Positions 1 through 48,923 of a stretch of DNA of 48,923 nucleotides are shown in pieces. Numbering within the stretch: the first letter of the stretch is position 1; each line of letters opens with the position of its first letter. Source of the stretch: Gemmatimonadota bacterium. Its GTDB lineage: Bacteria > Latescibacterota > UBA2968. The stretch covers positions 1 to 48,923 of the forward strand of contig VXRD01000102.1 of assembly GCA_009838845.1 (NCBI GenBank), written 5' to 3'. Below the pieces are notes generated by a model. It did not search any database. It was not told the origin of the DNA and saw only the letters and a list, made by a program, of their open reading frames with translations. Position numbers and translations under genes: made by a program.

Positions 1-96
1 GAATAGACGAATAGACGAATAGACGAATAGACGAATAGACGAATAGACGAATAGATGAATAGATGAATAGACGAATAGACGAATAGATGAATAGAC
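1..96. repeat. 8-bp tandem repeat array (GAATAGAC/GAATAGAT)
   Basis: Twelve head-to-tail copies of an 8-bp unit run from the left window edge. The last base of the unit is C or T: nine copies end in C and three in T. The array may continue beyond the window. It lies downstream of urtB. The copies are contiguous with no spacers, so this is a microsatellite-type array and not a CRISPR. Confidence 0.95.
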
Positions 97-122
97 GAAC
101 CCCGCCCAACCACCCAAAACCT

Positions 123-154
123 CTGGATTGCGGCTTACAGCATGCCGCAATGAC
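123..154. repeat. REP-like hairpin, copy A (attgcggc / gccgcaat)
   Basis: A perfect 8-bp stem (127-134 with 144-151) is flanked by CTGG on the left and GAC on the right. The same hairpin recurs at 21584-21616 and, inverted, at 22924-22955, always between genes. It looks like a dispersed REP-type element. Downstream of urtB it could also stabilise the 3' end of the transcript. Confidence 0.8.
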
Positions 155-232
155 GGCCTATTTGTCTATGAACTGGCCCCACATTACCCACTTGTGGGGC
201 AGGCTCTGAGAGGCGGCCAGTTGTACCCCGTT

Positions 233-258
233 CCGTTGATTCGTTGATTCGTTGATTC
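233..258. repeat. Short tandem repeat, TCGTTGAT unit, about three copies
   Basis: About three consecutive copies of an 8-bp unit lie directly downstream of the urtB stop codon. The unit length equals that of the array at 1-96, but the sequence differs. The rest of 97-264 holds hairpin A and a GGGGCAGGCTC stretch that recurs near 22905. No gene is visible in it. Confidence 0.75.
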
Positions 259-264
259 GCGTTT

Positions 265-1938
265 TCACTCGTCTCTCCCCTTCGCGGGAAAAATGCCTGT
301 GGGACGCAACTGTAAAAAGAGGATAATAAGACCCAAAATGAGAACCTTGGCATAAACGGCCTCAGCAAAGGGTTCAATAACCTTATTGGAAACGCCAATA
401 CCGAGACCCGCCACAATAGTCCCCAAAATTTTTCCAACACCGCCAACGACAACCACGAGAAAAGCATCGACAATATACGTCTGCCCCATATTCGGCACGA
501 CATTGCCAATAAGCGTCATAGCCCATCCCGCGATCCCTGCGATACCCGTACCGATAAAAAACGCAATCGCATCAACGCGACGGGTGGGAACACCCATACA
601 AGCACTCATCTCGCGGTTTTGTGTAACCGCGCGCAACCGAAGACCAAACCGGGTCTTAAAGAAAAACGCGGCCAGACCAACCAGAATAACAGCCGTGAGA
701 CCAATGATAAAGATCCGGTTATACGGCAACATAACCTGCGGTGCCAATTCAAAACCACCACTGAGAATCTGGGGCAGCTTGACAGCCGTGAGATCGCCAA
801 AAATCGTACGCGCGAGTTGCACCAGAATAAGACCAATCCCCCATGTAGCCAGCAAACTCTCGAGCGGACGATTGTAAAGACGGCGAATAACCAGAGACTC
901 CACAAGCAAACCCATACCGCCAGCCGCGAGAAATGCAACCGGCAAAGACAGCAGAAAAAACAGATCGATATACGCAGCGGGCAGGACAATCATACAAATA
1001 TTCTGAACAATAAACGTAAAATAAGCCCCAACCATCATAAACTCGCCGTGCGCCATATTGATAATACCGATCTGCCCATAAATAACCGCCAAACCAAGCG
1101 CAATCAGAATCAAAATAGACCCCAGACTGAGACCGACAAAAGCAGTCTGGATCACCACCATAATCTGGTTAAACGTCTCCAACTCCTGAATCGCATTTCG
1201 TATCTCGTTCTGAACCGCCGGATCTGACTCAGCAATATTCCCATCGGCATCGGGTTCAACGCGCGCGCGCAAAAAAGAAAGGACGAATGTATTATTGAGT
1301 TCACCCAGCGCTTTAGCCGCATTGAGACGAACTTCGGGACTGGGATGTGTGAGTTCGAGCTTGCCCAGAGCAACGCGGATCAGACTTTGAATACTGCTAT
1401 CCGTTTCTTTCTCCAGAGCATCTCGCAGCATGGGGACCGCGCCCAGATCACCGCGATTGCCCAGCGTTTCTACAGCAATGCGGCGCTTGCCGGGATCTGG
1501 ATGAAAAATCTCCATCTGCGTGAGATAGGGTTGGATAAACGAGCGGATGCGACGGTTGCTATCAATCTCTTCGAGATCAATCAGCGGCGCAATGAGGGGC
1601 TTGCCCTCATCGTCCAAAATGGGATGGCGTTTGGGATAGGCGGTATAGAGCGGGGCGAAGGTATCGCCATAATCGTCTTCTTGCATTTCGCCGATAATGA
1701 CGAGCTCATTATTCTTCAGATAGAGTTCACCATTGAAAAGCGCGACCATCAGGGCATAATAAGCGACATCTTTTGCATCTGAAATAGCCCTGACCGCAGT
1801 AGTGATACTATCGCGGTTATTGCTAGCAATGCGCCCGAGTTGCAACTGGTGATCCATCTGTGCATGGACGGAAGATGCGCCCAGAATGAAAACCAGCGCG
1901 CAGATAGAGCGCAAAAAATTGTGGCGTTTTATTTTCAT
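265..1938 (-). CDS. urtB: Urea ABC transporter permease UrtB
   Basis: Inner-membrane permease of the Urt urea (short-chain amide) ABC importer. The 557-aa protein starts with a signal peptide (about residues 1-26). A periplasmic extension of some 220 residues follows, with HEAT-like helical repeats (segments such as LRDALEKETDSSIQSLI and VRLNAAKALGELN). A branched-chain-amino-acid-type permease domain fills about 260-557, with many hydrophobic helices and the segment YGQIGIINMAHGEFMMVGAY near its start. The N-terminal extension is typical of UrtB and separates it from LivH. It lies downstream of urtA on the same strand with a porin gene between them. The expected urtC, urtD and urtE are not in the window; they may lie beyond the left edge or be elsewhere. 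Confidence 0.93.
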   Translation of the reverse strand: MKIKRHNFLRSICALVFILGASSVHAQMDHQLQLGRIASNNRDSITTAVRAISDAKDVAYYALMVALFNGELYLKNNELVIIGEMQEDDYGDTFAPLYTAYPKRHPILDDEGKPLIAPLIDLEEIDSNRRIRSFIQPYLTQMEIFHPDPGKRRIAVETLGNRGDLGAVPMLRDALEKETDSSIQSLIRVALGKLELTHPSPEVRLNAAKALGELNNTFVLSFLRARVEPDADGNIAESDPAVQNEIRNAIQELETFNQIMVVIQTAFVGLSLGSILILIALGLAVIYGQIGIINMAHGEFMMVGAYFTFIVQNICMIVLPAAYIDLFFLLSLPVAFLAAGGMGLLVESLVIRRLYNRPLESLLATWGIGLILVQLARTIFGDLTAVKLPQILSGGFELAPQVMLPYNRIFIIGLTAVILVGLAAFFFKTRFGLRLRAVTQNREMSACMGVPTRRVDAIAFFIGTGIAGIAGWAMTLIGNVVPNMGQTYIVDAFLVVVVGGVGKILGTIVAGLGIGVSNKVIEPFAEAVYAKVLILGLIILFLQLRPTGIFPAKGRDE

Positions 1939-2031
1939 GCGTTTAAGTCACCACCACAGTGAGAGACACCGCCCACCTGGGAGAGAACCAGAGGAAAGCG
2001 GCATCCCTCTTTTGCGGTGTGCTTTTTCAAG

Positions 2032-2931
2032 TTAAAACGTAAAAATAGATTCAAAAGCAAACAGGGTTACTTCGGAATCAATATCGCGGCGCAATTCGGC
2101 CAACACACCCCAGTTATCGGTAATCGTATAACTGGGACTAAAGGTAATCTCCGTAAACTTTCCATCGGCATCTGTATCCAGACCGCTATAGCGCACAGTC
2201 GCACCGACCTTGTCGGACAAAGCCATATTACCCATTAAAATCCAGCCATAGCCACTATTGCCACTTTCCCCCCAGTTCGCCAGATAGTTGTATTCCGCAG
2301 CCAGTGTCACGGGACCCGTGGCATACATTCCCCAGGCATTGACGAGCGACTGTTCAAAACCACCCATATCTTCCCAGAGATACGCGACCTTCGCCGTAAA
2401 TGCTTCAACAGGTGTAAAAGCAACCTGTGCTTCAAAACCCAGATCGTCAAAACTGGTATCGGTCCCATCCCACACGCTGGAGACAACAGAGCCAAAAAAG
2501 CCGACTTTGCCATTGCCAAAACCCACAGCAGCGCCATTTTGATAACCACCATAAACAAGTGTAGCAGAATAAGAATATTGATACAAACCTGTGGGTTCTG
2601 CAGTCTCCCAACCCGAACAACTCAAAAATTTACCGCCCGTAATGCTAACGCCATTCGGCGCTTTGTAAGTCACAAAAGCCTGCTCGAGATCAACAGAGCC
2701 ACCACTGAGGCTATTGATATCGGCCTGGGCTGACAGCCCGTGTCCATAATTGTAAATAAAGTCAACTTCAAACTGATCAAAAGACAGACTATTGGATTTG
2801 GTTGCCGTATCATACGTTGACGACATATCAAAAAATCCCGTAACCGTGAGGTTATCTGTAATTTTGATCTGAGCGAATGACGAAGTGGCGGAAAAAGCCA
2901 GCAGCGCGAGAAGCAACAACAGTTTTTTCAT
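2032..2931 (-). CDS. Outer-membrane beta-barrel porin-like protein
   Basis: A 299-aa protein with a clear signal peptide (MKKLLLLLALLAFSATSSFA). The rest alternates polar and hydrophobic residues as in transmembrane beta strands and ends in a C-terminal Phe (FTF), the usual signal for barrel assembly. It is rich in Gly, Tyr and Asp, and segments such as QFEVDFIYNYGHGLSAQADI resemble small general porins. A good AGGAG ribosome site precedes the start. Because it sits between urtA and urtB, it is probably co-transcribed and may let urea or amides cross the outer membrane. That role is inferred from position only. The family is recognised by fold features and not by a specific motif. Confidence 0.75.
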   Translation of the reverse strand: MKKLLLLLALLAFSATSSFAQIKITDNLTVTGFFDMSSTYDTATKSNSLSFDQFEVDFIYNYGHGLSAQADINSLSGGSVDLEQAFVTYKAPNGVSITGGKFLSCSGWETAEPTGLYQYSYSATLVYGGYQNGAAVGFGNGKVGFFGSVVSSVWDGTDTSFDDLGFEAQVAFTPVEAFTAKVAYLWEDMGGFEQSLVNAWGMYATGPVTLAAEYNYLANWGESGNSGYGWILMGNMALSDKVGATVRYSGLDTDADGKFTEITFSPSYTITDNWGVLAELRRDIDSEVTLFAFESIFTF

Positions 2932-2949
2932 TTTTTTCTCCTGTTTTGC

Positions 2950-2976
2950 GGGCGGAGCAATCCAGTAGCCCCGCCC
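2950..2976 (-). promoter_or_regulatory. Intercistronic hairpin between urtA and the porin gene
   Basis: GGGCGGAGC and GCCCCGCCC can pair as a 9-bp stem with one mismatch and a 9-nt loop. No U-run follows on the minus strand, so it is not a classical terminator. It could protect the abundant urtA message or weaken read-through into the porin gene. Confidence 0.45.
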
Positions 2977-2982
2977 AAATTT

Positions 2983-4248
2983 TTACTGACCCAGCATATA
3001 GGTTCCCATGTACTTGACATGATCGCAATCTTTGTCCGCACTCGTGATATCGTCCCAGGGATCGGGAGCGACGAGGCCATCGGTCTCATATACAATCTTG
3101 AATTGACCGTTCTTGCGGATCTCGCCAATCAGCACGGGCTTGTGCAAATGGTGATTCACCGGATCCATCATCACCGTACCCCCCGGACCGTCAAACTTGA
3201 GGCTGTAAAGCGCGGGACGCACGGCATCAACATCAAAAGAACCGGCTTTTTCCACAGCAGCTTTCCACAGATAAACACCCACATAAGACCACACAATGGG
3301 ATCGTCAGTAACCCGCTTGGCACCACCGGGCAACCCATTTGCCGCGCAATAATCCTTAAATTTCTTCACAAATGCGCGATTGTCCGCAGAGGAAATAGAT
3401 TGGAAGTAATTCCAGGCAGCCAGATGACCGACGAGAAACTCCGTATCCATCGAACGCAATTCATCTTCAGCAACAGAAAACGCCATAATCGGGCACATCG
3501 CCGATGTGAGACCCTGGTTGGCAAATTCCTTATAGAACGGAACATTGGAATCGCCATTGATAGTGGATAAGACAGCGGCGTCGCCATTTGCGGCAAAGCG
3601 CTTGATCTTCTGAACTATGGTCTGATAGTCCTGATGGTGAAAAGGCGTATATTCTTCAACGATATTCTCTTCAGGCACACCCTTGTGCAGCAAGAAAGCG
3701 CGAAGAATCTTATTCGCAGTACGCGGAAAAACATAGTCCGTACCCAGCAAATAAAACTTCTTATAACTGCCGCCTTCTTCACTCATCAGATATTCAGCAG
3801 CGGGAATCAACTGCTGGTTGGGCGTAGCACCGGTATAAATGATATTGCGAGAACACTCCTCCCCTTCGTATTGAACCGGATAAAAGAGCAAACCATTGCT
3901 CTCTTCAAAAACCGGCAAAACAGACTTGCGCGAAACCGAAGTCCAGCAACCAAAAGTCACAGCGACATTCTCTTCCCGAAGCAGCATTTTGGCTTTCTCG
4001 GCAAACAGATCCCAATCCGATGCCGGATCGACAACCACGGGTTCAATCTTCTTACCCAGCACGCCGCCACTGGCATTGATCTCTCCAACAGCCATAAGCA
4101 CGACATCGCGCAGTGAAACCTCAGAGATCGCCATAGTCCCGCTCAGAGAGTGCAACACGCCGAGTTTAACAGTCTCCTCTGCGTGAACAGAAAGACCTGT
4201 AGTGCATAGCAGTGCAGCGGCAAACAAAATATTCAAAAACTTTTTCAT
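2983..4248 (-). CDS. urtA: Urea ABC transporter substrate-binding protein UrtA
   Basis: Periplasmic binding protein that captures urea or short amides for the Urt importer. The chosen ATG at 4248 starts a signal peptide (MKKFLNILFAAALLCTTGLS) with a GGAGG site 10 nt upstream. A start 17 codons further up would bury that signal. The mature protein opens with EETVKLGVLHSLSGTMAISE and continues with the Peripla_BP_5 segments VAVTFGCWTSVSRKSVLPVFEE, split around the cleft. The family shares the phrases LFYPVQYEGEE and NIIYTGATPNQQ. Its 421 aa match the usual UrtA length. The gene is first in a minus-strand run urtA, porin, urtB. UrtA-type proteins are commonly induced under nitrogen limitation, but no regulator site was recognised here. 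Confidence 0.95.
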   Translation of the reverse strand: MKKFLNILFAAALLCTTGLSVHAEETVKLGVLHSLSGTMAISEVSLRDVVLMAVGEINASGGVLGKKIEPVVVDPASDWDLFAEKAKMLLREENVAVTFGCWTSVSRKSVLPVFEESNGLLFYPVQYEGEECSRNIIYTGATPNQQLIPAAEYLMSEEGGSYKKFYLLGTDYVFPRTANKILRAFLLHKGVPEENIVEEYTPFHHQDYQTIVQKIKRFAANGDAAVLSTINGDSNVPFYKEFANQGLTSAMCPIMAFSVAEDELRSMDTEFLVGHLAAWNYFQSISSADNRAFVKKFKDYCAANGLPGGAKRVTDDPIVWSYVGVYLWKAAVEKAGSFDVDAVRPALYSLKFDGPGGTVMMDPVNHHLHKPVLIGEIRKNGQFKIVYETDGLVAPDPWDDITSADKDCDHVKYMGTYMLGQ

Positions 4249-4575
4249 ACGTTTGATACCTCCATCCAGTGTGTAGTTTGTGATACATCGAAAAAACAAA
4301 ATCTTCTTAACGAATAGGTTAGACTACAAAAAGCCTCCTTTCAACAAAGTAATACCCGATGTGGTCATTGTGACGGGCAAAAAGTTACATTCAAATTATT
4401 TCAAAAAGATTAAACAGAGATAAACTCGATATTTCTTTATTTTTTTCTTTTAAACTGAAATTTTAAGACAGCACCTTATTTTCAACGTGGATTTTCTGCT
4501 GTATTTCGAATATCTTAAACATGGCCGTTGACAACCGCGCTTCTTTATCAATACCATTAAATCAATGAGGTTTGC
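4249..4575. other. AT-rich divergent intergenic region
   Basis: This gap of just over 300 bp separates the minus-strand urtA operon from the plus-strand gene at 4576. It is strikingly AT-rich between about 4300 and 4520, with A and T runs, and should hold divergent promoters. No open reading frame or RNA gene is visible. Confidence 0.6.
4528..4557 (+). promoter_or_regulatory. Possible sigma-70-type promoter for the 4576 gene run
   Basis: TTGACA at 4528-4533 is followed after 18 nt by TACCAT at 4552-4557. A GAGG ribosome site at 4567-4570 and ATG 4576 follow. The -35 match is perfect and the -10 is 4 of 6. Predicted from sequence only. Confidence 0.4.
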
Positions 4576-4983
4576 ATGACAATCCCAGAACGAATCGATG
4601 AATTTCTCAAAGGAAAAGCATTCGGCGTTGTCGGCGCATCGCGAGACCGGGCAAAATACGGCAACAAAATCTTGCGGTGTTATCTACAGAACGGATTGGC
4701 CGCTTATCCCATCAACCCCAAAGAGACAGAAATAGAGGGACAACCCTGTTTCCCCGATATAGATTCACTCCCCGAACCCGTTCACGGCATCTCAATCATC
4801 ACACCACCTCCCGTGACAGAAACCATAATCCCTCAAGCTCACGAAGCCGGCATTCAACACGTATGGATGCAACCTGGGGCTGAGAGCACAACCGCAATTT
4901 CAACGGGAGAAGAACTGGGACTTTCGGTTATCGGCGACGGCTCGTGTCTGCTCGTCGTATTGGGCTATCGAGAAGATGGATAA
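4576..4983 (+). CDS. CoA-binding (YccU-type) Rossmann protein
   Basis: A 135-aa single-domain protein of the CoA_binding family. It opens with the nucleotide-binding strand-loop AFGVVGASRDRAKYGNKILR. It then has the conserved stretches YPINPKETEIEGQPCFPDI and ISIITPPPVTETIIPQAHEAG, and the segment VWMQPGAES, all as in YccU-like proteins. These bind CoA or a CoA derivative in the cytoplasm; their physiological role is unknown. It ends 5 nt before the next gene, so it is the likely first gene of the pectin-related run. A link to that pathway is not evident from the sequence. Confidence 0.85.
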   Translation: MTIPERIDEFLKGKAFGVVGASRDRAKYGNKILRCYLQNGLAAYPINPKETEIEGQPCFPDIDSLPEPVHGISIITPPPVTETIIPQAHEAGIQHVWMQPGAESTTAISTGEELGLSVIGDGSCLLVVLGYREDG

Positions 4984-4988
4984 AAAAG

Positions 4989-6128
4989 ATGAAACTTTGC
5001 CTATTTTTAATCTTCTATTTTCTCGCTATTGGGCTTTGTCAAGCCAACGACAGTATTGAAACAGCCAAAGCGCAAACCTATGAAGCCATTGACCTGCACC
5101 CATTGAGAGACGGGATGAGTCACTGGCGCAAGCGATATGGACGCGACCGCAATGACCCGATGTACAATCCCTCGCAAATTGTCCATATTGCCGAGAACAC
5201 GCTCGCTTACCAGAACGCAGATGGTGGTTGGCCCAATAATATAGATTGGCAGGCGCAGATTGACCCCGACACAGTCAGAGCGATCAAAGGCGAACGGCGG
5301 ATGGTCAGCACATTTGACAATCACAACACGTACTCACAGATTGATTATCTGGCAAAAGTGTACATTGCGACTGACCTGGATCGATATCGCAATGCAGTCG
5401 AACGGGGTCTGGACTATATATTCCGCGAGCAACAACCCACAGGTGGATGGCGCGGTTGGGATGTAGATGCCATTACTTATAATGACGGCGTAATGATTGG
5501 CATAATGACCCTGTTGAAAGATATCGCAGACCGCAAGCCTCAATTTGCATGGACAAGCCATGAACTACACGCCAAAGCCAAAGCCGCACTGCACCGGGCG
5601 ATTGCTGTAACCCTGAAATGCCAGATCGTCGTCAAAGGCAAAAAAACGGGATGGAGTCAGCAACACGACCATATAACTTATAAACCCGTAAAAGCGCGCA
5701 CTTATGAACTGCCGTCCATTACAGCGGGACAAACGGCGAAGATCGTGCATTTTTTAATGCGTATTGAAAATCCGAGCTCCAAGATAATAGATGCAATCGA
5801 AACTGCGGTACAATGGTTTCAAGAGGCAAAAATAGAAGGCATTCGACTAAAACGCATCGAAATAGACCCCACGCGCTTTAGAAATCACACAGCGACCACA
5901 GACCTGATCGTTGTCAAAGACCCGGACGCCCCGCCTTTGTGGGCGCGCTTTCACGAAATAGGTACAAACCGCCCCTTTATGGCCAACCGGGACGGCAACA
6001 AAGTCTATTCTCTATCACAGGTCGCCCTGGAAAGACGAACCGGATATGCGTGGTATGGATACTGGCCCGCGCGAATTTTGGAAAAAGATTATCCCATGTG
6101 GAAAAACAAAAACAGGAGACAGGAATGA
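4989..6128 (+). CDS. Secreted pectate lyase, polysaccharide lyase family 10
   Basis: Cleaves alpha-1,4-galacturonan by beta-elimination. The ATG at 4989 begins a signal peptide (MKLCLFLIFYFLAIGLCQA); longer in-frame starts would bury it inside the preceding gene. Family hallmarks are visible: QNADGGWPNNIDW near the N-terminus, STFDNHNTYSQI, the QQPTGGWRG turn, KTGWSQQHD with the metal or catalytic Asp, and PLWARFHEIGTNRP, whose Arg corresponds to the catalytic base Arg of PL10 enzymes. The ending RTGYAWYGYWPARIL is also typical. At 379 aa it is a single PL10 catalytic domain with no carbohydrate-binding module. Its stop overlaps the next start (ATGA at 6125), which indicates translational coupling to the aldo/keto reductase. 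Confidence 0.9.
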   Translation: MKLCLFLIFYFLAIGLCQANDSIETAKAQTYEAIDLHPLRDGMSHWRKRYGRDRNDPMYNPSQIVHIAENTLAYQNADGGWPNNIDWQAQIDPDTVRAIKGERRMVSTFDNHNTYSQIDYLAKVYIATDLDRYRNAVERGLDYIFREQQPTGGWRGWDVDAITYNDGVMIGIMTLLKDIADRKPQFAWTSHELHAKAKAALHRAIAVTLKCQIVVKGKKTGWSQQHDHITYKPVKARTYELPSITAGQTAKIVHFLMRIENPSSKIIDAIETAVQWFQEAKIEGIRLKRIEIDPTRFRNHTATTDLIVVKDPDAPPLWARFHEIGTNRPFMANRDGNKVYSLSQVALERRTGYAWYGYWPARILEKDYPMWKNKNRRQE

Positions 6129-7060
6129 TATATCGAACATTTGGCAAAACGGGATGGCGCGTTTCCGTCGTAGGATTGGGAACGTGGAACCTGGGCAACC
6201 AGTGGGGCGAGTTGAGCGACCGAGAAGCAACCGATATTATATTAGCCGCGATTGACAATGGCATGAACCTGCTGGACGCCGCCGAATCCTATGGCATCCC
6301 CAATGGCATGAGTGAATTGCGCATAGGCAAAACCCTGACCCCATCCATGCGCGACAAGTTGATTATCGTGAGCAAAATCGGCAACTGGGGAAGCCGCACC
6401 GGAGCGCCTGTGCCAAAAACAGGCGTTGATGCCATTCGCCTGTGCGGACACGCCTGCCTGGGACGCATGCAAACCGACCGAATCGACGTCATGTTATGCC
6501 ATGAAGGTGGCATTGAAGACCCAACCGTGTACATCGAAGGTTTTGATACCCTGTGCGAAGAGGGCTTTGTCCGCACCTATGGCATATCGACCAACAGCCT
6601 GGATGTCCTGAAAAACTTCTACGAAATATCGAACGGCGTCTGCGCCGTAGTAGAAGTGGATTACTCACTCATCAATCGCGAACCAGAAGCGGGATTTCTC
6701 GATTATTGCACAGAAAAAAATTTAGGCATCCTCGTGCGAGGCCCATTGGCCAAAGGCGTCTTATCCGGCAAATACAACCGCGAAAGCGTATTTGGCGACA
6801 CCGTGCGCGACGACTGGAACCCGGGACAATCCGATCGCGAAGAATACGAAGACATGCTGGACAAGCTGGAAGCCATCAGACAAACCATTGGAGACGACTC
6901 AAAACTGGTAGAAACCGCTCTCCGATATGTCATCTCGCACAAATCCAATCCCGTCGTCATCCCGGGCGCGACAAAAGTCGAGCAAGTCATAGACAATACG
7001 CGAGCAGGTACCGCCTTACTGGATGAAGATCTGTATCGGAAATTGGGAGGAAACATCTAA
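6125..7060 (+). CDS. Aldo/keto reductase
   Basis: NADPH-dependent reductase of sugar or keto-acid carbonyls, cytoplasmic. The start at 6125 overlaps the lyase stop by 4 nt and gives the family N-terminus MIYRTFGKTGWRVSVVGLGT. The earlier in-frame start would run antisense-like through the lyase gene. The catalytic tetrad is present: Asp51 and Tyr56 (LLDAAESYG), Lys84 (IIVSKIG), His126 (LCHEGG). Length 311 aa is normal. The C-terminal cofactor stretch VIPGATKVEQVIDN fits the family. It is linked to the next gene by TAATG (1-nt overlap), so it belongs to the pectin/uronate run. The substrate cannot be read from the sequence; a uronate-derived carbonyl is plausible. Confidence 0.9.
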   Translation: MIYRTFGKTGWRVSVVGLGTWNLGNQWGELSDREATDIILAAIDNGMNLLDAAESYGIPNGMSELRIGKTLTPSMRDKLIIVSKIGNWGSRTGAPVPKTGVDAIRLCGHACLGRMQTDRIDVMLCHEGGIEDPTVYIEGFDTLCEEGFVRTYGISTNSLDVLKNFYEISNGVCAVVEVDYSLINREPEAGFLDYCTEKNLGILVRGPLAKGVLSGKYNRESVFGDTVRDDWNPGQSDREEYEDMLDKLEAIRQTIGDDSKLVETALRYVISHKSNPVVIPGATKVEQVIDNTRAGTALLDEDLYRKLGGNI

Positions 7061-8049
7061 TGCAAACACGGGTTCCTTTTGAAAAATTAAAAGACGCATT
7101 TGTCGCGGCGCTCCTGAAGGCAGAATTATCACAGGACCGCGCGGAATTATGCGGGCGATTATTCGCAGAAAATCAGCGCGACGGTGTCTATTCCCATGGC
7201 CTGAACCGATTTCCCGGGCTACTGGCAAAACTTAGCGAAGGGCGATTAGACGGCACAGCCGAACCCGAATGCGTAAACGCCCTCGGCGTCTTAGAACAAT
7301 GGGATGGCAAAATGGGAATAGGGCTGGTCAATGCCCATCTCGCAATGGGACGCGCAATAGAACTCGCAAAAGCAAACGGCATGGGATGTATAGGCTTGCG
7401 CAACACCAACCACTGGATGCGTGCCGGAGCTTATGGCCTGCAAGCCGCCGACGCGGGATGCATCGGCATGTGCTGGACAAATACAACCCCGCTCATGCCG
7501 CCCTGGGGCGCAACGGAAAAACGCATTGGAAACAACCCGATGACAATGGCCATCCCCAGAAAAGAGGGACACATCCTCTTGGACATGGCGATGAGCCAGT
7601 ATTCCAATGGCAAACTGGAAGTCTTACAAGCGCGAGGAGAGACCCTGCCCATCGCCGGAGGATTTGATACAGAGGGCAATCTGACATGCGACCCCGGTGC
7701 CATACTCGATTCAAAACGCGCCCTCCCAATCGGCTACTGGAAAGGATCGGCACTCGCGATCGTACTCGACACCCTCGCCGCGCTATTATCAGCTGGTCAA
7801 ACAACGCACGACATCGGCGCACAGGGCGATGAACACGCCGTATCGCAAACCTATATTGCAATTGACGTCACATCATTAAACGGACGTGAACTATGTGAAC
7901 GCATTGTAAACGGCATCATTGACGACCTGCATGAAGTTCACGAATCCGCGCGCTATCCCGGCGAAGGCATGTTGCGAACGCGACGCGAGAGTCTGGAGAA
8001 AGGAGTGGTGGTAGAGGAGGATCAGTGGGAGGAATTATTGAGGATATAA
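7060..8049 (+). CDS. yiaK: YiaK-like 2,3-diketo-L-gulonate reductase (Ldh2 family)
   Basis: NAD(P)H-dependent 2-keto-acid reductase of the malate/L-lactate/ureidoglycolate dehydrogenase (Ldh2) fold. The protein reads closely like YiaK throughout: DGVYSHGLNRFPG with the catalytic His, LGVLEQWDGKMGIG, LRNTNHWMRAGAYG, CWTNTTPLMPPWGA, RIGNNPM and LPIGYWKGSALAIVLD. Length 329 aa is standard. A GGGAGG ribosome site lies about 9 nt before the ATG inside the preceding gene, and the two genes overlap by 1 nt. In YiaK the product is 3-dehydro-L-gulonate, part of ulosonate/ascorbate metabolism. Next to a pectate lyase it may handle a diketo uronate intermediate, which is an inference from context. Confidence 0.87.
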   Translation: MQTRVPFEKLKDAFVAALLKAELSQDRAELCGRLFAENQRDGVYSHGLNRFPGLLAKLSEGRLDGTAEPECVNALGVLEQWDGKMGIGLVNAHLAMGRAIELAKANGMGCIGLRNTNHWMRAGAYGLQAADAGCIGMCWTNTTPLMPPWGATEKRIGNNPMTMAIPRKEGHILLDMAMSQYSNGKLEVLQARGETLPIAGGFDTEGNLTCDPGAILDSKRALPIGYWKGSALAIVLDTLAALLSAGQTTHDIGAQGDEHAVSQTYIAIDVTSLNGRELCERIVNGIIDDLHEVHESARYPGEGMLRTRRESLEKGVVVEEDQWEELLRI

Positions 8050-8070
8050 CCATTTTTCAGGAGCATTTTT

Positions 8071-8919
8071 ATGTCTAACCCATTATTACCCACGACCAAT
8101 GCCGACGGCTTGCCCGTCGCGCCCATGAGTGAAGAGCAGAAATACACATTTGACCTCAAGGGATGGATCTGCTTACCCGGCTTGCTCAGTGAAGAAGAAC
8201 TCATCCCCATACGCGAACACCAGATGAAATTCCTGAACGAAAGCGAAACACTGCCCCCTGATGAACGCGACAATCACGGCGGCGCATCGCAAATACTACT
8301 CGACCACCCGGCTGTGGTCGGTGTATTAAACGAAATCATCTCACATCAGGCACTGGCAACCGAAGACTGCTACGGATTTCGGTTCGACCATACGTACACC
8401 AGCCATCGACGAGCCGGTCACGACAACTTCCGACCCCATGGCGGAGGTGGGTACTTCAACTTCTGCGGCAACTCACACATCTATCAAATGCAACCCGGGA
8501 AAATTCACGCGGGATTGATCCGCGTCGTCTGGGAATTAAATGAAGTGCGAAAAGGCGACGGCACCATGTTCTTATCGGGCAGTCACAAAGCCGCATTCCC
8601 GCGCCCCGAAACCCTGAGTGGACGCGAAAGCGACCTGTGGGACACGTATTCATGCGTTGCGGGATCCGCAGTAATCTTCACCGAAGCCCTGTGCCATACA
8701 GGCACAACATGGGGCAACGAAGAATGGGACCGATTGAGCCTATTCACCTGTTACAACACCGTAAATGCAAAATGGGGCAAAAAATGCCCACCGCCTGAAG
8801 TCATTGCCGCCATGCCCCCAAAGCGACAAACCCTGTTCCGCGGCGTCTGGCACGGCATGCGCGAAATACCGAATGTGAATAAATACTACGACGAAGCTAA
8901 TATCGGACGCTACGTATAA
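8071..8919 (+). CDS. Phytanoyl-CoA dioxygenase (PhyH)-family protein with an HxG site
   Basis: A 282-aa member of the Fe(II)/2-oxoglutarate oxygenase PhyH superfamily. The family scaffold is clear: N-terminal LKGWICLPGLLSEEEL, the core ELNEVRKGDGTMFLSGSHK, and a C-terminal iron and 2OG site with His209 (LCHTGTTW) and Arg221. The proximal iron motif, normally HxD/E, reads RPHGGGG: His123 with Gly125 in place of the acid. Loss of that acid is known in 2OG halogenases such as SyrB2. Here it may mean halogenation, altered chemistry or an inactive protein. The gene has an AGGAG site and sits in the uronate run, 21 nt behind the YiaK-like gene. Confidence 0.8.
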   Translation: MSNPLLPTTNADGLPVAPMSEEQKYTFDLKGWICLPGLLSEEELIPIREHQMKFLNESETLPPDERDNHGGASQILLDHPAVVGVLNEIISHQALATEDCYGFRFDHTYTSHRRAGHDNFRPHGGGGYFNFCGNSHIYQMQPGKIHAGLIRVVWELNEVRKGDGTMFLSGSHKAAFPRPETLSGRESDLWDTYSCVAGSAVIFTEALCHTGTTWGNEEWDRLSLFTCYNTVNAKWGKKCPPPEVIAAMPPKRQTLFRGVWHGMREIPNVNKYYDEANIGRYV

Positions 8920-8933
8920 AACAGGAGTAACCC

Positions 8934-9578
8934 ATGAACGTATTGATCACCTCGGGCAAAACAGCACTATCCCGGGCACTATCAGCGGATCTGTCGAAAG
9001 AACACAACGTCGTACTGACAGATCTCGTAGAAGTAGAAACAGATTGCGACTTTGTTAAATGCGAACTCGGGCACGAAGGAGAAACAGAAACCCTCGTACA
9101 CGGCATGGACGCCATCGTGCATCTCGCGGAACTGCCCGAAGAACTGAAAAATGACGAACGGGAAATAGACTTTCAAACCCGATGTACTTATAACATCATG
9201 CACGCAGCACGGGAGAAAAACGTCCCCCACGTCATCTATATCAGTTCCCTCAGCCTATTCGCGTCATGCGACCCCAACTGGAACGTCACAGAAGTCTGGG
9301 CACCGCGACCCACAACAGAATCGGGTCCCATGGCGCGGTACCTGGGTGAATTTACCTGCCGGGAATTTGCGCGAGAGCACTCAGTCCGCGTAACCTGCTT
9401 GCGATTTGGAGACATAGACGGCGATGGCGACACAGCATTGACAACAGAAGACGCGGTAAAAGCCATCGGCAAGGCACTGGTAAAAAACGGACCCATGTGG
9501 CGGGTATTGCACGTACAATCAGACGTTGCAAATGCCCGGTTCCCCACAAACCAGGCAAAGCAAACATTGGGCCTTTAA
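8934..9578 (+). CDS. Short NAD-dependent epimerase/dehydratase-like protein, atypical
   Basis: A 214-aa extended-SDR relative. The fold is recognised from VVLTDLVEVETDCDFVKCEL (end of beta 2), MDAIVHLAE and HVIYISSLSLFA. Two things are unusual. The N-terminal dinucleotide loop reads ITSGKTALSRAL instead of GxxGxxG. The catalytic YxxxK reads RYLGEF, with Tyr kept but Lys replaced by Phe. The protein is also shorter than the family norm, lacking most of the substrate domain. It is therefore probably not a standard dehydrogenase and may be a binding or regulatory partner of the SDR encoded 13 nt downstream, to which it resembles a diverged copy (both have the phrase MDAIV and CYNIM or CTYNIM). 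Confidence 0.75.
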   Translation: MNVLITSGKTALSRALSADLSKEHNVVLTDLVEVETDCDFVKCELGHEGETETLVHGMDAIVHLAELPEELKNDEREIDFQTRCTYNIMHAAREKNVPHVIYISSLSLFASCDPNWNVTEVWAPRPTTESGPMARYLGEFTCREFAREHSVRVTCLRFGDIDGDGDTALTTEDAVKAIGKALVKNGPMWRVLHVQSDVANARFPTNQAKQTLGL

Positions 9579-9591
9579 TAATGAGGTAAAC

Positions 9592-10323
9592 ATGAAAGTC
9601 GTAATCTACGGAAGCAATGGCCAGTTGGGACCGCACGTAGTCAAAGCTCTGGAAGGACATGTAGAACTGCGCTTAACCGACCTGGAGCCATTTGACACCC
9701 CACACGAAATGATGATCGTAGATGTATCAGACCCCGATGCGGTCGCGCGTGCGGCAGAGGGCATGGACGCAATCGTCAACCTATCGGTCTTGCGCCCCCA
9801 CCGACAGATCGCCTTTGATGTCAACACCCTGGGATGTTACAACATCATGCGCGCAGCAGTTGCACACCGAATCCCGAGGGTCATCAACACAGGACCGCAC
9901 TTCACCGTACAGGGCGCACCCTACGAGGCATTGGATTACAACATCGGTCCCGATGTCCCCCCCAAACCCAGCACAAACCTATACGCCCTATCCAAGGGCC
10001 TGGGCCAAGAAATCTGCCGAATCTTCACCACACAGAGCGACGTCTATGTACTGTGTTACTTATTCTACATCTTCTGCTATCACGACGACCTGTCAAGACC
10101 CGGTCTGAACCGCCCGTTCCTCGTAACCTGGCGCGATGCATCAGCCGCATTCCTACCGGGCCTGACCATCGACCTCAAAACCCTCCCATCGCAATGCGAA
10201 GTCTTCAACATCTTTGCAAACCGACCGCACCAGAAATTCTCAAACGAAAAAGCAAAACGCATTCTGGGATGGCAACCAAAGGATGATCTGTCCCATACTT
10301 ATACAAAGGAAAACACAAAATGA
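9592..10323 (+). CDS. NAD-dependent epimerase/dehydratase (SDR), possibly uronate-active
   Basis: A 243-aa extended-SDR protein. ATG 9592 is chosen because it gives MKVVIYGSNGQLG, the intact GxxGxxG NAD loop, and is preceded by TGAGGT; an earlier in-frame start lies inside the upstream gene. The catalytic pair is intact in LYALSKGLGQ (YxxxK). It ends in the family phrase KAKRILGWQPKDD. The length is slightly below normal. Uronate dehydrogenases belong to this part of the SDR family, so a role in oxidising galacturonate is attractive given the neighbouring lyases, but the sequence alone does not prove it. Its TGA overlaps the ATG of the next gene by 4 nt. Confidence 0.82.
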   Translation: MKVVIYGSNGQLGPHVVKALEGHVELRLTDLEPFDTPHEMMIVDVSDPDAVARAAEGMDAIVNLSVLRPHRQIAFDVNTLGCYNIMRAAVAHRIPRVINTGPHFTVQGAPYEALDYNIGPDVPPKPSTNLYALSKGLGQEICRIFTTQSDVYVLCYLFYIFCYHDDLSRPGLNRPFLVTWRDASAAFLPGLTIDLKTLPSQCEVFNIFANRPHQKFSNEKAKRILGWQPKDDLSHTYTKENTK

Positions 10324-11549
10324 AAATCCGACCCGACCTCGTTCCAGAGACCGAGCGGAACAACCTCGAAGTCATCCAGCTCACGGATGAAACGGTCCCC
10401 TCATCCCACATCTACATGGAAGCGCAGATCTTCACGCCCGACTCCCAGCGGCTAATCATTCACCGGTCTGCACATCCCCATGGCTCTGACCCGAAGGACC
10501 CCGAGCACCAATTCCTCATCTGCGACCTCGAGGACCATTGCAGCTTAACGCCCATCACCACCGAACTCGGAACCACGGGACCATCCATCTCCCCCGATGG
10601 CGAATGGCTCTACTACTTCGTCAATGAAACAGAACCCGGAGGCGGACGCCTGGCGCTCAAACGCGTCAAAATGGACGGAACAGAACGCGACACCATCTAT
10701 GTCCTGGACCACGCCATACCCGACACTGACTTCAAATTGAGCCGACCGTATCCCCTCTCGACAATCTCATCCGACGGCAAGCGCATCGCAATCTCGGGAT
10801 TCCTCGGCGACGGCAAAACCGCAGGCGCACCCTGGGGTCTCCTCGTCTTCGACATTGAAAAGCCATCTGTACGCCTGATCTTTCACGGACCCTCCTGGTG
10901 CAATATCCACCCACAATACACGCGCCAAACAGACCCTGAAGCCTCCCACGACATCATGATCCAGGAAAACCACGGCAACACCGCATCGCCCGACGGCAGC
11001 GTAGAAACGCTCGTCAGTGGACAGGGCGCAGACATCCACCTGATCCGGGACGACGGCTCCGCACTGCGCGACTTCCCCTGGGGACGGGACGGAAACGAAT
11101 TCTGCCAGGGGCATCAATGCTGGCAGGGACAAAGCGACATCGCCATCACCAGCACGAGCACACGCGAACCCGCTGAAAGACAACTCATCTCCGGACGCGC
11201 CGCGCCTCACGTCGGCGACGAAGGCATCAACACCCCGGGTGGCTGGCGAAACGACCTGTCCCGATCCTTCGACACGCCCGACTTCTGCCACTTCGCAACA
11301 GACATCAACGGAACGCGATTAATCACAGACGCAGGTCCAATAGACGCGGGCGGAGCCGTCTGGCTATTCGACCTCCCCGAAGAAGAGGAAGGCGCCCTCG
11401 CAAACGCGCGGAAAGTCGCGGACCCCGGATCGTCCTGGCAAAAAAACACACACATCCACCCCTTCCTCTCCCCGGATGGACAGTCGGGCTTCTTCAACTC
11501 CGATGAAAGCAGCATATTACAGGCGTATATGGTACGCGGTTGGTCTTAA
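10320..11549 (+). CDS. PL22-like oligogalacturonate lyase (beta-propeller)
   Basis: A 409-aa seven-bladed beta-propeller-type protein without signal peptide, so cytoplasmic. Its motif order matches oligogalacturonate lyases of family PL22: SISPDGEWLYYF, CNIHPQYTRQ, IHLIRDDGSALRD, GHQCWQGQSD (metal His region), FCHFATDINGTRLITD, and THIHPFLSPDGQSGFFNSDE, which lines up with the HPHPSFTPD metal site. Such enzymes cut unsaturated digalacturonate to 5-keto-4-deoxyuronate. It overlaps the preceding SDR gene by 4 nt and shares the run with a PL10 lyase, which supports the assignment. The sequence is diverged, so a generic TolB/WD40-like propeller remains possible. Confidence 0.62.
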   Translation: MKIRPDLVPETERNNLEVIQLTDETVPSSHIYMEAQIFTPDSQRLIIHRSAHPHGSDPKDPEHQFLICDLEDHCSLTPITTELGTTGPSISPDGEWLYYFVNETEPGGGRLALKRVKMDGTERDTIYVLDHAIPDTDFKLSRPYPLSTISSDGKRIAISGFLGDGKTAGAPWGLLVFDIEKPSVRLIFHGPSWCNIHPQYTRQTDPEASHDIMIQENHGNTASPDGSVETLVSGQGADIHLIRDDGSALRDFPWGRDGNEFCQGHQCWQGQSDIAITSTSTREPAERQLISGRAAPHVGDEGINTPGGWRNDLSRSFDTPDFCHFATDINGTRLITDAGPIDAGGAVWLFDLPEEEEGALANARKVADPGSSWQKNTHIHPFLSPDGQSGFFNSDESSILQAYMVRGWS

Positions 11550-11573
11550 GCAAAACTAAAAGGAGATACCAAA

Positions 11574-13502
11574 TTGATTCCCCGACAAGTGCTGTTTGGC
11601 AACCCAGAAAAATCCATGGCCCGAATCAGTCCCGACGGCGAGTACCTGAGCTACCTCGCGCCAGTGGCGGGCGTTTTAAACGTCTGGGTCACCGCAGTAG
11701 AAGATCCCGACTCAGCCAGACCGATCACCAAAGACGAAGAACGCGGCATCCGCCTCTACATCTGGACCTATGATGGGCAGCACATCCTGTACTACCAGGA
11801 TGCCAAAGGCGACGAAGACTGGCACGTGTACGCGACGAATATCACCACAGGCGAGACCCGAGACCTGACGCCCTTTGAAAAAGTCAACGCGCAGATTCTC
11901 TCAGTCAATGAAAAGACGCCCAACGAGATCCTGGTCGGCATCAACAATCGCAATCCGCAGCTACACGACGTCTATCGAATCGCGCTTTCCACCGGCGAGC
12001 GGACCCTGATCGAAGAGAATCCGGGCTTTGTCTCTTACCTGTTCGACAACGACGACCGCACGCGCTTTGCCATGACATTTTCGCCGACCGGAGGACAGGA
12101 GATCCTCCAAAGGGATGAGAGCAACCAGTGGCAACCCTTCATAGAGGTTCCCAACACCGACGCCCTGACAACCTATCTGACCGGCTTCGACAAATCAAAC
12201 CAGATCCTCTACCTGATCGACAGCCGCAAGCGAAACACGGCCGCCTTATTCACCCTCGACCTAGTGTCCAGGAAACAAGAACTGGTAGCCGAGGACGACC
12301 GCGCGGATGTGGGTGGGATATTGGTTCATCCAACAGAGAAACACGTACAAGCCGTATCGTTCATTTACGACCGCAACCGCTGGCATGTGCTGGACCCGGC
12401 GATTCAAGAGGACATGGATTACTTGCACTCGGTGGAAGACGGCGAATTGTCCATCACCAGCCGCACGCTCGACGACCGCTTGTGGACAGCGGCCTACGTC
12501 CTGGACAACGGGCCGGTCAAATACTACCTGTACGACCGCACAAGGAAGCAGGCGAATTACCTGTTCAGCAACCGCACAGACCTGGACGAGTACCAACTGG
12601 CCAGGATGCATTCGCTGACCATCAAATCCCGCGACGGATGGAACCTGGTCCGCTATCTAACGCTCCCCCCCGACAGCGCGCCCGAAGGCGACGCGCGCCC
12701 GAGCAATCCGGTCCCGCTGGTTTTACTGGTGCACGGGGGTCCCTGGGGACGCGACATCTGGGGCTACAATTCAGAGCATCAATGGCTGTCGAACCGCGGT
12801 TACGCCGTACTGAGCGTCAACTTCCGCGGTTCGACCGGCTTCGGCAAAGAATTCACCAACGCCGGCAATGGCGAGTGGGCCGGCAAAATGCACGACGACC
12901 TGATTGACGCTGTCAACTGGGCGATCCGTGAAAAGATCACGCAACGCGACCAGGTGGCGATCATGGGCGGCAGCTACGGCGGATACGCGACCCTGGTCGG
13001 ATTGACCTTCACCCCCGAGACATTCGTCTGCGGCGTCGATATTGTCGGCCCGAGCAACCTCGTCACATTGCTACAAAACGTGCCGCCCTACTGGATTCCA
13101 ATCCTCCCAATGATGAAAGACCGCGTAGGTGACTGGACGACAGAAGAGGGCCAGCAATCCTTGCTGGCCAAATCGCCGCTTGCGCGTGTAGATCAGATCC
13201 AGCGGCCTCTGCTGATCGGCCAGGGAGCCAACGACCCGCGCGTCAAGCAAGTCGAATCCGATCAAATCGTCGAGGCGATGAAGCAAAAAAACATCCCCGT
13301 GACCTACGTGCTTTACCCAGACGAAGGGCACGGATTTGCACGACCGGAAAACCGCTTATCGTTTTACGCCGTTGCTGAGGCGTTCTTATCCGAGCACCTG
13401 AACGGACGATTTGAACCGGTCGGAGAGGACTTTCAAGGAGCGAAAATTCAGGTGCCAGAAGGCGCGGACCAGGTCCCCGGACTCCAGACGGCCCTGGCGT
13501 AA
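11574..13502 (+). CDS. Prolyl-oligopeptidase-family (S9) serine peptidase
   Basis: A 642-aa peptidase with an N-terminal beta-propeller (about 1-370) and a C-terminal alpha/beta-hydrolase domain (about 380-625). The catalytic triad is readable: Ser467 in MGGSYGGYA, Asp554 in GANDPRVK, His586 in DEGHGF. The oxyanion region LVHGGPWGRD and NFRGSTGFGKEF are typical of acylaminoacyl-peptidase/dipeptidyl-peptidase relatives. The start is a TTG (MIPRQVLFGNPEKS) 8 nt after an AGGAGAT site. No signal peptide is present, so it acts in the cytoplasm on small peptides. It lies 24 nt after the PL22-like gene. Codon use is GC-rich like its neighbours. Any link to pectin use is unclear. Confidence 0.92.
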   Translation: MIPRQVLFGNPEKSMARISPDGEYLSYLAPVAGVLNVWVTAVEDPDSARPITKDEERGIRLYIWTYDGQHILYYQDAKGDEDWHVYATNITTGETRDLTPFEKVNAQILSVNEKTPNEILVGINNRNPQLHDVYRIALSTGERTLIEENPGFVSYLFDNDDRTRFAMTFSPTGGQEILQRDESNQWQPFIEVPNTDALTTYLTGFDKSNQILYLIDSRKRNTAALFTLDLVSRKQELVAEDDRADVGGILVHPTEKHVQAVSFIYDRNRWHVLDPAIQEDMDYLHSVEDGELSITSRTLDDRLWTAAYVLDNGPVKYYLYDRTRKQANYLFSNRTDLDEYQLARMHSLTIKSRDGWNLVRYLTLPPDSAPEGDARPSNPVPLVLLVHGGPWGRDIWGYNSEHQWLSNRGYAVLSVNFRGSTGFGKEFTNAGNGEWAGKMHDDLIDAVNWAIREKITQRDQVAIMGGSYGGYATLVGLTFTPETFVCGVDIVGPSNLVTLLQNVPPYWIPILPMMKDRVGDWTTEEGQQSLLAKSPLARVDQIQRPLLIGQGANDPRVKQVESDQIVEAMKQKNIPVTYVLYPDEGHGFARPENRLSFYAVAEAFLSEHLNGRFEPVGEDFQGAKIQVPEGADQVPGLQTALA

Positions 13503-13513
13503 ATGAGAACCAC

Positions 13514-14491
13514 ATGACAATCTCCCTCGACCCCATCCGCGACGATCTGATCACCTGGGCAGAATCCCTCTACCTCCCGGACACGGGAGCCTTCCGCAAT
13601 GGCGACGCACCCGCGCCCAGCCTCCCGAGCACCCTCTTCATCACCTATATCCTGTACAGCATGGACGCGCTCGACGCAGTCGCGCTTGACCGCGCAAAAT
13701 GGATCGCCTGGATCCAATCGCAACAGAGCGAACAGGACGGATCCTTTGCCTTCCCGCCCTCAGACAATCCGCGCCGTGGAATCGCATTTTGGAACGCAGT
13801 TCGCGCACTCAACATACTAAGTGCTCAGGTCCTGAAATTCCCCGACGACCAGCGCAGCGCAACAACCATCACCGGACTCCGCCAATGGTTCAAAACGTGG
13901 AAAGCATCCGGCGACACCCATCACGAAGTCCTCGCGCGCGTACCCATGCTCGTCAGCCATCCAGACCCCGCCTGGGTCAACACATTCTTCGACGAACTCG
14001 CCGCACAACAGCACCCCGCGCTCGGAACCTGGCCCGGAGAAGGACCCACCAACATCAGCCGCACATTTGCCTACAGCCTGATCTACACGGGAATGGACAA
14101 ACTCCCACCGCAAGCTGAGAAAATCGTAGATGCCATGCTGCATCTCCAGGAGAAAAACGGCTTCTGGCACGGACGCCCCAACTTTTCAACCATGGACGCG
14201 GTCTATCTGCTATCGCGACTGCCAAAAGCCGCCGGGTGGCGCGAGACAGAAGCAAACGCCGCGCTACACCGCACAGCAGATGCGCTCATCCCCTATTACA
14301 AAGCGCACGCAAAACGCGACAAGCAGGACACCCATCAATTCGCGGCCACCGTACAAACACTCGCCCTGCTATCCGAAGCCTTGCCCCAGCGATTTGCAAC
14401 ATCGCACCCGTGGCGATTCGGATGGAGCAACAGGGCGTTCTGGCAATGCCGCGTGATCAAAAATTCATTAACTGCTGATAACGAGGTATAA
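13514..14491 (+). CDS. Alpha/alpha-toroid (terpene-cyclase/prenyltransferase-like) protein of unknown function
   Basis: A 325-aa helical protein with repeats of the QxxxGxW/F type: QQSEQDGSFAFPP near residue 70 and QEKNGFWHGRPNF near 215. These recall the QW-like turns of squalene-cyclase and prenyltransferase alpha/alpha toroids. No DxDD or DxDTA catalytic motif was found, so enzymatic cyclisation is unlikely. No signal peptide or membrane segment is seen. It ends the GC-rich plus-strand run; its last dozen codons (after FWQC) become AT-rich and lead straight into the defence island, so the native C-terminus may have been replaced at the island junction. Confidence 0.6.
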   Translation: MTISLDPIRDDLITWAESLYLPDTGAFRNGDAPAPSLPSTLFITYILYSMDALDAVALDRAKWIAWIQSQQSEQDGSFAFPPSDNPRRGIAFWNAVRALNILSAQVLKFPDDQRSATTITGLRQWFKTWKASGDTHHEVLARVPMLVSHPDPAWVNTFFDELAAQQHPALGTWPGEGPTNISRTFAYSLIYTGMDKLPPQAEKIVDAMLHLQEKNGFWHGRPNFSTMDAVYLLSRLPKAAGWRETEANAALHRTADALIPYYKAHAKRDKQDTHQFAATVQTLALLSEALPQRFATSHPWRFGWSNRAFWQCRVIKNSLTADNEV

Positions 14492-14514
14492 ATTAAAACG
14501 GAGGAATTATCTAC

Positions 14515-15825
14515 ATGGACATAATGGACATACTTTTAATTGTTGTTGTCGCAATAATCGTCGGGACAATCCTGTGGTTCCGGAAAATTCGACATCAACA
14601 AGTCAATGCTATTGCCTCAATTGTGACCGTCATCGGGGTGCTTGGAACATTTGCTGGTATCGCTTGGGGACTTTTAAACTTTGACACACAGAACATTGAA
14701 GCAAGTGTTCCCCTGTTGTTGGAAGGCCTAAAGTTTGCCTTTTTAACTTCCATTATAGGAATTGTAGGCTCGATTTGTCTTAAATTATCATCTCTAAACG
14801 AGCGGAAAAAACAAGCAGCGTCAGAGGAGACCTATACAGGCGCAACCATTGATGACCTTGCAAATATCCTACTGTTAATTCACAAAGTACATCAAGCAGA
14901 AGGAGACGAAACCAGGGAAACCCTCCGTGCTATAGAAAAAGCATTGACGGGAGATGGTGACAGCACCGTTTTGACTCAATTGCAAAAGTTGAGAACCACC
15001 TTCTCAGATAAGCAAGACGATTTACTTCAGGCCTTTAAAGAATTTGCGACTCATATGGCTGACAACAATACAAAAGCGCTAATTGAAGCACTTGAAGCCG
15101 TCATGCGGGACTTCAATGCAAAAATCAATGAGCAGTTTGGTGATAACTTTAAGCAACTCAATGAAGCGGTCGGAAGAATCAACGACTGGCAAGAACAGTA
15201 CCGTCAACAGATGGACGAACTGGCTGTGGAATTTCGGATTGCGGCAGAAAGCATCGAAAAATCACGTCAATCGCTGGAGAGTATTGCTGAACGAAGTGGT
15301 GTCATCGTTTCAAGCGCGGAAAAACTTGATCCCACACTTCAAGCAATACAACAGCAGATACAACTGATGAATAATCGTCTCGAGGCGTTTAGTGCGTTAG
15401 CTGATAATGCGAGTAACGCATTTCCAATCATTGAGAATCGGCTGAAACAATTAACCGATAACTTTACACAAGTGGTAGCAGAAAACATTGATAATTCGCA
15501 GGTTTCTATGGAAAGACAAAGAGAAGCCTTGACAAATCAAGCCCAACAACTTGAGACGATAGTGACAGACACAAACAGGCGACTCAATACCGAAACGGAG
15601 CGCATTTTCCGCGAAAGCACAGCCAATATGACCCAGCAAATCCAACTCCTGGATAGAGCACTTCAGGAAGAACTCACAAAATCCATTGAATCATTGGGAA
15701 GTCAACTTGCCAGTCTATCAAGACGATTTGTTGATGACTACTCGCCCCTAACGGATCAGCTTCGCAACGTAGTACGAATGGCAGATGGTTTACAACAAAC
15801 AGGTCGTTACCCACGACGCCAATAG
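14515..15825 (+). CDS. zorA: Zorya defence protein ZorA (MotA/TolQ/ExbB-type stator)
   Basis: Inner-membrane proton-channel subunit of the Zorya anti-phage system. Three hydrophobic helices lie in the first 95 residues: MDIMDILLIVVVAIIVG; AIASIVTVIGVLGTFAGIAW, whose LGTFAGIAWGLLNF is the MotA/ZorA signature; and LKFAFLTSIIGIVGSICL. A long tail (about 100-436) of amphipathic heptad-type helix follows, rich in Gln, Glu and Lys. This membrane-plus-cytoplasmic-rod layout is that of ZorA; plain MotA or ExbB lacks the tail. At 436 aa it is shorter than type I ZorA. A GGAGG site precedes the ATG. It is followed by zorB with a 9-nt gap. The AT-rich codon use differs from the genes to its left, so it was probably acquired. 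Confidence 0.88.
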   Translation: MDIMDILLIVVVAIIVGTILWFRKIRHQQVNAIASIVTVIGVLGTFAGIAWGLLNFDTQNIEASVPLLLEGLKFAFLTSIIGIVGSICLKLSSLNERKKQAASEETYTGATIDDLANILLLIHKVHQAEGDETRETLRAIEKALTGDGDSTVLTQLQKLRTTFSDKQDDLLQAFKEFATHMADNNTKALIEALEAVMRDFNAKINEQFGDNFKQLNEAVGRINDWQEQYRQQMDELAVEFRIAAESIEKSRQSLESIAERSGVIVSSAEKLDPTLQAIQQQIQLMNNRLEAFSALADNASNAFPIIENRLKQLTDNFTQVVAENIDNSQVSMERQREALTNQAQQLETIVTDTNRRLNTETERIFRESTANMTQQIQLLDRALQEELTKSIESLGSQLASLSRRFVDDYSPLTDQLRNVVRMADGLQQTGRYPRRQ

Positions 15826-15834
15826 GACAGGATG

Positions 15835-16560
15835 ATGAGTGAAGAAATTCTGACAAATAGAGAGCAAGATACGGAAGAACATTGGATCTCTATTTCTGAT
15901 ATGATGGCTGGATTGATGGTAATCTTCCTATTTATAGCCATTAGTTATATGCTGCATGTTCAAGCAGAAAAAGAAAAAATTGAGAAAATTGCTGTCACGT
16001 ATGAAAAATTGCAGTCCGACCTATATGCCGACCTTGAGAAAGAGTTTGAAAAAGACCTGAATAAATGGAACGCTGTCCTGGATAGACAAACTCTCTCTGT
16101 CCGGTTCAAAGAGCCTGAAGTGTTATTTGCACAAGGGGAAGCAGAGGTTCGTCCCGCCTTCAAAAACATCTTGAAGAATTTTTTTCCCCGTTATATTAAA
16201 GTTTTGAGGCAATCTGATTATATCAACGACATAGCGGAAATTCGTATTGAAGGACACACCTCAAGCGAATGGGAGACAGGCGTGAGTCCTGAAGAGGCTT
16301 ATATTCGTAATATGGAGTTATCACAGGACAGAACAAGACGTGTACTTCAATATGTACTTCTCCCCGAACTCAGTGGGAATCAGGAGATCAGGTATTGGCT
16401 GAAACAGTTCTTGACCGCCAATGGGTTATCTTCAAGCAAGGTGATTTCTTATCCTGATGGCACAGAAAATAAAGAAGAATCAAGACGAGTGGAGTTTAGA
16501 GTGCGGACGAATGCGGAGAAACGGATTGTTGAAATTATAAAGCGAGATAAAAAAGAATGA
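15835..16560 (+). CDS. zorB: Zorya defence protein ZorB (MotB/OmpA-like)
   Basis: Partner of ZorA that anchors the channel to peptidoglycan. Residues 18-40 form a single membrane helix carrying the conserved proton-path Asp22 (ISISDMMAGLMVIFLFIAIS). An OmpA-like peptidoglycan domain follows, with VLFAQGEAEVRPAFKNIL, IRIEGHTSSEWE and NMELSQDRTRRVLQYVL. The 241-aa length suits ZorB. The second of two adjacent ATGs (15835; the other is 15832) is better spaced from AGGACAGG. The stop overlaps the next start as ATGA (16557-16560), so zorB and the HNH gene are translationally coupled. Confidence 0.88.
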   Translation: MSEEILTNREQDTEEHWISISDMMAGLMVIFLFIAISYMLHVQAEKEKIEKIAVTYEKLQSDLYADLEKEFEKDLNKWNAVLDRQTLSVRFKEPEVLFAQGEAEVRPAFKNILKNFFPRYIKVLRQSDYINDIAEIRIEGHTSSEWETGVSPEEAYIRNMELSQDRTRRVLQYVLLPELSGNQEIRYWLKQFLTANGLSSSKVISYPDGTENKEESRRVEFRVRTNAEKRIVEIIKRDKKE

Positions 16561-17417
16561 ACCTGCCAGATTTTTCAAAACATGTTGGATTGAATCAACT
16601 TCGACAAAATATGGAAGCTGAACTGATCTCATGGAATTCAGGAGAAGAGTGGAATTCTATAAATATCGATAAAATTTTAGTTACAACAGGGATAGAGATC
16701 ACACCTGATGAAATTGAATATGCTGATGATGGCACACTTGAATACGGAGGACGAAAGGTCGTCGTTTATATCCGAGACCAATATGTGCCAGGTGACGCTA
16801 CTCGCGAACAGTTATACAAATTTCATGTTGCCGACTGTGATGCTCTACAGGAAATGAAAAAATTAAATAGGTACGAAAGATATGTGGTTACATATCGAAG
16901 GGATGGAAAATTTATTGTCAATCTTCTTGGGGAAAGCGGGTATCGCGATAAAGAGGAAGAGGTCGAGCGCAGGCTATATGTCTGTAAGTATTGCTTAGAC
17001 CGACTAAATTACAACGGTTACCGTAGGCGCGGATACTCGGGACAGAATGCAATCAGGGATTATTTCGACTTGAGAGCGTTTTTTGAAAGATATGATTCTC
17101 AAATAACAAGAGATCCGACGCATACTGACATTACAGCCCCAGTAAATACTTATCCGCCGAACTGGGAGCAAATTTCTTACAGATATAAAGAAAAGCGGAA
17201 CTGGAAATGTGAAGAGTGCGGCGTTAATCTTAGAGATGAGAGAAAGTTTCTTCACGTCCACCACATTAATGGTCAAAAGAACGACAGCAACGAAAAAAAT
17301 TTTCTTGCCTTGTGTATCGGCTGTCATGCAAACAAGCCTCAACACCATCAACTCAGATCCGATCCAGACTATAGGGAATACATGCGCTGGTTCAATCAAC
17401 CCAAAATGCCATTTTAA
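16557..17417 (+). CDS. zorE: HNH endonuclease, candidate Zorya type II effector ZorE
   Basis: A 286-aa protein with an unrecognised N-terminal domain (about 1-190) and a C-terminal HNH nuclease domain. The zinc and catalytic residues are visible: CEEC (two Cys), HVHHINGQKNDSNEKNF (catalytic His pair and Asn), then LCIGCHANKPQHH (second Cys pair and final His). It starts inside the zorB stop codon. Zorya type II systems consist of zorA, zorB and zorE, where ZorE is an HNH nuclease or nickase; gene order, coupling and domain match that definition. An alternative is that the HNH protein belongs to the convergent methyltransferase operon, but it lies on the other strand and is coupled to zorB. 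Confidence 0.72.
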   Translation: MNLPDFSKHVGLNQLRQNMEAELISWNSGEEWNSINIDKILVTTGIEITPDEIEYADDGTLEYGGRKVVVYIRDQYVPGDATREQLYKFHVADCDALQEMKKLNRYERYVVTYRRDGKFIVNLLGESGYRDKEEEVERRLYVCKYCLDRLNYNGYRRRGYSGQNAIRDYFDLRAFFERYDSQITRDPTHTDITAPVNTYPPNWEQISYRYKEKRNWKCEECGVNLRDERKFLHVHHINGQKNDSNEKNFLALCIGCHANKPQHHQLRSDPDYREYMRWFNQPKMPF

Positions 17418-17428
17418 AGGATAACGGC

Positions 17429-17680
17429 ATGAGAGTACGACAGCCGCGTTATAGCAAAGAGGAGTTCGCCCAGCGCGGTCAGGCGATTTATGAGCAACGA
17501 GTGAGGCCACAGGTGGAAGAAGGCAACAGCGGTAGGATTGTGGCGATTGATATTGAAACAGGCGAGTTCGAGGTAGCGGACGACCCACTTGCCGCATCTG
17601 ACCAACTTTTTGCGCGTTGTCCAGATGCGCAGCCGTGGTTAATCCGCATCGGCCACCGTGCGCTACATCGGTTTGGGTAG
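17429..17680 (+). CDS. Small conserved protein, possible TA-like or aspartic-protease-associated family
   Basis: An 83-aa protein reading MRVRQPRYSKEEFAQRGQAI, then GRIVAIDIETGEFEVADDPL and WLIRIGHRALHRFG. I recall this layout from a widespread small family (common in cyanobacteria) that often precedes a gene for a retropepsin-like clan AA aspartic protease; it is sometimes treated as an antitoxin-like partner. No such protease gene follows here, so it is an orphan. It lies 11 nt after the HNH gene with an AAAGGA site, and its codons are more GC-rich than those of zorABE. Function unknown. Confidence 0.65.
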   Translation: MRVRQPRYSKEEFAQRGQAIYEQRVRPQVEEGNSGRIVAIDIETGEFEVADDPLAASDQLFARCPDAQPWLIRIGHRALHRFG

Positions 17681-17721
17681 TTTCAGTTAGGGTTACTAAC
17701 TTGAAGTCCGTTTTTCGGTTT

Positions 17722-17738
17722 TTGGGTTCAAGACCCAA
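17722..17738. terminator. Weak hairpin between convergent operons
   Basis: TTGGGT and ACCCAA pair around a 5-nt loop between the plus-strand zor run and the minus-strand methyltransferase operon. The 17681-17821 gap is AT-rich, and this stem is the best candidate for a short bidirectional terminator. Only 6 bp long, so tentative. Confidence 0.35.
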
Positions 17739-17821
17739 TTCTAAGACAGTAATATCTTGATTTAGATCTAGGTTCTTGTGATCAAGATGCTTAGAGTGAT
17801 GAGGGATAAAACTCCAATGGA

Positions 17822-18646
17822 TTAGCAGTCACATGTTCTTTCGGCCATGTATTCCTTAACCCTTCTTGACGCGATATCACAGTATATTTTCTCTCTATCA
17901 CACGCCACAAAGCTCATTTGAGCTTCAACAGCCGAAATCAAAGAGGTACCAGATCCTACAAATGGATCAACCAATAGCCCGTTATTCAATCCGCTGATTT
18001 GAATAACACGTCGAGTCAATTCTAAAGGAAGCTCATTCTCAGCCCTCTTCTTGTGTTTTGCGTGTCGAACAGGACTCAAATCATCCCACACATCGCTGAG
18101 GTTTATTCCCGATTCAATATAGTGCTTGTACCCTCCATAATCTTTGATATATTTTCCACAACTTCTACACGTTGGCGCGGGAATTTTTGGTCGATTGAAT
18201 ACCTGTGGTTCTCCATTAGTGAGATACAGTAAGGCATAATGTGCAGGATACAGATATTTTCCTCGGACAAACCCGTTTTTCATTGTGACCGATATCCAAT
18301 GTCGAAATGTCAAATGTTGCTGAAGTAATGCACCAAATTTGATCGCCCATTGTGGCAAATGATACAAGTACAACGCACCACCTTCCTTCAGTTTTCTCAT
18401 TGAAGAGAATAGTACGCTTCTCATGAACTCCTCGTATTCAGATTCAGCGATCTTGTCCTCTTTTCTACTATTTGACCCATACTTCTTACCCAGATTAAAG
18501 GGTGGGTCGAGAAAAATGATATCTGCGCACCCATCCTTCAGACTATTCAAGAGCTTCAGTGCATCACACTTGATCAAAATGCCTTCATCTAACTTGCGTA
18601 TATATCCTGGAGGTTTACCCAACCATATTGATCGTTCTTTAGCCAT
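17822..18646 (-). CDS. DNA methyltransferase, class beta (N4-cytosine/N6-adenine)
   Basis: A SAM-dependent DNA methyltransferase of 274 aa. Motif IV, DPPF, lies at residues 47-50 (DIIFLDPPFNLGKKY). Motif I, FVGSGT, lies at 229-234 (LLVDPFVGSGTSLISA). Motif IV before motif I defines class beta, as in many type II and orphan N6-adenine or N4-cytosine enzymes. A CRSCGKY segment near the middle could be part of a target-recognition insert. The gene is last of three on the minus strand, 10 nt after the 331-aa unknown gene, and is AT-rich like the rest of the island. It probably protects host DNA from a nuclease activity linked to the operon. Confidence 0.9.
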   Translation of the reverse strand: MAKERSIWLGKPPGYIRKLDEGILIKCDALKLLNSLKDGCADIIFLDPPFNLGKKYGSNSRKEDKIAESEYEEFMRSVLFSSMRKLKEGGALYLYHLPQWAIKFGALLQQHLTFRHWISVTMKNGFVRGKYLYPAHYALLYLTNGEPQVFNRPKIPAPTCRSCGKYIKDYGGYKHYIESGINLSDVWDDLSPVRHAKHKKRAENELPLELTRRVIQISGLNNGLLVDPFVGSGTSLISAVEAQMSFVACDREKIYCDIASRRVKEYMAERTCDC

Positions 18647-18656
18647 TTGTTAAACC

Positions 18657-19652
18657 CTATAAAACCCGGTGATCCTCAATTTTTCCACTTTCAGTTACAA
18701 TCCCTGCCCCTGAAAATATGTCTCTGAGAGCAGATTTATATCGCGCATCAGGGGTCGCGGTTGCTTCACCTCTCCAAGTAAACTTGACTATCCAAGTAAC
18801 CATTGGAGCGTGTTCGCCATCTCCACCATAGCGCAAATTTCGTTCAGTAGAAACGCTCCAACCTTGGCTATGAACCAAGTCGGCAATGATCTTTGGTACC
18901 ATTACCATAATTACTTTCTGTTGATCTTGCCTATCAAGCACTGTAAAGTCCAACTCATTGCAATCTGAAATCTGCTCATATAGTGCGTCTTTGAAGAATT
19001 CTTTACAACTACGAGCGAAAACAGGTTCACGGCTTAAATTCTCTAATAAGAATTTTTTCATCCACCTATTGACTTCCTCTTTGACTTCCTCTGGCCAAAC
19101 CACTTCACCGTGAAGCGTTAAGCATAAGGTCCAATCATTTCTGGGAGACCTGGTATGTAGCTGGCAAAGTTTGCGTATCCAAGCCAAAACTGGGAACTTA
19201 ACACCTCCATTTTCTGGCATACCCTTCAACGGACTATTCAAGTCCAGATTCACAATATGCGCTCGGCAATATTTCTCATCCTCATCTCGAGGCCAGTTAA
19301 ACATATCTTCGCCTCTAACAATGCTCTGAAACGGAGCTTCCCTTATTCTTAATCCTACGAACTTTCTTTGTAATTGTAAAACAGATTCATTATTATTTTC
19401 AACAGCTACAACCTTATGCTGATCTTTTTCTTTAATGGATCCGACTTCCGTTAATGAAATGAGTTTCTGGTCAATAAGAAGCTCTATATCTCGTCCTTCG
19501 GCTCCACTCAACGTTAAATACCAAGGTACATCACTATCAGGATACTGCTCTGCTACTGATTTGACTTCCTCAAGCCAGAGAGAGCGGATGGTCAGTTTCT
19601 CGGCTCTATCTTCGTTCATTGCACGGTCTACCGGTCGAGAATGTCCATTCAC
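18657..19652 (-). CDS. Unknown defence-operon protein, possibly a degenerate methyltransferase fold
   Basis: A 331-aa protein not assigned to a family. Around residues 42-90 the order WYLTLSGAEGRDIELLID, then KVVAVENNNESVLQLQRKF, then HIVNLDLNSPL resembles the SAM-binding strands of a Rossmann methyltransferase (glycine loop, acidic end of strand 2, D-x-N strand 4), but no NPPY or other catalytic motif is clear. No membrane segment or signal is present. The GTG start overlaps the ATPase stop as GTGA, which supports coupled translation; an ATG at 19619 is an alternative. It lies between the GHKL ATPase and the methyltransferase genes, so it is either the missing nuclease or specificity subunit, or a structural partner. 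Confidence 0.72.
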   Translation of the reverse strand: MNGHSRPVDRAMNEDRAEKLTIRSLWLEEVKSVAEQYPDSDVPWYLTLSGAEGRDIELLIDQKLISLTEVGSIKEKDQHKVVAVENNNESVLQLQRKFVGLRIREAPFQSIVRGEDMFNWPRDEDEKYCRAHIVNLDLNSPLKGMPENGGVKFPVLAWIRKLCQLHTRSPRNDWTLCLTLHGEVVWPEEVKEEVNRWMKKFLLENLSREPVFARSCKEFFKDALYEQISDCNELDFTVLDRQDQQKVIMVMVPKIIADLVHSQGWSVSTERNLRYGGDGEHAPMVTWIVKFTWRGEATATPDARYKSALRDIFSGAGIVTESGKIEDHRVL

Positions 19653-21151
19653 TTTTTTAGTCGCTCCGTCAATCTCGATAAGAAATCTTCTAGCTGCCTT
19701 TGGCTAAGAACATCCTTTGCTGCTTCAACAACAACTTCGTACAATGAATTGACTGTAAATCTCTTTAGCAACTGCTTCTGGTTAGGTTCCTTTCTTGCGG
19801 TGTCAGACCAACTTTTCTTAATAGCACTTGCTGCTTTGGGTGAAACATCTGCGATCTGTTTGTCTGCGACATCACTAATCTTTTGTACAATATCTTGGGC
19901 TTTACTAACCTTCTGTTCTTTGCTTCTTTCACCGTATATTTCATTGCGTACACGTCTTATCAATTCAGGAATGTATTCGTGGACAGCTTGTTGGAGTTCA
20001 GTATATGCGAGATGTGATTCTCGCAACGTTCGTCTATCAATATTCATCGCATTTTCAAGTCGATCATCCGCCACAATTTCACCTGATATCCAAGCCTGAA
20101 ATAACGGTCCTGCACTGGAAGTAAAACCTAAGAAGCTAGGATCATATTCGCCAACAGCAGCATTTCGAATTCGAATCAACACTCCCTGTAATTCTTGAGG
20201 TCGGATCGTGCTATACTGAGCATAGAAGTATCCCTTAGCAGCGACATTTTTCCCTTTAAAATTGAATCGTGTAATTATAGTCTTTTCAGGTTCAGGCGGT
20301 GAAAAGACTATTGGTTTCCTAATTTCACTCCCGTCAATAAATAGTGAAAAGTCTAGTTCTGCAGCTTCCTTTTCTATATCCTTTACGCTTGATTTTAGGG
20401 TCGGCAAAATCCACTCATCATGATAAGCCACAGGAACATTTAAGCCGATTTTTAGCAGGTTTTGAGAATAAGCGTCAAAAGTATCCCAGCTTCTCAGGCC
20501 CTTCTCCGCTAATATTTTACACATTGAGGATGGAGATTTTCCGTATAGTGATTTTTTGCCTGCAGAAAACTCAGTGGTTCCGACACCAGCAAGAATGGGT
20601 TGAGCCTCGTCTCTTATTTGCTTTAAAAATATATGGGTATAGTGGCTATCTTTATCAGCATCTAAGGTCACAGCACCTTCGTAATCTGCCTTCGCAATCC
20701 CTCCGTTGTTACGCCTTCTTTCCTCCACATCCTGTCTCATAAGATCGAATCGAATTGAGACTTCCAATAGTTCTGTGCTTCCTTTCTTTGTTGACACAAT
20801 TTCCATAACATTGCAGATCTCATTGGCGGCAATAAATCCGATTCCTATTTTTCCAATCTTAGGTCGCCCCAATGGTGTTGTGTCAGATTCTTCACGCTTA
20901 TATGATTCACTTATCCGACTAAAATGCTTTTCGAACTCGTCCTTGTTAAGCCCAAACCCATCATCCTCAATTATTATGCGATCTGCATCAGGTTTAACAA
21001 ATACGTTTACACGCTTTGCATCAGCATCAAAAGAATTGTTTATCAACTCTTTCAAACAGGCTGCTGGAGACTCGTATAGTCCGGAACTCAGGTACTCAAC
21101 TATACGAGATGCCACTACTATCTCGCCCTTGAATTTGTCTTCATCAGCCAT
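19649..21151 (-). CDS. GHKL ATPase (MORC/MutL/Hsp90-like) of a methyltransferase-linked operon
   Basis: A 500-aa ATPase. The Bergerat fold is at the N-terminus: N box with Glu35 and Asn39 (ACLKELINNSFDADAKRV), G1 box DDGFG at 63-67, G2 box GRPKIGKIGIGFIAA at 95-109. The middle and C-terminal regions (residues about 250-500) are of unknown fold and Lys/Glu-rich at the end. GHKL ATPases of the MORC/MutL type are known from predicted restriction-modification systems that encode a DNA methyltransferase, where the ATPase is thought to act as an ATP-gated DNA clamp. First gene of the three-gene minus-strand operon; an AGGATGA site precedes the ATG. Cytoplasmic. Confidence 0.85.
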   Translation of the reverse strand: MADEDKFKGEIVVASRIVEYLSSGLYESPAACLKELINNSFDADAKRVNVFVKPDADRIIIEDDGFGLNKDEFEKHFSRISESYKREESDTTPLGRPKIGKIGIGFIAANEICNVMEIVSTKKGSTELLEVSIRFDLMRQDVEERRRNNGGIAKADYEGAVTLDADKDSHYTHIFLKQIRDEAQPILAGVGTTEFSAGKKSLYGKSPSSMCKILAEKGLRSWDTFDAYSQNLLKIGLNVPVAYHDEWILPTLKSSVKDIEKEAAELDFSLFIDGSEIRKPIVFSPPEPEKTIITRFNFKGKNVAAKGYFYAQYSTIRPQELQGVLIRIRNAAVGEYDPSFLGFTSSAGPLFQAWISGEIVADDRLENAMNIDRRTLRESHLAYTELQQAVHEYIPELIRRVRNEIYGERSKEQKVSKAQDIVQKISDVADKQIADVSPKAASAIKKSWSDTARKEPNQKQLLKRFTVNSLYEVVVEAAKDVLSQRQLEDFLSRLTERLKK

Positions 21152-21185
21152 TGGTAATCATCCTAATAGTGCCAGCCATATATAA

Positions 21186-21702
21186 AATCACTATATATTG
21201 AATCCGATACTGGCACCCATATTGATGGATTTGTAATTTTGAACAATCCAGCCTACCTGCAGAAGATACTGCAAGTATTCAAGTCTATTGGGAAATATCC
21301 TTGCATGACTTTTTGAAGTTCGATAGTTTGAGATGACATAGACCTGTGCCTTGTTGTGCTGAGAAAGGCCAGTTTTGGGTGATTTAAACCTAACTTTTTT
21401 TAGTAATTTTCACAGGTCTTTTAGTTTTTAATTTACCTTTCACATATAGCCAAATTTTGGGACACACGCAAGGGCAATTTCTGACTATAATTGTAGCGAA
21501 CCCTAAAAAACCGGCCTGTGAATGACCTGCATATCTCTTATCTATCCCATCACCGACGAAGGCGCAACGCCAATTAATGAAAACTGGATTGCGGCTCAAA
21601 ACCATGCCGCAATGACGGGGAACAGGTCGATATGGACAGCCTTATTTGACGCGGTGTACTAACCGCCCATTATACACACACCAGCACAGGAGCGCATCAC
21701 CC
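21186..21702. other. Island right flank and leader of the MR-family gene
   Basis: About 500 bp without a convincing gene. The left part to about 21510 is AT-rich like the island and should contain the promoter of the ATPase operon. From about 21515 the composition returns to that of the host genome. A REP-like hairpin lies at 21584-21616 and a CAGGAG ribosome site at 21686-21691. A 46-codon frame across the hairpin is probably chance. Confidence 0.6.
21584..21616. repeat. REP-like hairpin, copy B
   Basis: Stem ATTGCGGC (21588-21595) pairs with GCCGCAAT (21606-21613). Sequence and flanks (CTGG on the left, GAC on the right) match copy A at 123-154. It sits where island composition ends and host composition resumes. 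Confidence 0.8.
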
Positions 21703-22827
21703 ATGAAAATCACCGACGTAGAAACCATCGTAATCAAAAACATCCAGCCCTATCGCGGGGGGCGATACTGGCTCTTTGTCCAGCTCATCACCGACGAAGG
21801 CATCGTCGGACTGGGCGAGCGGCCCTCGGGAAATGCCACCAATCTGGACTCCCAAATCAGCCTCATCAAAAACCTCTGTCAGCAATTCGCCATCGGCACA
21901 AGTCCCTTCGACATCGAAAGCCTGTGGCAGCGCATCTTTGCGTCCCGGCACGACTACCGCCATCCCGGCCTCGACGCAACACCCGCCTTGAGCGCCATTG
22001 AAATGGCGTGTTGGGACATCGTCGGCAAAGCATTAAACCAGCCCATCTACAATCTGCTCGGCGGCAGAGTCCACGACAAACTCAGAGCTTATGCCTACAT
22101 GCCAACCGACGGCATTTGGGAAAATCCAGAACGCGCGGGCGAAATTGCGACCTGCCTGGTCGCAGAAGGAAACACCGCCTGCAAATTCGACCCCTTCCAA
22201 CCCCTCTTTCCCCACCCGCGCGACTTCCCACTCAAAACCATCCGCCACGTCGCCAAAATATTCAAAAGCATCCGGGACGCAGTCGGCGACGAATTGGAAA
22301 TCGGCATCGGCACCCACGGACAATTCAGCACATCCGGCGCAATTCGCGTGGCAAAAGAACTGGAAGAATTCAGCCCCTTCTGGTTTGAAGAACCCGTCCC
22401 CCCGGAAAACATCGACGAAATGGCCCGCGTCGCCGCTCACACCAGCATCCCAATAGCCACAGGAGAACGGCTCGTCACCAAATACGAATTTGCCGAACTC
22501 CTCAAAAAACAGGCCGCCCAAATCCTCCAATTAGACGTGGGCCAATGTGGCGGAATATTGGAATCCAAAAAAATCGCCAGCATGGCCGAAGCCCACTACG
22601 CCCTCATCGCACCCCACATGTATTGCGGTCCCATCGCCGCAGCCGCCGCAGTACAACTCGACACATGCTCGCCGAACTTTCTGATCCAGGAATTCAACGC
22701 CAACGACCTCCACAGCGAAATATTCGTAGAACCAATCCGATTTGAAAGCGGCTATATCACCCCACCAACAGGATCTGGTTTAGGCGTTGAACTCGACGAA
22801 TCTGTCGTTGCCAAACACCGCGCGTAA
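21703..22827 (+). CDS. Mandelate racemase/muconate-lactonizing-family enzyme with a missing metal ligand
   Basis: A 374-aa enolase-superfamily protein similar in layout to acid-sugar dehydratases. ATG 21703 gives the family start MKITDVETIVIKN and has CAGGAG upstream. Visible sites: Lys161 (ACKFDPF), Glu229/230 at the end of beta 4 (FWFEEP), Glu255 at beta 5 (ATGERL), His305 (IAPHMYCGPIAAAA). At beta 3, where D-galactonate-dehydratase types read VDFHGR, this protein reads GIGTHGQF: the metal-binding Asp is a Gly (203), while His205 remains. Mg binding may be changed or the enzyme may have a new role. A REP-like hairpin lies directly after the stop. In the host-type region between two islands, it may belong to the uronate pathway. 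Confidence 0.82.
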   Translation: MKITDVETIVIKNIQPYRGGRYWLFVQLITDEGIVGLGERPSGNATNLDSQISLIKNLCQQFAIGTSPFDIESLWQRIFASRHDYRHPGLDATPALSAIEMACWDIVGKALNQPIYNLLGGRVHDKLRAYAYMPTDGIWENPERAGEIATCLVAEGNTACKFDPFQPLFPHPRDFPLKTIRHVAKIFKSIRDAVGDELEIGIGTHGQFSTSGAIRVAKELEEFSPFWFEEPVPPENIDEMARVAAHTSIPIATGERLVTKYEFAELLKKQAAQILQLDVGQCGGILESKKIASMAEAHYALIAPHMYCGPIAAAAAVQLDTCSPNFLIQEFNANDLHSEIFVEPIRFESGYITPPTGSGLGVELDESVVAKHRA

Positions 22828-22830
22828 GGT

Positions 22831-22857
22831 CTGGACTCCGGCCTGCGCCGGAGTGAC
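22831..22857. repeat. REP-like hairpin, variant copy D
   Basis: ACTCCGGC (22835-22842) pairs with GCCGGAGT (22847-22854) around CTGC, with CTGG and GAC edges as in the other copies but a different stem. It lies 3 nt after the MR-family stop codon and could act as an mRNA-stabilising or terminating hairpin. Confidence 0.75.
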
Positions 22858-22923
22858 CCCGTATAAGCATGTGCCGTAATGACTCTATACGGCAAGCATT
22901 ACGGGGCAGGCTCCCAGGCAGTT

Positions 22924-22955
22924 GTCATTGCGGCATGCCTAAAGCCGCAATCCAG
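22924..22955. repeat. REP-like hairpin, copy C (inverted)
   Basis: ATTGCGGC (22927-22934) pairs with GCCGCAAT (22944-22951), in the opposite orientation to copies A and B. Its right half runs directly into the left inverted repeat of the cassette at 22947. A GGGGCAGGCTC motif just upstream is shared with the left window edge near 196-206. Confidence 0.8.
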
Positions 22956-22987
22956 TCTATCAGAAAAACATATCAGCAAATTTTTTT
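22947..22987. repeat. Left 41-bp inverted repeat of nuclease/HigA cassette
   Basis: Read on the minus strand, this stretch equals 24750-24790 except for two adjacent-region mismatches near its inner end. Both copies end inside with a run of seven A or T and outside with the CTGGATTGC of the REP-like hairpin. It bounds a two-gene unit of about 1.8 kb. Confidence 0.85.
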
Positions 22988-23015
22988 GACAGAGCAATAA
23001 GCAGGAGGAGAATAA

Positions 23016-24305
23016 GTGGATAAGCTGAATATTTTTGAAGGCTACTTGAGCAAGCAGCCAGGTACGGAAGACCGCCTTACCTGGGCTTTAATGAACCTGA
23101 TACGCATCTCGCCAATCATTCGTGCGGCATTTTTGGATCTCGTCCGGGACGAGCAGAAGCAACCGATACCTGCATTAACGGCCTTAAGAGAGCGTGAATG
23201 TGTCGTTCAAACCCAGACTGAAAATCTGTTCGCACAGGAAGGACGCCTTGTGGCTATTGGGATCACCGCCGAGGGAGAGGATGTCTATGACGATGTCCAG
23301 CTGGAGGATAGAGGAGCAAGATACGACGGCGTAGTGACCTTTATCGCACCAGAGAACCGGCGGCATCAGCAGGAGAGTTTGACCCTCACCGTTGAGAGCA
23401 AACGCGATTCTGAGGTCGAAGCGTGGCAGTTGATGCCGAGTGAGGCGAGTTTAGGCGAGGAGGGACAGATTAAAGTGGATTCGCAGGCCGTAATTTTGGC
23501 ATGGCGAGATATCGTCAGTACCCTTACGGACATTGAACTAAGAGGGTTGGTCAGCCCAGCAGAGAGGGTGTTCATCCGAGACTTCATTGATTATGTTGCA
23601 GCCAACCATTCAGTGCTCAATCCATTTGAGCACTTCGCGGTGTGTAGGAACGATCTCGACCTACTGAATCGGCGATGCGAAATGATCCTGCGGGAGATTG
23701 ACCCAACTGAGGCAGAGCAGGGACCGTTGCCTTTCATCCCTGTGGAATTTCCTTCTTACAAGCGGATCTATCTAAAGGCCAAGGATGATGCAAGATCATG
23801 GAGGATTACGCTTGAGTTTTGGCCGGGAGATACTGTGGCACAGGCACAGGAGTTCTGGTCGAAGGTTGACGCCAAAAAGCTCTTGGCGTTGCAGAACCAG
23901 AACGAAGATTGGCGACTGGTGTCGAATCTGCACTTCATGCACTGGAGTAATCGATGCTCGGCGACTACGTCGCTTGCAGTAAACGAATACATTGAGTTCT
24001 GGCAGTCAGGCGAGATGAAGATTGACTCTATATGGCCTGATGATGCCGGCTCTTATCGTTATCACTGGGATTGTCTGGTCGCTAAAAGTCTGATTTCTCC
24101 TGATGACATGGAGCCAATTGAAGCAGTAAGAACCGAGAAGAACCGCCCCTGGATCTCCATGTCACCCGGCCTCGGTATTAGCTACACCTGGTCGGCGGCG
24201 CGGGCATCCCAACTCGATAGGGATGGTGCCTTCGTGTTTGAGGTCAAAGAAAAGATCCGTGAGGCGACCGAGACCTGGGGGGAAGTTCCCGATTTCTGTA
24301 GTTAA
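23016..24305 (+). CDS. Predicted PD-(D/E)xK-type nuclease
   Basis: A 429-aa protein not matched to a named family, but the N-terminal 130 residues carry a PD-(D/E)xK pattern: helix Glu18 (PGTEDRLTWALMNLI), Asp104 in RYDGVVTF, then Glu127-x-Lys129 in LTVESKR. The ED-RLTWAL opening followed by D-G and ESK resembles defence-linked restriction-type nucleases. The remaining 300 residues include Trp-rich segments and no recognised domain. The start is GTG with a strong GGAGGAG site. It lies just inside the left inverted repeat; the second gene follows after 78 nt. Likely a host-defence or toxin-like nuclease; no methyltransferase accompanies it, so self-protection would need another mechanism. Confidence 0.66.
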   Translation: MDKLNIFEGYLSKQPGTEDRLTWALMNLIRISPIIRAAFLDLVRDEQKQPIPALTALRERECVVQTQTENLFAQEGRLVAIGITAEGEDVYDDVQLEDRGARYDGVVTFIAPENRRHQQESLTLTVESKRDSEVEAWQLMPSEASLGEEGQIKVDSQAVILAWRDIVSTLTDIELRGLVSPAERVFIRDFIDYVAANHSVLNPFEHFAVCRNDLDLLNRRCEMILREIDPTEAEQGPLPFIPVEFPSYKRIYLKAKDDARSWRITLEFWPGDTVAQAQEFWSKVDAKKLLALQNQNEDWRLVSNLHFMHWSNRCSATTSLAVNEYIEFWQSGEMKIDSIWPDDAGSYRYHWDCLVAKSLISPDDMEPIEAVRTEKNRPWISMSPGLGISYTWSAARASQLDRDGAFVFEVKEKIREATETWGEVPDFCS

Positions 24306-24383
24306 GAGGTAGTCCTTGAACTGATGCCATTGCCGGCGTGATGAGCTTCCAAACCGAATTTTTTTATGACGAAATGCCCAATT

Positions 24384-24764
24384 ATGGATATTAAACCCAT
24401 CAAAACCGAATCAGACCATGAAGCCGCTTTGAGAGAGATCGAACGGCTTTGGGGAGCAACTCATGGTTCGCCAGAAGGTGATAAACTCGATGTTTTGGTC
24501 ACGCTCGTTGAAGTTTATGAACAGAAGCACTACCCTATCCCGCCACCGGATCCAATTGAGGCAATCCTTCACCACATGGAGAGTCAAGGTTTATCTCATC
24601 GTGATCTTGAACCCTATCTGGGTTCAGGCACCAGTGTGTCAGAGGTTTTGAATCGAAAATGCTCACTGTCACTGAACATGATTCGCAAGTTGCATAAGGG
24701 TCTTGGAATTTCGGCGGATATTTTGGTTCAGCCTTATGAGTGCTCTTTGAAAAAAATTTATTGA
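24384..24764 (+). CDS. HigA-like HTH antitoxin without HigB
   Basis: A 126-aa HigA-type regulator. The start at 24384 gives the family opening MDIKPIKTESDHEAALREIE; an ATG 6 codons upstream has no better ribosome site. The C-terminal half is an XRE-like helix-turn-helix (GLSHRDLEPYLGSGTSVSEVLNRKCSLS shortened here as HRDLEPYLGSGTSVSEVL). HigA is normally preceded by the ribosome-dependent RNase HigB, which is absent; the preceding gene encodes a PD-(D/E)xK-like nuclease. The last four codons lie inside the right inverted repeat, so the repeat is part of the gene's end. It may regulate or neutralise the nuclease. Role inferred. Confidence 0.8.
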   Translation: MDIKPIKTESDHEAALREIERLWGATHGSPEGDKLDVLVTLVEVYEQKHYPIPPPDPIEAILHHMESQGLSHRDLEPYLGSGTSVSEVLNRKCSLSLNMIRKLHKGLGISADILVQPYECSLKKIY

Positions 24765-24790
24765 TATGTTTTTCTGATAGACTGGATTGC
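24750..24790. repeat. Right 41-bp inverted repeat of nuclease/HigA cassette
   Basis: Reverse complement of 22947-22987 with two mismatches (GC against AT near the inner end). It overlaps the stop codon of the HigA-like gene at 24762-24764 and ends with CTGGATTGC, the first half of the REP-like hairpin; the second half is missing on this side. Confidence 0.85.
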
Positions 24791-24800
24791 AACGAATCTT

Positions 24801-26597
24801 TCACTGAAACGCGATGCGATAAGTCAATGTATTTTCAGCATTGATGTACGCCGTCACGACCTGGCGATCACCGGATTTGAGATCGGTATCGGATAAAGTG
24901 AGTGCGTTTTCGGTTTCAATACAGAGCGAAACATCACCGCGCGTGAGAACCGATCCGTTCTTTATTGTATCCAGTTCTCCCTTCAAAAGCGGGAGAACCT
25001 CAGTAAATGCACCGGGGTAATTGACAGAAACCGTAATCGCATCGCTGGCAAAAAGAATCGTCTTGCTACCACTTTCTCCCAGAGGATAGGTGATCTCGAG
25101 GTCACCATCGGGCAGGTCACGCCTACCAGGTCGCGGTATGACCGGATCCCCATCAATCCGAAAAACAGCGGCAATATCGGCCTTTTCGCAGAGCGTACCA
25201 TTGACAACCGTCCCCCAGGCAGCATGATCTGTATCCGTTTGAGACTGCAGAACAGCACCAGCGCGAGGATGCCAGAGCAACCCCAGCCCATACCGCTGTT
25301 GGGCACTCAGCACAGGCCCCGTATTAAAAGCAACGTAATAGGTTGGACGACGGACAAACGTAAAAACGACCGGATGGCGGCTGTCAACCCGCTGGTGTGT
25401 GAAGTGGTCTCGTGCGATATACGGCAACATCGCAGTGGCCGCTTCTTTTTGTTCCAGCGTGGGATACCAAGTAATGTGATCCCGATGCAAAAACGCATAA
25501 GGCGTAAAAGCCCAAAATTCACCGACCTGGAGCGGCGCAACAGCGGGCCAATTGGCTTCAAGGCGGGCGCGCGCATCTGCAATATCCCGTGCATGTGCCT
25601 CAACCGTGCGACCATAAGCGCGGGGCAACTCGAGTACTTCACCGAGCGCAGTCGTGTCGATATCCCCAGAATTAGACCTCTCGGCACCGCCGAGATTGGC
25701 GCGATACTCAGTGAGAAAAGCTCTCTGCTGGCGGGTTTCAACACCGCTGTTGAGCGCGTAACCCGTACCATCGGGTTCGCGCACGGCATTGTATGAAAAC
25801 CAATCGTACCACCGCCGTTCTTTTTCCAAGAAAATAGACGCCCGATCCGTGCCGCGAGCATAGTGATAGGCAACGTGGATATCGCTGTGGTGAGTACCGA
25901 GAAAATAGCCCCAATCGGGACCGCTGCGCTCGTAAAAATAACCCGCTGGACTCTGAAATTCCGTCAAACTCTCTTCAAGACGTTGATCGAGCAAACGCTC
26001 GAGTTCTGCATCGGGAAAAAGATCCAGATACGCCAGCGCACCGCCCCAGGCATTGGCATACTGATTGGTAAAATTGCGACCCTGGGTTTGCAATTCATCA
26101 ATAGTAAAAGTGGCGTAGAGTGCTTTGCGGTCGGCGGCTATGACGCGCTCGTGCAGGGCTGAATCAATGTCCGGACCGCTGTCGAGCAGGTGGAGGGTTT
26201 GCCCCATAAACTTTGTGGCAAAAGCAGTGGCGGCGAGATTCCAATTGCCGGGACCGTACTCGCTAAAACGCCCATCCCCGTTTTGAATGCCACACCAGAA
26301 ATCGAGCGCAGCCTCGAGACGCTGGCGCAGGTCGGGCTGTGCGTAAAACACATTCCAGGGGCGGTCGGTACAAAAAAAGAAAGCCAGCGCCAGAATATTT
26401 TCCATAATGCGCGCATTGTGAGGTTTGTTATCTTTCGGCCTCCGCCAGACCGAAATATTGATAAAGCCGCGATCCGGACCATCCATCTCAACAGCATTGG
26501 CAACCCGATGAAAATGCGACAAATAATAGGGCAAATCGAGTTCGCCATCGGCAAAATCAGCGGGTGAAAAATCAGCAACAGGCGCGGGATTAAGCAT
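24801..26597 (-). CDS. Large alpha/alpha-toroid plus beta-sandwich protein, polysaccharide-lyase-like
   Basis: A 598-aa protein. Residues about 50-400 are helical with toroid-type phrases (FWCGIQNGDGRFSEYGPGNW, NQYANAWGGALAYLD, HHSDIHVAYHYARG); the last 200 residues look like an antiparallel beta-sandwich (GSKTILFASDAITVSVNYPG). This two-domain plan is shared by heparinase/alginate-lyase-type enzymes, and the Asn, His and Tyr residues in the NWN and HHSD segments could form a lyase site. There is no signal peptide, so it would act on imported oligosaccharides. No specific family could be named. It is transcribed towards the nuclease cassette and ends about 10 nt from its right repeat. Confidence 0.55.
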   Translation of the reverse strand: MLNPAPVADFSPADFADGELDLPYYLSHFHRVANAVEMDGPDRGFINISVWRRPKDNKPHNARIMENILALAFFFCTDRPWNVFYAQPDLRQRLEAALDFWCGIQNGDGRFSEYGPGNWNLAATAFATKFMGQTLHLLDSGPDIDSALHERVIAADRKALYATFTIDELQTQGRNFTNQYANAWGGALAYLDLFPDAELERLLDQRLEESLTEFQSPAGYFYERSGPDWGYFLGTHHSDIHVAYHYARGTDRASIFLEKERRWYDWFSYNAVREPDGTGYALNSGVETRQQRAFLTEYRANLGGAERSNSGDIDTTALGEVLELPRAYGRTVEAHARDIADARARLEANWPAVAPLQVGEFWAFTPYAFLHRDHITWYPTLEQKEAATAMLPYIARDHFTHQRVDSRHPVVFTFVRRPTYYVAFNTGPVLSAQQRYGLGLLWHPRAGAVLQSQTDTDHAAWGTVVNGTLCEKADIAAVFRIDGDPVIPRPGRRDLPDGDLEITYPLGESGSKTILFASDAITVSVNYPGAFTEVLPLLKGELDTIKNGSVLTRGDVSLCIETENALTLSDTDLKSGDRQVVTAYINAENTLTYRIAFQ

Positions 26598-26648
26598 GAA
26601 TCAACTCCTTTATTTTACGATTCGTCGAAGAGAGCAAACTATAAAAAA

Positions 26649-26683
26649 TAAAAAAGCGGTGATCCGAAGACCACCGCTTTTTT
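26649..26683 (-). terminator. Rho-independent terminator of the sigma/anti-sigma/HtrA operon
   Basis: AAAGCGGTG pairs with CACCGCTTT around a 10-nt loop, with A/T runs on both sides. On the minus strand it gives a stem followed by a long U-run, 18 nt after the HtrA-like stop codon. It lies before the start of the lyase-like gene, so it separates that gene from the sigma operon. Confidence 0.85.
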
Positions 26684-26700
26684 GCGTTTATCGCGAACAC

Positions 26701-27819
26701 TTATTTATCGCGATGTAAAATCTGTCGCAAACGCCCGACTTCGCGTTGCAAATAATTGATATGTTGATAAACCGCTGCATCTTTGGGCTTCACCAGAGGC
26801 GCTGGACGCAAAGCGACCAGAGCAGCGCTATCCATCTGATCCAGCTCGACTTGTATCGCCACCACCTGTCCCTCGCGTCGAATACCTATCGTTGCGGTCT
26901 CGCCCGGCGTACTTTCCAGCACCATCCGCTTCAAATGCACTGGACCACCAATGGCGCGCCCACGATATGAAAGCACCACATCGCCCGGCTGAATCCCGCC
27001 CTCAGTTGCAGGACTATTCGGCTGCACATTGACCACCACCACCTCGTTGCCCCGTGGTGCAACCTCCACACCCAGTTTGCCATACGCCATCTGCCCATGT
27101 GCAACCAGCGCGCGCGCCACCCGCATCGCGCGATTGATCGGAATGACAAAAACCGACGACGGCAGGGAGGTCCATCCAAATAGAGAACCATCGTCTTGAG
27201 TAACGGTGCGAATCGGGTCTTCATAGCGCCACACCATACCCCCAACCCGTCCATTACCGCAAAACACGGGAGCCCCGCCATAACTGCTCTGCACGCGGGC
27301 CGACACCTGAAACAAATCCCTATCCCGATAGATTCCGTACACCATCCCAAAAGAAGGCACCAAATTGCCAAAGTCATTGCCCAACAAAAGGGCGTAATGC
27401 CCAATTTTAATATACTGTGAATCTCCCACCACAACCGTGGGCAAATTCTCTGCCTCAACGCGAATAACAGCAATCCCCGAAATCGGATCTGCCCCCACGA
27501 GCACCGCCCGCACCTGCACGCCAGAAGCCAGCGTCACCCGAATCTCATCGGCATCTGCAATAGCGGCTTCAATCGTTAAAATATAACCCTGGGGATCAAA
27601 AATAAACCCCGTGCCGTGGGTAAACACCGAACCAAACGGCCCGCTATCTGCCCGCGCACGGGGAGGATAGAGCGTGTGAATCCGCACCACACTCTGCCGA
27701 TTATCTTCCAAAATTGCAGCAATTTCCTCTTCAAGCGTGCACAACAGGCTGCGTTCTTCCGTCCATCCCCTGCCCACAAAGAGCAGGCACAACGCCATTG
27801 CGCAACACAAAAATCTCAT
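26701..27819 (-). CDS. HtrA/DegP-like pseudoprotease with PDZ domain
   Basis: A 372-aa exported protein: signal peptide (MRFLCCAMALCLLFVGRGW), trypsin-like domain (about 40-225), PDZ domain (about 245-340; VNVQPNSPATEGGIQPGDVV). The start at 27819 is chosen for the signal peptide. Alignment by eye to DegP shows all three catalytic residues replaced. The TNNHVV loop reads TIEAAI (His to Ala85), the DPRSDIAL loop reads DPISGIAV (Asp to Gly115), and the GNSGGA loop reads SSYGGA (Ser to Tyr180). The fold phrases GTGFIFDPQGYILT and LLLGNDFG remain. It is thus predicted to bind unfolded or misplaced envelope proteins without cutting them. It overlaps the anti-sigma gene's end region on the same strand and is third in the sigma operon, like mucD in the algU operon. 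Confidence 0.85.
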   Translation of the reverse strand: MRFLCCAMALCLLFVGRGWTEERSLLCTLEEEIAAILEDNRQSVVRIHTLYPPRARADSGPFGSVFTHGTGFIFDPQGYILTIEAAIADADEIRVTLASGVQVRAVLVGADPISGIAVIRVEAENLPTVVVGDSQYIKIGHYALLLGNDFGNLVPSFGMVYGIYRDRDLFQVSARVQSSYGGAPVFCGNGRVGGMVWRYEDPIRTVTQDDGSLFGWTSLPSSVFVIPINRAMRVARALVAHGQMAYGKLGVEVAPRGNEVVVVNVQPNSPATEGGIQPGDVVLSYRGRAIGGPVHLKRMVLESTPGETATIGIRREGQVVAIQVELDQMDSAALVALRPAPLVKPKDAAVYQHINYLQREVGRLRQILHRDK

Positions 27820-27851
27820 GATCCCGCCTCTCTCCACTTGTCGAGTCAACG

Positions 27852-28448
27852 TCAAAATGAATACGAAACGGGAACTTGTTTCACGCGGCGCAAATCGCGC
27901 ATATCCGATGGCAGTTGCTTCAACCGCGATGCGGAATCCACACGCGCCGAATCCCGATAATGACGAGAATCCAGACTATAAGACTCCTTGGACAAACGCT
28001 CCAATTCCAGAGCACCAACATCAACACTCGGCAATATCTGGCCCTTCATCAGTGGAATTTCCGAACGCTCCACTGCCACTTGCGGCACCGGTGTTGTATC
28101 GCCATGGAAAACCGCCTGAGTCAACCCCAGGCCGATCACCACAGCCGCAGCCAGTGTTGTAATCTTCCGCGAGACAGAAGAAAACATTGCGCGACGTGCC
28201 TTGTTCAAAGGGTGTTTTTCTTTTGCCATAGCCATTGCCAAATGGCTGCGCAGGGTAAAATCAAACTCAGCCGATGGGCGCACCTGTGGCAATTGCGCCA
28301 GGCGCTCCCTCAAAGTTTGCACATCGGCCAACAAAGTGCGACAATGCTCGCACTCGGCGGCTTTGCGCTCCATTTCCGCCATCTCAACTGGACTCATTTC
28401 GCCATCTACATAAGCCGAAACTCGCGCTTCAAAATCAGTAACGGTCAT
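27852..28448 (-). CDS. Membrane-anchored anti-sigma factor with a zinc-finger-like N-terminus
   Basis: A 198-aa protein. Residues 1-45 resemble the anti-sigma zinc domain (VSAYVDGEMSPVEMAEMER then ECEHCRTLL). The CxxC is kept, but the His of the HxxxCxxC motif reads Lys, so zinc binding may be lost. One membrane helix follows (ITTLAAAVVIGLGLTQAVF, about 96-114) and then a periplasmic tail rich in Asp, Ser and Arg. It should hold the ECF sigma factor at the membrane until an envelope signal frees it. It lies 38 nt after the sigma gene and before the HtrA-like gene on the same strand. Confidence 0.85.
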   Translation of the reverse strand: MTVTDFEARVSAYVDGEMSPVEMAEMERKAAECEHCRTLLADVQTLRERLAQLPQVRPSAEFDFTLRSHLAMAMAKEKHPLNKARRAMFSSVSRKITTLAAAVVIGLGLTQAVFHGDTTPVPQVAVERSEIPLMKGQILPSVDVGALELERLSKESYSLDSRHYRDSARVDSASRLKQLPSDMRDLRRVKQVPVSYSF

Positions 28449-28486
28449 GTCTATATTTTACCTCCGAGCAGGGTTTCCGGGATGTC

Positions 28487-29098
28487 TTAGACATTCAGGC
28501 CCACATCCCGACCTTCATTTTTCAATTTTTGTTGTAATTTTAAGCGCCCGCGATTGACGCGCGATTTCACCGTCCCAACCGGACACTTCACAATTTCAGA
28601 AATTTCATAATACGACATACCTTCCACATCGCGCAACAAAATCACCTGGCGGTAATTATCGGGCAACGAAGCAATGGCATTCTGAATCTCCACATCGGCC
28701 AGAGAAGATTCCGCCATGCGATCGGGACGCATAGATTCATCGGGCAAATCCATGCCCGTATCTGACTCCTCGTCTCGATCCAGTGAAAACAACCGCCATC
28801 GCTTGCGCCTCCTCAACTCACTTTTGGCCAAATTTCCGGCAATCGTAAACAGCCAGGTAGAAAAATTGGCAATTGCACGGTATTCCTCGCGCTTTCCAAA
28901 CGCGCGCAAAAACGCCTCTTGCACGATATCTTCTGCCGTTTCCCGATCGCTCACAAAGCGAAAAACAAAATTGTACAACCGCCCTTGATAGCGCCGCACA
29001 ATTTTTCCATAAGCATCAATATCTCCAGCAGATACTTCAGCTAAAATCTCCACATCGGGTTGTTCGCCAAGTCCATATCTCGAATTTGCCATAAGCAT
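28487..29098 (-). CDS. ECF-type RNA polymerase sigma factor (RpoE/AlgU-like)
   Basis: A 203-aa sigma-70-family factor. Region 2 is clear (IVRRYQGRLYNFVFRFVSD, ETAEDIVQEAFLRAF, FSTWLFTIAGNLAKSELRRR), and region 4 has the helix-turn-helix GMSYYEISEIVKCPVGTVKS. The two are joined by a linker of about 40 residues with no region 3. The start at 29098 has a GGGGAGG site 6 nt upstream; earlier in-frame codons lack a ribosome site. It heads the operon sigma, anti-sigma, HtrA-like protein, so it probably controls an envelope-stress response and its own operon. Divergent from acs. Confidence 0.93.
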   Translation of the reverse strand: MLMANSRYGLGEQPDVEILAEVSAGDIDAYGKIVRRYQGRLYNFVFRFVSDRETAEDIVQEAFLRAFGKREEYRAIANFSTWLFTIAGNLAKSELRRRKRWRLFSLDRDEESDTGMDLPDESMRPDRMAESSLADVEIQNAIASLPDNYRQVILLRDVEGMSYYEISEIVKCPVGTVKSRVNRGRLKLQQKLKNEGRDVGLNV

Positions 29099-29304
29099 GG
29101 AATTCCTCCCCTTCGGGCATGTATTCCCCCTCCCATCCCAAAGCTTTACATCCTCAATCCTACTATTAAACCCCCCATGCACCGTCAGGGTTCCCAAAAA
29201 TACGCGCCGACTGTTTTTCCACATTGCGCCTTCGTCAATCCCGTCTTATATTCATCACCCCAAATCCGAAACTGATGACATTCATAAGAAAGCGAGGAAC
29301 CCCG

Positions 29305-31299
29305 ATGGCAGCAAATCAGGTCGTCGAACAAAACGGACAATACATCCCACCGCAAAATCTCAGCACCAATGCACATGTCCCCAGCATAGATGCCTACGGG
29401 AAACAATACGAAAAATCAATTGCCGATCCCGAAGCATTCTGGGTAGAAATTGCCAATACATTTCACTGGTACAAAAAATGGGACACCGTGCGGTCCTACA
29501 ACTACAATATAGATAACGGGCCGATCTCTATCAAGTGGTTTGAAGGGGCCAGAACCAACATCACGTACAACTGCATTGACCGTCACCTCGCGTCTCGAGG
29601 AGATCAAGTCGCCATCTTATGGGAAGGCAATGAGCCTGGTGAAGACGCCAAACTCACCTATAGTGAACTGCATGAACAAGTCTGCAAATTTGCCAACGTA
29701 CTCAAATCTCGAGGCGTAAAAAAAGGCGACTGCGTCTCCATCTACATGCCCATGATCCCCGAACTCGCCATCGCTATGCTGGCCTGCGCGCGCATCGGCG
29801 CTGTCCACTCCATCGTCTTTGGCGGCTTCTCTGCCGAAGCACTGGCAGACCGCATCGTCGATTCCGCCTGCCAGATCGTACTCACCACAGATGGCATGTT
29901 CCGAGGCGACCGCCCCATGGAACGCAAGCAACCCGCCGACGAAGCCATCGCATTAGCCAACTCGCGCATGGGCAACATTAGTGTTCACACCTGCATCGTG
30001 GTCCAGCGCGTAGGTGAAGACAGTGGCATCGCATGTCCCATGCGTGAAGGACGCGACTTATGGTGGCACGAAGCCATGTCAGAAGCTGATGCCGACTGCC
30101 CCTGCGAAGAAATGGACGCCGAAGACCCGCTCTTCATCCTCTATACATCTGGCTCTACCGGCAAACCCAAAGGCGTACAGCACAACGTAGGTGGCTACAT
30201 GGTGTACACGGGCTACACGCACAAAAACGTCTTTGACTATCAGGATGGCGACATCTACTTTTGCGCCGCCGACATAGGCTGGATCACAGGTCACTCCTAC
30301 ATCATCTACGGACCCTTATCAAATGCCGCCACCACCATCATGTTTGAAAGCACGCCCGTCTATCCCGACCCGGGCCGATATTGGCAGGTCATCGACAAAT
30401 ACAAAGTCAACCAATTCTACACTGCGCCCACAGCCATACGCGCCCTCACCCGAGAAGGCGACGAATGGCCCGCCAAATACGACCTGTCATCCCTCAAAAT
30501 ACTCGGCACTGTGGGCGAACCCATCAATCCCGAAGCCTGGCAATGGTATCACCGCAATATCGGGAGAGAGCGGTGTCCCATCGTAGATACCTGGTGGCAA
30601 ACCGAAACCGGGGGCATCCTCATCAGTCCCCTGCCCGGCGCAACCCCCACCAAACCCGGATCCGCGACTTTTCCCCTCTACGGCATCAAACCCGTGGTCC
30701 TCGAACCCGAATCGGGCAAAATCGTCGAAGGCAATGGCGTAGATGGCGTACTCGCCATCTCAGAACCCTGGCCGGGACAAATGCGCACCGTCTATGGCGA
30801 TCACAAACGCTTTGAAGAAACCTACTTTCAGCAATACAAAGGCTTCTACTTCACCGGTGACGGCTGTCGTCGAGATGAAGACGGCTACTACTGGATCACC
30901 GGCCGCGTAGATGACGTCATCAATATCTCGGGCCACCGCATGGGCACCGCCGAAGTCGAAAGCGCCCTGGTCTCACACGGAAAAGTGGCCGAAGCCGCTG
31001 TAGTGGGTTTCCCACACGAAATCAAAGGACAGGGTATCTATGCCTACGTCACCCTCAACGTGGGCGAAGCCTATACCGACGACCTCAAAGCCGAACTCGT
31101 CCAACAAGTCCGCACCGAAATCGGCCCCATCGCCACCCCGGACGTAATCCACTGGGCACCGGGCTTACCCAAAACGCGATCGGGCAAAATCATGCGCCGA
31201 ATCCTGCGCAAAATCGCCGAAGACGACACCTCGGACCTCGGCGACACCTCCACCCTCGCCGACCCAACCGTCGTTGACGACCTCCTCGCCAACCGGTAG
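29305..31299 (+). CDS. acs: Acetyl-CoA synthetase (AMP-forming)
   Basis: Makes acetyl-CoA from acetate, ATP and CoA in the cytoplasm. ATG 29305 is preceded by GAGG at 7 nt and gives the 664-aa length typical of Acs. Hallmarks: [17 protein letters not shown] (P-loop-like A3), [10 protein letters not shown] (A5), [20 protein letters not shown] (A7/A8), [13 protein letters not shown], and the C-terminal [17 protein letters not shown], whose Lys is the site of regulatory acetylation in known enzymes. It is a single-gene unit with a strong terminator just behind. Divergent from the sigma operon. No frameshift is seen. Confidence 0.97.
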
Positions 31300-31302
31300 G
31301 GC

Positions 31303-31338
31303 AAAAAAAAGCGGGCACGGTTGCGTGCCCGCTTTTTT
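31303..31338. terminator. Bidirectional rho-independent terminator
   Basis: GCGGGCACG (31311-31319) pairs with CGTGCCCGC (31324-31332). Eight A precede and six T follow, so it works for acs on the plus strand and for the convergent Rpn-type gene on the minus strand. Confidence 0.92.
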
Positions 31339-31352
31339 AATCAACCATCATC

Positions 31353-32330
31353 TCACGGCACTGCGTCATCCAACATATGTTCAAATGCTTCAAGACTGGA
31401 CACCTGGACCGCCGAGCGGAGCACCTGTTTGAGGCGTTGCAAATCTTCAATGGCGGCTATGCGAGCAGATAGGGAATCTGTCGCGCGGAGATCAAATCGA
31501 ATCTCCAACACATCAAGAATATCTGCAATAGCGCGGTCTCTACCTCCTTCCTCTCTGCCTTGCTCAATGCCTTGCTCAATGCCTTGCTCAATGCCTTGCT
31601 CAATGCCCTCTTCAAGGCCCTCTTCTCTGGCTTTCTCTCTACTTTCCTGAGTAAGGGATTGAAAAAGTGATGATTCGCGCAAGATGTCCATGATGCCCTC
31701 CTTAAAAATAATATCAGAAATCGTTTCAGACGCATATACCAACTCGCTCAACGCCACCATCCCAGCCAGATAATCCGCCCTATATGACCGGGCAATGGGG
31801 CGCGTCCGAGCCGTGTGAATACACTGATGCAACCACGCATCCGGGGTCATTCCTTCAGGCGGCTTCATCAACGGTGTGAAAGGAATCAGACCCGATTGCC
31901 CCGATTCGAGGACGCGCTCGCCTTCTATCTCAATCAGTCTGATCACGCGATACCGAATCGCGATTTCGTAGCCGAGATGCTCCTGGACATAGTGCCCGGG
32001 ATCGTGCTGCCCCGCATTGGGACGCAGGTAGATCACGTTGGAATAGATCGGCAGACCGTGTTGCCGAATAGCATGTCCAATATAGCCCGCCATGCGTCGT
32101 GGCATAGGCGGATTGGTGCTGTCAGTCGTTTGAAACTCGTTGTGAACCAATACCTCCTCGCCATCGACACGCACGCGAATCAGGCTATCGGTCTGGCGTG
32201 CTTCAACAGTGTATTGCTCTGTGTCAATGACTGCAAGAACTTCGACGTCCTCGCGCCCGAGGGTGAATCCGGCAAAGTCGTCGGGATAAGTTTGAATGAG
32301 GTGTTTGGAAATCGTATCAAATTCGGCCAT
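31353..32330 (-). CDS. Rpn-family PD-(D/E)xK nuclease/transposase-like protein
   Basis: A 325-aa protein of the recombination-promoting nuclease (Rpn; YhgA-like) family. The nuclease core is Asp48 (TDSLIRVRVD), then Glu65-x-Gln67 (VLVHNEFQT). This is followed by the conserved MAGYIGHAIRQHGLPIYSNV and VIYLRP stretch. Near residue 240 the motif GIEQ repeats four times in a row, encoded by four exact 12-bp DNA repeats (31559-31606). That is a common feature of Rpn C-termini, where slippage changes length and may switch activity. Rpn proteins cut DNA and promote RecA-independent recombination. It stands alone between the acs terminator and the repeat-rich region on its right. Confidence 0.85.
   Translation of the reverse strand: MAEFDTISKHLIQTYPDDFAGFTLGREDVEVLAVIDTEQYTVEARQTDSLIRVRVDGEEVLVHNEFQTTDSTNPPMPRRMAGYIGHAIRQHGLPIYSNVIYLRPNAGQHDPGHYVQEHLGYEIAIRYRVIRLIEIEGERVLESGQSGLIPFTPLMKPPEGMTPDAWLHQCIHTARTRPIARSYRADYLAGMVALSELVYASETISDIIFKEGIMDILRESSLFQSLTQESREKAREEGLEEGIEQGIEQGIEQGIEQGREEGGRDRAIADILDVLEIRFDLRATDSLSARIAAIEDLQRLKQVLRSAVQVSSLEAFEHMLDDAVP
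31559..31606. repeat. Four exact 12-bp tandem repeats inside the Rpn-type gene
   Basis: The unit CTTGCTCAATGC (plus strand) occurs four times without a mismatch. It encodes consecutive GIEQ units. In-frame unit length 12 means copy-number changes alter protein length without a frameshift. Confidence 0.97.
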
Positions 32331-32591
32331 GTGAGATGCCTAGTCTGAAGGTTGGTCGTATTTTGGACAAACGCAACAGTCAGACCTCAAGCAAATATCG
32401 GGCCAATTATCACAGAATTGAACGATAAATTGCATATAAGCATCTCATTATGCCTTCAATATGCAGTATCGCGGCCTTGTTCACAACTTGAATTTAAATC
32501 CGCAGATGGACGCAGACGGGCACAGATGAAAGGCGAAAGGGTACATTTTGAGCCATGAATAGGCGGCATAGTGAAAGATATGTGCCACTTG

Positions 32592-32652
32592 CCCGATATT
32601 GGGAGAGCGGCATAGAATGGGCTGATGCGGTGGACCGACGCTTGTGTTCTTC
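32592..32652. repeat. Direct repeat, left copy (about 60 bp)
   Basis: Begins CCCGATATTGGGAGAGCGGC and ends with TTCTTC. It matches 33822-33881 in the same orientation with about ten differences and one 1-nt gap. The pair encloses the small minus-strand gene and the HigBA-type module. Confidence 0.85.
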
Positions 32653-32707
32653 ACATTTCAAAACATCTCTCTTTATTTTTTCTCATACGCATCGTGTTGT
32701 CTTGGGA

Positions 32708-32878
32708 TCATTCGCCGTCATAATGCAATTTCTTTTTTAATTCGTTACGCAATGCATGAGACTTGCTTTGGTAGAATGCCAATTGCTCTTTTACCGTTCT
32801 ATCCTTGAGTTTCTCATAGTGCGCGTCTCGAATCCGGCGCACAATTTTAACCGCATCAAACGTCTTTTTCGTATCCAT
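32708..32878 (-). CDS. Small conserved-looking protein of 56 aa, antitoxin-like
   Basis: Minus-strand frame from ATG 32878 to TGA 32708. It begins MDTKKTFDAVKIVRRIRDAH and continues YEKLKDRTVKEQLAFYQSKS. A good GAGGTGA ribosome site sits 8 nt upstream, and the composition is typical of small helical, charged proteins that accompany PIN- or RelE-type toxins. I recall very similar N-termini (DAVKxxRxIRDxxYE) in such proteins. No toxin gene follows on the minus strand; only a very short frame is seen. It is an orphan between the Rpn gene and the TA pair. Confidence 0.68.
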   Translation of the reverse strand: MDTKKTFDAVKIVRRIRDAHYEKLKDRTVKEQLAFYQSKSHALRNELKKKLHYDGE

Positions 32879-32906
32879 AATTGGTCACCTCACATTGCAA
32901 CGTGCC

Positions 32907-32922
32907 CCTGTCTGCCGACAGG
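32907..32922. repeat. Perfect short hairpin CCTGTC/GACAGG
   Basis: A 6-bp stem with a TGCC loop lies just upstream of the ribosome site of the 56-aa gene (minus strand). It may be a REP-type remnant or part of the leader. Confidence 0.5.
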
Positions 32923-33073
32923 CAGGCGCAGATTGGTTATCAAAGATACTATAAACCAACGACAATCCAAATGAACGAGACAGCAGAAAAAAGATATGCT
33001 ATTGGTTCAAATGATACAAACTCCGGCTATCAGGTCAAAAAGACAAGTTCTATATATATCTTCACATTTCGCT

Positions 33074-33106
33074 TTGACAAAAACTAACATATTTGATATG
33101 TATATA
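33074..33106 (+). promoter_or_regulatory. Promoter with palindromic operator for the TA pair
   Basis: TTGACA at 33074-33079 is followed after 17 nt by TATGTA (33097-33102). Overlapping the spacer and -10 is a perfect palindrome ACATAT-TTG-ATATGT (33087-33101), a likely operator for the XRE antitoxin. The predicted transcript start falls near ATG 33109 and there is no ribosome site, so the message may be leaderless. Confidence 0.6.
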
Positions 33107-33108
33107 AG

Positions 33109-33432
33109 ATGAAATTCGAAATCACATACTACAGCGACATACTACAGCGAGATATTTTGCGCTTTCCACCCGGCATCCGAGCGCGTTATTTTCTTTTAAC
33201 CGACAGAATGGAAAAATTTGGTCCCAATCTTGGAATGCCGCACACGCGAGCAATGGGTAACGGTTTATTCGAGCTCAGATTGAGAGCCAAGGAAGGTATC
33301 GCCCGTGTGTTTTTCTGCACCATAGTCAACCGAAAAATTGTGATGTTGCACAGCTTCGTCAAGAAATCTCAGAGAACGCCTAAAAGAGACCTCGATATTG
33401 CCATCCAAAGAATGAGGGAAATCAAACAATGA
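33109..33432 (+). CDS. HigB/RelE-superfamily toxin (phage Gp49-like)
   Basis: A 107-aa toxin of the Gp49/HigB group. Family phrases: FPPGIRARYFLLTDRMEKFGPNLG, then MGNGLFELRLRAKEGIARVFF, then MLHSFVKKSQRTPKRDLDIA, with the Arg and Lys residues used for mRNA cutting in RelE-fold RNases. It should cleave mRNA on the ribosome when free of its antitoxin. Its stop overlaps the antitoxin start as ATGA (33429-33432), so toxin precedes antitoxin, the order of HigBA-type modules. The pair lies between 60-bp direct repeats. Confidence 0.9.
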   Translation: MKFEITYYSDILQRDILRFPPGIRARYFLLTDRMEKFGPNLGMPHTRAMGNGLFELRLRAKEGIARVFFCTIVNRKIVMLHSFVKKSQRTPKRDLDIAIQRMREIKQ

Positions 33433-33722
33433 TGACACACGCAGAATTAAAAATGAAGGCTCTCGCAGACCCCGAAACCAGGGCAGAGTATGAAGCTCAA
33501 AAACCCGAGTTCGAATTGCTCGACAAGCTGTTAGAAGCCCGAAAACGCGCTGGTCTGACCCAGGAGCAGGTCGCCGAGAAGATGGGCACCAAAGCAACGG
33601 CAATCACCCGCTTAGAGTCTGCGAATAGCAATCACTCGCCATCTGTTCACACGCTACAAAAATTCGCTGAAGCTGTCGGCTGCCGGCTCAAAATTGAACT
33701 GATACCCCACAGTACGCGATAG
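33429..33722 (+). CDS. XRE-family antitoxin
   Basis: A 97-aa helix-turn-helix protein. The DNA-binding part is at about 30-85: ARKRAGLTQEQVAEKMGTKA, then TRLESANSNHSPSVHTLQKF. It should neutralise the toxin encoded just before it and repress the shared promoter through the palindrome at 33087-33101. Translation is coupled to the toxin by a 4-nt overlap. Confidence 0.92.
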   Translation: MMTHAELKMKALADPETRAEYEAQKPEFELLDKLLEARKRAGLTQEQVAEKMGTKATAITRLESANSNHSPSVHTLQKFAEAVGCRLKIELIPHSTR

Positions 33723-33821
33723 ACGTTTGTATCTCTCGCTTGCGGATCTCGATCTCTCGGGCGGCATCACGCTTACACACAAAATAGGTCCGTCGCCAGT
33801 TGCTCACAAAAATACCGCCCT

Positions 33822-33881
33822 CCCGATATAGGAGAGCGGCATAGGATGGATTGGTGCTATGAACCGACGCCTGTATTCTTC
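33822..33881. repeat. Direct repeat, right copy (about 60 bp)
   Basis: Same orientation as 32592-32652, starting CCCGATATAGGAGAGCGGC. It ends at the stop codon of the cupin gene (33881). Confidence 0.85.
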
Positions 33882-34183
33882 TATCCCTTCAGTTCCACAA
33901 TAATATTCCGCCAAGGCCCATTCCCCACATTGATAGCCTCGTGAACATCTTCGCCATCGACATCTCGCCATTGCACCTGCCCATCCACCATATCGCGAGC
34001 CTCGCGTTTGACGCCATCTGATGAGACACCCTGGAGTTTCCCCCCGCCGATAACCACGTACAAATAGTCATTCTCGTGCCGATGCATACCCGTACTCTCG
34101 CCCGGGGCAAGCGCGAGATCCCAAACGCGCACGCGATCATTTTCATAGAGCAGTTTGGTCCCAATATCTTCAGATATATTCAT
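33881..34183 (-). CDS. Small cupin-domain protein
   Basis: A 100-aa single cupin. The metal-binding pattern is in LAPGESTGMHRHENDYLYVVIGG shown here in part as GMHRHENDYLYVV (two His and a Glu/Asp), and a second, weaker motif ends with HEAINVGNGPWRNII. Such proteins can be dioxygenases, isomerases or simple sugar/metal binders; the substrate cannot be told. An AGGAGA site lies 7-8 nt upstream. It is the last gene of the minus-strand run that contains bioA and bioD. The right direct repeat touches its stop codon. Confidence 0.85.
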   Translation of the reverse strand: MNISEDIGTKLLYENDRVRVWDLALAPGESTGMHRHENDYLYVVIGGGKLQGVSSDGVKREARDMVDGQVQWRDVDGEDVHEAINVGNGPWRNIIVELKG

Positions 34184-34207
34184 CTTTAATCTCCTGTAGG
34201 AAAAATG

Positions 34208-37327
<3,120 letters not shown>

Positions 37328-37339
<12 letters not shown>

Positions 37340-37364
37340 CGCTCATCGTCCATCGCTCATCGCC
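37328..37364. repeat. 14-bp tandem repeat at the bioA start
   Basis: CTCATCGTCCATCG occurs twice in a row with a third partial copy. On the minus strand it yields repeated ATGGACGATGAGCG, so it carries the bioA start codon and a second ATG copy, and encodes the SDGR end of the upstream membrane protein. Confidence 0.85.
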
Positions 37365-38329
37365 GCGCCAACCTCCCGCGCAACCCGGGGGCGACGCAAC
37401 TTCCAGATCATGCCATCGTAAATAAAATGCATAAACGACGTGCCATACGTAAAAACGAGAAAAATCGGAAGAGAAAGAAACTTGAGGCCATATAACAAAC
37501 CGCTAACCACAACAATAAAACCCGCAGTATAGGGCACAATACGCTTCCCCGCTCGCGTCAGCACAGGCGACGCAAACGCATCGAGTTTTGCCTTATTGTG
37601 AACCGTAAGCGCGACAAGGGCGATATATTCCGCGGCATGGCTAAAGCTGGTCGCAATAAAAAGCGCGTCTGCAGATAAAATGGGCACAACGCCATACATG
37701 AACGCGACCGAAGCAAAAAAAAGCAATTTGGGCCAGTTAATCTGCGCGCCCCGAAACTCGTAAATAAGCCATGCAATAGTAACAGCAATAGCTGCGACAT
37801 ATATCCCTTGCGCCCCCACCTGGGGAAGTGGCGTCCCGATAAGCGTATGCAAATAATGCATAACGCGACCTTCGACATCGGCCTGAAACGCAAACAGATA
37901 CCCAAAACCCGCAATGCCCCAGAGATACGAAGTCCAGGCATCGAGCTGTTTGTGCCCCCATTGTCCCTTGCCGGAATAAATCCGCAAAATGCCGTACTTT
38001 TGGCGAACAAAATGGAAATAATTGAAAAGATACCAGAAAGCGAACATCTCGGGCTCTTCAACCCGAAAATAATAACACAAGGCGACAAACCCCAGACACA
38101 GCACCGGGGTAATGAGATAAATCAACCGCCGACGTTCAAATTCAATGCGATCGAGATAAACGAGAGGAAAAGTGAAATACCGGTGGGCAACAAATGACGT
38201 AACCGCAATGAGACGGAATGTCTCACTGAGGTCAGGGAGCAGATAAGGAGCGGCAAAAAAGACCAGCCATCCGAGCGAAATACAGCACAAATCGACAGAT
38301 GGGGAAATAATCCAGTGAGATTTTTTCAT
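37343..38329 (-). CDS. Multi-pass membrane protein with conserved histidines, unknown function
   Basis: A 328-aa protein with about eight hydrophobic helices. Histidines and acidic residues recur near helix ends: SFVAHRYFTFPLVYLDR, LFNYFHFVRQKYGILRIYS, SFSHAAEYIALVALTVHNK, MHFIYDGMIWKLRRP. Spaced His clusters on a polytopic protein recall membrane diiron enzymes such as desaturases and carotenoid oxygenases, but the exact HxxxH and HxxHH boxes are not present, so no family is assigned. It lies 3 nt before bioA and 6 nt after the acetamidase gene, in a minus-strand run. No ribosome site is visible, so it is probably translated by coupling. Confidence 0.7.
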   Translation of the reverse strand: MKKSHWIISPSVDLCCISLGWLVFFAAPYLLPDLSETFRLIAVTSFVAHRYFTFPLVYLDRIEFERRRLIYLITPVLCLGFVALCYYFRVEEPEMFAFWYLFNYFHFVRQKYGILRIYSGKGQWGHKQLDAWTSYLWGIAGFGYLFAFQADVEGRVMHYLHTLIGTPLPQVGAQGIYVAAIAVTIAWLIYEFRGAQINWPKLLFFASVAFMYGVVPILSADALFIATSFSHAAEYIALVALTVHNKAKLDAFASPVLTRAGKRIVPYTAGFIVVVSGLLYGLKFLSLPIFLVFTYGTSFMHFIYDGMIWKLRRPRVAREVGAAMSDGR

Positions 38330-38335
38330 CGCATA

Positions 38336-39310
38336 CTACGCGCGGGTCGCGCCCAGGGTTTCGAGAACTTGCTTGGGAATTTTGCAAACAAAAGTATAAG
38401 CGGGATCGTACATATTGCCCATATCGTATTCAACGGCCTCGCCCAACAACACATGCACGGTGCGCTCATCCAGCCCAAAATCCGACACAAGCCAGCGGAT
38501 CATTTCAGTAGTCGCGTGCTCCACGCACTGATCGAGCGGACGGGCATTGCCCACCGTAAAAATATGCGTCTCATTCTCACCCCGCGGCCAGTTAATCGTC
38601 TTGCCCTTGTGCAGATGAACCGAAAAACGGACATCAAAAGAAATTTCAACACCCGTACCCACAATTTCGCCATCGCCCTGAAGCGCGTGCCCATCGCCAA
38701 TGTGAAAAAGCGCGCCCTCGACAAAAACCGGCAAATAAACCGTCGTGCCCTCGTTGAAACGCTTGTAATCCATATTCCCACCGTGCGTGGATGACGTCGC
38801 AGTCGAAATCGCCTGACCCCGCGGCGGTGCAACCCCAAAACATCCGGGATGCGGATTAAGTGGCAAAATTAGATCCCTCAATGGACGAGTAGCGGGACTG
38901 CCATAACCGGGCGTGGTATGATCGCGGTTGTGAGAAACCTCTACCGGGCGTGCCGTGCGATTCTCAAAATCAATCTCCCATAAAACCCGCGAAATATCAT
39001 CCTCAAATTTGGGCACATAACCCGGATCGAGCACATTGGGCGCAACGCTCGCAGACGTATAGCCATGGGACCGATTGGGCATCAAATAATCAAACACAAC
39101 CGAAATCGAATCCCCCGGCTCAGCACCCTCAATATAAAAAGGACCCGTCTGGGGATTGCCGCCCTCGGTCACTTGCTCACTCGTCATATCCCTCCCACCC
39201 GCACAAACCGTCGTCGTCGAAAGCGTATCACCACTTTCAATGGTAAGAACAGGTTCGTGAGACCCGATGGTCGTATGGTAATGCGTGGGGCTAAAGTTAT
39301 GATGTGCCAT
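38336..39310 (-). CDS. Acetamidase/formamidase-family amidase
   Basis: A 324-aa FmdA/AmdA-family hydrolase that releases ammonia from short amides in the cytoplasm. Family phrases: TVCAGGRDMTSEQ, TGPFYIEGAEPGDSISVVFD, NPHPGCFGVAPPRG, the metal-site HGGNMDYKRFNEG, and LFHIGDGHALQGDGEI. It has an AGGAG site before the ATG. Together with the urea/amide importer at the left edge it hints at amide use as a nitrogen source, though they are 34 kb apart. Downstream is the histidine-rich membrane protein gene. Confidence 0.9.
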   Translation of the reverse strand: MAHHNFSPTHYHTTIGSHEPVLTIESGDTLSTTTVCAGGRDMTSEQVTEGGNPQTGPFYIEGAEPGDSISVVFDYLMPNRSHGYTSASVAPNVLDPGYVPKFEDDISRVLWEIDFENRTARPVEVSHNRDHTTPGYGSPATRPLRDLILPLNPHPGCFGVAPPRGQAISTATSSTHGGNMDYKRFNEGTTVYLPVFVEGALFHIGDGHALQGDGEIVGTGVEISFDVRFSVHLHKGKTINWPRGENETHIFTVGNARPLDQCVEHATTEMIRWLVSDFGLDERTVHVLLGEAVEYDMGNMYDPAYTFVCKIPKQVLETLGATRA

Positions 39311-39340
39311 GAATACTCCTAAAAGATTTTGTAAAATGTC

Positions 39341-39541
39341 TCATACCTCTCTAACATTTCCCGCACGAAAATCAGCAATAGCTTGATTCGCAAGGTGATC
39401 CAATTTGCCCAGCTTAACATCTTCCTCAATCTGTTTATCCCATACTTTTGCGTCAAATTCCTCGAACCACGCTCTAAAACGAGCCAGTTCATCTGGTGAG
39501 AGTTGGGCAACATCAGCTTGAAGTTCTTGAACCGCTGGCAT
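39341..39541 (-). CDS. Orphan antitoxin-like protein
   Basis: A 66-aa protein: MPAVQELQADVAQLSPDELA, then DAKVWDKQIEEDVKLGKLDH, then LANQAIADFRAGNV. This is the pattern of a common antitoxin family (WDxQIExDxxxGKLDxLAxxAxxD) usually followed by a RelE/ParE-type toxin gene. Here the next gene on the strand is the acetamidase, 30 nt on, and no toxin frame is present. An AAGGAGA site precedes the ATG. It may be a relic or serve as an anti-addiction antitoxin. Confidence 0.82.
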   Translation of the reverse strand: MPAVQELQADVAQLSPDELARFRAWFEEFDAKVWDKQIEEDVKLGKLDHLANQAIADFRAGNVREV

Positions 39542-39561
39542 GTATTTCTCCTTCCGTCATT

Positions 39562-40473
39562 TTACGCAATCATCCTTATCTTCTCCTGTGCCTCCCATAC
39601 ACTCACCCATGATTTACCTCGATCCTCACTCGTATAAAGCGTCTTATCCACAGCCGCCCATGCACACCCATCCTTTGAAAACGCAATATGAAACGTATCG
39701 ATATTGTGCGGAACCGTTCCTGGAAATCCCTCGGTGACGTGTTCCCATGTACTCCCCGCATCATCTGAGCGGTAAAGCTGACCTGAAGCCTCTCCGTGGG
39801 GACCCTTGCTCACCGTAGCCAGCACACAATCTGGATCATCGGGATGCACGGCAATAGCGCGACCATAATAATAGGGAAAACCCTCAGACCGGTGGGACCA
39901 CGACCTCCCGCGGTCATCGCTCACAAACACCGCACGCGCCGTATTCGCATATACGCGGTCGTCATCCCGGGGCGAAGTAGCCACCTGATGCACATCATCG
40001 TGCAAATCCGGCGTCACAGGCTCCCAGGTCTCACCGCAATCTGCCGAGCGCATAATACTACCCACGTGAATATCGGCATAAATCCAGCCATCTGTTGTCC
40101 TGGCAAAACTGCGCACATCTGGCGGACCACCCCAGGGCGTGTACCATTTCTCGCGCACCGGCAACTGGTCAAAAGACTCAACCCGATGCGTCTTCCCATC
40201 ATCATAACAATAAATATGGGACTCGCCCGTACCGATAAGCAAGCGCAGGGGTTCTTCGTCAACAATAATCAAACACTCGATATCCTGCTCAATATCCGTA
40301 GCAACCGTCTGGGACCCCGTTTCGGTACACACAAACAAATCGCCACTCTTGAGGGCAATAACGCGATAAACTTCGCCTTTGGCAAGCGCGGCAACATCGC
40401 CTTCCAAAATCTGCACAGGAGCGTCCTGCTCCTCAAAACCCGCATGTACTGTTCGCGACGTAGCAATCAACAT
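39562..40473 (-). CDS. BNR/Asp-box beta-propeller protein
   Basis: A 303-aa protein with at least four Asp-box repeats (S-x-D-x-G-x-x-W): SADCGETWE, SDDRGRSWS, SDDAGSTWE, SEDRGKSWV. These mark a sialidase/YCF48-like beta-propeller. No signal peptide is seen and no sialidase catalytic Arg triad was recognised, so it is probably a binding or scaffold propeller. It has a GGAGGTG ribosome site and heads the long minus-strand run with the acetamidase and biotin genes. Function unknown. Confidence 0.8.
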   Translation of the reverse strand: MLIATSRTVHAGFEEQDAPVQILEGDVAALAKGEVYRVIALKSGDLFVCTETGSQTVATDIEQDIECLIIVDEEPLRLLIGTGESHIYCYDDGKTHRVESFDQLPVREKWYTPWGGPPDVRSFARTTDGWIYADIHVGSIMRSADCGETWEPVTPDLHDDVHQVATSPRDDDRVYANTARAVFVSDDRGRSWSHRSEGFPYYYGRAIAVHPDDPDCVLATVSKGPHGEASGQLYRSDDAGSTWEHVTEGFPGTVPHNIDTFHIAFSKDGCAWAAVDKTLYTSEDRGKSWVSVWEAQEKIRMIA

Positions 40474-40620
40474 AACGCACCTCCATGTTTAAGTTTAAAA
40501 GCAATTTAACGGATCACCCCACCCCTGTAAACCCCAAAATCCATAGCCTGACAATTCTAAAAACTTGACAAACTCAGAAATGTCGGATTATTTGTATTCT
40601 ACATAAAGGAGATCGATACC

Positions 40621-41469
40621 ATGAATAATTGGAAACCCACCGACGAACAAAAACACCAATGGGAAGAAAAGGGATTCTTTATCGAGCGCAACGTCGTACC
40701 AGAAGACACTGCTTTTGACATGCGCGGCGTCATAAAAAACGAACTGCTCAAACCCGAGCCAAGTGGCAACCCCAATGCAGATCCCATGGACCCCATGGGC
40801 GACACCCCCGAAGCGCGCGCCTTGAGATTTCGAAAATTGGGCAACTTCTGCGTCGAATCCCCCCTCATCTGGCATACATTTCACACCGGACGAGAGATGC
40901 TCGCCATGGCGCGATATTTTTTGGACAACGACATCATCGTCAAATTCAACAGCGTATTTGTAAAACCCGCCAAAACGGGCAGTGCAACACCCTGGCACCA
41001 GGACAACGGCCTCTGGCGCGACGGAGAAACCGAACCCTTTAATGCCTGGATGGCACTCGACCCGGCAACCCGCGAAAATGGGTGTATGCAATTTGTCCCG
41101 GGCAGTCACAAAGGTGAGATAGTACAACATGTCCTGTACGAAGACAGCATCCACGGTGAACTGCCCCGCGACCTCGTAAAAACGCGCATAGAACAATGCG
41201 GCACAGAACACATCGAACTCAACCCGGGCGACGTGGTCTGCTGGCACAGCAGCCTGTGGCATTACAGCCCGCCAAACCCCAGTCCAAACAGCCGCATAGC
41301 CATAGCGGGCGTGTGGACAAACCCGAAAATCAACGCCGGGCGCATGCGTCCGCTACACCGCTGGGGCATGAAAAGCGGCCAAATATGCACCGCATTTCCC
41401 CCCGAATTCGTCCAGAACGAAAACGGTAAATTCCACCAGCCAGGAGACTTTCCCAAAGCCTCACAATAA
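40621..41469 (+). CDS. Phytanoyl-CoA dioxygenase-family oxygenase
   Basis: A 282-aa Fe(II)/2-oxoglutarate oxygenase with an intact site: His126 and Asp128 in TPWHQDNGLW, His214 in SSLWHYSPPNPSPNS, Arg225 for 2OG. Other PhyH phrases are EEKGFFIERNVVPED and GCMQFVPGSHKGE. The substrate is unknown; this family hydroxylates lipids, small acids and antibiotic precursors. A TTGACA box at 40565-40570 and an AAAGGAG site precede the start. The transporter gene follows after 4 nt, so the two are one unit. Confidence 0.93.
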   Translation: MNNWKPTDEQKHQWEEKGFFIERNVVPEDTAFDMRGVIKNELLKPEPSGNPNADPMDPMGDTPEARALRFRKLGNFCVESPLIWHTFHTGREMLAMARYFLDNDIIVKFNSVFVKPAKTGSATPWHQDNGLWRDGETEPFNAWMALDPATRENGCMQFVPGSHKGEIVQHVLYEDSIHGELPRDLVKTRIEQCGTEHIELNPGDVVCWHSSLWHYSPPNPSPNSRIAIAGVWTNPKINAGRMRPLHRWGMKSGQICTAFPPEFVQNENGKFHQPGDFPKASQ

Positions 41470-41473
41470 AACA

Positions 41474-43690
41474 ATGAACAAACAGGGAACCATAGAACGT
41501 TCCATAGGTCTGGCAGGTGCTACGGGCGTGGGCATTGGCGCCATCGTCGGAGGCGGCATACTCGCGCTTGCAGGCGTGGCCTATGCGACCACTGGACCGG
41601 CGACACTGCTCGTCTTCGCGGCCAATGGTGTAATTGCCGTACTGACTGCATTGAGCTTTGCCGAGATGTCAACCGCATTTCCCCAGTCCGGCGGCACCTA
41701 TACATTTGCCAAAAACGTATTATCCGTACGCGCGGCTTTCGCTTTTGGATGGGTGGGCTGGTTTGCATCCATCGTCGCTGGCGTACTCTACGCAATGGGG
41801 TTTGCATCCTATGCTGCCATAGCACTACAAGAATGTGTGCGTCTTCTCTTTGGCGTCGCACCAGAATGGCTTCTTGGACAGGCGATGGTCGCAACACTGG
41901 CCATAGGCGCAACAGCCTATTATACCTTCGGCCTCATTCGCACGAGCGGGGGCGGGGACAACTGGATCAACTTTGCAAAAATGATCGTCTTTGCGGTGCT
42001 TATCGGCGGCGGTCTATGGGCACTCACGGGCCGCAGCCTGGGGGCCATACACGCCAGCTTGACGCCATTTCTCACCCATGGAACAACGGGATTTTTTCAA
42101 GCCATGGGATACACCTTTATCGCCCTTCAGGGTTTTGATCTCATCGCCGCCGTTGCCGGCGAAGTACGCACCCCCGAACGCACATTGCCGCGGGCCATGC
42201 TCTTGTCTCTCGCAGCGGCTCTGGGCGTCTATCTGCCCCTGCTCTTTGTTATCGCGACTGTGGGTGTCCCACCTGGACAGACCATAGGTGGCCTGAGTGC
42301 CAACCATCCCGAAGTGGTAGTGGCTCTCGCGGCGCGACATTTTTTAGGTGACCTGGGTTTCTGGCTCGTGCTGATCGCCGCCATCTTGTCCATGCTATCG
42401 GCACTACAGGCCAATTTGCTCGCGGCTTCCCGCGTAGCCCTCACCATGGCGCAAGACCGCACCCTTCCCGCACCCATTGGCGAAGTACACATTCGCCATA
42501 AAACGCCCATAACCGCAATCTGTGTCAGTGCTCTAACAATGGCAACCCTGCTGATGGTCGTACCAGATGTAGCGGCTGCTGGCGCTGCGGCCAGTTTGAT
42601 CTTCCTCATCTCTTTTGCCATGACGCACTGGACCAGCATCCTGGCCCGAACGCGACGGCGCACACCCGCACCATTCCACACGCCATTATTTCCGCTCATT
42701 CCCGTTACAGGCGGTCTGTGCTGCGCTGGATTGGCACTCTTTCAGGCCATATCCGTGCCAACCGCTGGCTTGATCTCGGCGGTATGGCTGGGACTGGGCG
42801 GATTATTGTATTGGGCATTATTGGCGCGCCGCGCACGCGTTGTCGATGCCTCTGCCGAAGCCCTCGACCCACAACTGCTCCAAATGCGCGGTCGCAGCCC
42901 CCTGGTCCTCGTACCCGTGGCCAATCCTCAAAATGCCTCTGCCATGGTCGCAGTTGCCCACGCGCTCGCACCGCCAGGCGTAGGGCGCGTATTGTTATTA
43001 TCCGTAGTGGCTACCCCAGAAGAGGGATGGCGCGAGGAAGAACCACCTCATACCTTGCGCGACACACAGACAGTACTCAGAGAAGCCGTAACAGCCTCGT
43101 TTGCCGCTGGAATGGCACCCGAAGCACTGATGACCATCGCGCCACAACCCTGGCCCGAAATTGTGCGGGTCTCCCGCGTACACCGCTGCGAGAGCTTATT
43201 ATTGGGTTTGAGCGACGTCAACAGTGTCCATCTGGAAGAACTCATCAGTTCTGTATCATGTGATGTCGTGGTATTGCACGCGCCACCGGGCTGGCACTTA
43301 AAGAACGTACATCGCGTACTGGTACCCACGCGAAGTCTCGGTGCCCACGACAAATTTCGCGCCCGCTTGCTGGGCAGTCTGTGCCGCACGGGCAAACGCG
43401 AAGTCACATTTTTGCAGGTATTGCCCGAACACGCCAGCGATTTTCAGTGTGACCGCGCACAGCGCAGACTGACGCAATTTGCAAATGAAGAAGTTCCCAC
43501 CAGAGCCGATGCTCTGGTCGTGCGCCACAACAAACCCCTCGAAGCAATTACGGATATGGCAAATAACTACGACCTGGCGATTTTGGGATTGGAGCGCATT
43601 GATAAAAACCGCAGACAATTTGGACAACTCGCACCGGCTCTCGCACAAAATATCACCTGTGCCACCATCATGATCAGCAGGCGAGGGTGA
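41474..43690 (+). CDS. APC-family transporter fused to universal-stress-protein domains
   Basis: A 738-aa fusion. Residues about 1-460 are an amino-acid/polyamine/organocation permease with some 12 helices, opening with SIGLAGATGVGIGAIVGGGI (the APC helix 1 motif) and containing GYTFIALQGFDLIAAVAGE. Residues about 475-738 are one or two USP-like domains (RSPLVLVPVANPQNASAMVA; HRVLVPTRSLGAHDKFRARL), which bind nucleotides and often regulate transport. It probably carries an amino acid or amine across the inner membrane. It lies between two PhyH oxygenase genes, which suggests a shared substrate such as an amino-acid-derived solute. Inference. Confidence 0.9.
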   Translation: MNKQGTIERSIGLAGATGVGIGAIVGGGILALAGVAYATTGPATLLVFAANGVIAVLTALSFAEMSTAFPQSGGTYTFAKNVLSVRAAFAFGWVGWFASIVAGVLYAMGFASYAAIALQECVRLLFGVAPEWLLGQAMVATLAIGATAYYTFGLIRTSGGGDNWINFAKMIVFAVLIGGGLWALTGRSLGAIHASLTPFLTHGTTGFFQAMGYTFIALQGFDLIAAVAGEVRTPERTLPRAMLLSLAAALGVYLPLLFVIATVGVPPGQTIGGLSANHPEVVVALAARHFLGDLGFWLVLIAAILSMLSALQANLLAASRVALTMAQDRTLPAPIGEVHIRHKTPITAICVSALTMATLLMVVPDVAAAGAAASLIFLISFAMTHWTSILARTRRRTPAPFHTPLFPLIPVTGGLCCAGLALFQAISVPTAGLISAVWLGLGGLLYWALLARRARVVDASAEALDPQLLQMRGRSPLVLVPVANPQNASAMVAVAHALAPPGVGRVLLLSVVATPEEGWREEEPPHTLRDTQTVLREAVTASFAAGMAPEALMTIAPQPWPEIVRVSRVHRCESLLLGLSDVNSVHLEELISSVSCDVVVLHAPPGWHLKNVHRVLVPTRSLGAHDKFRARLLGSLCRTGKREVTFLQVLPEHASDFQCDRAQRRLTQFANEEVPTRADALVVRHNKPLEAITDMANNYDLAILGLERIDKNRRQFGQLAPALAQNITCATIMISRRG

Positions 43691-43740
43691 GAAGGGTGAA
43701 GGAGGAAGGAGGAAGTGTGAAGGATGAAGGATGAAGAAGA
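43689..43740. repeat. Purine-rich GAAGGA/GAGGAA-type low-complexity tract
   Basis: The plus strand has about 50 nt of nearly pure purines made of GAAGGAG, GAAGGAT and related units between the APC-USP stop and the PhyH leader. Probably a slippage-prone microsatellite. Confidence 0.75.
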
Positions 43741-43789
43741 ATCCTCAATACGGTGCAGGAGACAGGTGAACACACCAAAGGAGAACACC

Positions 43790-44620
43790 ATGGACGAAAA
43801 AAAATGGTTGCAACACTGCGCTACAGAAGCGCAACTCAGGCAATTTAATGACGAGGGATATTTGATCGTCGAAGACGCCCTATCACCCGACCTGCTCGCG
43901 CGATTGAATGACGCCGTCGATCGGGTAGAAGCGCGGGAACGCGAGGCAAAAGGACTGAAACCAGATGCATTATTGAAAAAATTCCGAACTGTTGTGGAAG
44001 ACGATGTCTTTCTGGAATTACTCGATAATCCCAAAACATTCCCGCTATTATGGGATATTTTGGGATGGAATATCCAGCTCTATATCTCCCATCTGATCGT
44101 ATATCCTCCCGAGCAAAAGAAAGACAAGATACACCAGGGCGGCTGGCATCAAGACGGCGGGCGCCCTGTACCCGAGATGGAACGCCCCCACCCGCGTCTA
44201 TCCCTGAAAATCAGCTACTGGTTAAGCGATGTGGACACGCCAGAACACGGCGCGATGCAAATTGTGCCGCGCAGCCATAAACTGGACAAAAAACCCGAAG
44301 AATACGATGTATTACCCGTATGTGTCAAAGCGGGAACAGCCGTCCTCTTTGACCGCAGAATGTGGCACCGGCGGGGAATTAACACATCCGACGTCACGCG
44401 CCGCGTGCTATTCTTTGGCTACAGCTATCGCTGGCTGCGGGGGCTGGATTACAACCTCATGCCCGAAAACATACTCAGCAAATGCGACCCCATCCGCCGC
44501 CAGCTACTCGGCGATGGCATAGACGTCAAAGGATGGTGGCAACCCACAGAAGCCGACGTCCCCCTCAAAAGTTGGCTGCGCGAACACCGGGGCGAAGAAT
44601 ATCTCGAAGCACTGGGATAG
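43790..44620 (+). CDS. Phytanoyl-CoA dioxygenase-family oxygenase
   Basis: A 276-aa Fe(II)/2-oxoglutarate oxygenase. Iron site: His120 and Asp122 in GGWHQDGG, His193 in RRMWHRRG; Arg204/205 would bind 2OG. The N-terminus FNDEGYLIVEDALSPDLL and the MQIVPRSHK core are typical. ATG 43790 follows AAAGGAG by 7 nt; the in-frame ATG 22 codons upstream lies in the purine tract and is less likely. Third PhyH protein of the window and an independent sequence, not a tandem copy of the one at 40621. Followed by a bidirectional terminator. Confidence 0.93.
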   Translation: MDEKKWLQHCATEAQLRQFNDEGYLIVEDALSPDLLARLNDAVDRVEAREREAKGLKPDALLKKFRTVVEDDVFLELLDNPKTFPLLWDILGWNIQLYISHLIVYPPEQKKDKIHQGGWHQDGGRPVPEMERPHPRLSLKISYWLSDVDTPEHGAMQIVPRSHKLDKKPEEYDVLPVCVKAGTAVLFDRRMWHRRGINTSDVTRRVLFFGYSYRWLRGLDYNLMPENILSKCDPIRRQLLGDGIDVKGWWQPTEADVPLKSWLREHRGEEYLEALG

Positions 44621-44631
44621 CGATTAACCAG

Positions 44632-44677
44632 AAAAACAGAAAGAGCCATAACACCTGAATGTTATGGCTCTTTGTTT
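44632..44677. terminator. Bidirectional rho-independent terminator
   Basis: AGAGCCATAACA (44641-44652) pairs with TGTTATGGCTCT (44659-44670) around a 6-nt loop, with an A-rich side before and a T-rich side after. It separates the PhyH gene (plus) from the amidohydrolase gene (minus). Confidence 0.93.
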
Positions 44678-44708
44678 TATACTCAGAGGGAGAGATCCCA
44701 TCAGATTC

Positions 44709-45533
44709 TCATCCTCCTTCACCAAAAGACCACAGTTTGAGAATCGTCTTACACAAAATCCATTCGAGATCGTCGTCATTAAAAAACATGTGGTCGCGTA
44801 TCAAATCCAGAGACCCTTTATACCCACAACTCCTGAATACATGGGGAAAATCCGTACCCCACATCAGCCGCTCGGGACCGTACACATCGTAAATGCACTT
44901 GATCATATCGTGCGTATCGCGATGCGGATAGGGCATATTGGATCGCTGTCCCACATTTGAAATCTTAACATGAACATTGGGATATTGTCCCCAATTGAGC
45001 AAATTGGTCAGCAGTGGTTTGGGATCCGGCTCACCCACGGGAATACCGGCAATGTGATCAACCACAACATTGACCTCGGGAAAACGGGCAATAATGGGTT
45101 CAACAGGCGCGTGATCCTCAGCCCCACCAAACAGATTGAAACACAGGCCCAGATCCCGGGCACGCGCCCACAGCGGATCCTTGTCAGATGCAGCCAAACC
45201 TGCAGGATCTCCATAACGCGACAAATGAATGCGCATCCCGCCAAAACCCTCTTCCCTGTGCAAACGCTCCAGCTCATCCGCGGCATCGGGCGACGTGGGA
45301 TCCACAAGCGCCTGCGCCGCCAGCTTATCCGGATACTGCTTGATACAATCGGCAACATACCGATTATCAAAAAGATAGTGAATCGGCTGAACAATAACCG
45401 CTTTATCCACCCCTGCGTCCGCCATCGTCTCAAACAAAAGCTCGACCGAACCCGCCTCATGCGGTCGGCTGGGACCGTAGGGATAAGTTTCTTCGTCATC
45501 GCTCCACACGTGGAGATGGGGATCAATAATCAT
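44709..45533 (-). CDS. Amidohydrolase-family metal-dependent hydrolase (TIM barrel)
   Basis: A 274-aa amidohydrolase-2-type protein. The start at 45533 follows AGGAGG by 7 nt and gives MIIDPHLHVWSDDEETYPYG with the metal-binding HxH (DPHLHVW). Further sites are KAVIVQPIHYLFDNR, VVDHIAGIP and the final Asp in RLMWGTDFPHVFRS. This subfamily hydrolyses lactones or decarboxylates aromatic acids, for example 2-pyrone-4,6-dicarboxylate or L-rhamnono-lactone. It lies 10 nt after the aldo/keto reductase, so the two likely act on the same sugar acid or lactone, an inference. Confidence 0.9.
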   Translation of the reverse strand: MIIDPHLHVWSDDEETYPYGPSRPHEAGSVELLFETMADAGVDKAVIVQPIHYLFDNRYVADCIKQYPDKLAAQALVDPTSPDAADELERLHREEGFGGMRIHLSRYGDPAGLAASDKDPLWARARDLGLCFNLFGGAEDHAPVEPIIARFPEVNVVVDHIAGIPVGEPDPKPLLTNLLNWGQYPNVHVKISNVGQRSNMPYPHRDTHDMIKCIYDVYGPERLMWGTDFPHVFRSCGYKGSLDLIRDHMFFNDDDLEWILCKTILKLWSFGEGG

Positions 45534-45543
45534 AATAAACCTC

Positions 45544-46455
45544 CTAAAAGCCACTCGGCGTATCTTGCAAAATTTTTTCAATACGTTCCAATTCATCATC
45601 CGAAAAATCGACATCTGCCGCGCCGACGTGTTCTTTGACCTGATCGGGATTTTTCGCACCAACGAGCACACATGTTACCTCCTCGCGGCGAAGAAGCCAG
45701 GCAATGGCGAGTTGGACCATAGTCATATTCTTGTCTGCGGCGACAGACTGTAACTCATCTGCCACTGCGAGATAACGGGCAAATAAATCGCCTTGAAAGC
45801 GAGATGAATTCGCGCGTTCGTCGTCTTCGGAAAAGACGTGGCCGGATGCGTATTTGCCCGTAAGCAAACCTTTCCCCAGGGGACTGTGCGCGAGAATACC
45901 AATACCCGTTTGTCTGCAAAAATCCAGGTCCTCGGCTTCAATATTTCGGTCAAACATATTGTAGCGCGGCTGATTCGAATGAAATGGGGCAATATCGTAC
46001 GCTTGTTGCATCTGTGCCGCATTGAAATTGGAAACCCCGATAAAGCGCGTCTTGCCCTGTTCTTGCAGCCGGGCCATAGTTTCCATACTCTCTTCAATGG
46101 GATATTGCGGATTCCAACTGTGGATTTGATACAAATCTACGTAATCGACATCGAGATTTCGCAGGCTATTTTCAATGGCGTTTTCAATATCCCCTCGAGA
46201 ATATTGACGACTGACTTTCGTTGCCAGAAAGCACCGCTCGCGATAGCCATCTTTGAGCGCTCTGCCCAGTGTGGCCTCGCTGGTGCGATATGCCTGTGCA
46301 GTATCGAGCAGGGTAATACCGCTGTCAATAGCAGTACGCACAGTATCAATACTATCCCTATCGCCCATATTGCCCATACCGCCGCCAATGGGCCAGGCAC
46401 CCAGGCCAATAACCGGGATGTCGGCACCGTCTTTGCCTAATTGTCGATGGTTCAT
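45544..46455 (-). CDS. Aldo/keto reductase
   Basis: A 303-aa NADPH-dependent reductase or dehydrogenase. Catalytic tetrad: Asp51 and Tyr56 (LLDTAQAYR), Lys80 (FLATKVS), His112 (YQIHSWN). ATG 46455 gives MNHRQLGKDGADIPVIGLGA with AGGAG upstream. C-terminal cofactor motif VLVGAKNPDQVKEHVGA. It heads a two-gene unit with the amidohydrolase. Such pairs occur in fucose/rhamnose-type oxidative pathways (dehydrogenase then lactonase), but substrate is not readable. Confidence 0.92.
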   Translation of the reverse strand: MNHRQLGKDGADIPVIGLGAWPIGGGMGNMGDRDSIDTVRTAIDSGITLLDTAQAYRTSEATLGRALKDGYRERCFLATKVSRQYSRGDIENAIENSLRNLDVDYVDLYQIHSWNPQYPIEESMETMARLQEQGKTRFIGVSNFNAAQMQQAYDIAPFHSNQPRYNMFDRNIEAEDLDFCRQTGIGILAHSPLGKGLLTGKYASGHVFSEDDERANSSRFQGDLFARYLAVADELQSVAADKNMTMVQLAIAWLLRREEVTCVLVGAKNPDQVKEHVGAADVDFSDDELERIEKILQDTPSGF

Positions 46456-46554
46456 ATAGACTCCTTTATAATAATAAGGTGCAGGTTCTGTGCTTGATAT
46501 TAAGCGCGTGATATGATACCTTGATCTCAACACATTAACCAGAACGGTCTTTTC

Positions 46555-47724
46555 ATGCCACTAATCAATACACCCAACGAACTCGAAACCCTTGTCAACC
46601 GCGCCCTGGACGCGCCCTGTGTGGGCATTGATACAGAATTTGTCTGGGAACAAACCTATTATCCGCGCCTGGGCATTATACAGGTGGGACTTTCAGAAAA
46701 TGATTGCCACCTGATAGATGCCGTCACATTATCGGATCTATCGCCTCTGGGGACCTTATTATCAGACCCCCACACCGTGAAAATTTTGCACGATGCACAG
46801 CAAGACCTCTGGATTTTAAGACGGATAACAGATGCCATCCCCTGCAATATATTCGATACGCGCTGTGCAGCGGGCTTCGCGGGTTTGAGTTCAAACCTAT
46901 CGCTGGGCAATCTATTGCGCATGCGTCTCAATATACAATTACCCAAAACAGAAACGCGCACAGACTGGTTGAGGCGACCATTATCGGACAAACAACTCGA
47001 ATATGCCCTGGATGACGTGCGCTTTTTGCCCGCCCTTCGCGAACATATCCTGACCGACATACAGCGACGAGGCCGAGAAAACTGGCTGGCAGAAGAACTC
47101 CGTCAGTACGATATCGCCAAATTGTACGACGACCGCGCCCCCGAAGAACAATATACGCGCGTAAAAGGCACGGGACGACTATCGAGACGCGATATGGCCA
47201 TCGTGCGCGAACTGGCCGCCTGGCGCGAAAAAAAAGCGCGACAGGTAGATCGCCCCAGAAATCGCGTGATAAGCGACGACGCCATCGTGCAAATTGCCCG
47301 GCGCAAGCCGCAATCAATTCAGTCGTTAAAACGAGTGCGGGGCATTGCGAGGGCAACCATAAATCAGTACGGCAATAGCCTCCTCAACACTGTACAGCGC
47401 GGATTGGCAATCGACGAAAAAAATTGCCCGCCCATATCGCTACCTGTGCGACCCGATCCCTTTGAGGATGCGCGTCTCGACCTCGCCATGGCATTTATGC
47501 GCGGACAATGTCTATCAGAAGGAATCGACATCGCAATGGTGGCATCGCGATCAGAAGTCAAAGAATTCATTTCCTCCCAAAAAAATGCGACAGATAATCC
47601 GTTGCACACAGGTTGGCGACGCGAATTTCTGGGCGCAGACCTCACTGCGCTCTTAACTGGCAAACACGCCATCGGCATCAATCCCAACACCCGCTTGCCA
47701 AACTTGCTCCGCGATAAACCATAA
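46555..47724 (+). CDS. rnd: Ribonuclease D
   Basis: 3'-5' exoribonuclease for tRNA maturation. DEDD motifs: Asp and Glu in VGIDTEFVWEQ, Asp in LHDAQQDLWIL, and YALDDVRFLPAL with the Tyr and Asp of the DEDDy type. Two HRDC-like helical domains follow (VRELAAWREKKARQVDRPRN; ARLDLAMAFMRGQCLSEGID). Length 389 aa is normal. Its promoter must lie in the 100 bp shared with the divergent aldo/keto reductase. Stands alone, 8 nt from the convergent YigZ gene. Confidence 0.94.
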   Translation: MPLINTPNELETLVNRALDAPCVGIDTEFVWEQTYYPRLGIIQVGLSENDCHLIDAVTLSDLSPLGTLLSDPHTVKILHDAQQDLWILRRITDAIPCNIFDTRCAAGFAGLSSNLSLGNLLRMRLNIQLPKTETRTDWLRRPLSDKQLEYALDDVRFLPALREHILTDIQRRGRENWLAEELRQYDIAKLYDDRAPEEQYTRVKGTGRLSRRDMAIVRELAAWREKKARQVDRPRNRVISDDAIVQIARRKPQSIQSLKRVRGIARATINQYGNSLLNTVQRGLAIDEKNCPPISLPVRPDPFEDARLDLAMAFMRGQCLSEGIDIAMVASRSEVKEFISSQKNATDNPLHTGWRREFLGADLTALLTGKHAIGINPNTRLPNLLRDKP

Positions 47725-47732
47725 TGCGCGCC

Positions 47733-48344
47733 TCACACCTCTTCAACCTGCGCCTGTCCTCTCGTGAGATTCCCCACTGCCTGCTTGAAAGGGCCAACCT
47801 GTTCTTCAGGCATAGCCAGTTCACATGTAATATCGGCCCCAAAATCTTCAGCGACAATACGTGCTTCAAAATCCGGAAGCAACCACTTGAAAGATTCATA
47901 AGCCGCATAGTCAATCGTCGCCAAAACAGCGACGCGCGTCACGCGCTCCGTACACTGAACCTTCTCAAGCGCGTGTTGAACGCCACCTGAATAAGCCCGC
48001 ACAAGCCCGCCCTTGCCCAACTTTGTCCCGCCAAAATAGCGCGTCACCACCACTACCACATCGCCGAGACCCGAATGCGTCAGCACAGTCAGCATAGGAC
48101 GACCAGCCGTACCGTGCGGCTCTCCATCATCGCTCATCCCCACATTGCCAGTCGTGCTTGGCGGCCCGATCAAAAATGCCCAGCAATTGTGTGAAGCATC
48201 TGGAAATTCGGCGCGAATTTGATCGATAAATATTCGAGCCTCTTCTCGTGCCGGTGTATGTGCCAGAGTAGTAATAAATCGACTACGCTTAATTTCATCC
48301 TCTACGCGGCATGTCTCGGCGGGAATGGGATAGCGATTGGACAT
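47733..48344 (-). CDS. yigZ: YigZ/IMPACT-family protein
   Basis: A 203-aa UPF0029/IMPACT protein. Start at 48344 gives MSNRYPIPAETCRVEDEIKR, the usual N-terminus; a longer in-frame extension reaches into the next gene and is unlikely. Conserved core: KRSRFITTLAHTPAREEA, HNCWAFLIG, NVGMSDDGEPHGTAGRPML, VVVVTRYFGGTKLGKGGLVR. A C-terminal ferredoxin-like domain (VAVLATIDYAAYESFKWLLP) completes it. Cellular role in bacteria is not settled; the eukaryotic IMPACT homologue regulates translation. Confidence 0.95.
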   Translation of the reverse strand: MSNRYPIPAETCRVEDEIKRSRFITTLAHTPAREEARIFIDQIRAEFPDASHNCWAFLIGPPSTTGNVGMSDDGEPHGTAGRPMLTVLTHSGLGDVVVVVTRYFGGTKLGKGGLVRAYSGGVQHALEKVQCTERVTRVAVLATIDYAAYESFKWLLPDFEARIVAEDFGADITCELAMPEEQVGPFKQAVGNLTRGQAQVEEV

Positions 48345-48349
48345 AAGAT

Positions 48350-48923
48350 CTACCACCCGTGAACAGAATGCCCTTCTTCCGGAAAAAAGGTAAAATCGAC
48401 AATAGAAGACACCCCCACACCGACGACATAACCGATCACAAGGCCAAAGAACAAAGGGATACAGCGCCGATAGAGCGAAATGCCACCAATGCGCAGAATA
48501 ATGAGCTTGGACGCCCAGGTCAGAAAAATACTGAAGGCATAGACCCGAGACCCCGACATCTTCTGAAAAGCCAGACCCAGGGGATGCAAGGGCCACCACG
48601 GGACGCGATTGCGAAGGAGCATAAGCAGACCCGCTTGCCCAAACCCAAAAATCCAGACCGCTATTTTACCCGGATCAAAAACCGTTTTATCCGCGCCGAC
48701 AATAGCGGAAACCATGCGATCATACGTGCGAATATTGGACCCGCTAAAACCCGACAGCCCTAAATTTTGACCCGCGTAATTATATCCCAAATGGACAATA
48801 AAAAGACAAGACCCGAAGAACCCCGAGGCAAAAGCCAGCAGAACGATCCAGAAAACCCATCGGCGGCGGACGTCATTCCCCAAAAGTATGAGGTGATGAG
48901 GCAACGCGGGCCATGCGGGAATG
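48350..48923 (-). CDS. Partial multi-pass membrane protein, DUF6785-like C-terminus
   Basis: The reading frame is open to the right window edge (codons IPAWPA precede the visible part without a stop), so only the last 190 or so residues are seen. At least four hydrophobic helices are present. The ending HPLGLAFQKMSGSRVYAFSI, then LIILRIGGISLYRRCIPLFF, then GLVIGYVVGVG resembles the C-terminus of the large DUF6785 family found in Planctomycetes and Latescibacterota. Function unknown. Its stop is 5 nt from the YigZ start, so they share a transcript. Confidence 0.75.
   Translation of the reverse strand, partial: IPAWPALPHHLILLGNDVRRRWVFWIVLLAFASGFFGSCLFIVHLGYNYAGQNLGLSGFSGSNIRTYDRMVSAIVGADKTVFDPGKIAVWIFGFGQAGLLMLLRNRVPWWPLHPLGLAFQKMSGSRVYAFSIFLTWASKLIILRIGGISLYRRCIPLFFGLVIGYVVGVGVSSIVDFTFFPEEGHSVHGW

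Follow-up and report, generated by a model that had tools for sequence, protein, structure and literature searches.

The locus examined here raises the question of how a GHKL ATPase, a 331-aa protein and a DNA methyltransferase (MTase), encoded side by side, could together discriminate between host and foreign DNA, and whether they belong to any system that already has a name. The window, the whole stretch of DNA analysed, covers 48,923 nucleotides of contig VXRD01000102.1, and its features are listed in Table 1. On balance, the trio is probably an undescribed and unnamed restriction-modification (R-M)-like exclusion module in which the ATPase and its 331-aa partner would act on DNA left unmarked by the MTase.

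Table 1. Features of the trio and the surrounding island, in window coordinates
Feature	Coordinates	Strand	Product or start	Basis
GHKL (paraMORC-like) ATPase gene	19649..21151	minus	500 aa, ATG start	ORF reading, Pfam, AF2, Foldseek
331-aa partner gene	18657..19652	minus	GTG start	ORF reading, AF2, Foldseek, conservation
Beta-class N4/N6 DNA MTase gene	17822..18646	minus	274 aa, ATG start	Pfam N6_N4_Mtase, motifs, plasmid relatives
GTGA overlap of ATPase stop and partner start	19649..19652	minus		Sequence; same -4 spacing in relatives
Zorya type II system (ZorA2, ZorB2, ZorE HNH)	14515..17417	plus	Convergent with the trio; context only, outside the trio	PADLOC
Low-GC inserted defence island (Zorya II and trio)	14461..21657	no strand		Empty-site homology breaks, GC drop

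The trio consists of three intact open reading frames transcribed in the order ATPase, partner, MTase. Their coordinates agree with the original prediction of a coupled three-gene operon, with a GTGA overlap at the first junction and a 10-nt gap between the partner and MTase genes. The -4 spacing of ATPase and partner recurs at relatives' loci (L076, L077, L078, L079, L082 and L095). The coupling of these two genes is far above chance, as the partner follows the ATPase in each of the ten close relatives whose downstream sequence is readable, with the 4-nt overlap in most. The close relatives show 43-68% ATPase identity and come from seven other phyla.

The ATPase matches the Pfam family HATPase_c_3 (E 2.2e-18), and residues E35, N39 and D42 together with DxGxG and IGxxGxG are invariant across 40 aligned relatives, representing intact GHKL ATP-binding motifs. 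Its AF2 model (pLDDT 88.7) depicts an N-terminal GHKL domain, an S5-like middle domain, a long helix at residues 381-433 and a small helical C-terminus. In Foldseek comparisons this model resembles MORC2/MORC3 and TRAP1/Hsp90 (~450 residues aligned, TM-score about 0.5), and it is this fold resemblance that points to an S5-like second domain after the GHKL domain; a pattern search of the 500-aa protein did not find the MORC-specific S5 motif GhXhhpXXRhl. No nuclease domain was found in the model or through Foldseek, no PD-ExK-like pattern is present in residues 380-500, a region modelled as helices, and a motif scan of the ATPase and the partner for nuclease signatures yielded no MutL DQHA, HNH or HKD motif.

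The original prediction had left two options for the trio, either a new nuclease in the shape of the 331-aa protein or a system that blocks DNA without cutting, and had proposed structure prediction of that protein along with a survey of gene neighbourhoods. The AF2 model of the partner (pLDDT 94.2, pTM 0.92) shows no nuclease, and nearly all of its Foldseek matches are class I AdoMet methyltransferases, so that the protein can confidently be modelled as a divergent class I AdoMet-methyltransferase-like Rossmann fold that is not nuclease-like. The first option is therefore not supported, and the second, or alternatively recruitment of a host nuclease, becomes the more likely. Among 48 relatives, W26 and N135-x-D137 are invariant, T179 is nearly invariant, and position 55 holds D or E. 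Three readings of the partner were rejected: a nuclease, by fold, motifs and conservation; a TOPRIM domain suggested by its GxEGxxD stretch, because the Glu of that stretch is not conserved; and a Response_reg_2 protein, by Pfam.

It is also conceivable that the ATPase and partner form a true restriction endonuclease with an unrecognised nuclease site in the partner or in the ATPase C-terminus, which would make the trio a novel sort of type II-like R-M system. The R-M-like gene layout would suit such an enzyme, as would the related HgiDII/BbrUII and paraMORC3 GHKL proteins, which have a nuclease fused to them and act together with a DNA methylase (PMC2292703, PMC12137116). We consider it unlikely, however, given the class I MTase fold of the partner, the lack of a nuclease signature among its only near-invariant polar residues (N135, D137, T179 and D/E55), and the absence of all the nuclease patterns searched for above. 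The statement in the original prediction that no nuclease motif is obvious in the trio held up in family, motif and fold searches, none of which found a cognate nuclease of the type II R-M kind at the trio.

Relatives of the trio emerged only through a two-protein ATPase alignment reached via an NCBIfam model. An N4/N6 MTase is present in all nine close relatives with enough flanking sequence. In the wider family, the partner adjoins the ATPase in 78 of the 88 loci with enough sequence, and of the 77 partner-bearing loci, 64 have a DNA MTase in the vicinity; those without an MTase inside ~6 kb include L102, L118, L136, L139, L141 and L155, some of which have short flanks. ATPase and partner co-evolve, with a mirror-tree correlation of r = 0.956 and a maximum of 0.25 over 1000 permutations. 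The MTase, meanwhile, varies between DPPF, SPPY, C5 and D12 classes and between upstream and downstream positions, even inside the closest clade. Judged from these sequence comparisons, the ATPase and partner are a widespread two-gene core and the MTase is exchangeable, an aspect that the original prediction had missed. One core accompanied by MTases of differing class is hard to reconcile with a cutter of fixed specificity, which counts further against an endonuclease. The pairing of an ATP-gated GHKL/MORC-like protein with a DNA methylase, as originally proposed, is supported by this survey, in which the two co-occur and the trio is co-conserved across phyla.

Comparison of the neighbourhoods yielded neither a third gene nor a nuclease common to the whole family; neighbours at relatives' loci include GmrSD-like, type I R-M and Pbe genes. 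Viral contigs scanned with the ATPase or the partner as a single sequence gave no match, nor did a tblastn search of plasmids with the partner, and no second copy was found in genomes of the window's own phylum. In its compact form the module, as recognised by homology, is present in at least eight bacterial phyla, with further archaeal, Bacteroidetes and prophage relatives. Longilinea arvoryzae and Nonomuraea wenchangensis are two cultured organisms among its relatives.

One recurrent neighbour bears on a different explanation, in which the core is a MutL/Vsr-like repair accessory correcting lesions that arise from the neighbouring MTase. The ATPase is MutL-related, and Vsr genes are found in 13 of the 40 partner-bearing loci with a C5 MTase. 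Vsr is nevertheless present in none of the 37 partner-bearing loci lacking a C5 MTase, the window's own clade included, and N4/N6 MTases do not create a 5mC deamination problem, leaving a repair role very improbable. Vsr was likewise rejected as a general effector, since it tracks C5 MTases only.

Among described systems, the closest in outline are the paraMORC GHKL ATPases of predicted R-M systems (Iyer, Abhiman and Aravind 2008, PMC2292703), for which DNA looping or clamping was proposed, with helicases and RE-fold, HNH or Vsr nucleases named as partners in the text. The trio shares with them a GHKL and S5-like ATPase beside a DNA methylase and a sporadic, mobile distribution, but it has no helicase or nuclease, its constant partner is an MTase-fold protein, and its ATPase lacks the MORC-specific motif. 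HgiDII/BbrUII (NF050001) and the paraMORC3/Shedu-type VcSduA (PMC12137116) have an alignable N-terminal GHKL domain, and the HgiDII type usually has a methylase as its neighbour; these proteins end in a fused C-terminal nuclease, whereas the window ATPase ends in helices with no nuclease domain. Membership of HgiDII/BbrUII was ruled out, as the ATPase scores 92.6 bits against NF050001, far under the cut-off of 550 bits, over residues 17-183 of 500 only, and lacks the C-terminal nuclease.

The partner has no match in Pfam, PADLOC or PHROGs, and its sole family match is a distant one to the uncharacterised PP_RS20740 family of NCBIfam (NF047698; 38.2 bits, E 1e-9, below the cut-off of 200 bits). 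This match is collinear, and iterated profiles unite the partner family and NF047698 in one superfamily. The window partner, G068 and the NF047698-type members at prophage loci all lie directly downstream of a GHKL ATPase, a position seen here for members and outside the NCBIfam definition. PP_RS20740 members differ in length (380-430 aa, compared to 331 aa) and in occurring with C5 rather than N4/N6 MTases; the family has no known function, having appeared only in a furfural-tolerance screen (PMC9630843).

A similar layout, in which an unknown gene comes after a GHKL gene in the vicinity of a DNA methylase or other R-M genes, is known for the HEF_HK and Response_reg_2 proteins (PMC8011034), and the ATPase and partner could by analogy be a two-component-like signalling pair. 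This is the most remote of the explanations weighed here, as PF19191 and PF19192 gave no match in the window proteins (E up to 0.1) or the tested relatives (E up to 1), and the partner is modelled with an MTase fold and not a receiver fold. An exclusion module would work in the manner of BREX, in which self DNA is marked by a DNA MTase and DNA that lacks the mark is kept out by ATPase-based machinery, classically with no restriction-type nuclease involved. The trio differs from BREX in having three genes only, other ATPase and MTase families, and no PglZ, BrxC or PglX; PADLOC detected no Brx/Pgl components among the three trio proteins and the seven other window proteins scanned. PADLOC 2.0.0 holds no model for the partner family, in keeping with the original claim of an undescribed system, and 48 relatives gave only stray single-member matches (E 0.001-0.01). 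The ATPase-partner pair is not described in any paper found through full-text searches, which covered few subscription journals.

The genomic setting, also overlooked in the original prediction, is an island of ~7.2 kb in which a Zorya II system adjoins the trio (PADLOC E-values of 2e-106 for ZorA2, 2e-98 for ZorB2 and 7e-82 for ZorE2). Four congeneric genomes lack the island at the corresponding site, with homology to their empty sites ending at ~14461 and picking up again at ~21658, and its GC content is ~0.41-0.43 compared to 0.55-0.59 in the flanks. With MTase folds in two of three proteins, the trio might instead be a modification complex serving regulation or self-marking, with the partner as an additional or auxiliary methyltransferase for which the ATPase remodels DNA. 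The partner's close clade keeps Gly50 and Glu85 without exception, and both could plausibly belong to a cofactor site, but in the wider family roughly half of the members have lost Glu85, and motif I is degenerate. The sporadic, mobile, island distribution of the trio also fits defence better than regulation, and we assign this explanation a low probability.

For an exclusion module, with defence as its candidate function, the beta-class MTase would, by its family, mark host DNA at its site, and the ATPase with its obligate MTase-fold partner would be the effector core. Their partnership is evident from strict adjacency and co-divergence, from which we infer physical contact. Since one and the same core is paired with unrelated MTases, and these by their class are expected to recognise different sequences, the core probably has no fixed sequence specificity of its own, and would more likely be steered to unmodified sites by the cognate MTase or by its mark, a mode of targeting closer to type I R-M or BREX than to type II R-M. 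On incoming DNA that lacks the mark, the GHKL dimer would, upon binding ATP, close into a clamp that blocks transcription or replication or recruits a host nuclease, and the partner may serve to read the DNA or its mark, or may be a methyltransferase that is inactive or has a specialised role. Clamping without cutting is possibly the mode of action, given the MORC/Hsp90-like modelled fold and the absence of a shared nuclease.

More tentatively, with a probability clearly short of even, the module could carry out nuclease-free, methylation-gated DNA silencing, in which a MORC-like clamp, a pseudo-methyltransferase reader and interchangeable modification enzymes trap unmarked DNA. This would be a bacterial functional counterpart to eukaryotic MORC silencing. 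A defence role for the module, if borne out, would place an unnamed defence system across at least eight bacterial phyla. It would also provide a small, testable system for the role of bacterial MORC-like ATPases, a question dating from the 2008 prediction, and a test of DNA exclusion through ATP-driven clamping without cutting, while pairing of the core with varied modification enzymes would make it a modular reader of self and non-self.

Finally, the MTase itself matches Pfam N6_N4_Mtase (PF01555, E 1.7e-27), and its motif IV (DPPF, residues 47-50) lies ahead of motif I (DPFVGSGT, residues 227-234), the order of the beta class. A GGATCC-like specificity was considered from its relatives and is not claimed here; these relatives are the MTases of BamHI-type plasmid systems, with up to 43% identity, and one of them adjoins a BamHI-annotated gene.

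The three open reading frames lie, all intact, on the minus strand exactly where the original prediction placed them, with a GTGA common to the ATPase stop and the middle-gene start and 10 nt separating the middle gene from the DNA methyltransferase (MTase) gene. The GHKL identity of the ATPase was confirmed by a match to HATPase_c_3 (E 2.2e-18), and among curated families it comes closest to the HgiDII/BbrUII restriction enzymes, through their GHKL domain and over residues 17-183 only (92.6 bits). The MTase matches PF01555 and, as DPPF precedes DPFVGSGT, is of the beta class as proposed; among its relatives on plasmids are MTases of BamHI-type systems. Neither Pfam nor PADLOC gave a match for the 331-aa protein, which aligns collinearly and weakly with NF047698, an uncharacterised model of NCBIfam (38.2 bits; cut-off, 200 bits).

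This model provided the start of a search, leading to a genome of another phylum in which a GHKL ATPase gene is followed after 3 nt by the gene of an NF047698 protein and adjoined by a C5 methylase. An alignment of the two ATPases retrieved prophage cassettes of C5 MTase, ATPase and NF047698, and the alignment enlarged with the prophage ATPases, run on 84,980 species genomes, retrieved a graded ATPase family. The closest members (43-68% identity) are from Desulfobacterota-type MAGs, Longilinea (Chloroflexota), Bryobacterales, a gemmatimonadete, a planctomycete, a cyanobacterium and several actinomycetes; many of the relatives are from metagenome assemblies. The 331-aa family directly follows the ATPase in 10/10 close relatives with readable downstream sequence, most with the 4-nt overlap seen in the window (the ATPase frame is broken in locus L084, and the sequence of L079 stops within the partner gene). 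The presumed co-conservation of ATPase and methylase also held, with an N4/N6 MTase adjoining in 9/9 close relatives with enough flank, either of the window's DPPF type (L076, L077, L080, L084, L095) or of other SPPY types (L078, L081, L082, L092). Within this clade the ATPase-partner pair is constant while MTase type and side vary. Because L079 and L095 are nearly identical despite different phylum assignments, one of them may be mis-binned.

Iterated profile searches placed the 331-aa protein, NF047698 proteins (380-430 aa), 290-300-aa Bacteroidetes forms and 242-250-aa forms in one partner superfamily, whose members essentially always neighbour a GHKL ATPase. Of 95 ATPase loci, the partner adjoins the ATPase in 78 and is absent in 10; the other 7 loci are cut by a contig end. 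The two proteins diverge together, with distances correlated across 73 pairs at r = 0.956, a value that includes any shared organismal history (best of 1000 label permutations, 0.25); given horizontal spread across phyla, shared history is a weak objection. The MTase is exchanged: one lies within reach in 64 of 77 partner-bearing loci, comprising 40 C5, 16 PF01555, 4 of another SPPY group and 6 D12, some loci having two. L093 carries a type I MTase farther along, and L091 and L097 carry phosphorothioation-type genes in place of any MTase (Pbe and Dnd/Mad-like, respectively), as if, judging by gene content, phosphorothioation were able to stand in for methylation. Clustering of all neighbours found no other family-wide gene besides the pair, and no nuclease gene is shared; genes for the Vsr nicking endonuclease occur in 13/40 C5 loci vs 0/37 others.

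The AlphaFold2 model of the 331-aa protein, built with 48 relatives (pLDDT 94.2, pTM 0.92), found as best Foldseek matches in the PDB and a viral library almost entirely class I AdoMet methyltransferases, including KsgA, type I modification subunits and METTL5 (E ~1e-3, TM-scores 0.3-0.5). W26, N135 and D137 are present in 48/48 members and T179 in 47/48 (Ser in one), with an acid at 55. N135-L-D137 lies at a strand end, where class I enzymes hold catalytic motif IV; motif I is degenerate, and only part of the family retains Glu85. We read this protein, which the original prediction had suggested might be a new nuclease, as a probable divergent or inactive methyltransferase fold. The ATPase model (pLDDT 88.7) matches Hsp90/TRAP1 and MORC2/MORC3, including DNA-bound MORC2, and ends in a predicted long helix and small helical bundle; model and motif search found no nuclease domain or motif in it.

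Together with a convergent Zorya type II system (ZorA2, ZorB2, ZorE; PADLOC), the trio makes up one low-GC block (~41-43% vs 55-59% in the neighbourhood), flanked by genes with 92-97% identity to counterparts in most congeneric genomes. In four of these (G001, G002, G003, G006) homology breaks at ~14461 and restarts at ~21658, which identifies the block as a ~7.2-kb insertion. Two further congeneric genomes are occupied at this site: G010 carries a ZorA-like gene with 90% identity to that of the window and lacks the trio there, and G007 carries a ~20-kb block that begins with an HmaA-like helicase. This marks the site as a variable spot for defence genes and the trio as a unit separable from Zorya. 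Searches of 194 genomes around the genus gave no second copy of the 331-aa protein, those of 64 genomes of the phylum no close ATPase relative, and a scan of ten window proteins no BREX components.

As anticipated, the trio is not a named system in PADLOC 2.0.0 (2023), which has no partner model. Association of paraMORC ATPases with nearby DNA methylases was already predicted in 2008, in a text that gives helicases and nucleases as partners (PMC2292703). The HEF_HK/Response_reg_2 pair (PMC8011034), paraMORC3/Shedu VcSduA (PMC12137116) and MZA-like systems (PMC9523054) differ by partner or by having a nuclease. No description of the ATPase-partner pair was found in the literature covered.

By association and homology, we lean towards the trio being a restriction-modification-like exclusion module. 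The MTase would mark self DNA, and unmarked DNA would be the target of the ATPase-partner core, which probably takes its specificity from the MTase or its mark, since the core serves MTases of different classes. The core may act by clamping; the eukaryotic protein MORC-1 is reported to trap and compact DNA (PMC8277788), making non-nucleolytic exclusion plausible by analogy. A strictly nuclease-free, silencing version of the module is a distinctly more tentative proposal, and a host nuclease could complete the job after the core's action.

Coordinates of the trio and of further features in the window and compared loci
Feature	Sequence	Coordinates	Remark
GHKL ATPase, 500 aa	window	21151->19649	minus strand
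Partner, 331 aa	window	19652->18657	minus strand
MTase, 274 aa	window	18646->17822	minus strand
Type II Zorya	window	14515-17417	looks complete
429-aa protein, then 132-aa protein	window	23016-24764	first without any family match; second HigA-type antitoxin by appearance, without Pfam match
AAA-type ATPase, 533 aa	L158; L159	2418-4019; 1317-2918	same chromosomal site, congeneric genomes
HTH antitoxin-like protein	L158	212-598	same chromosomal site, congeneric genome
Phosphorothioation-type genes adjoining ATPase relatives	L096; L091; L097; L130	5959-12669; 3684-8036; 2280-7593; 2817-3836	DndA/DndC/DndD-like, PbeC, Mad8/DndH-like
Hsp90-like GHKL gene + 283-286-aa MTase-fold partner superfamily member	L053; L045	10254-12724; 161-2367	second pairing; GHKL gene a weak TmtA match in PADLOC
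Another paraMORC-like GHKL gene, then two related genes	L053; L045; L132; L144	5374-10244; 3926-7376; 2165-7386; 62-3694	the two genes radical-SAM-like by eye

The flanks of Bacteroidetes loci L087, L088, L089 and L090 have in common a ~250-aa gene that by eye resembles the uracil-DNA-glycosylase superfamily, and L087, L089 and L090 only also share a ~595-aa gene; those tested had no Pfam or PADLOC match. Two of the radical-SAM-like genes were tested, both without a Pfam match. Relatives of these genes lie immediately 3' of the partner gene in L093 and L099, the one in L093 matching Pfam Radical_SAM, and a link to unusual DNA modification is possible.
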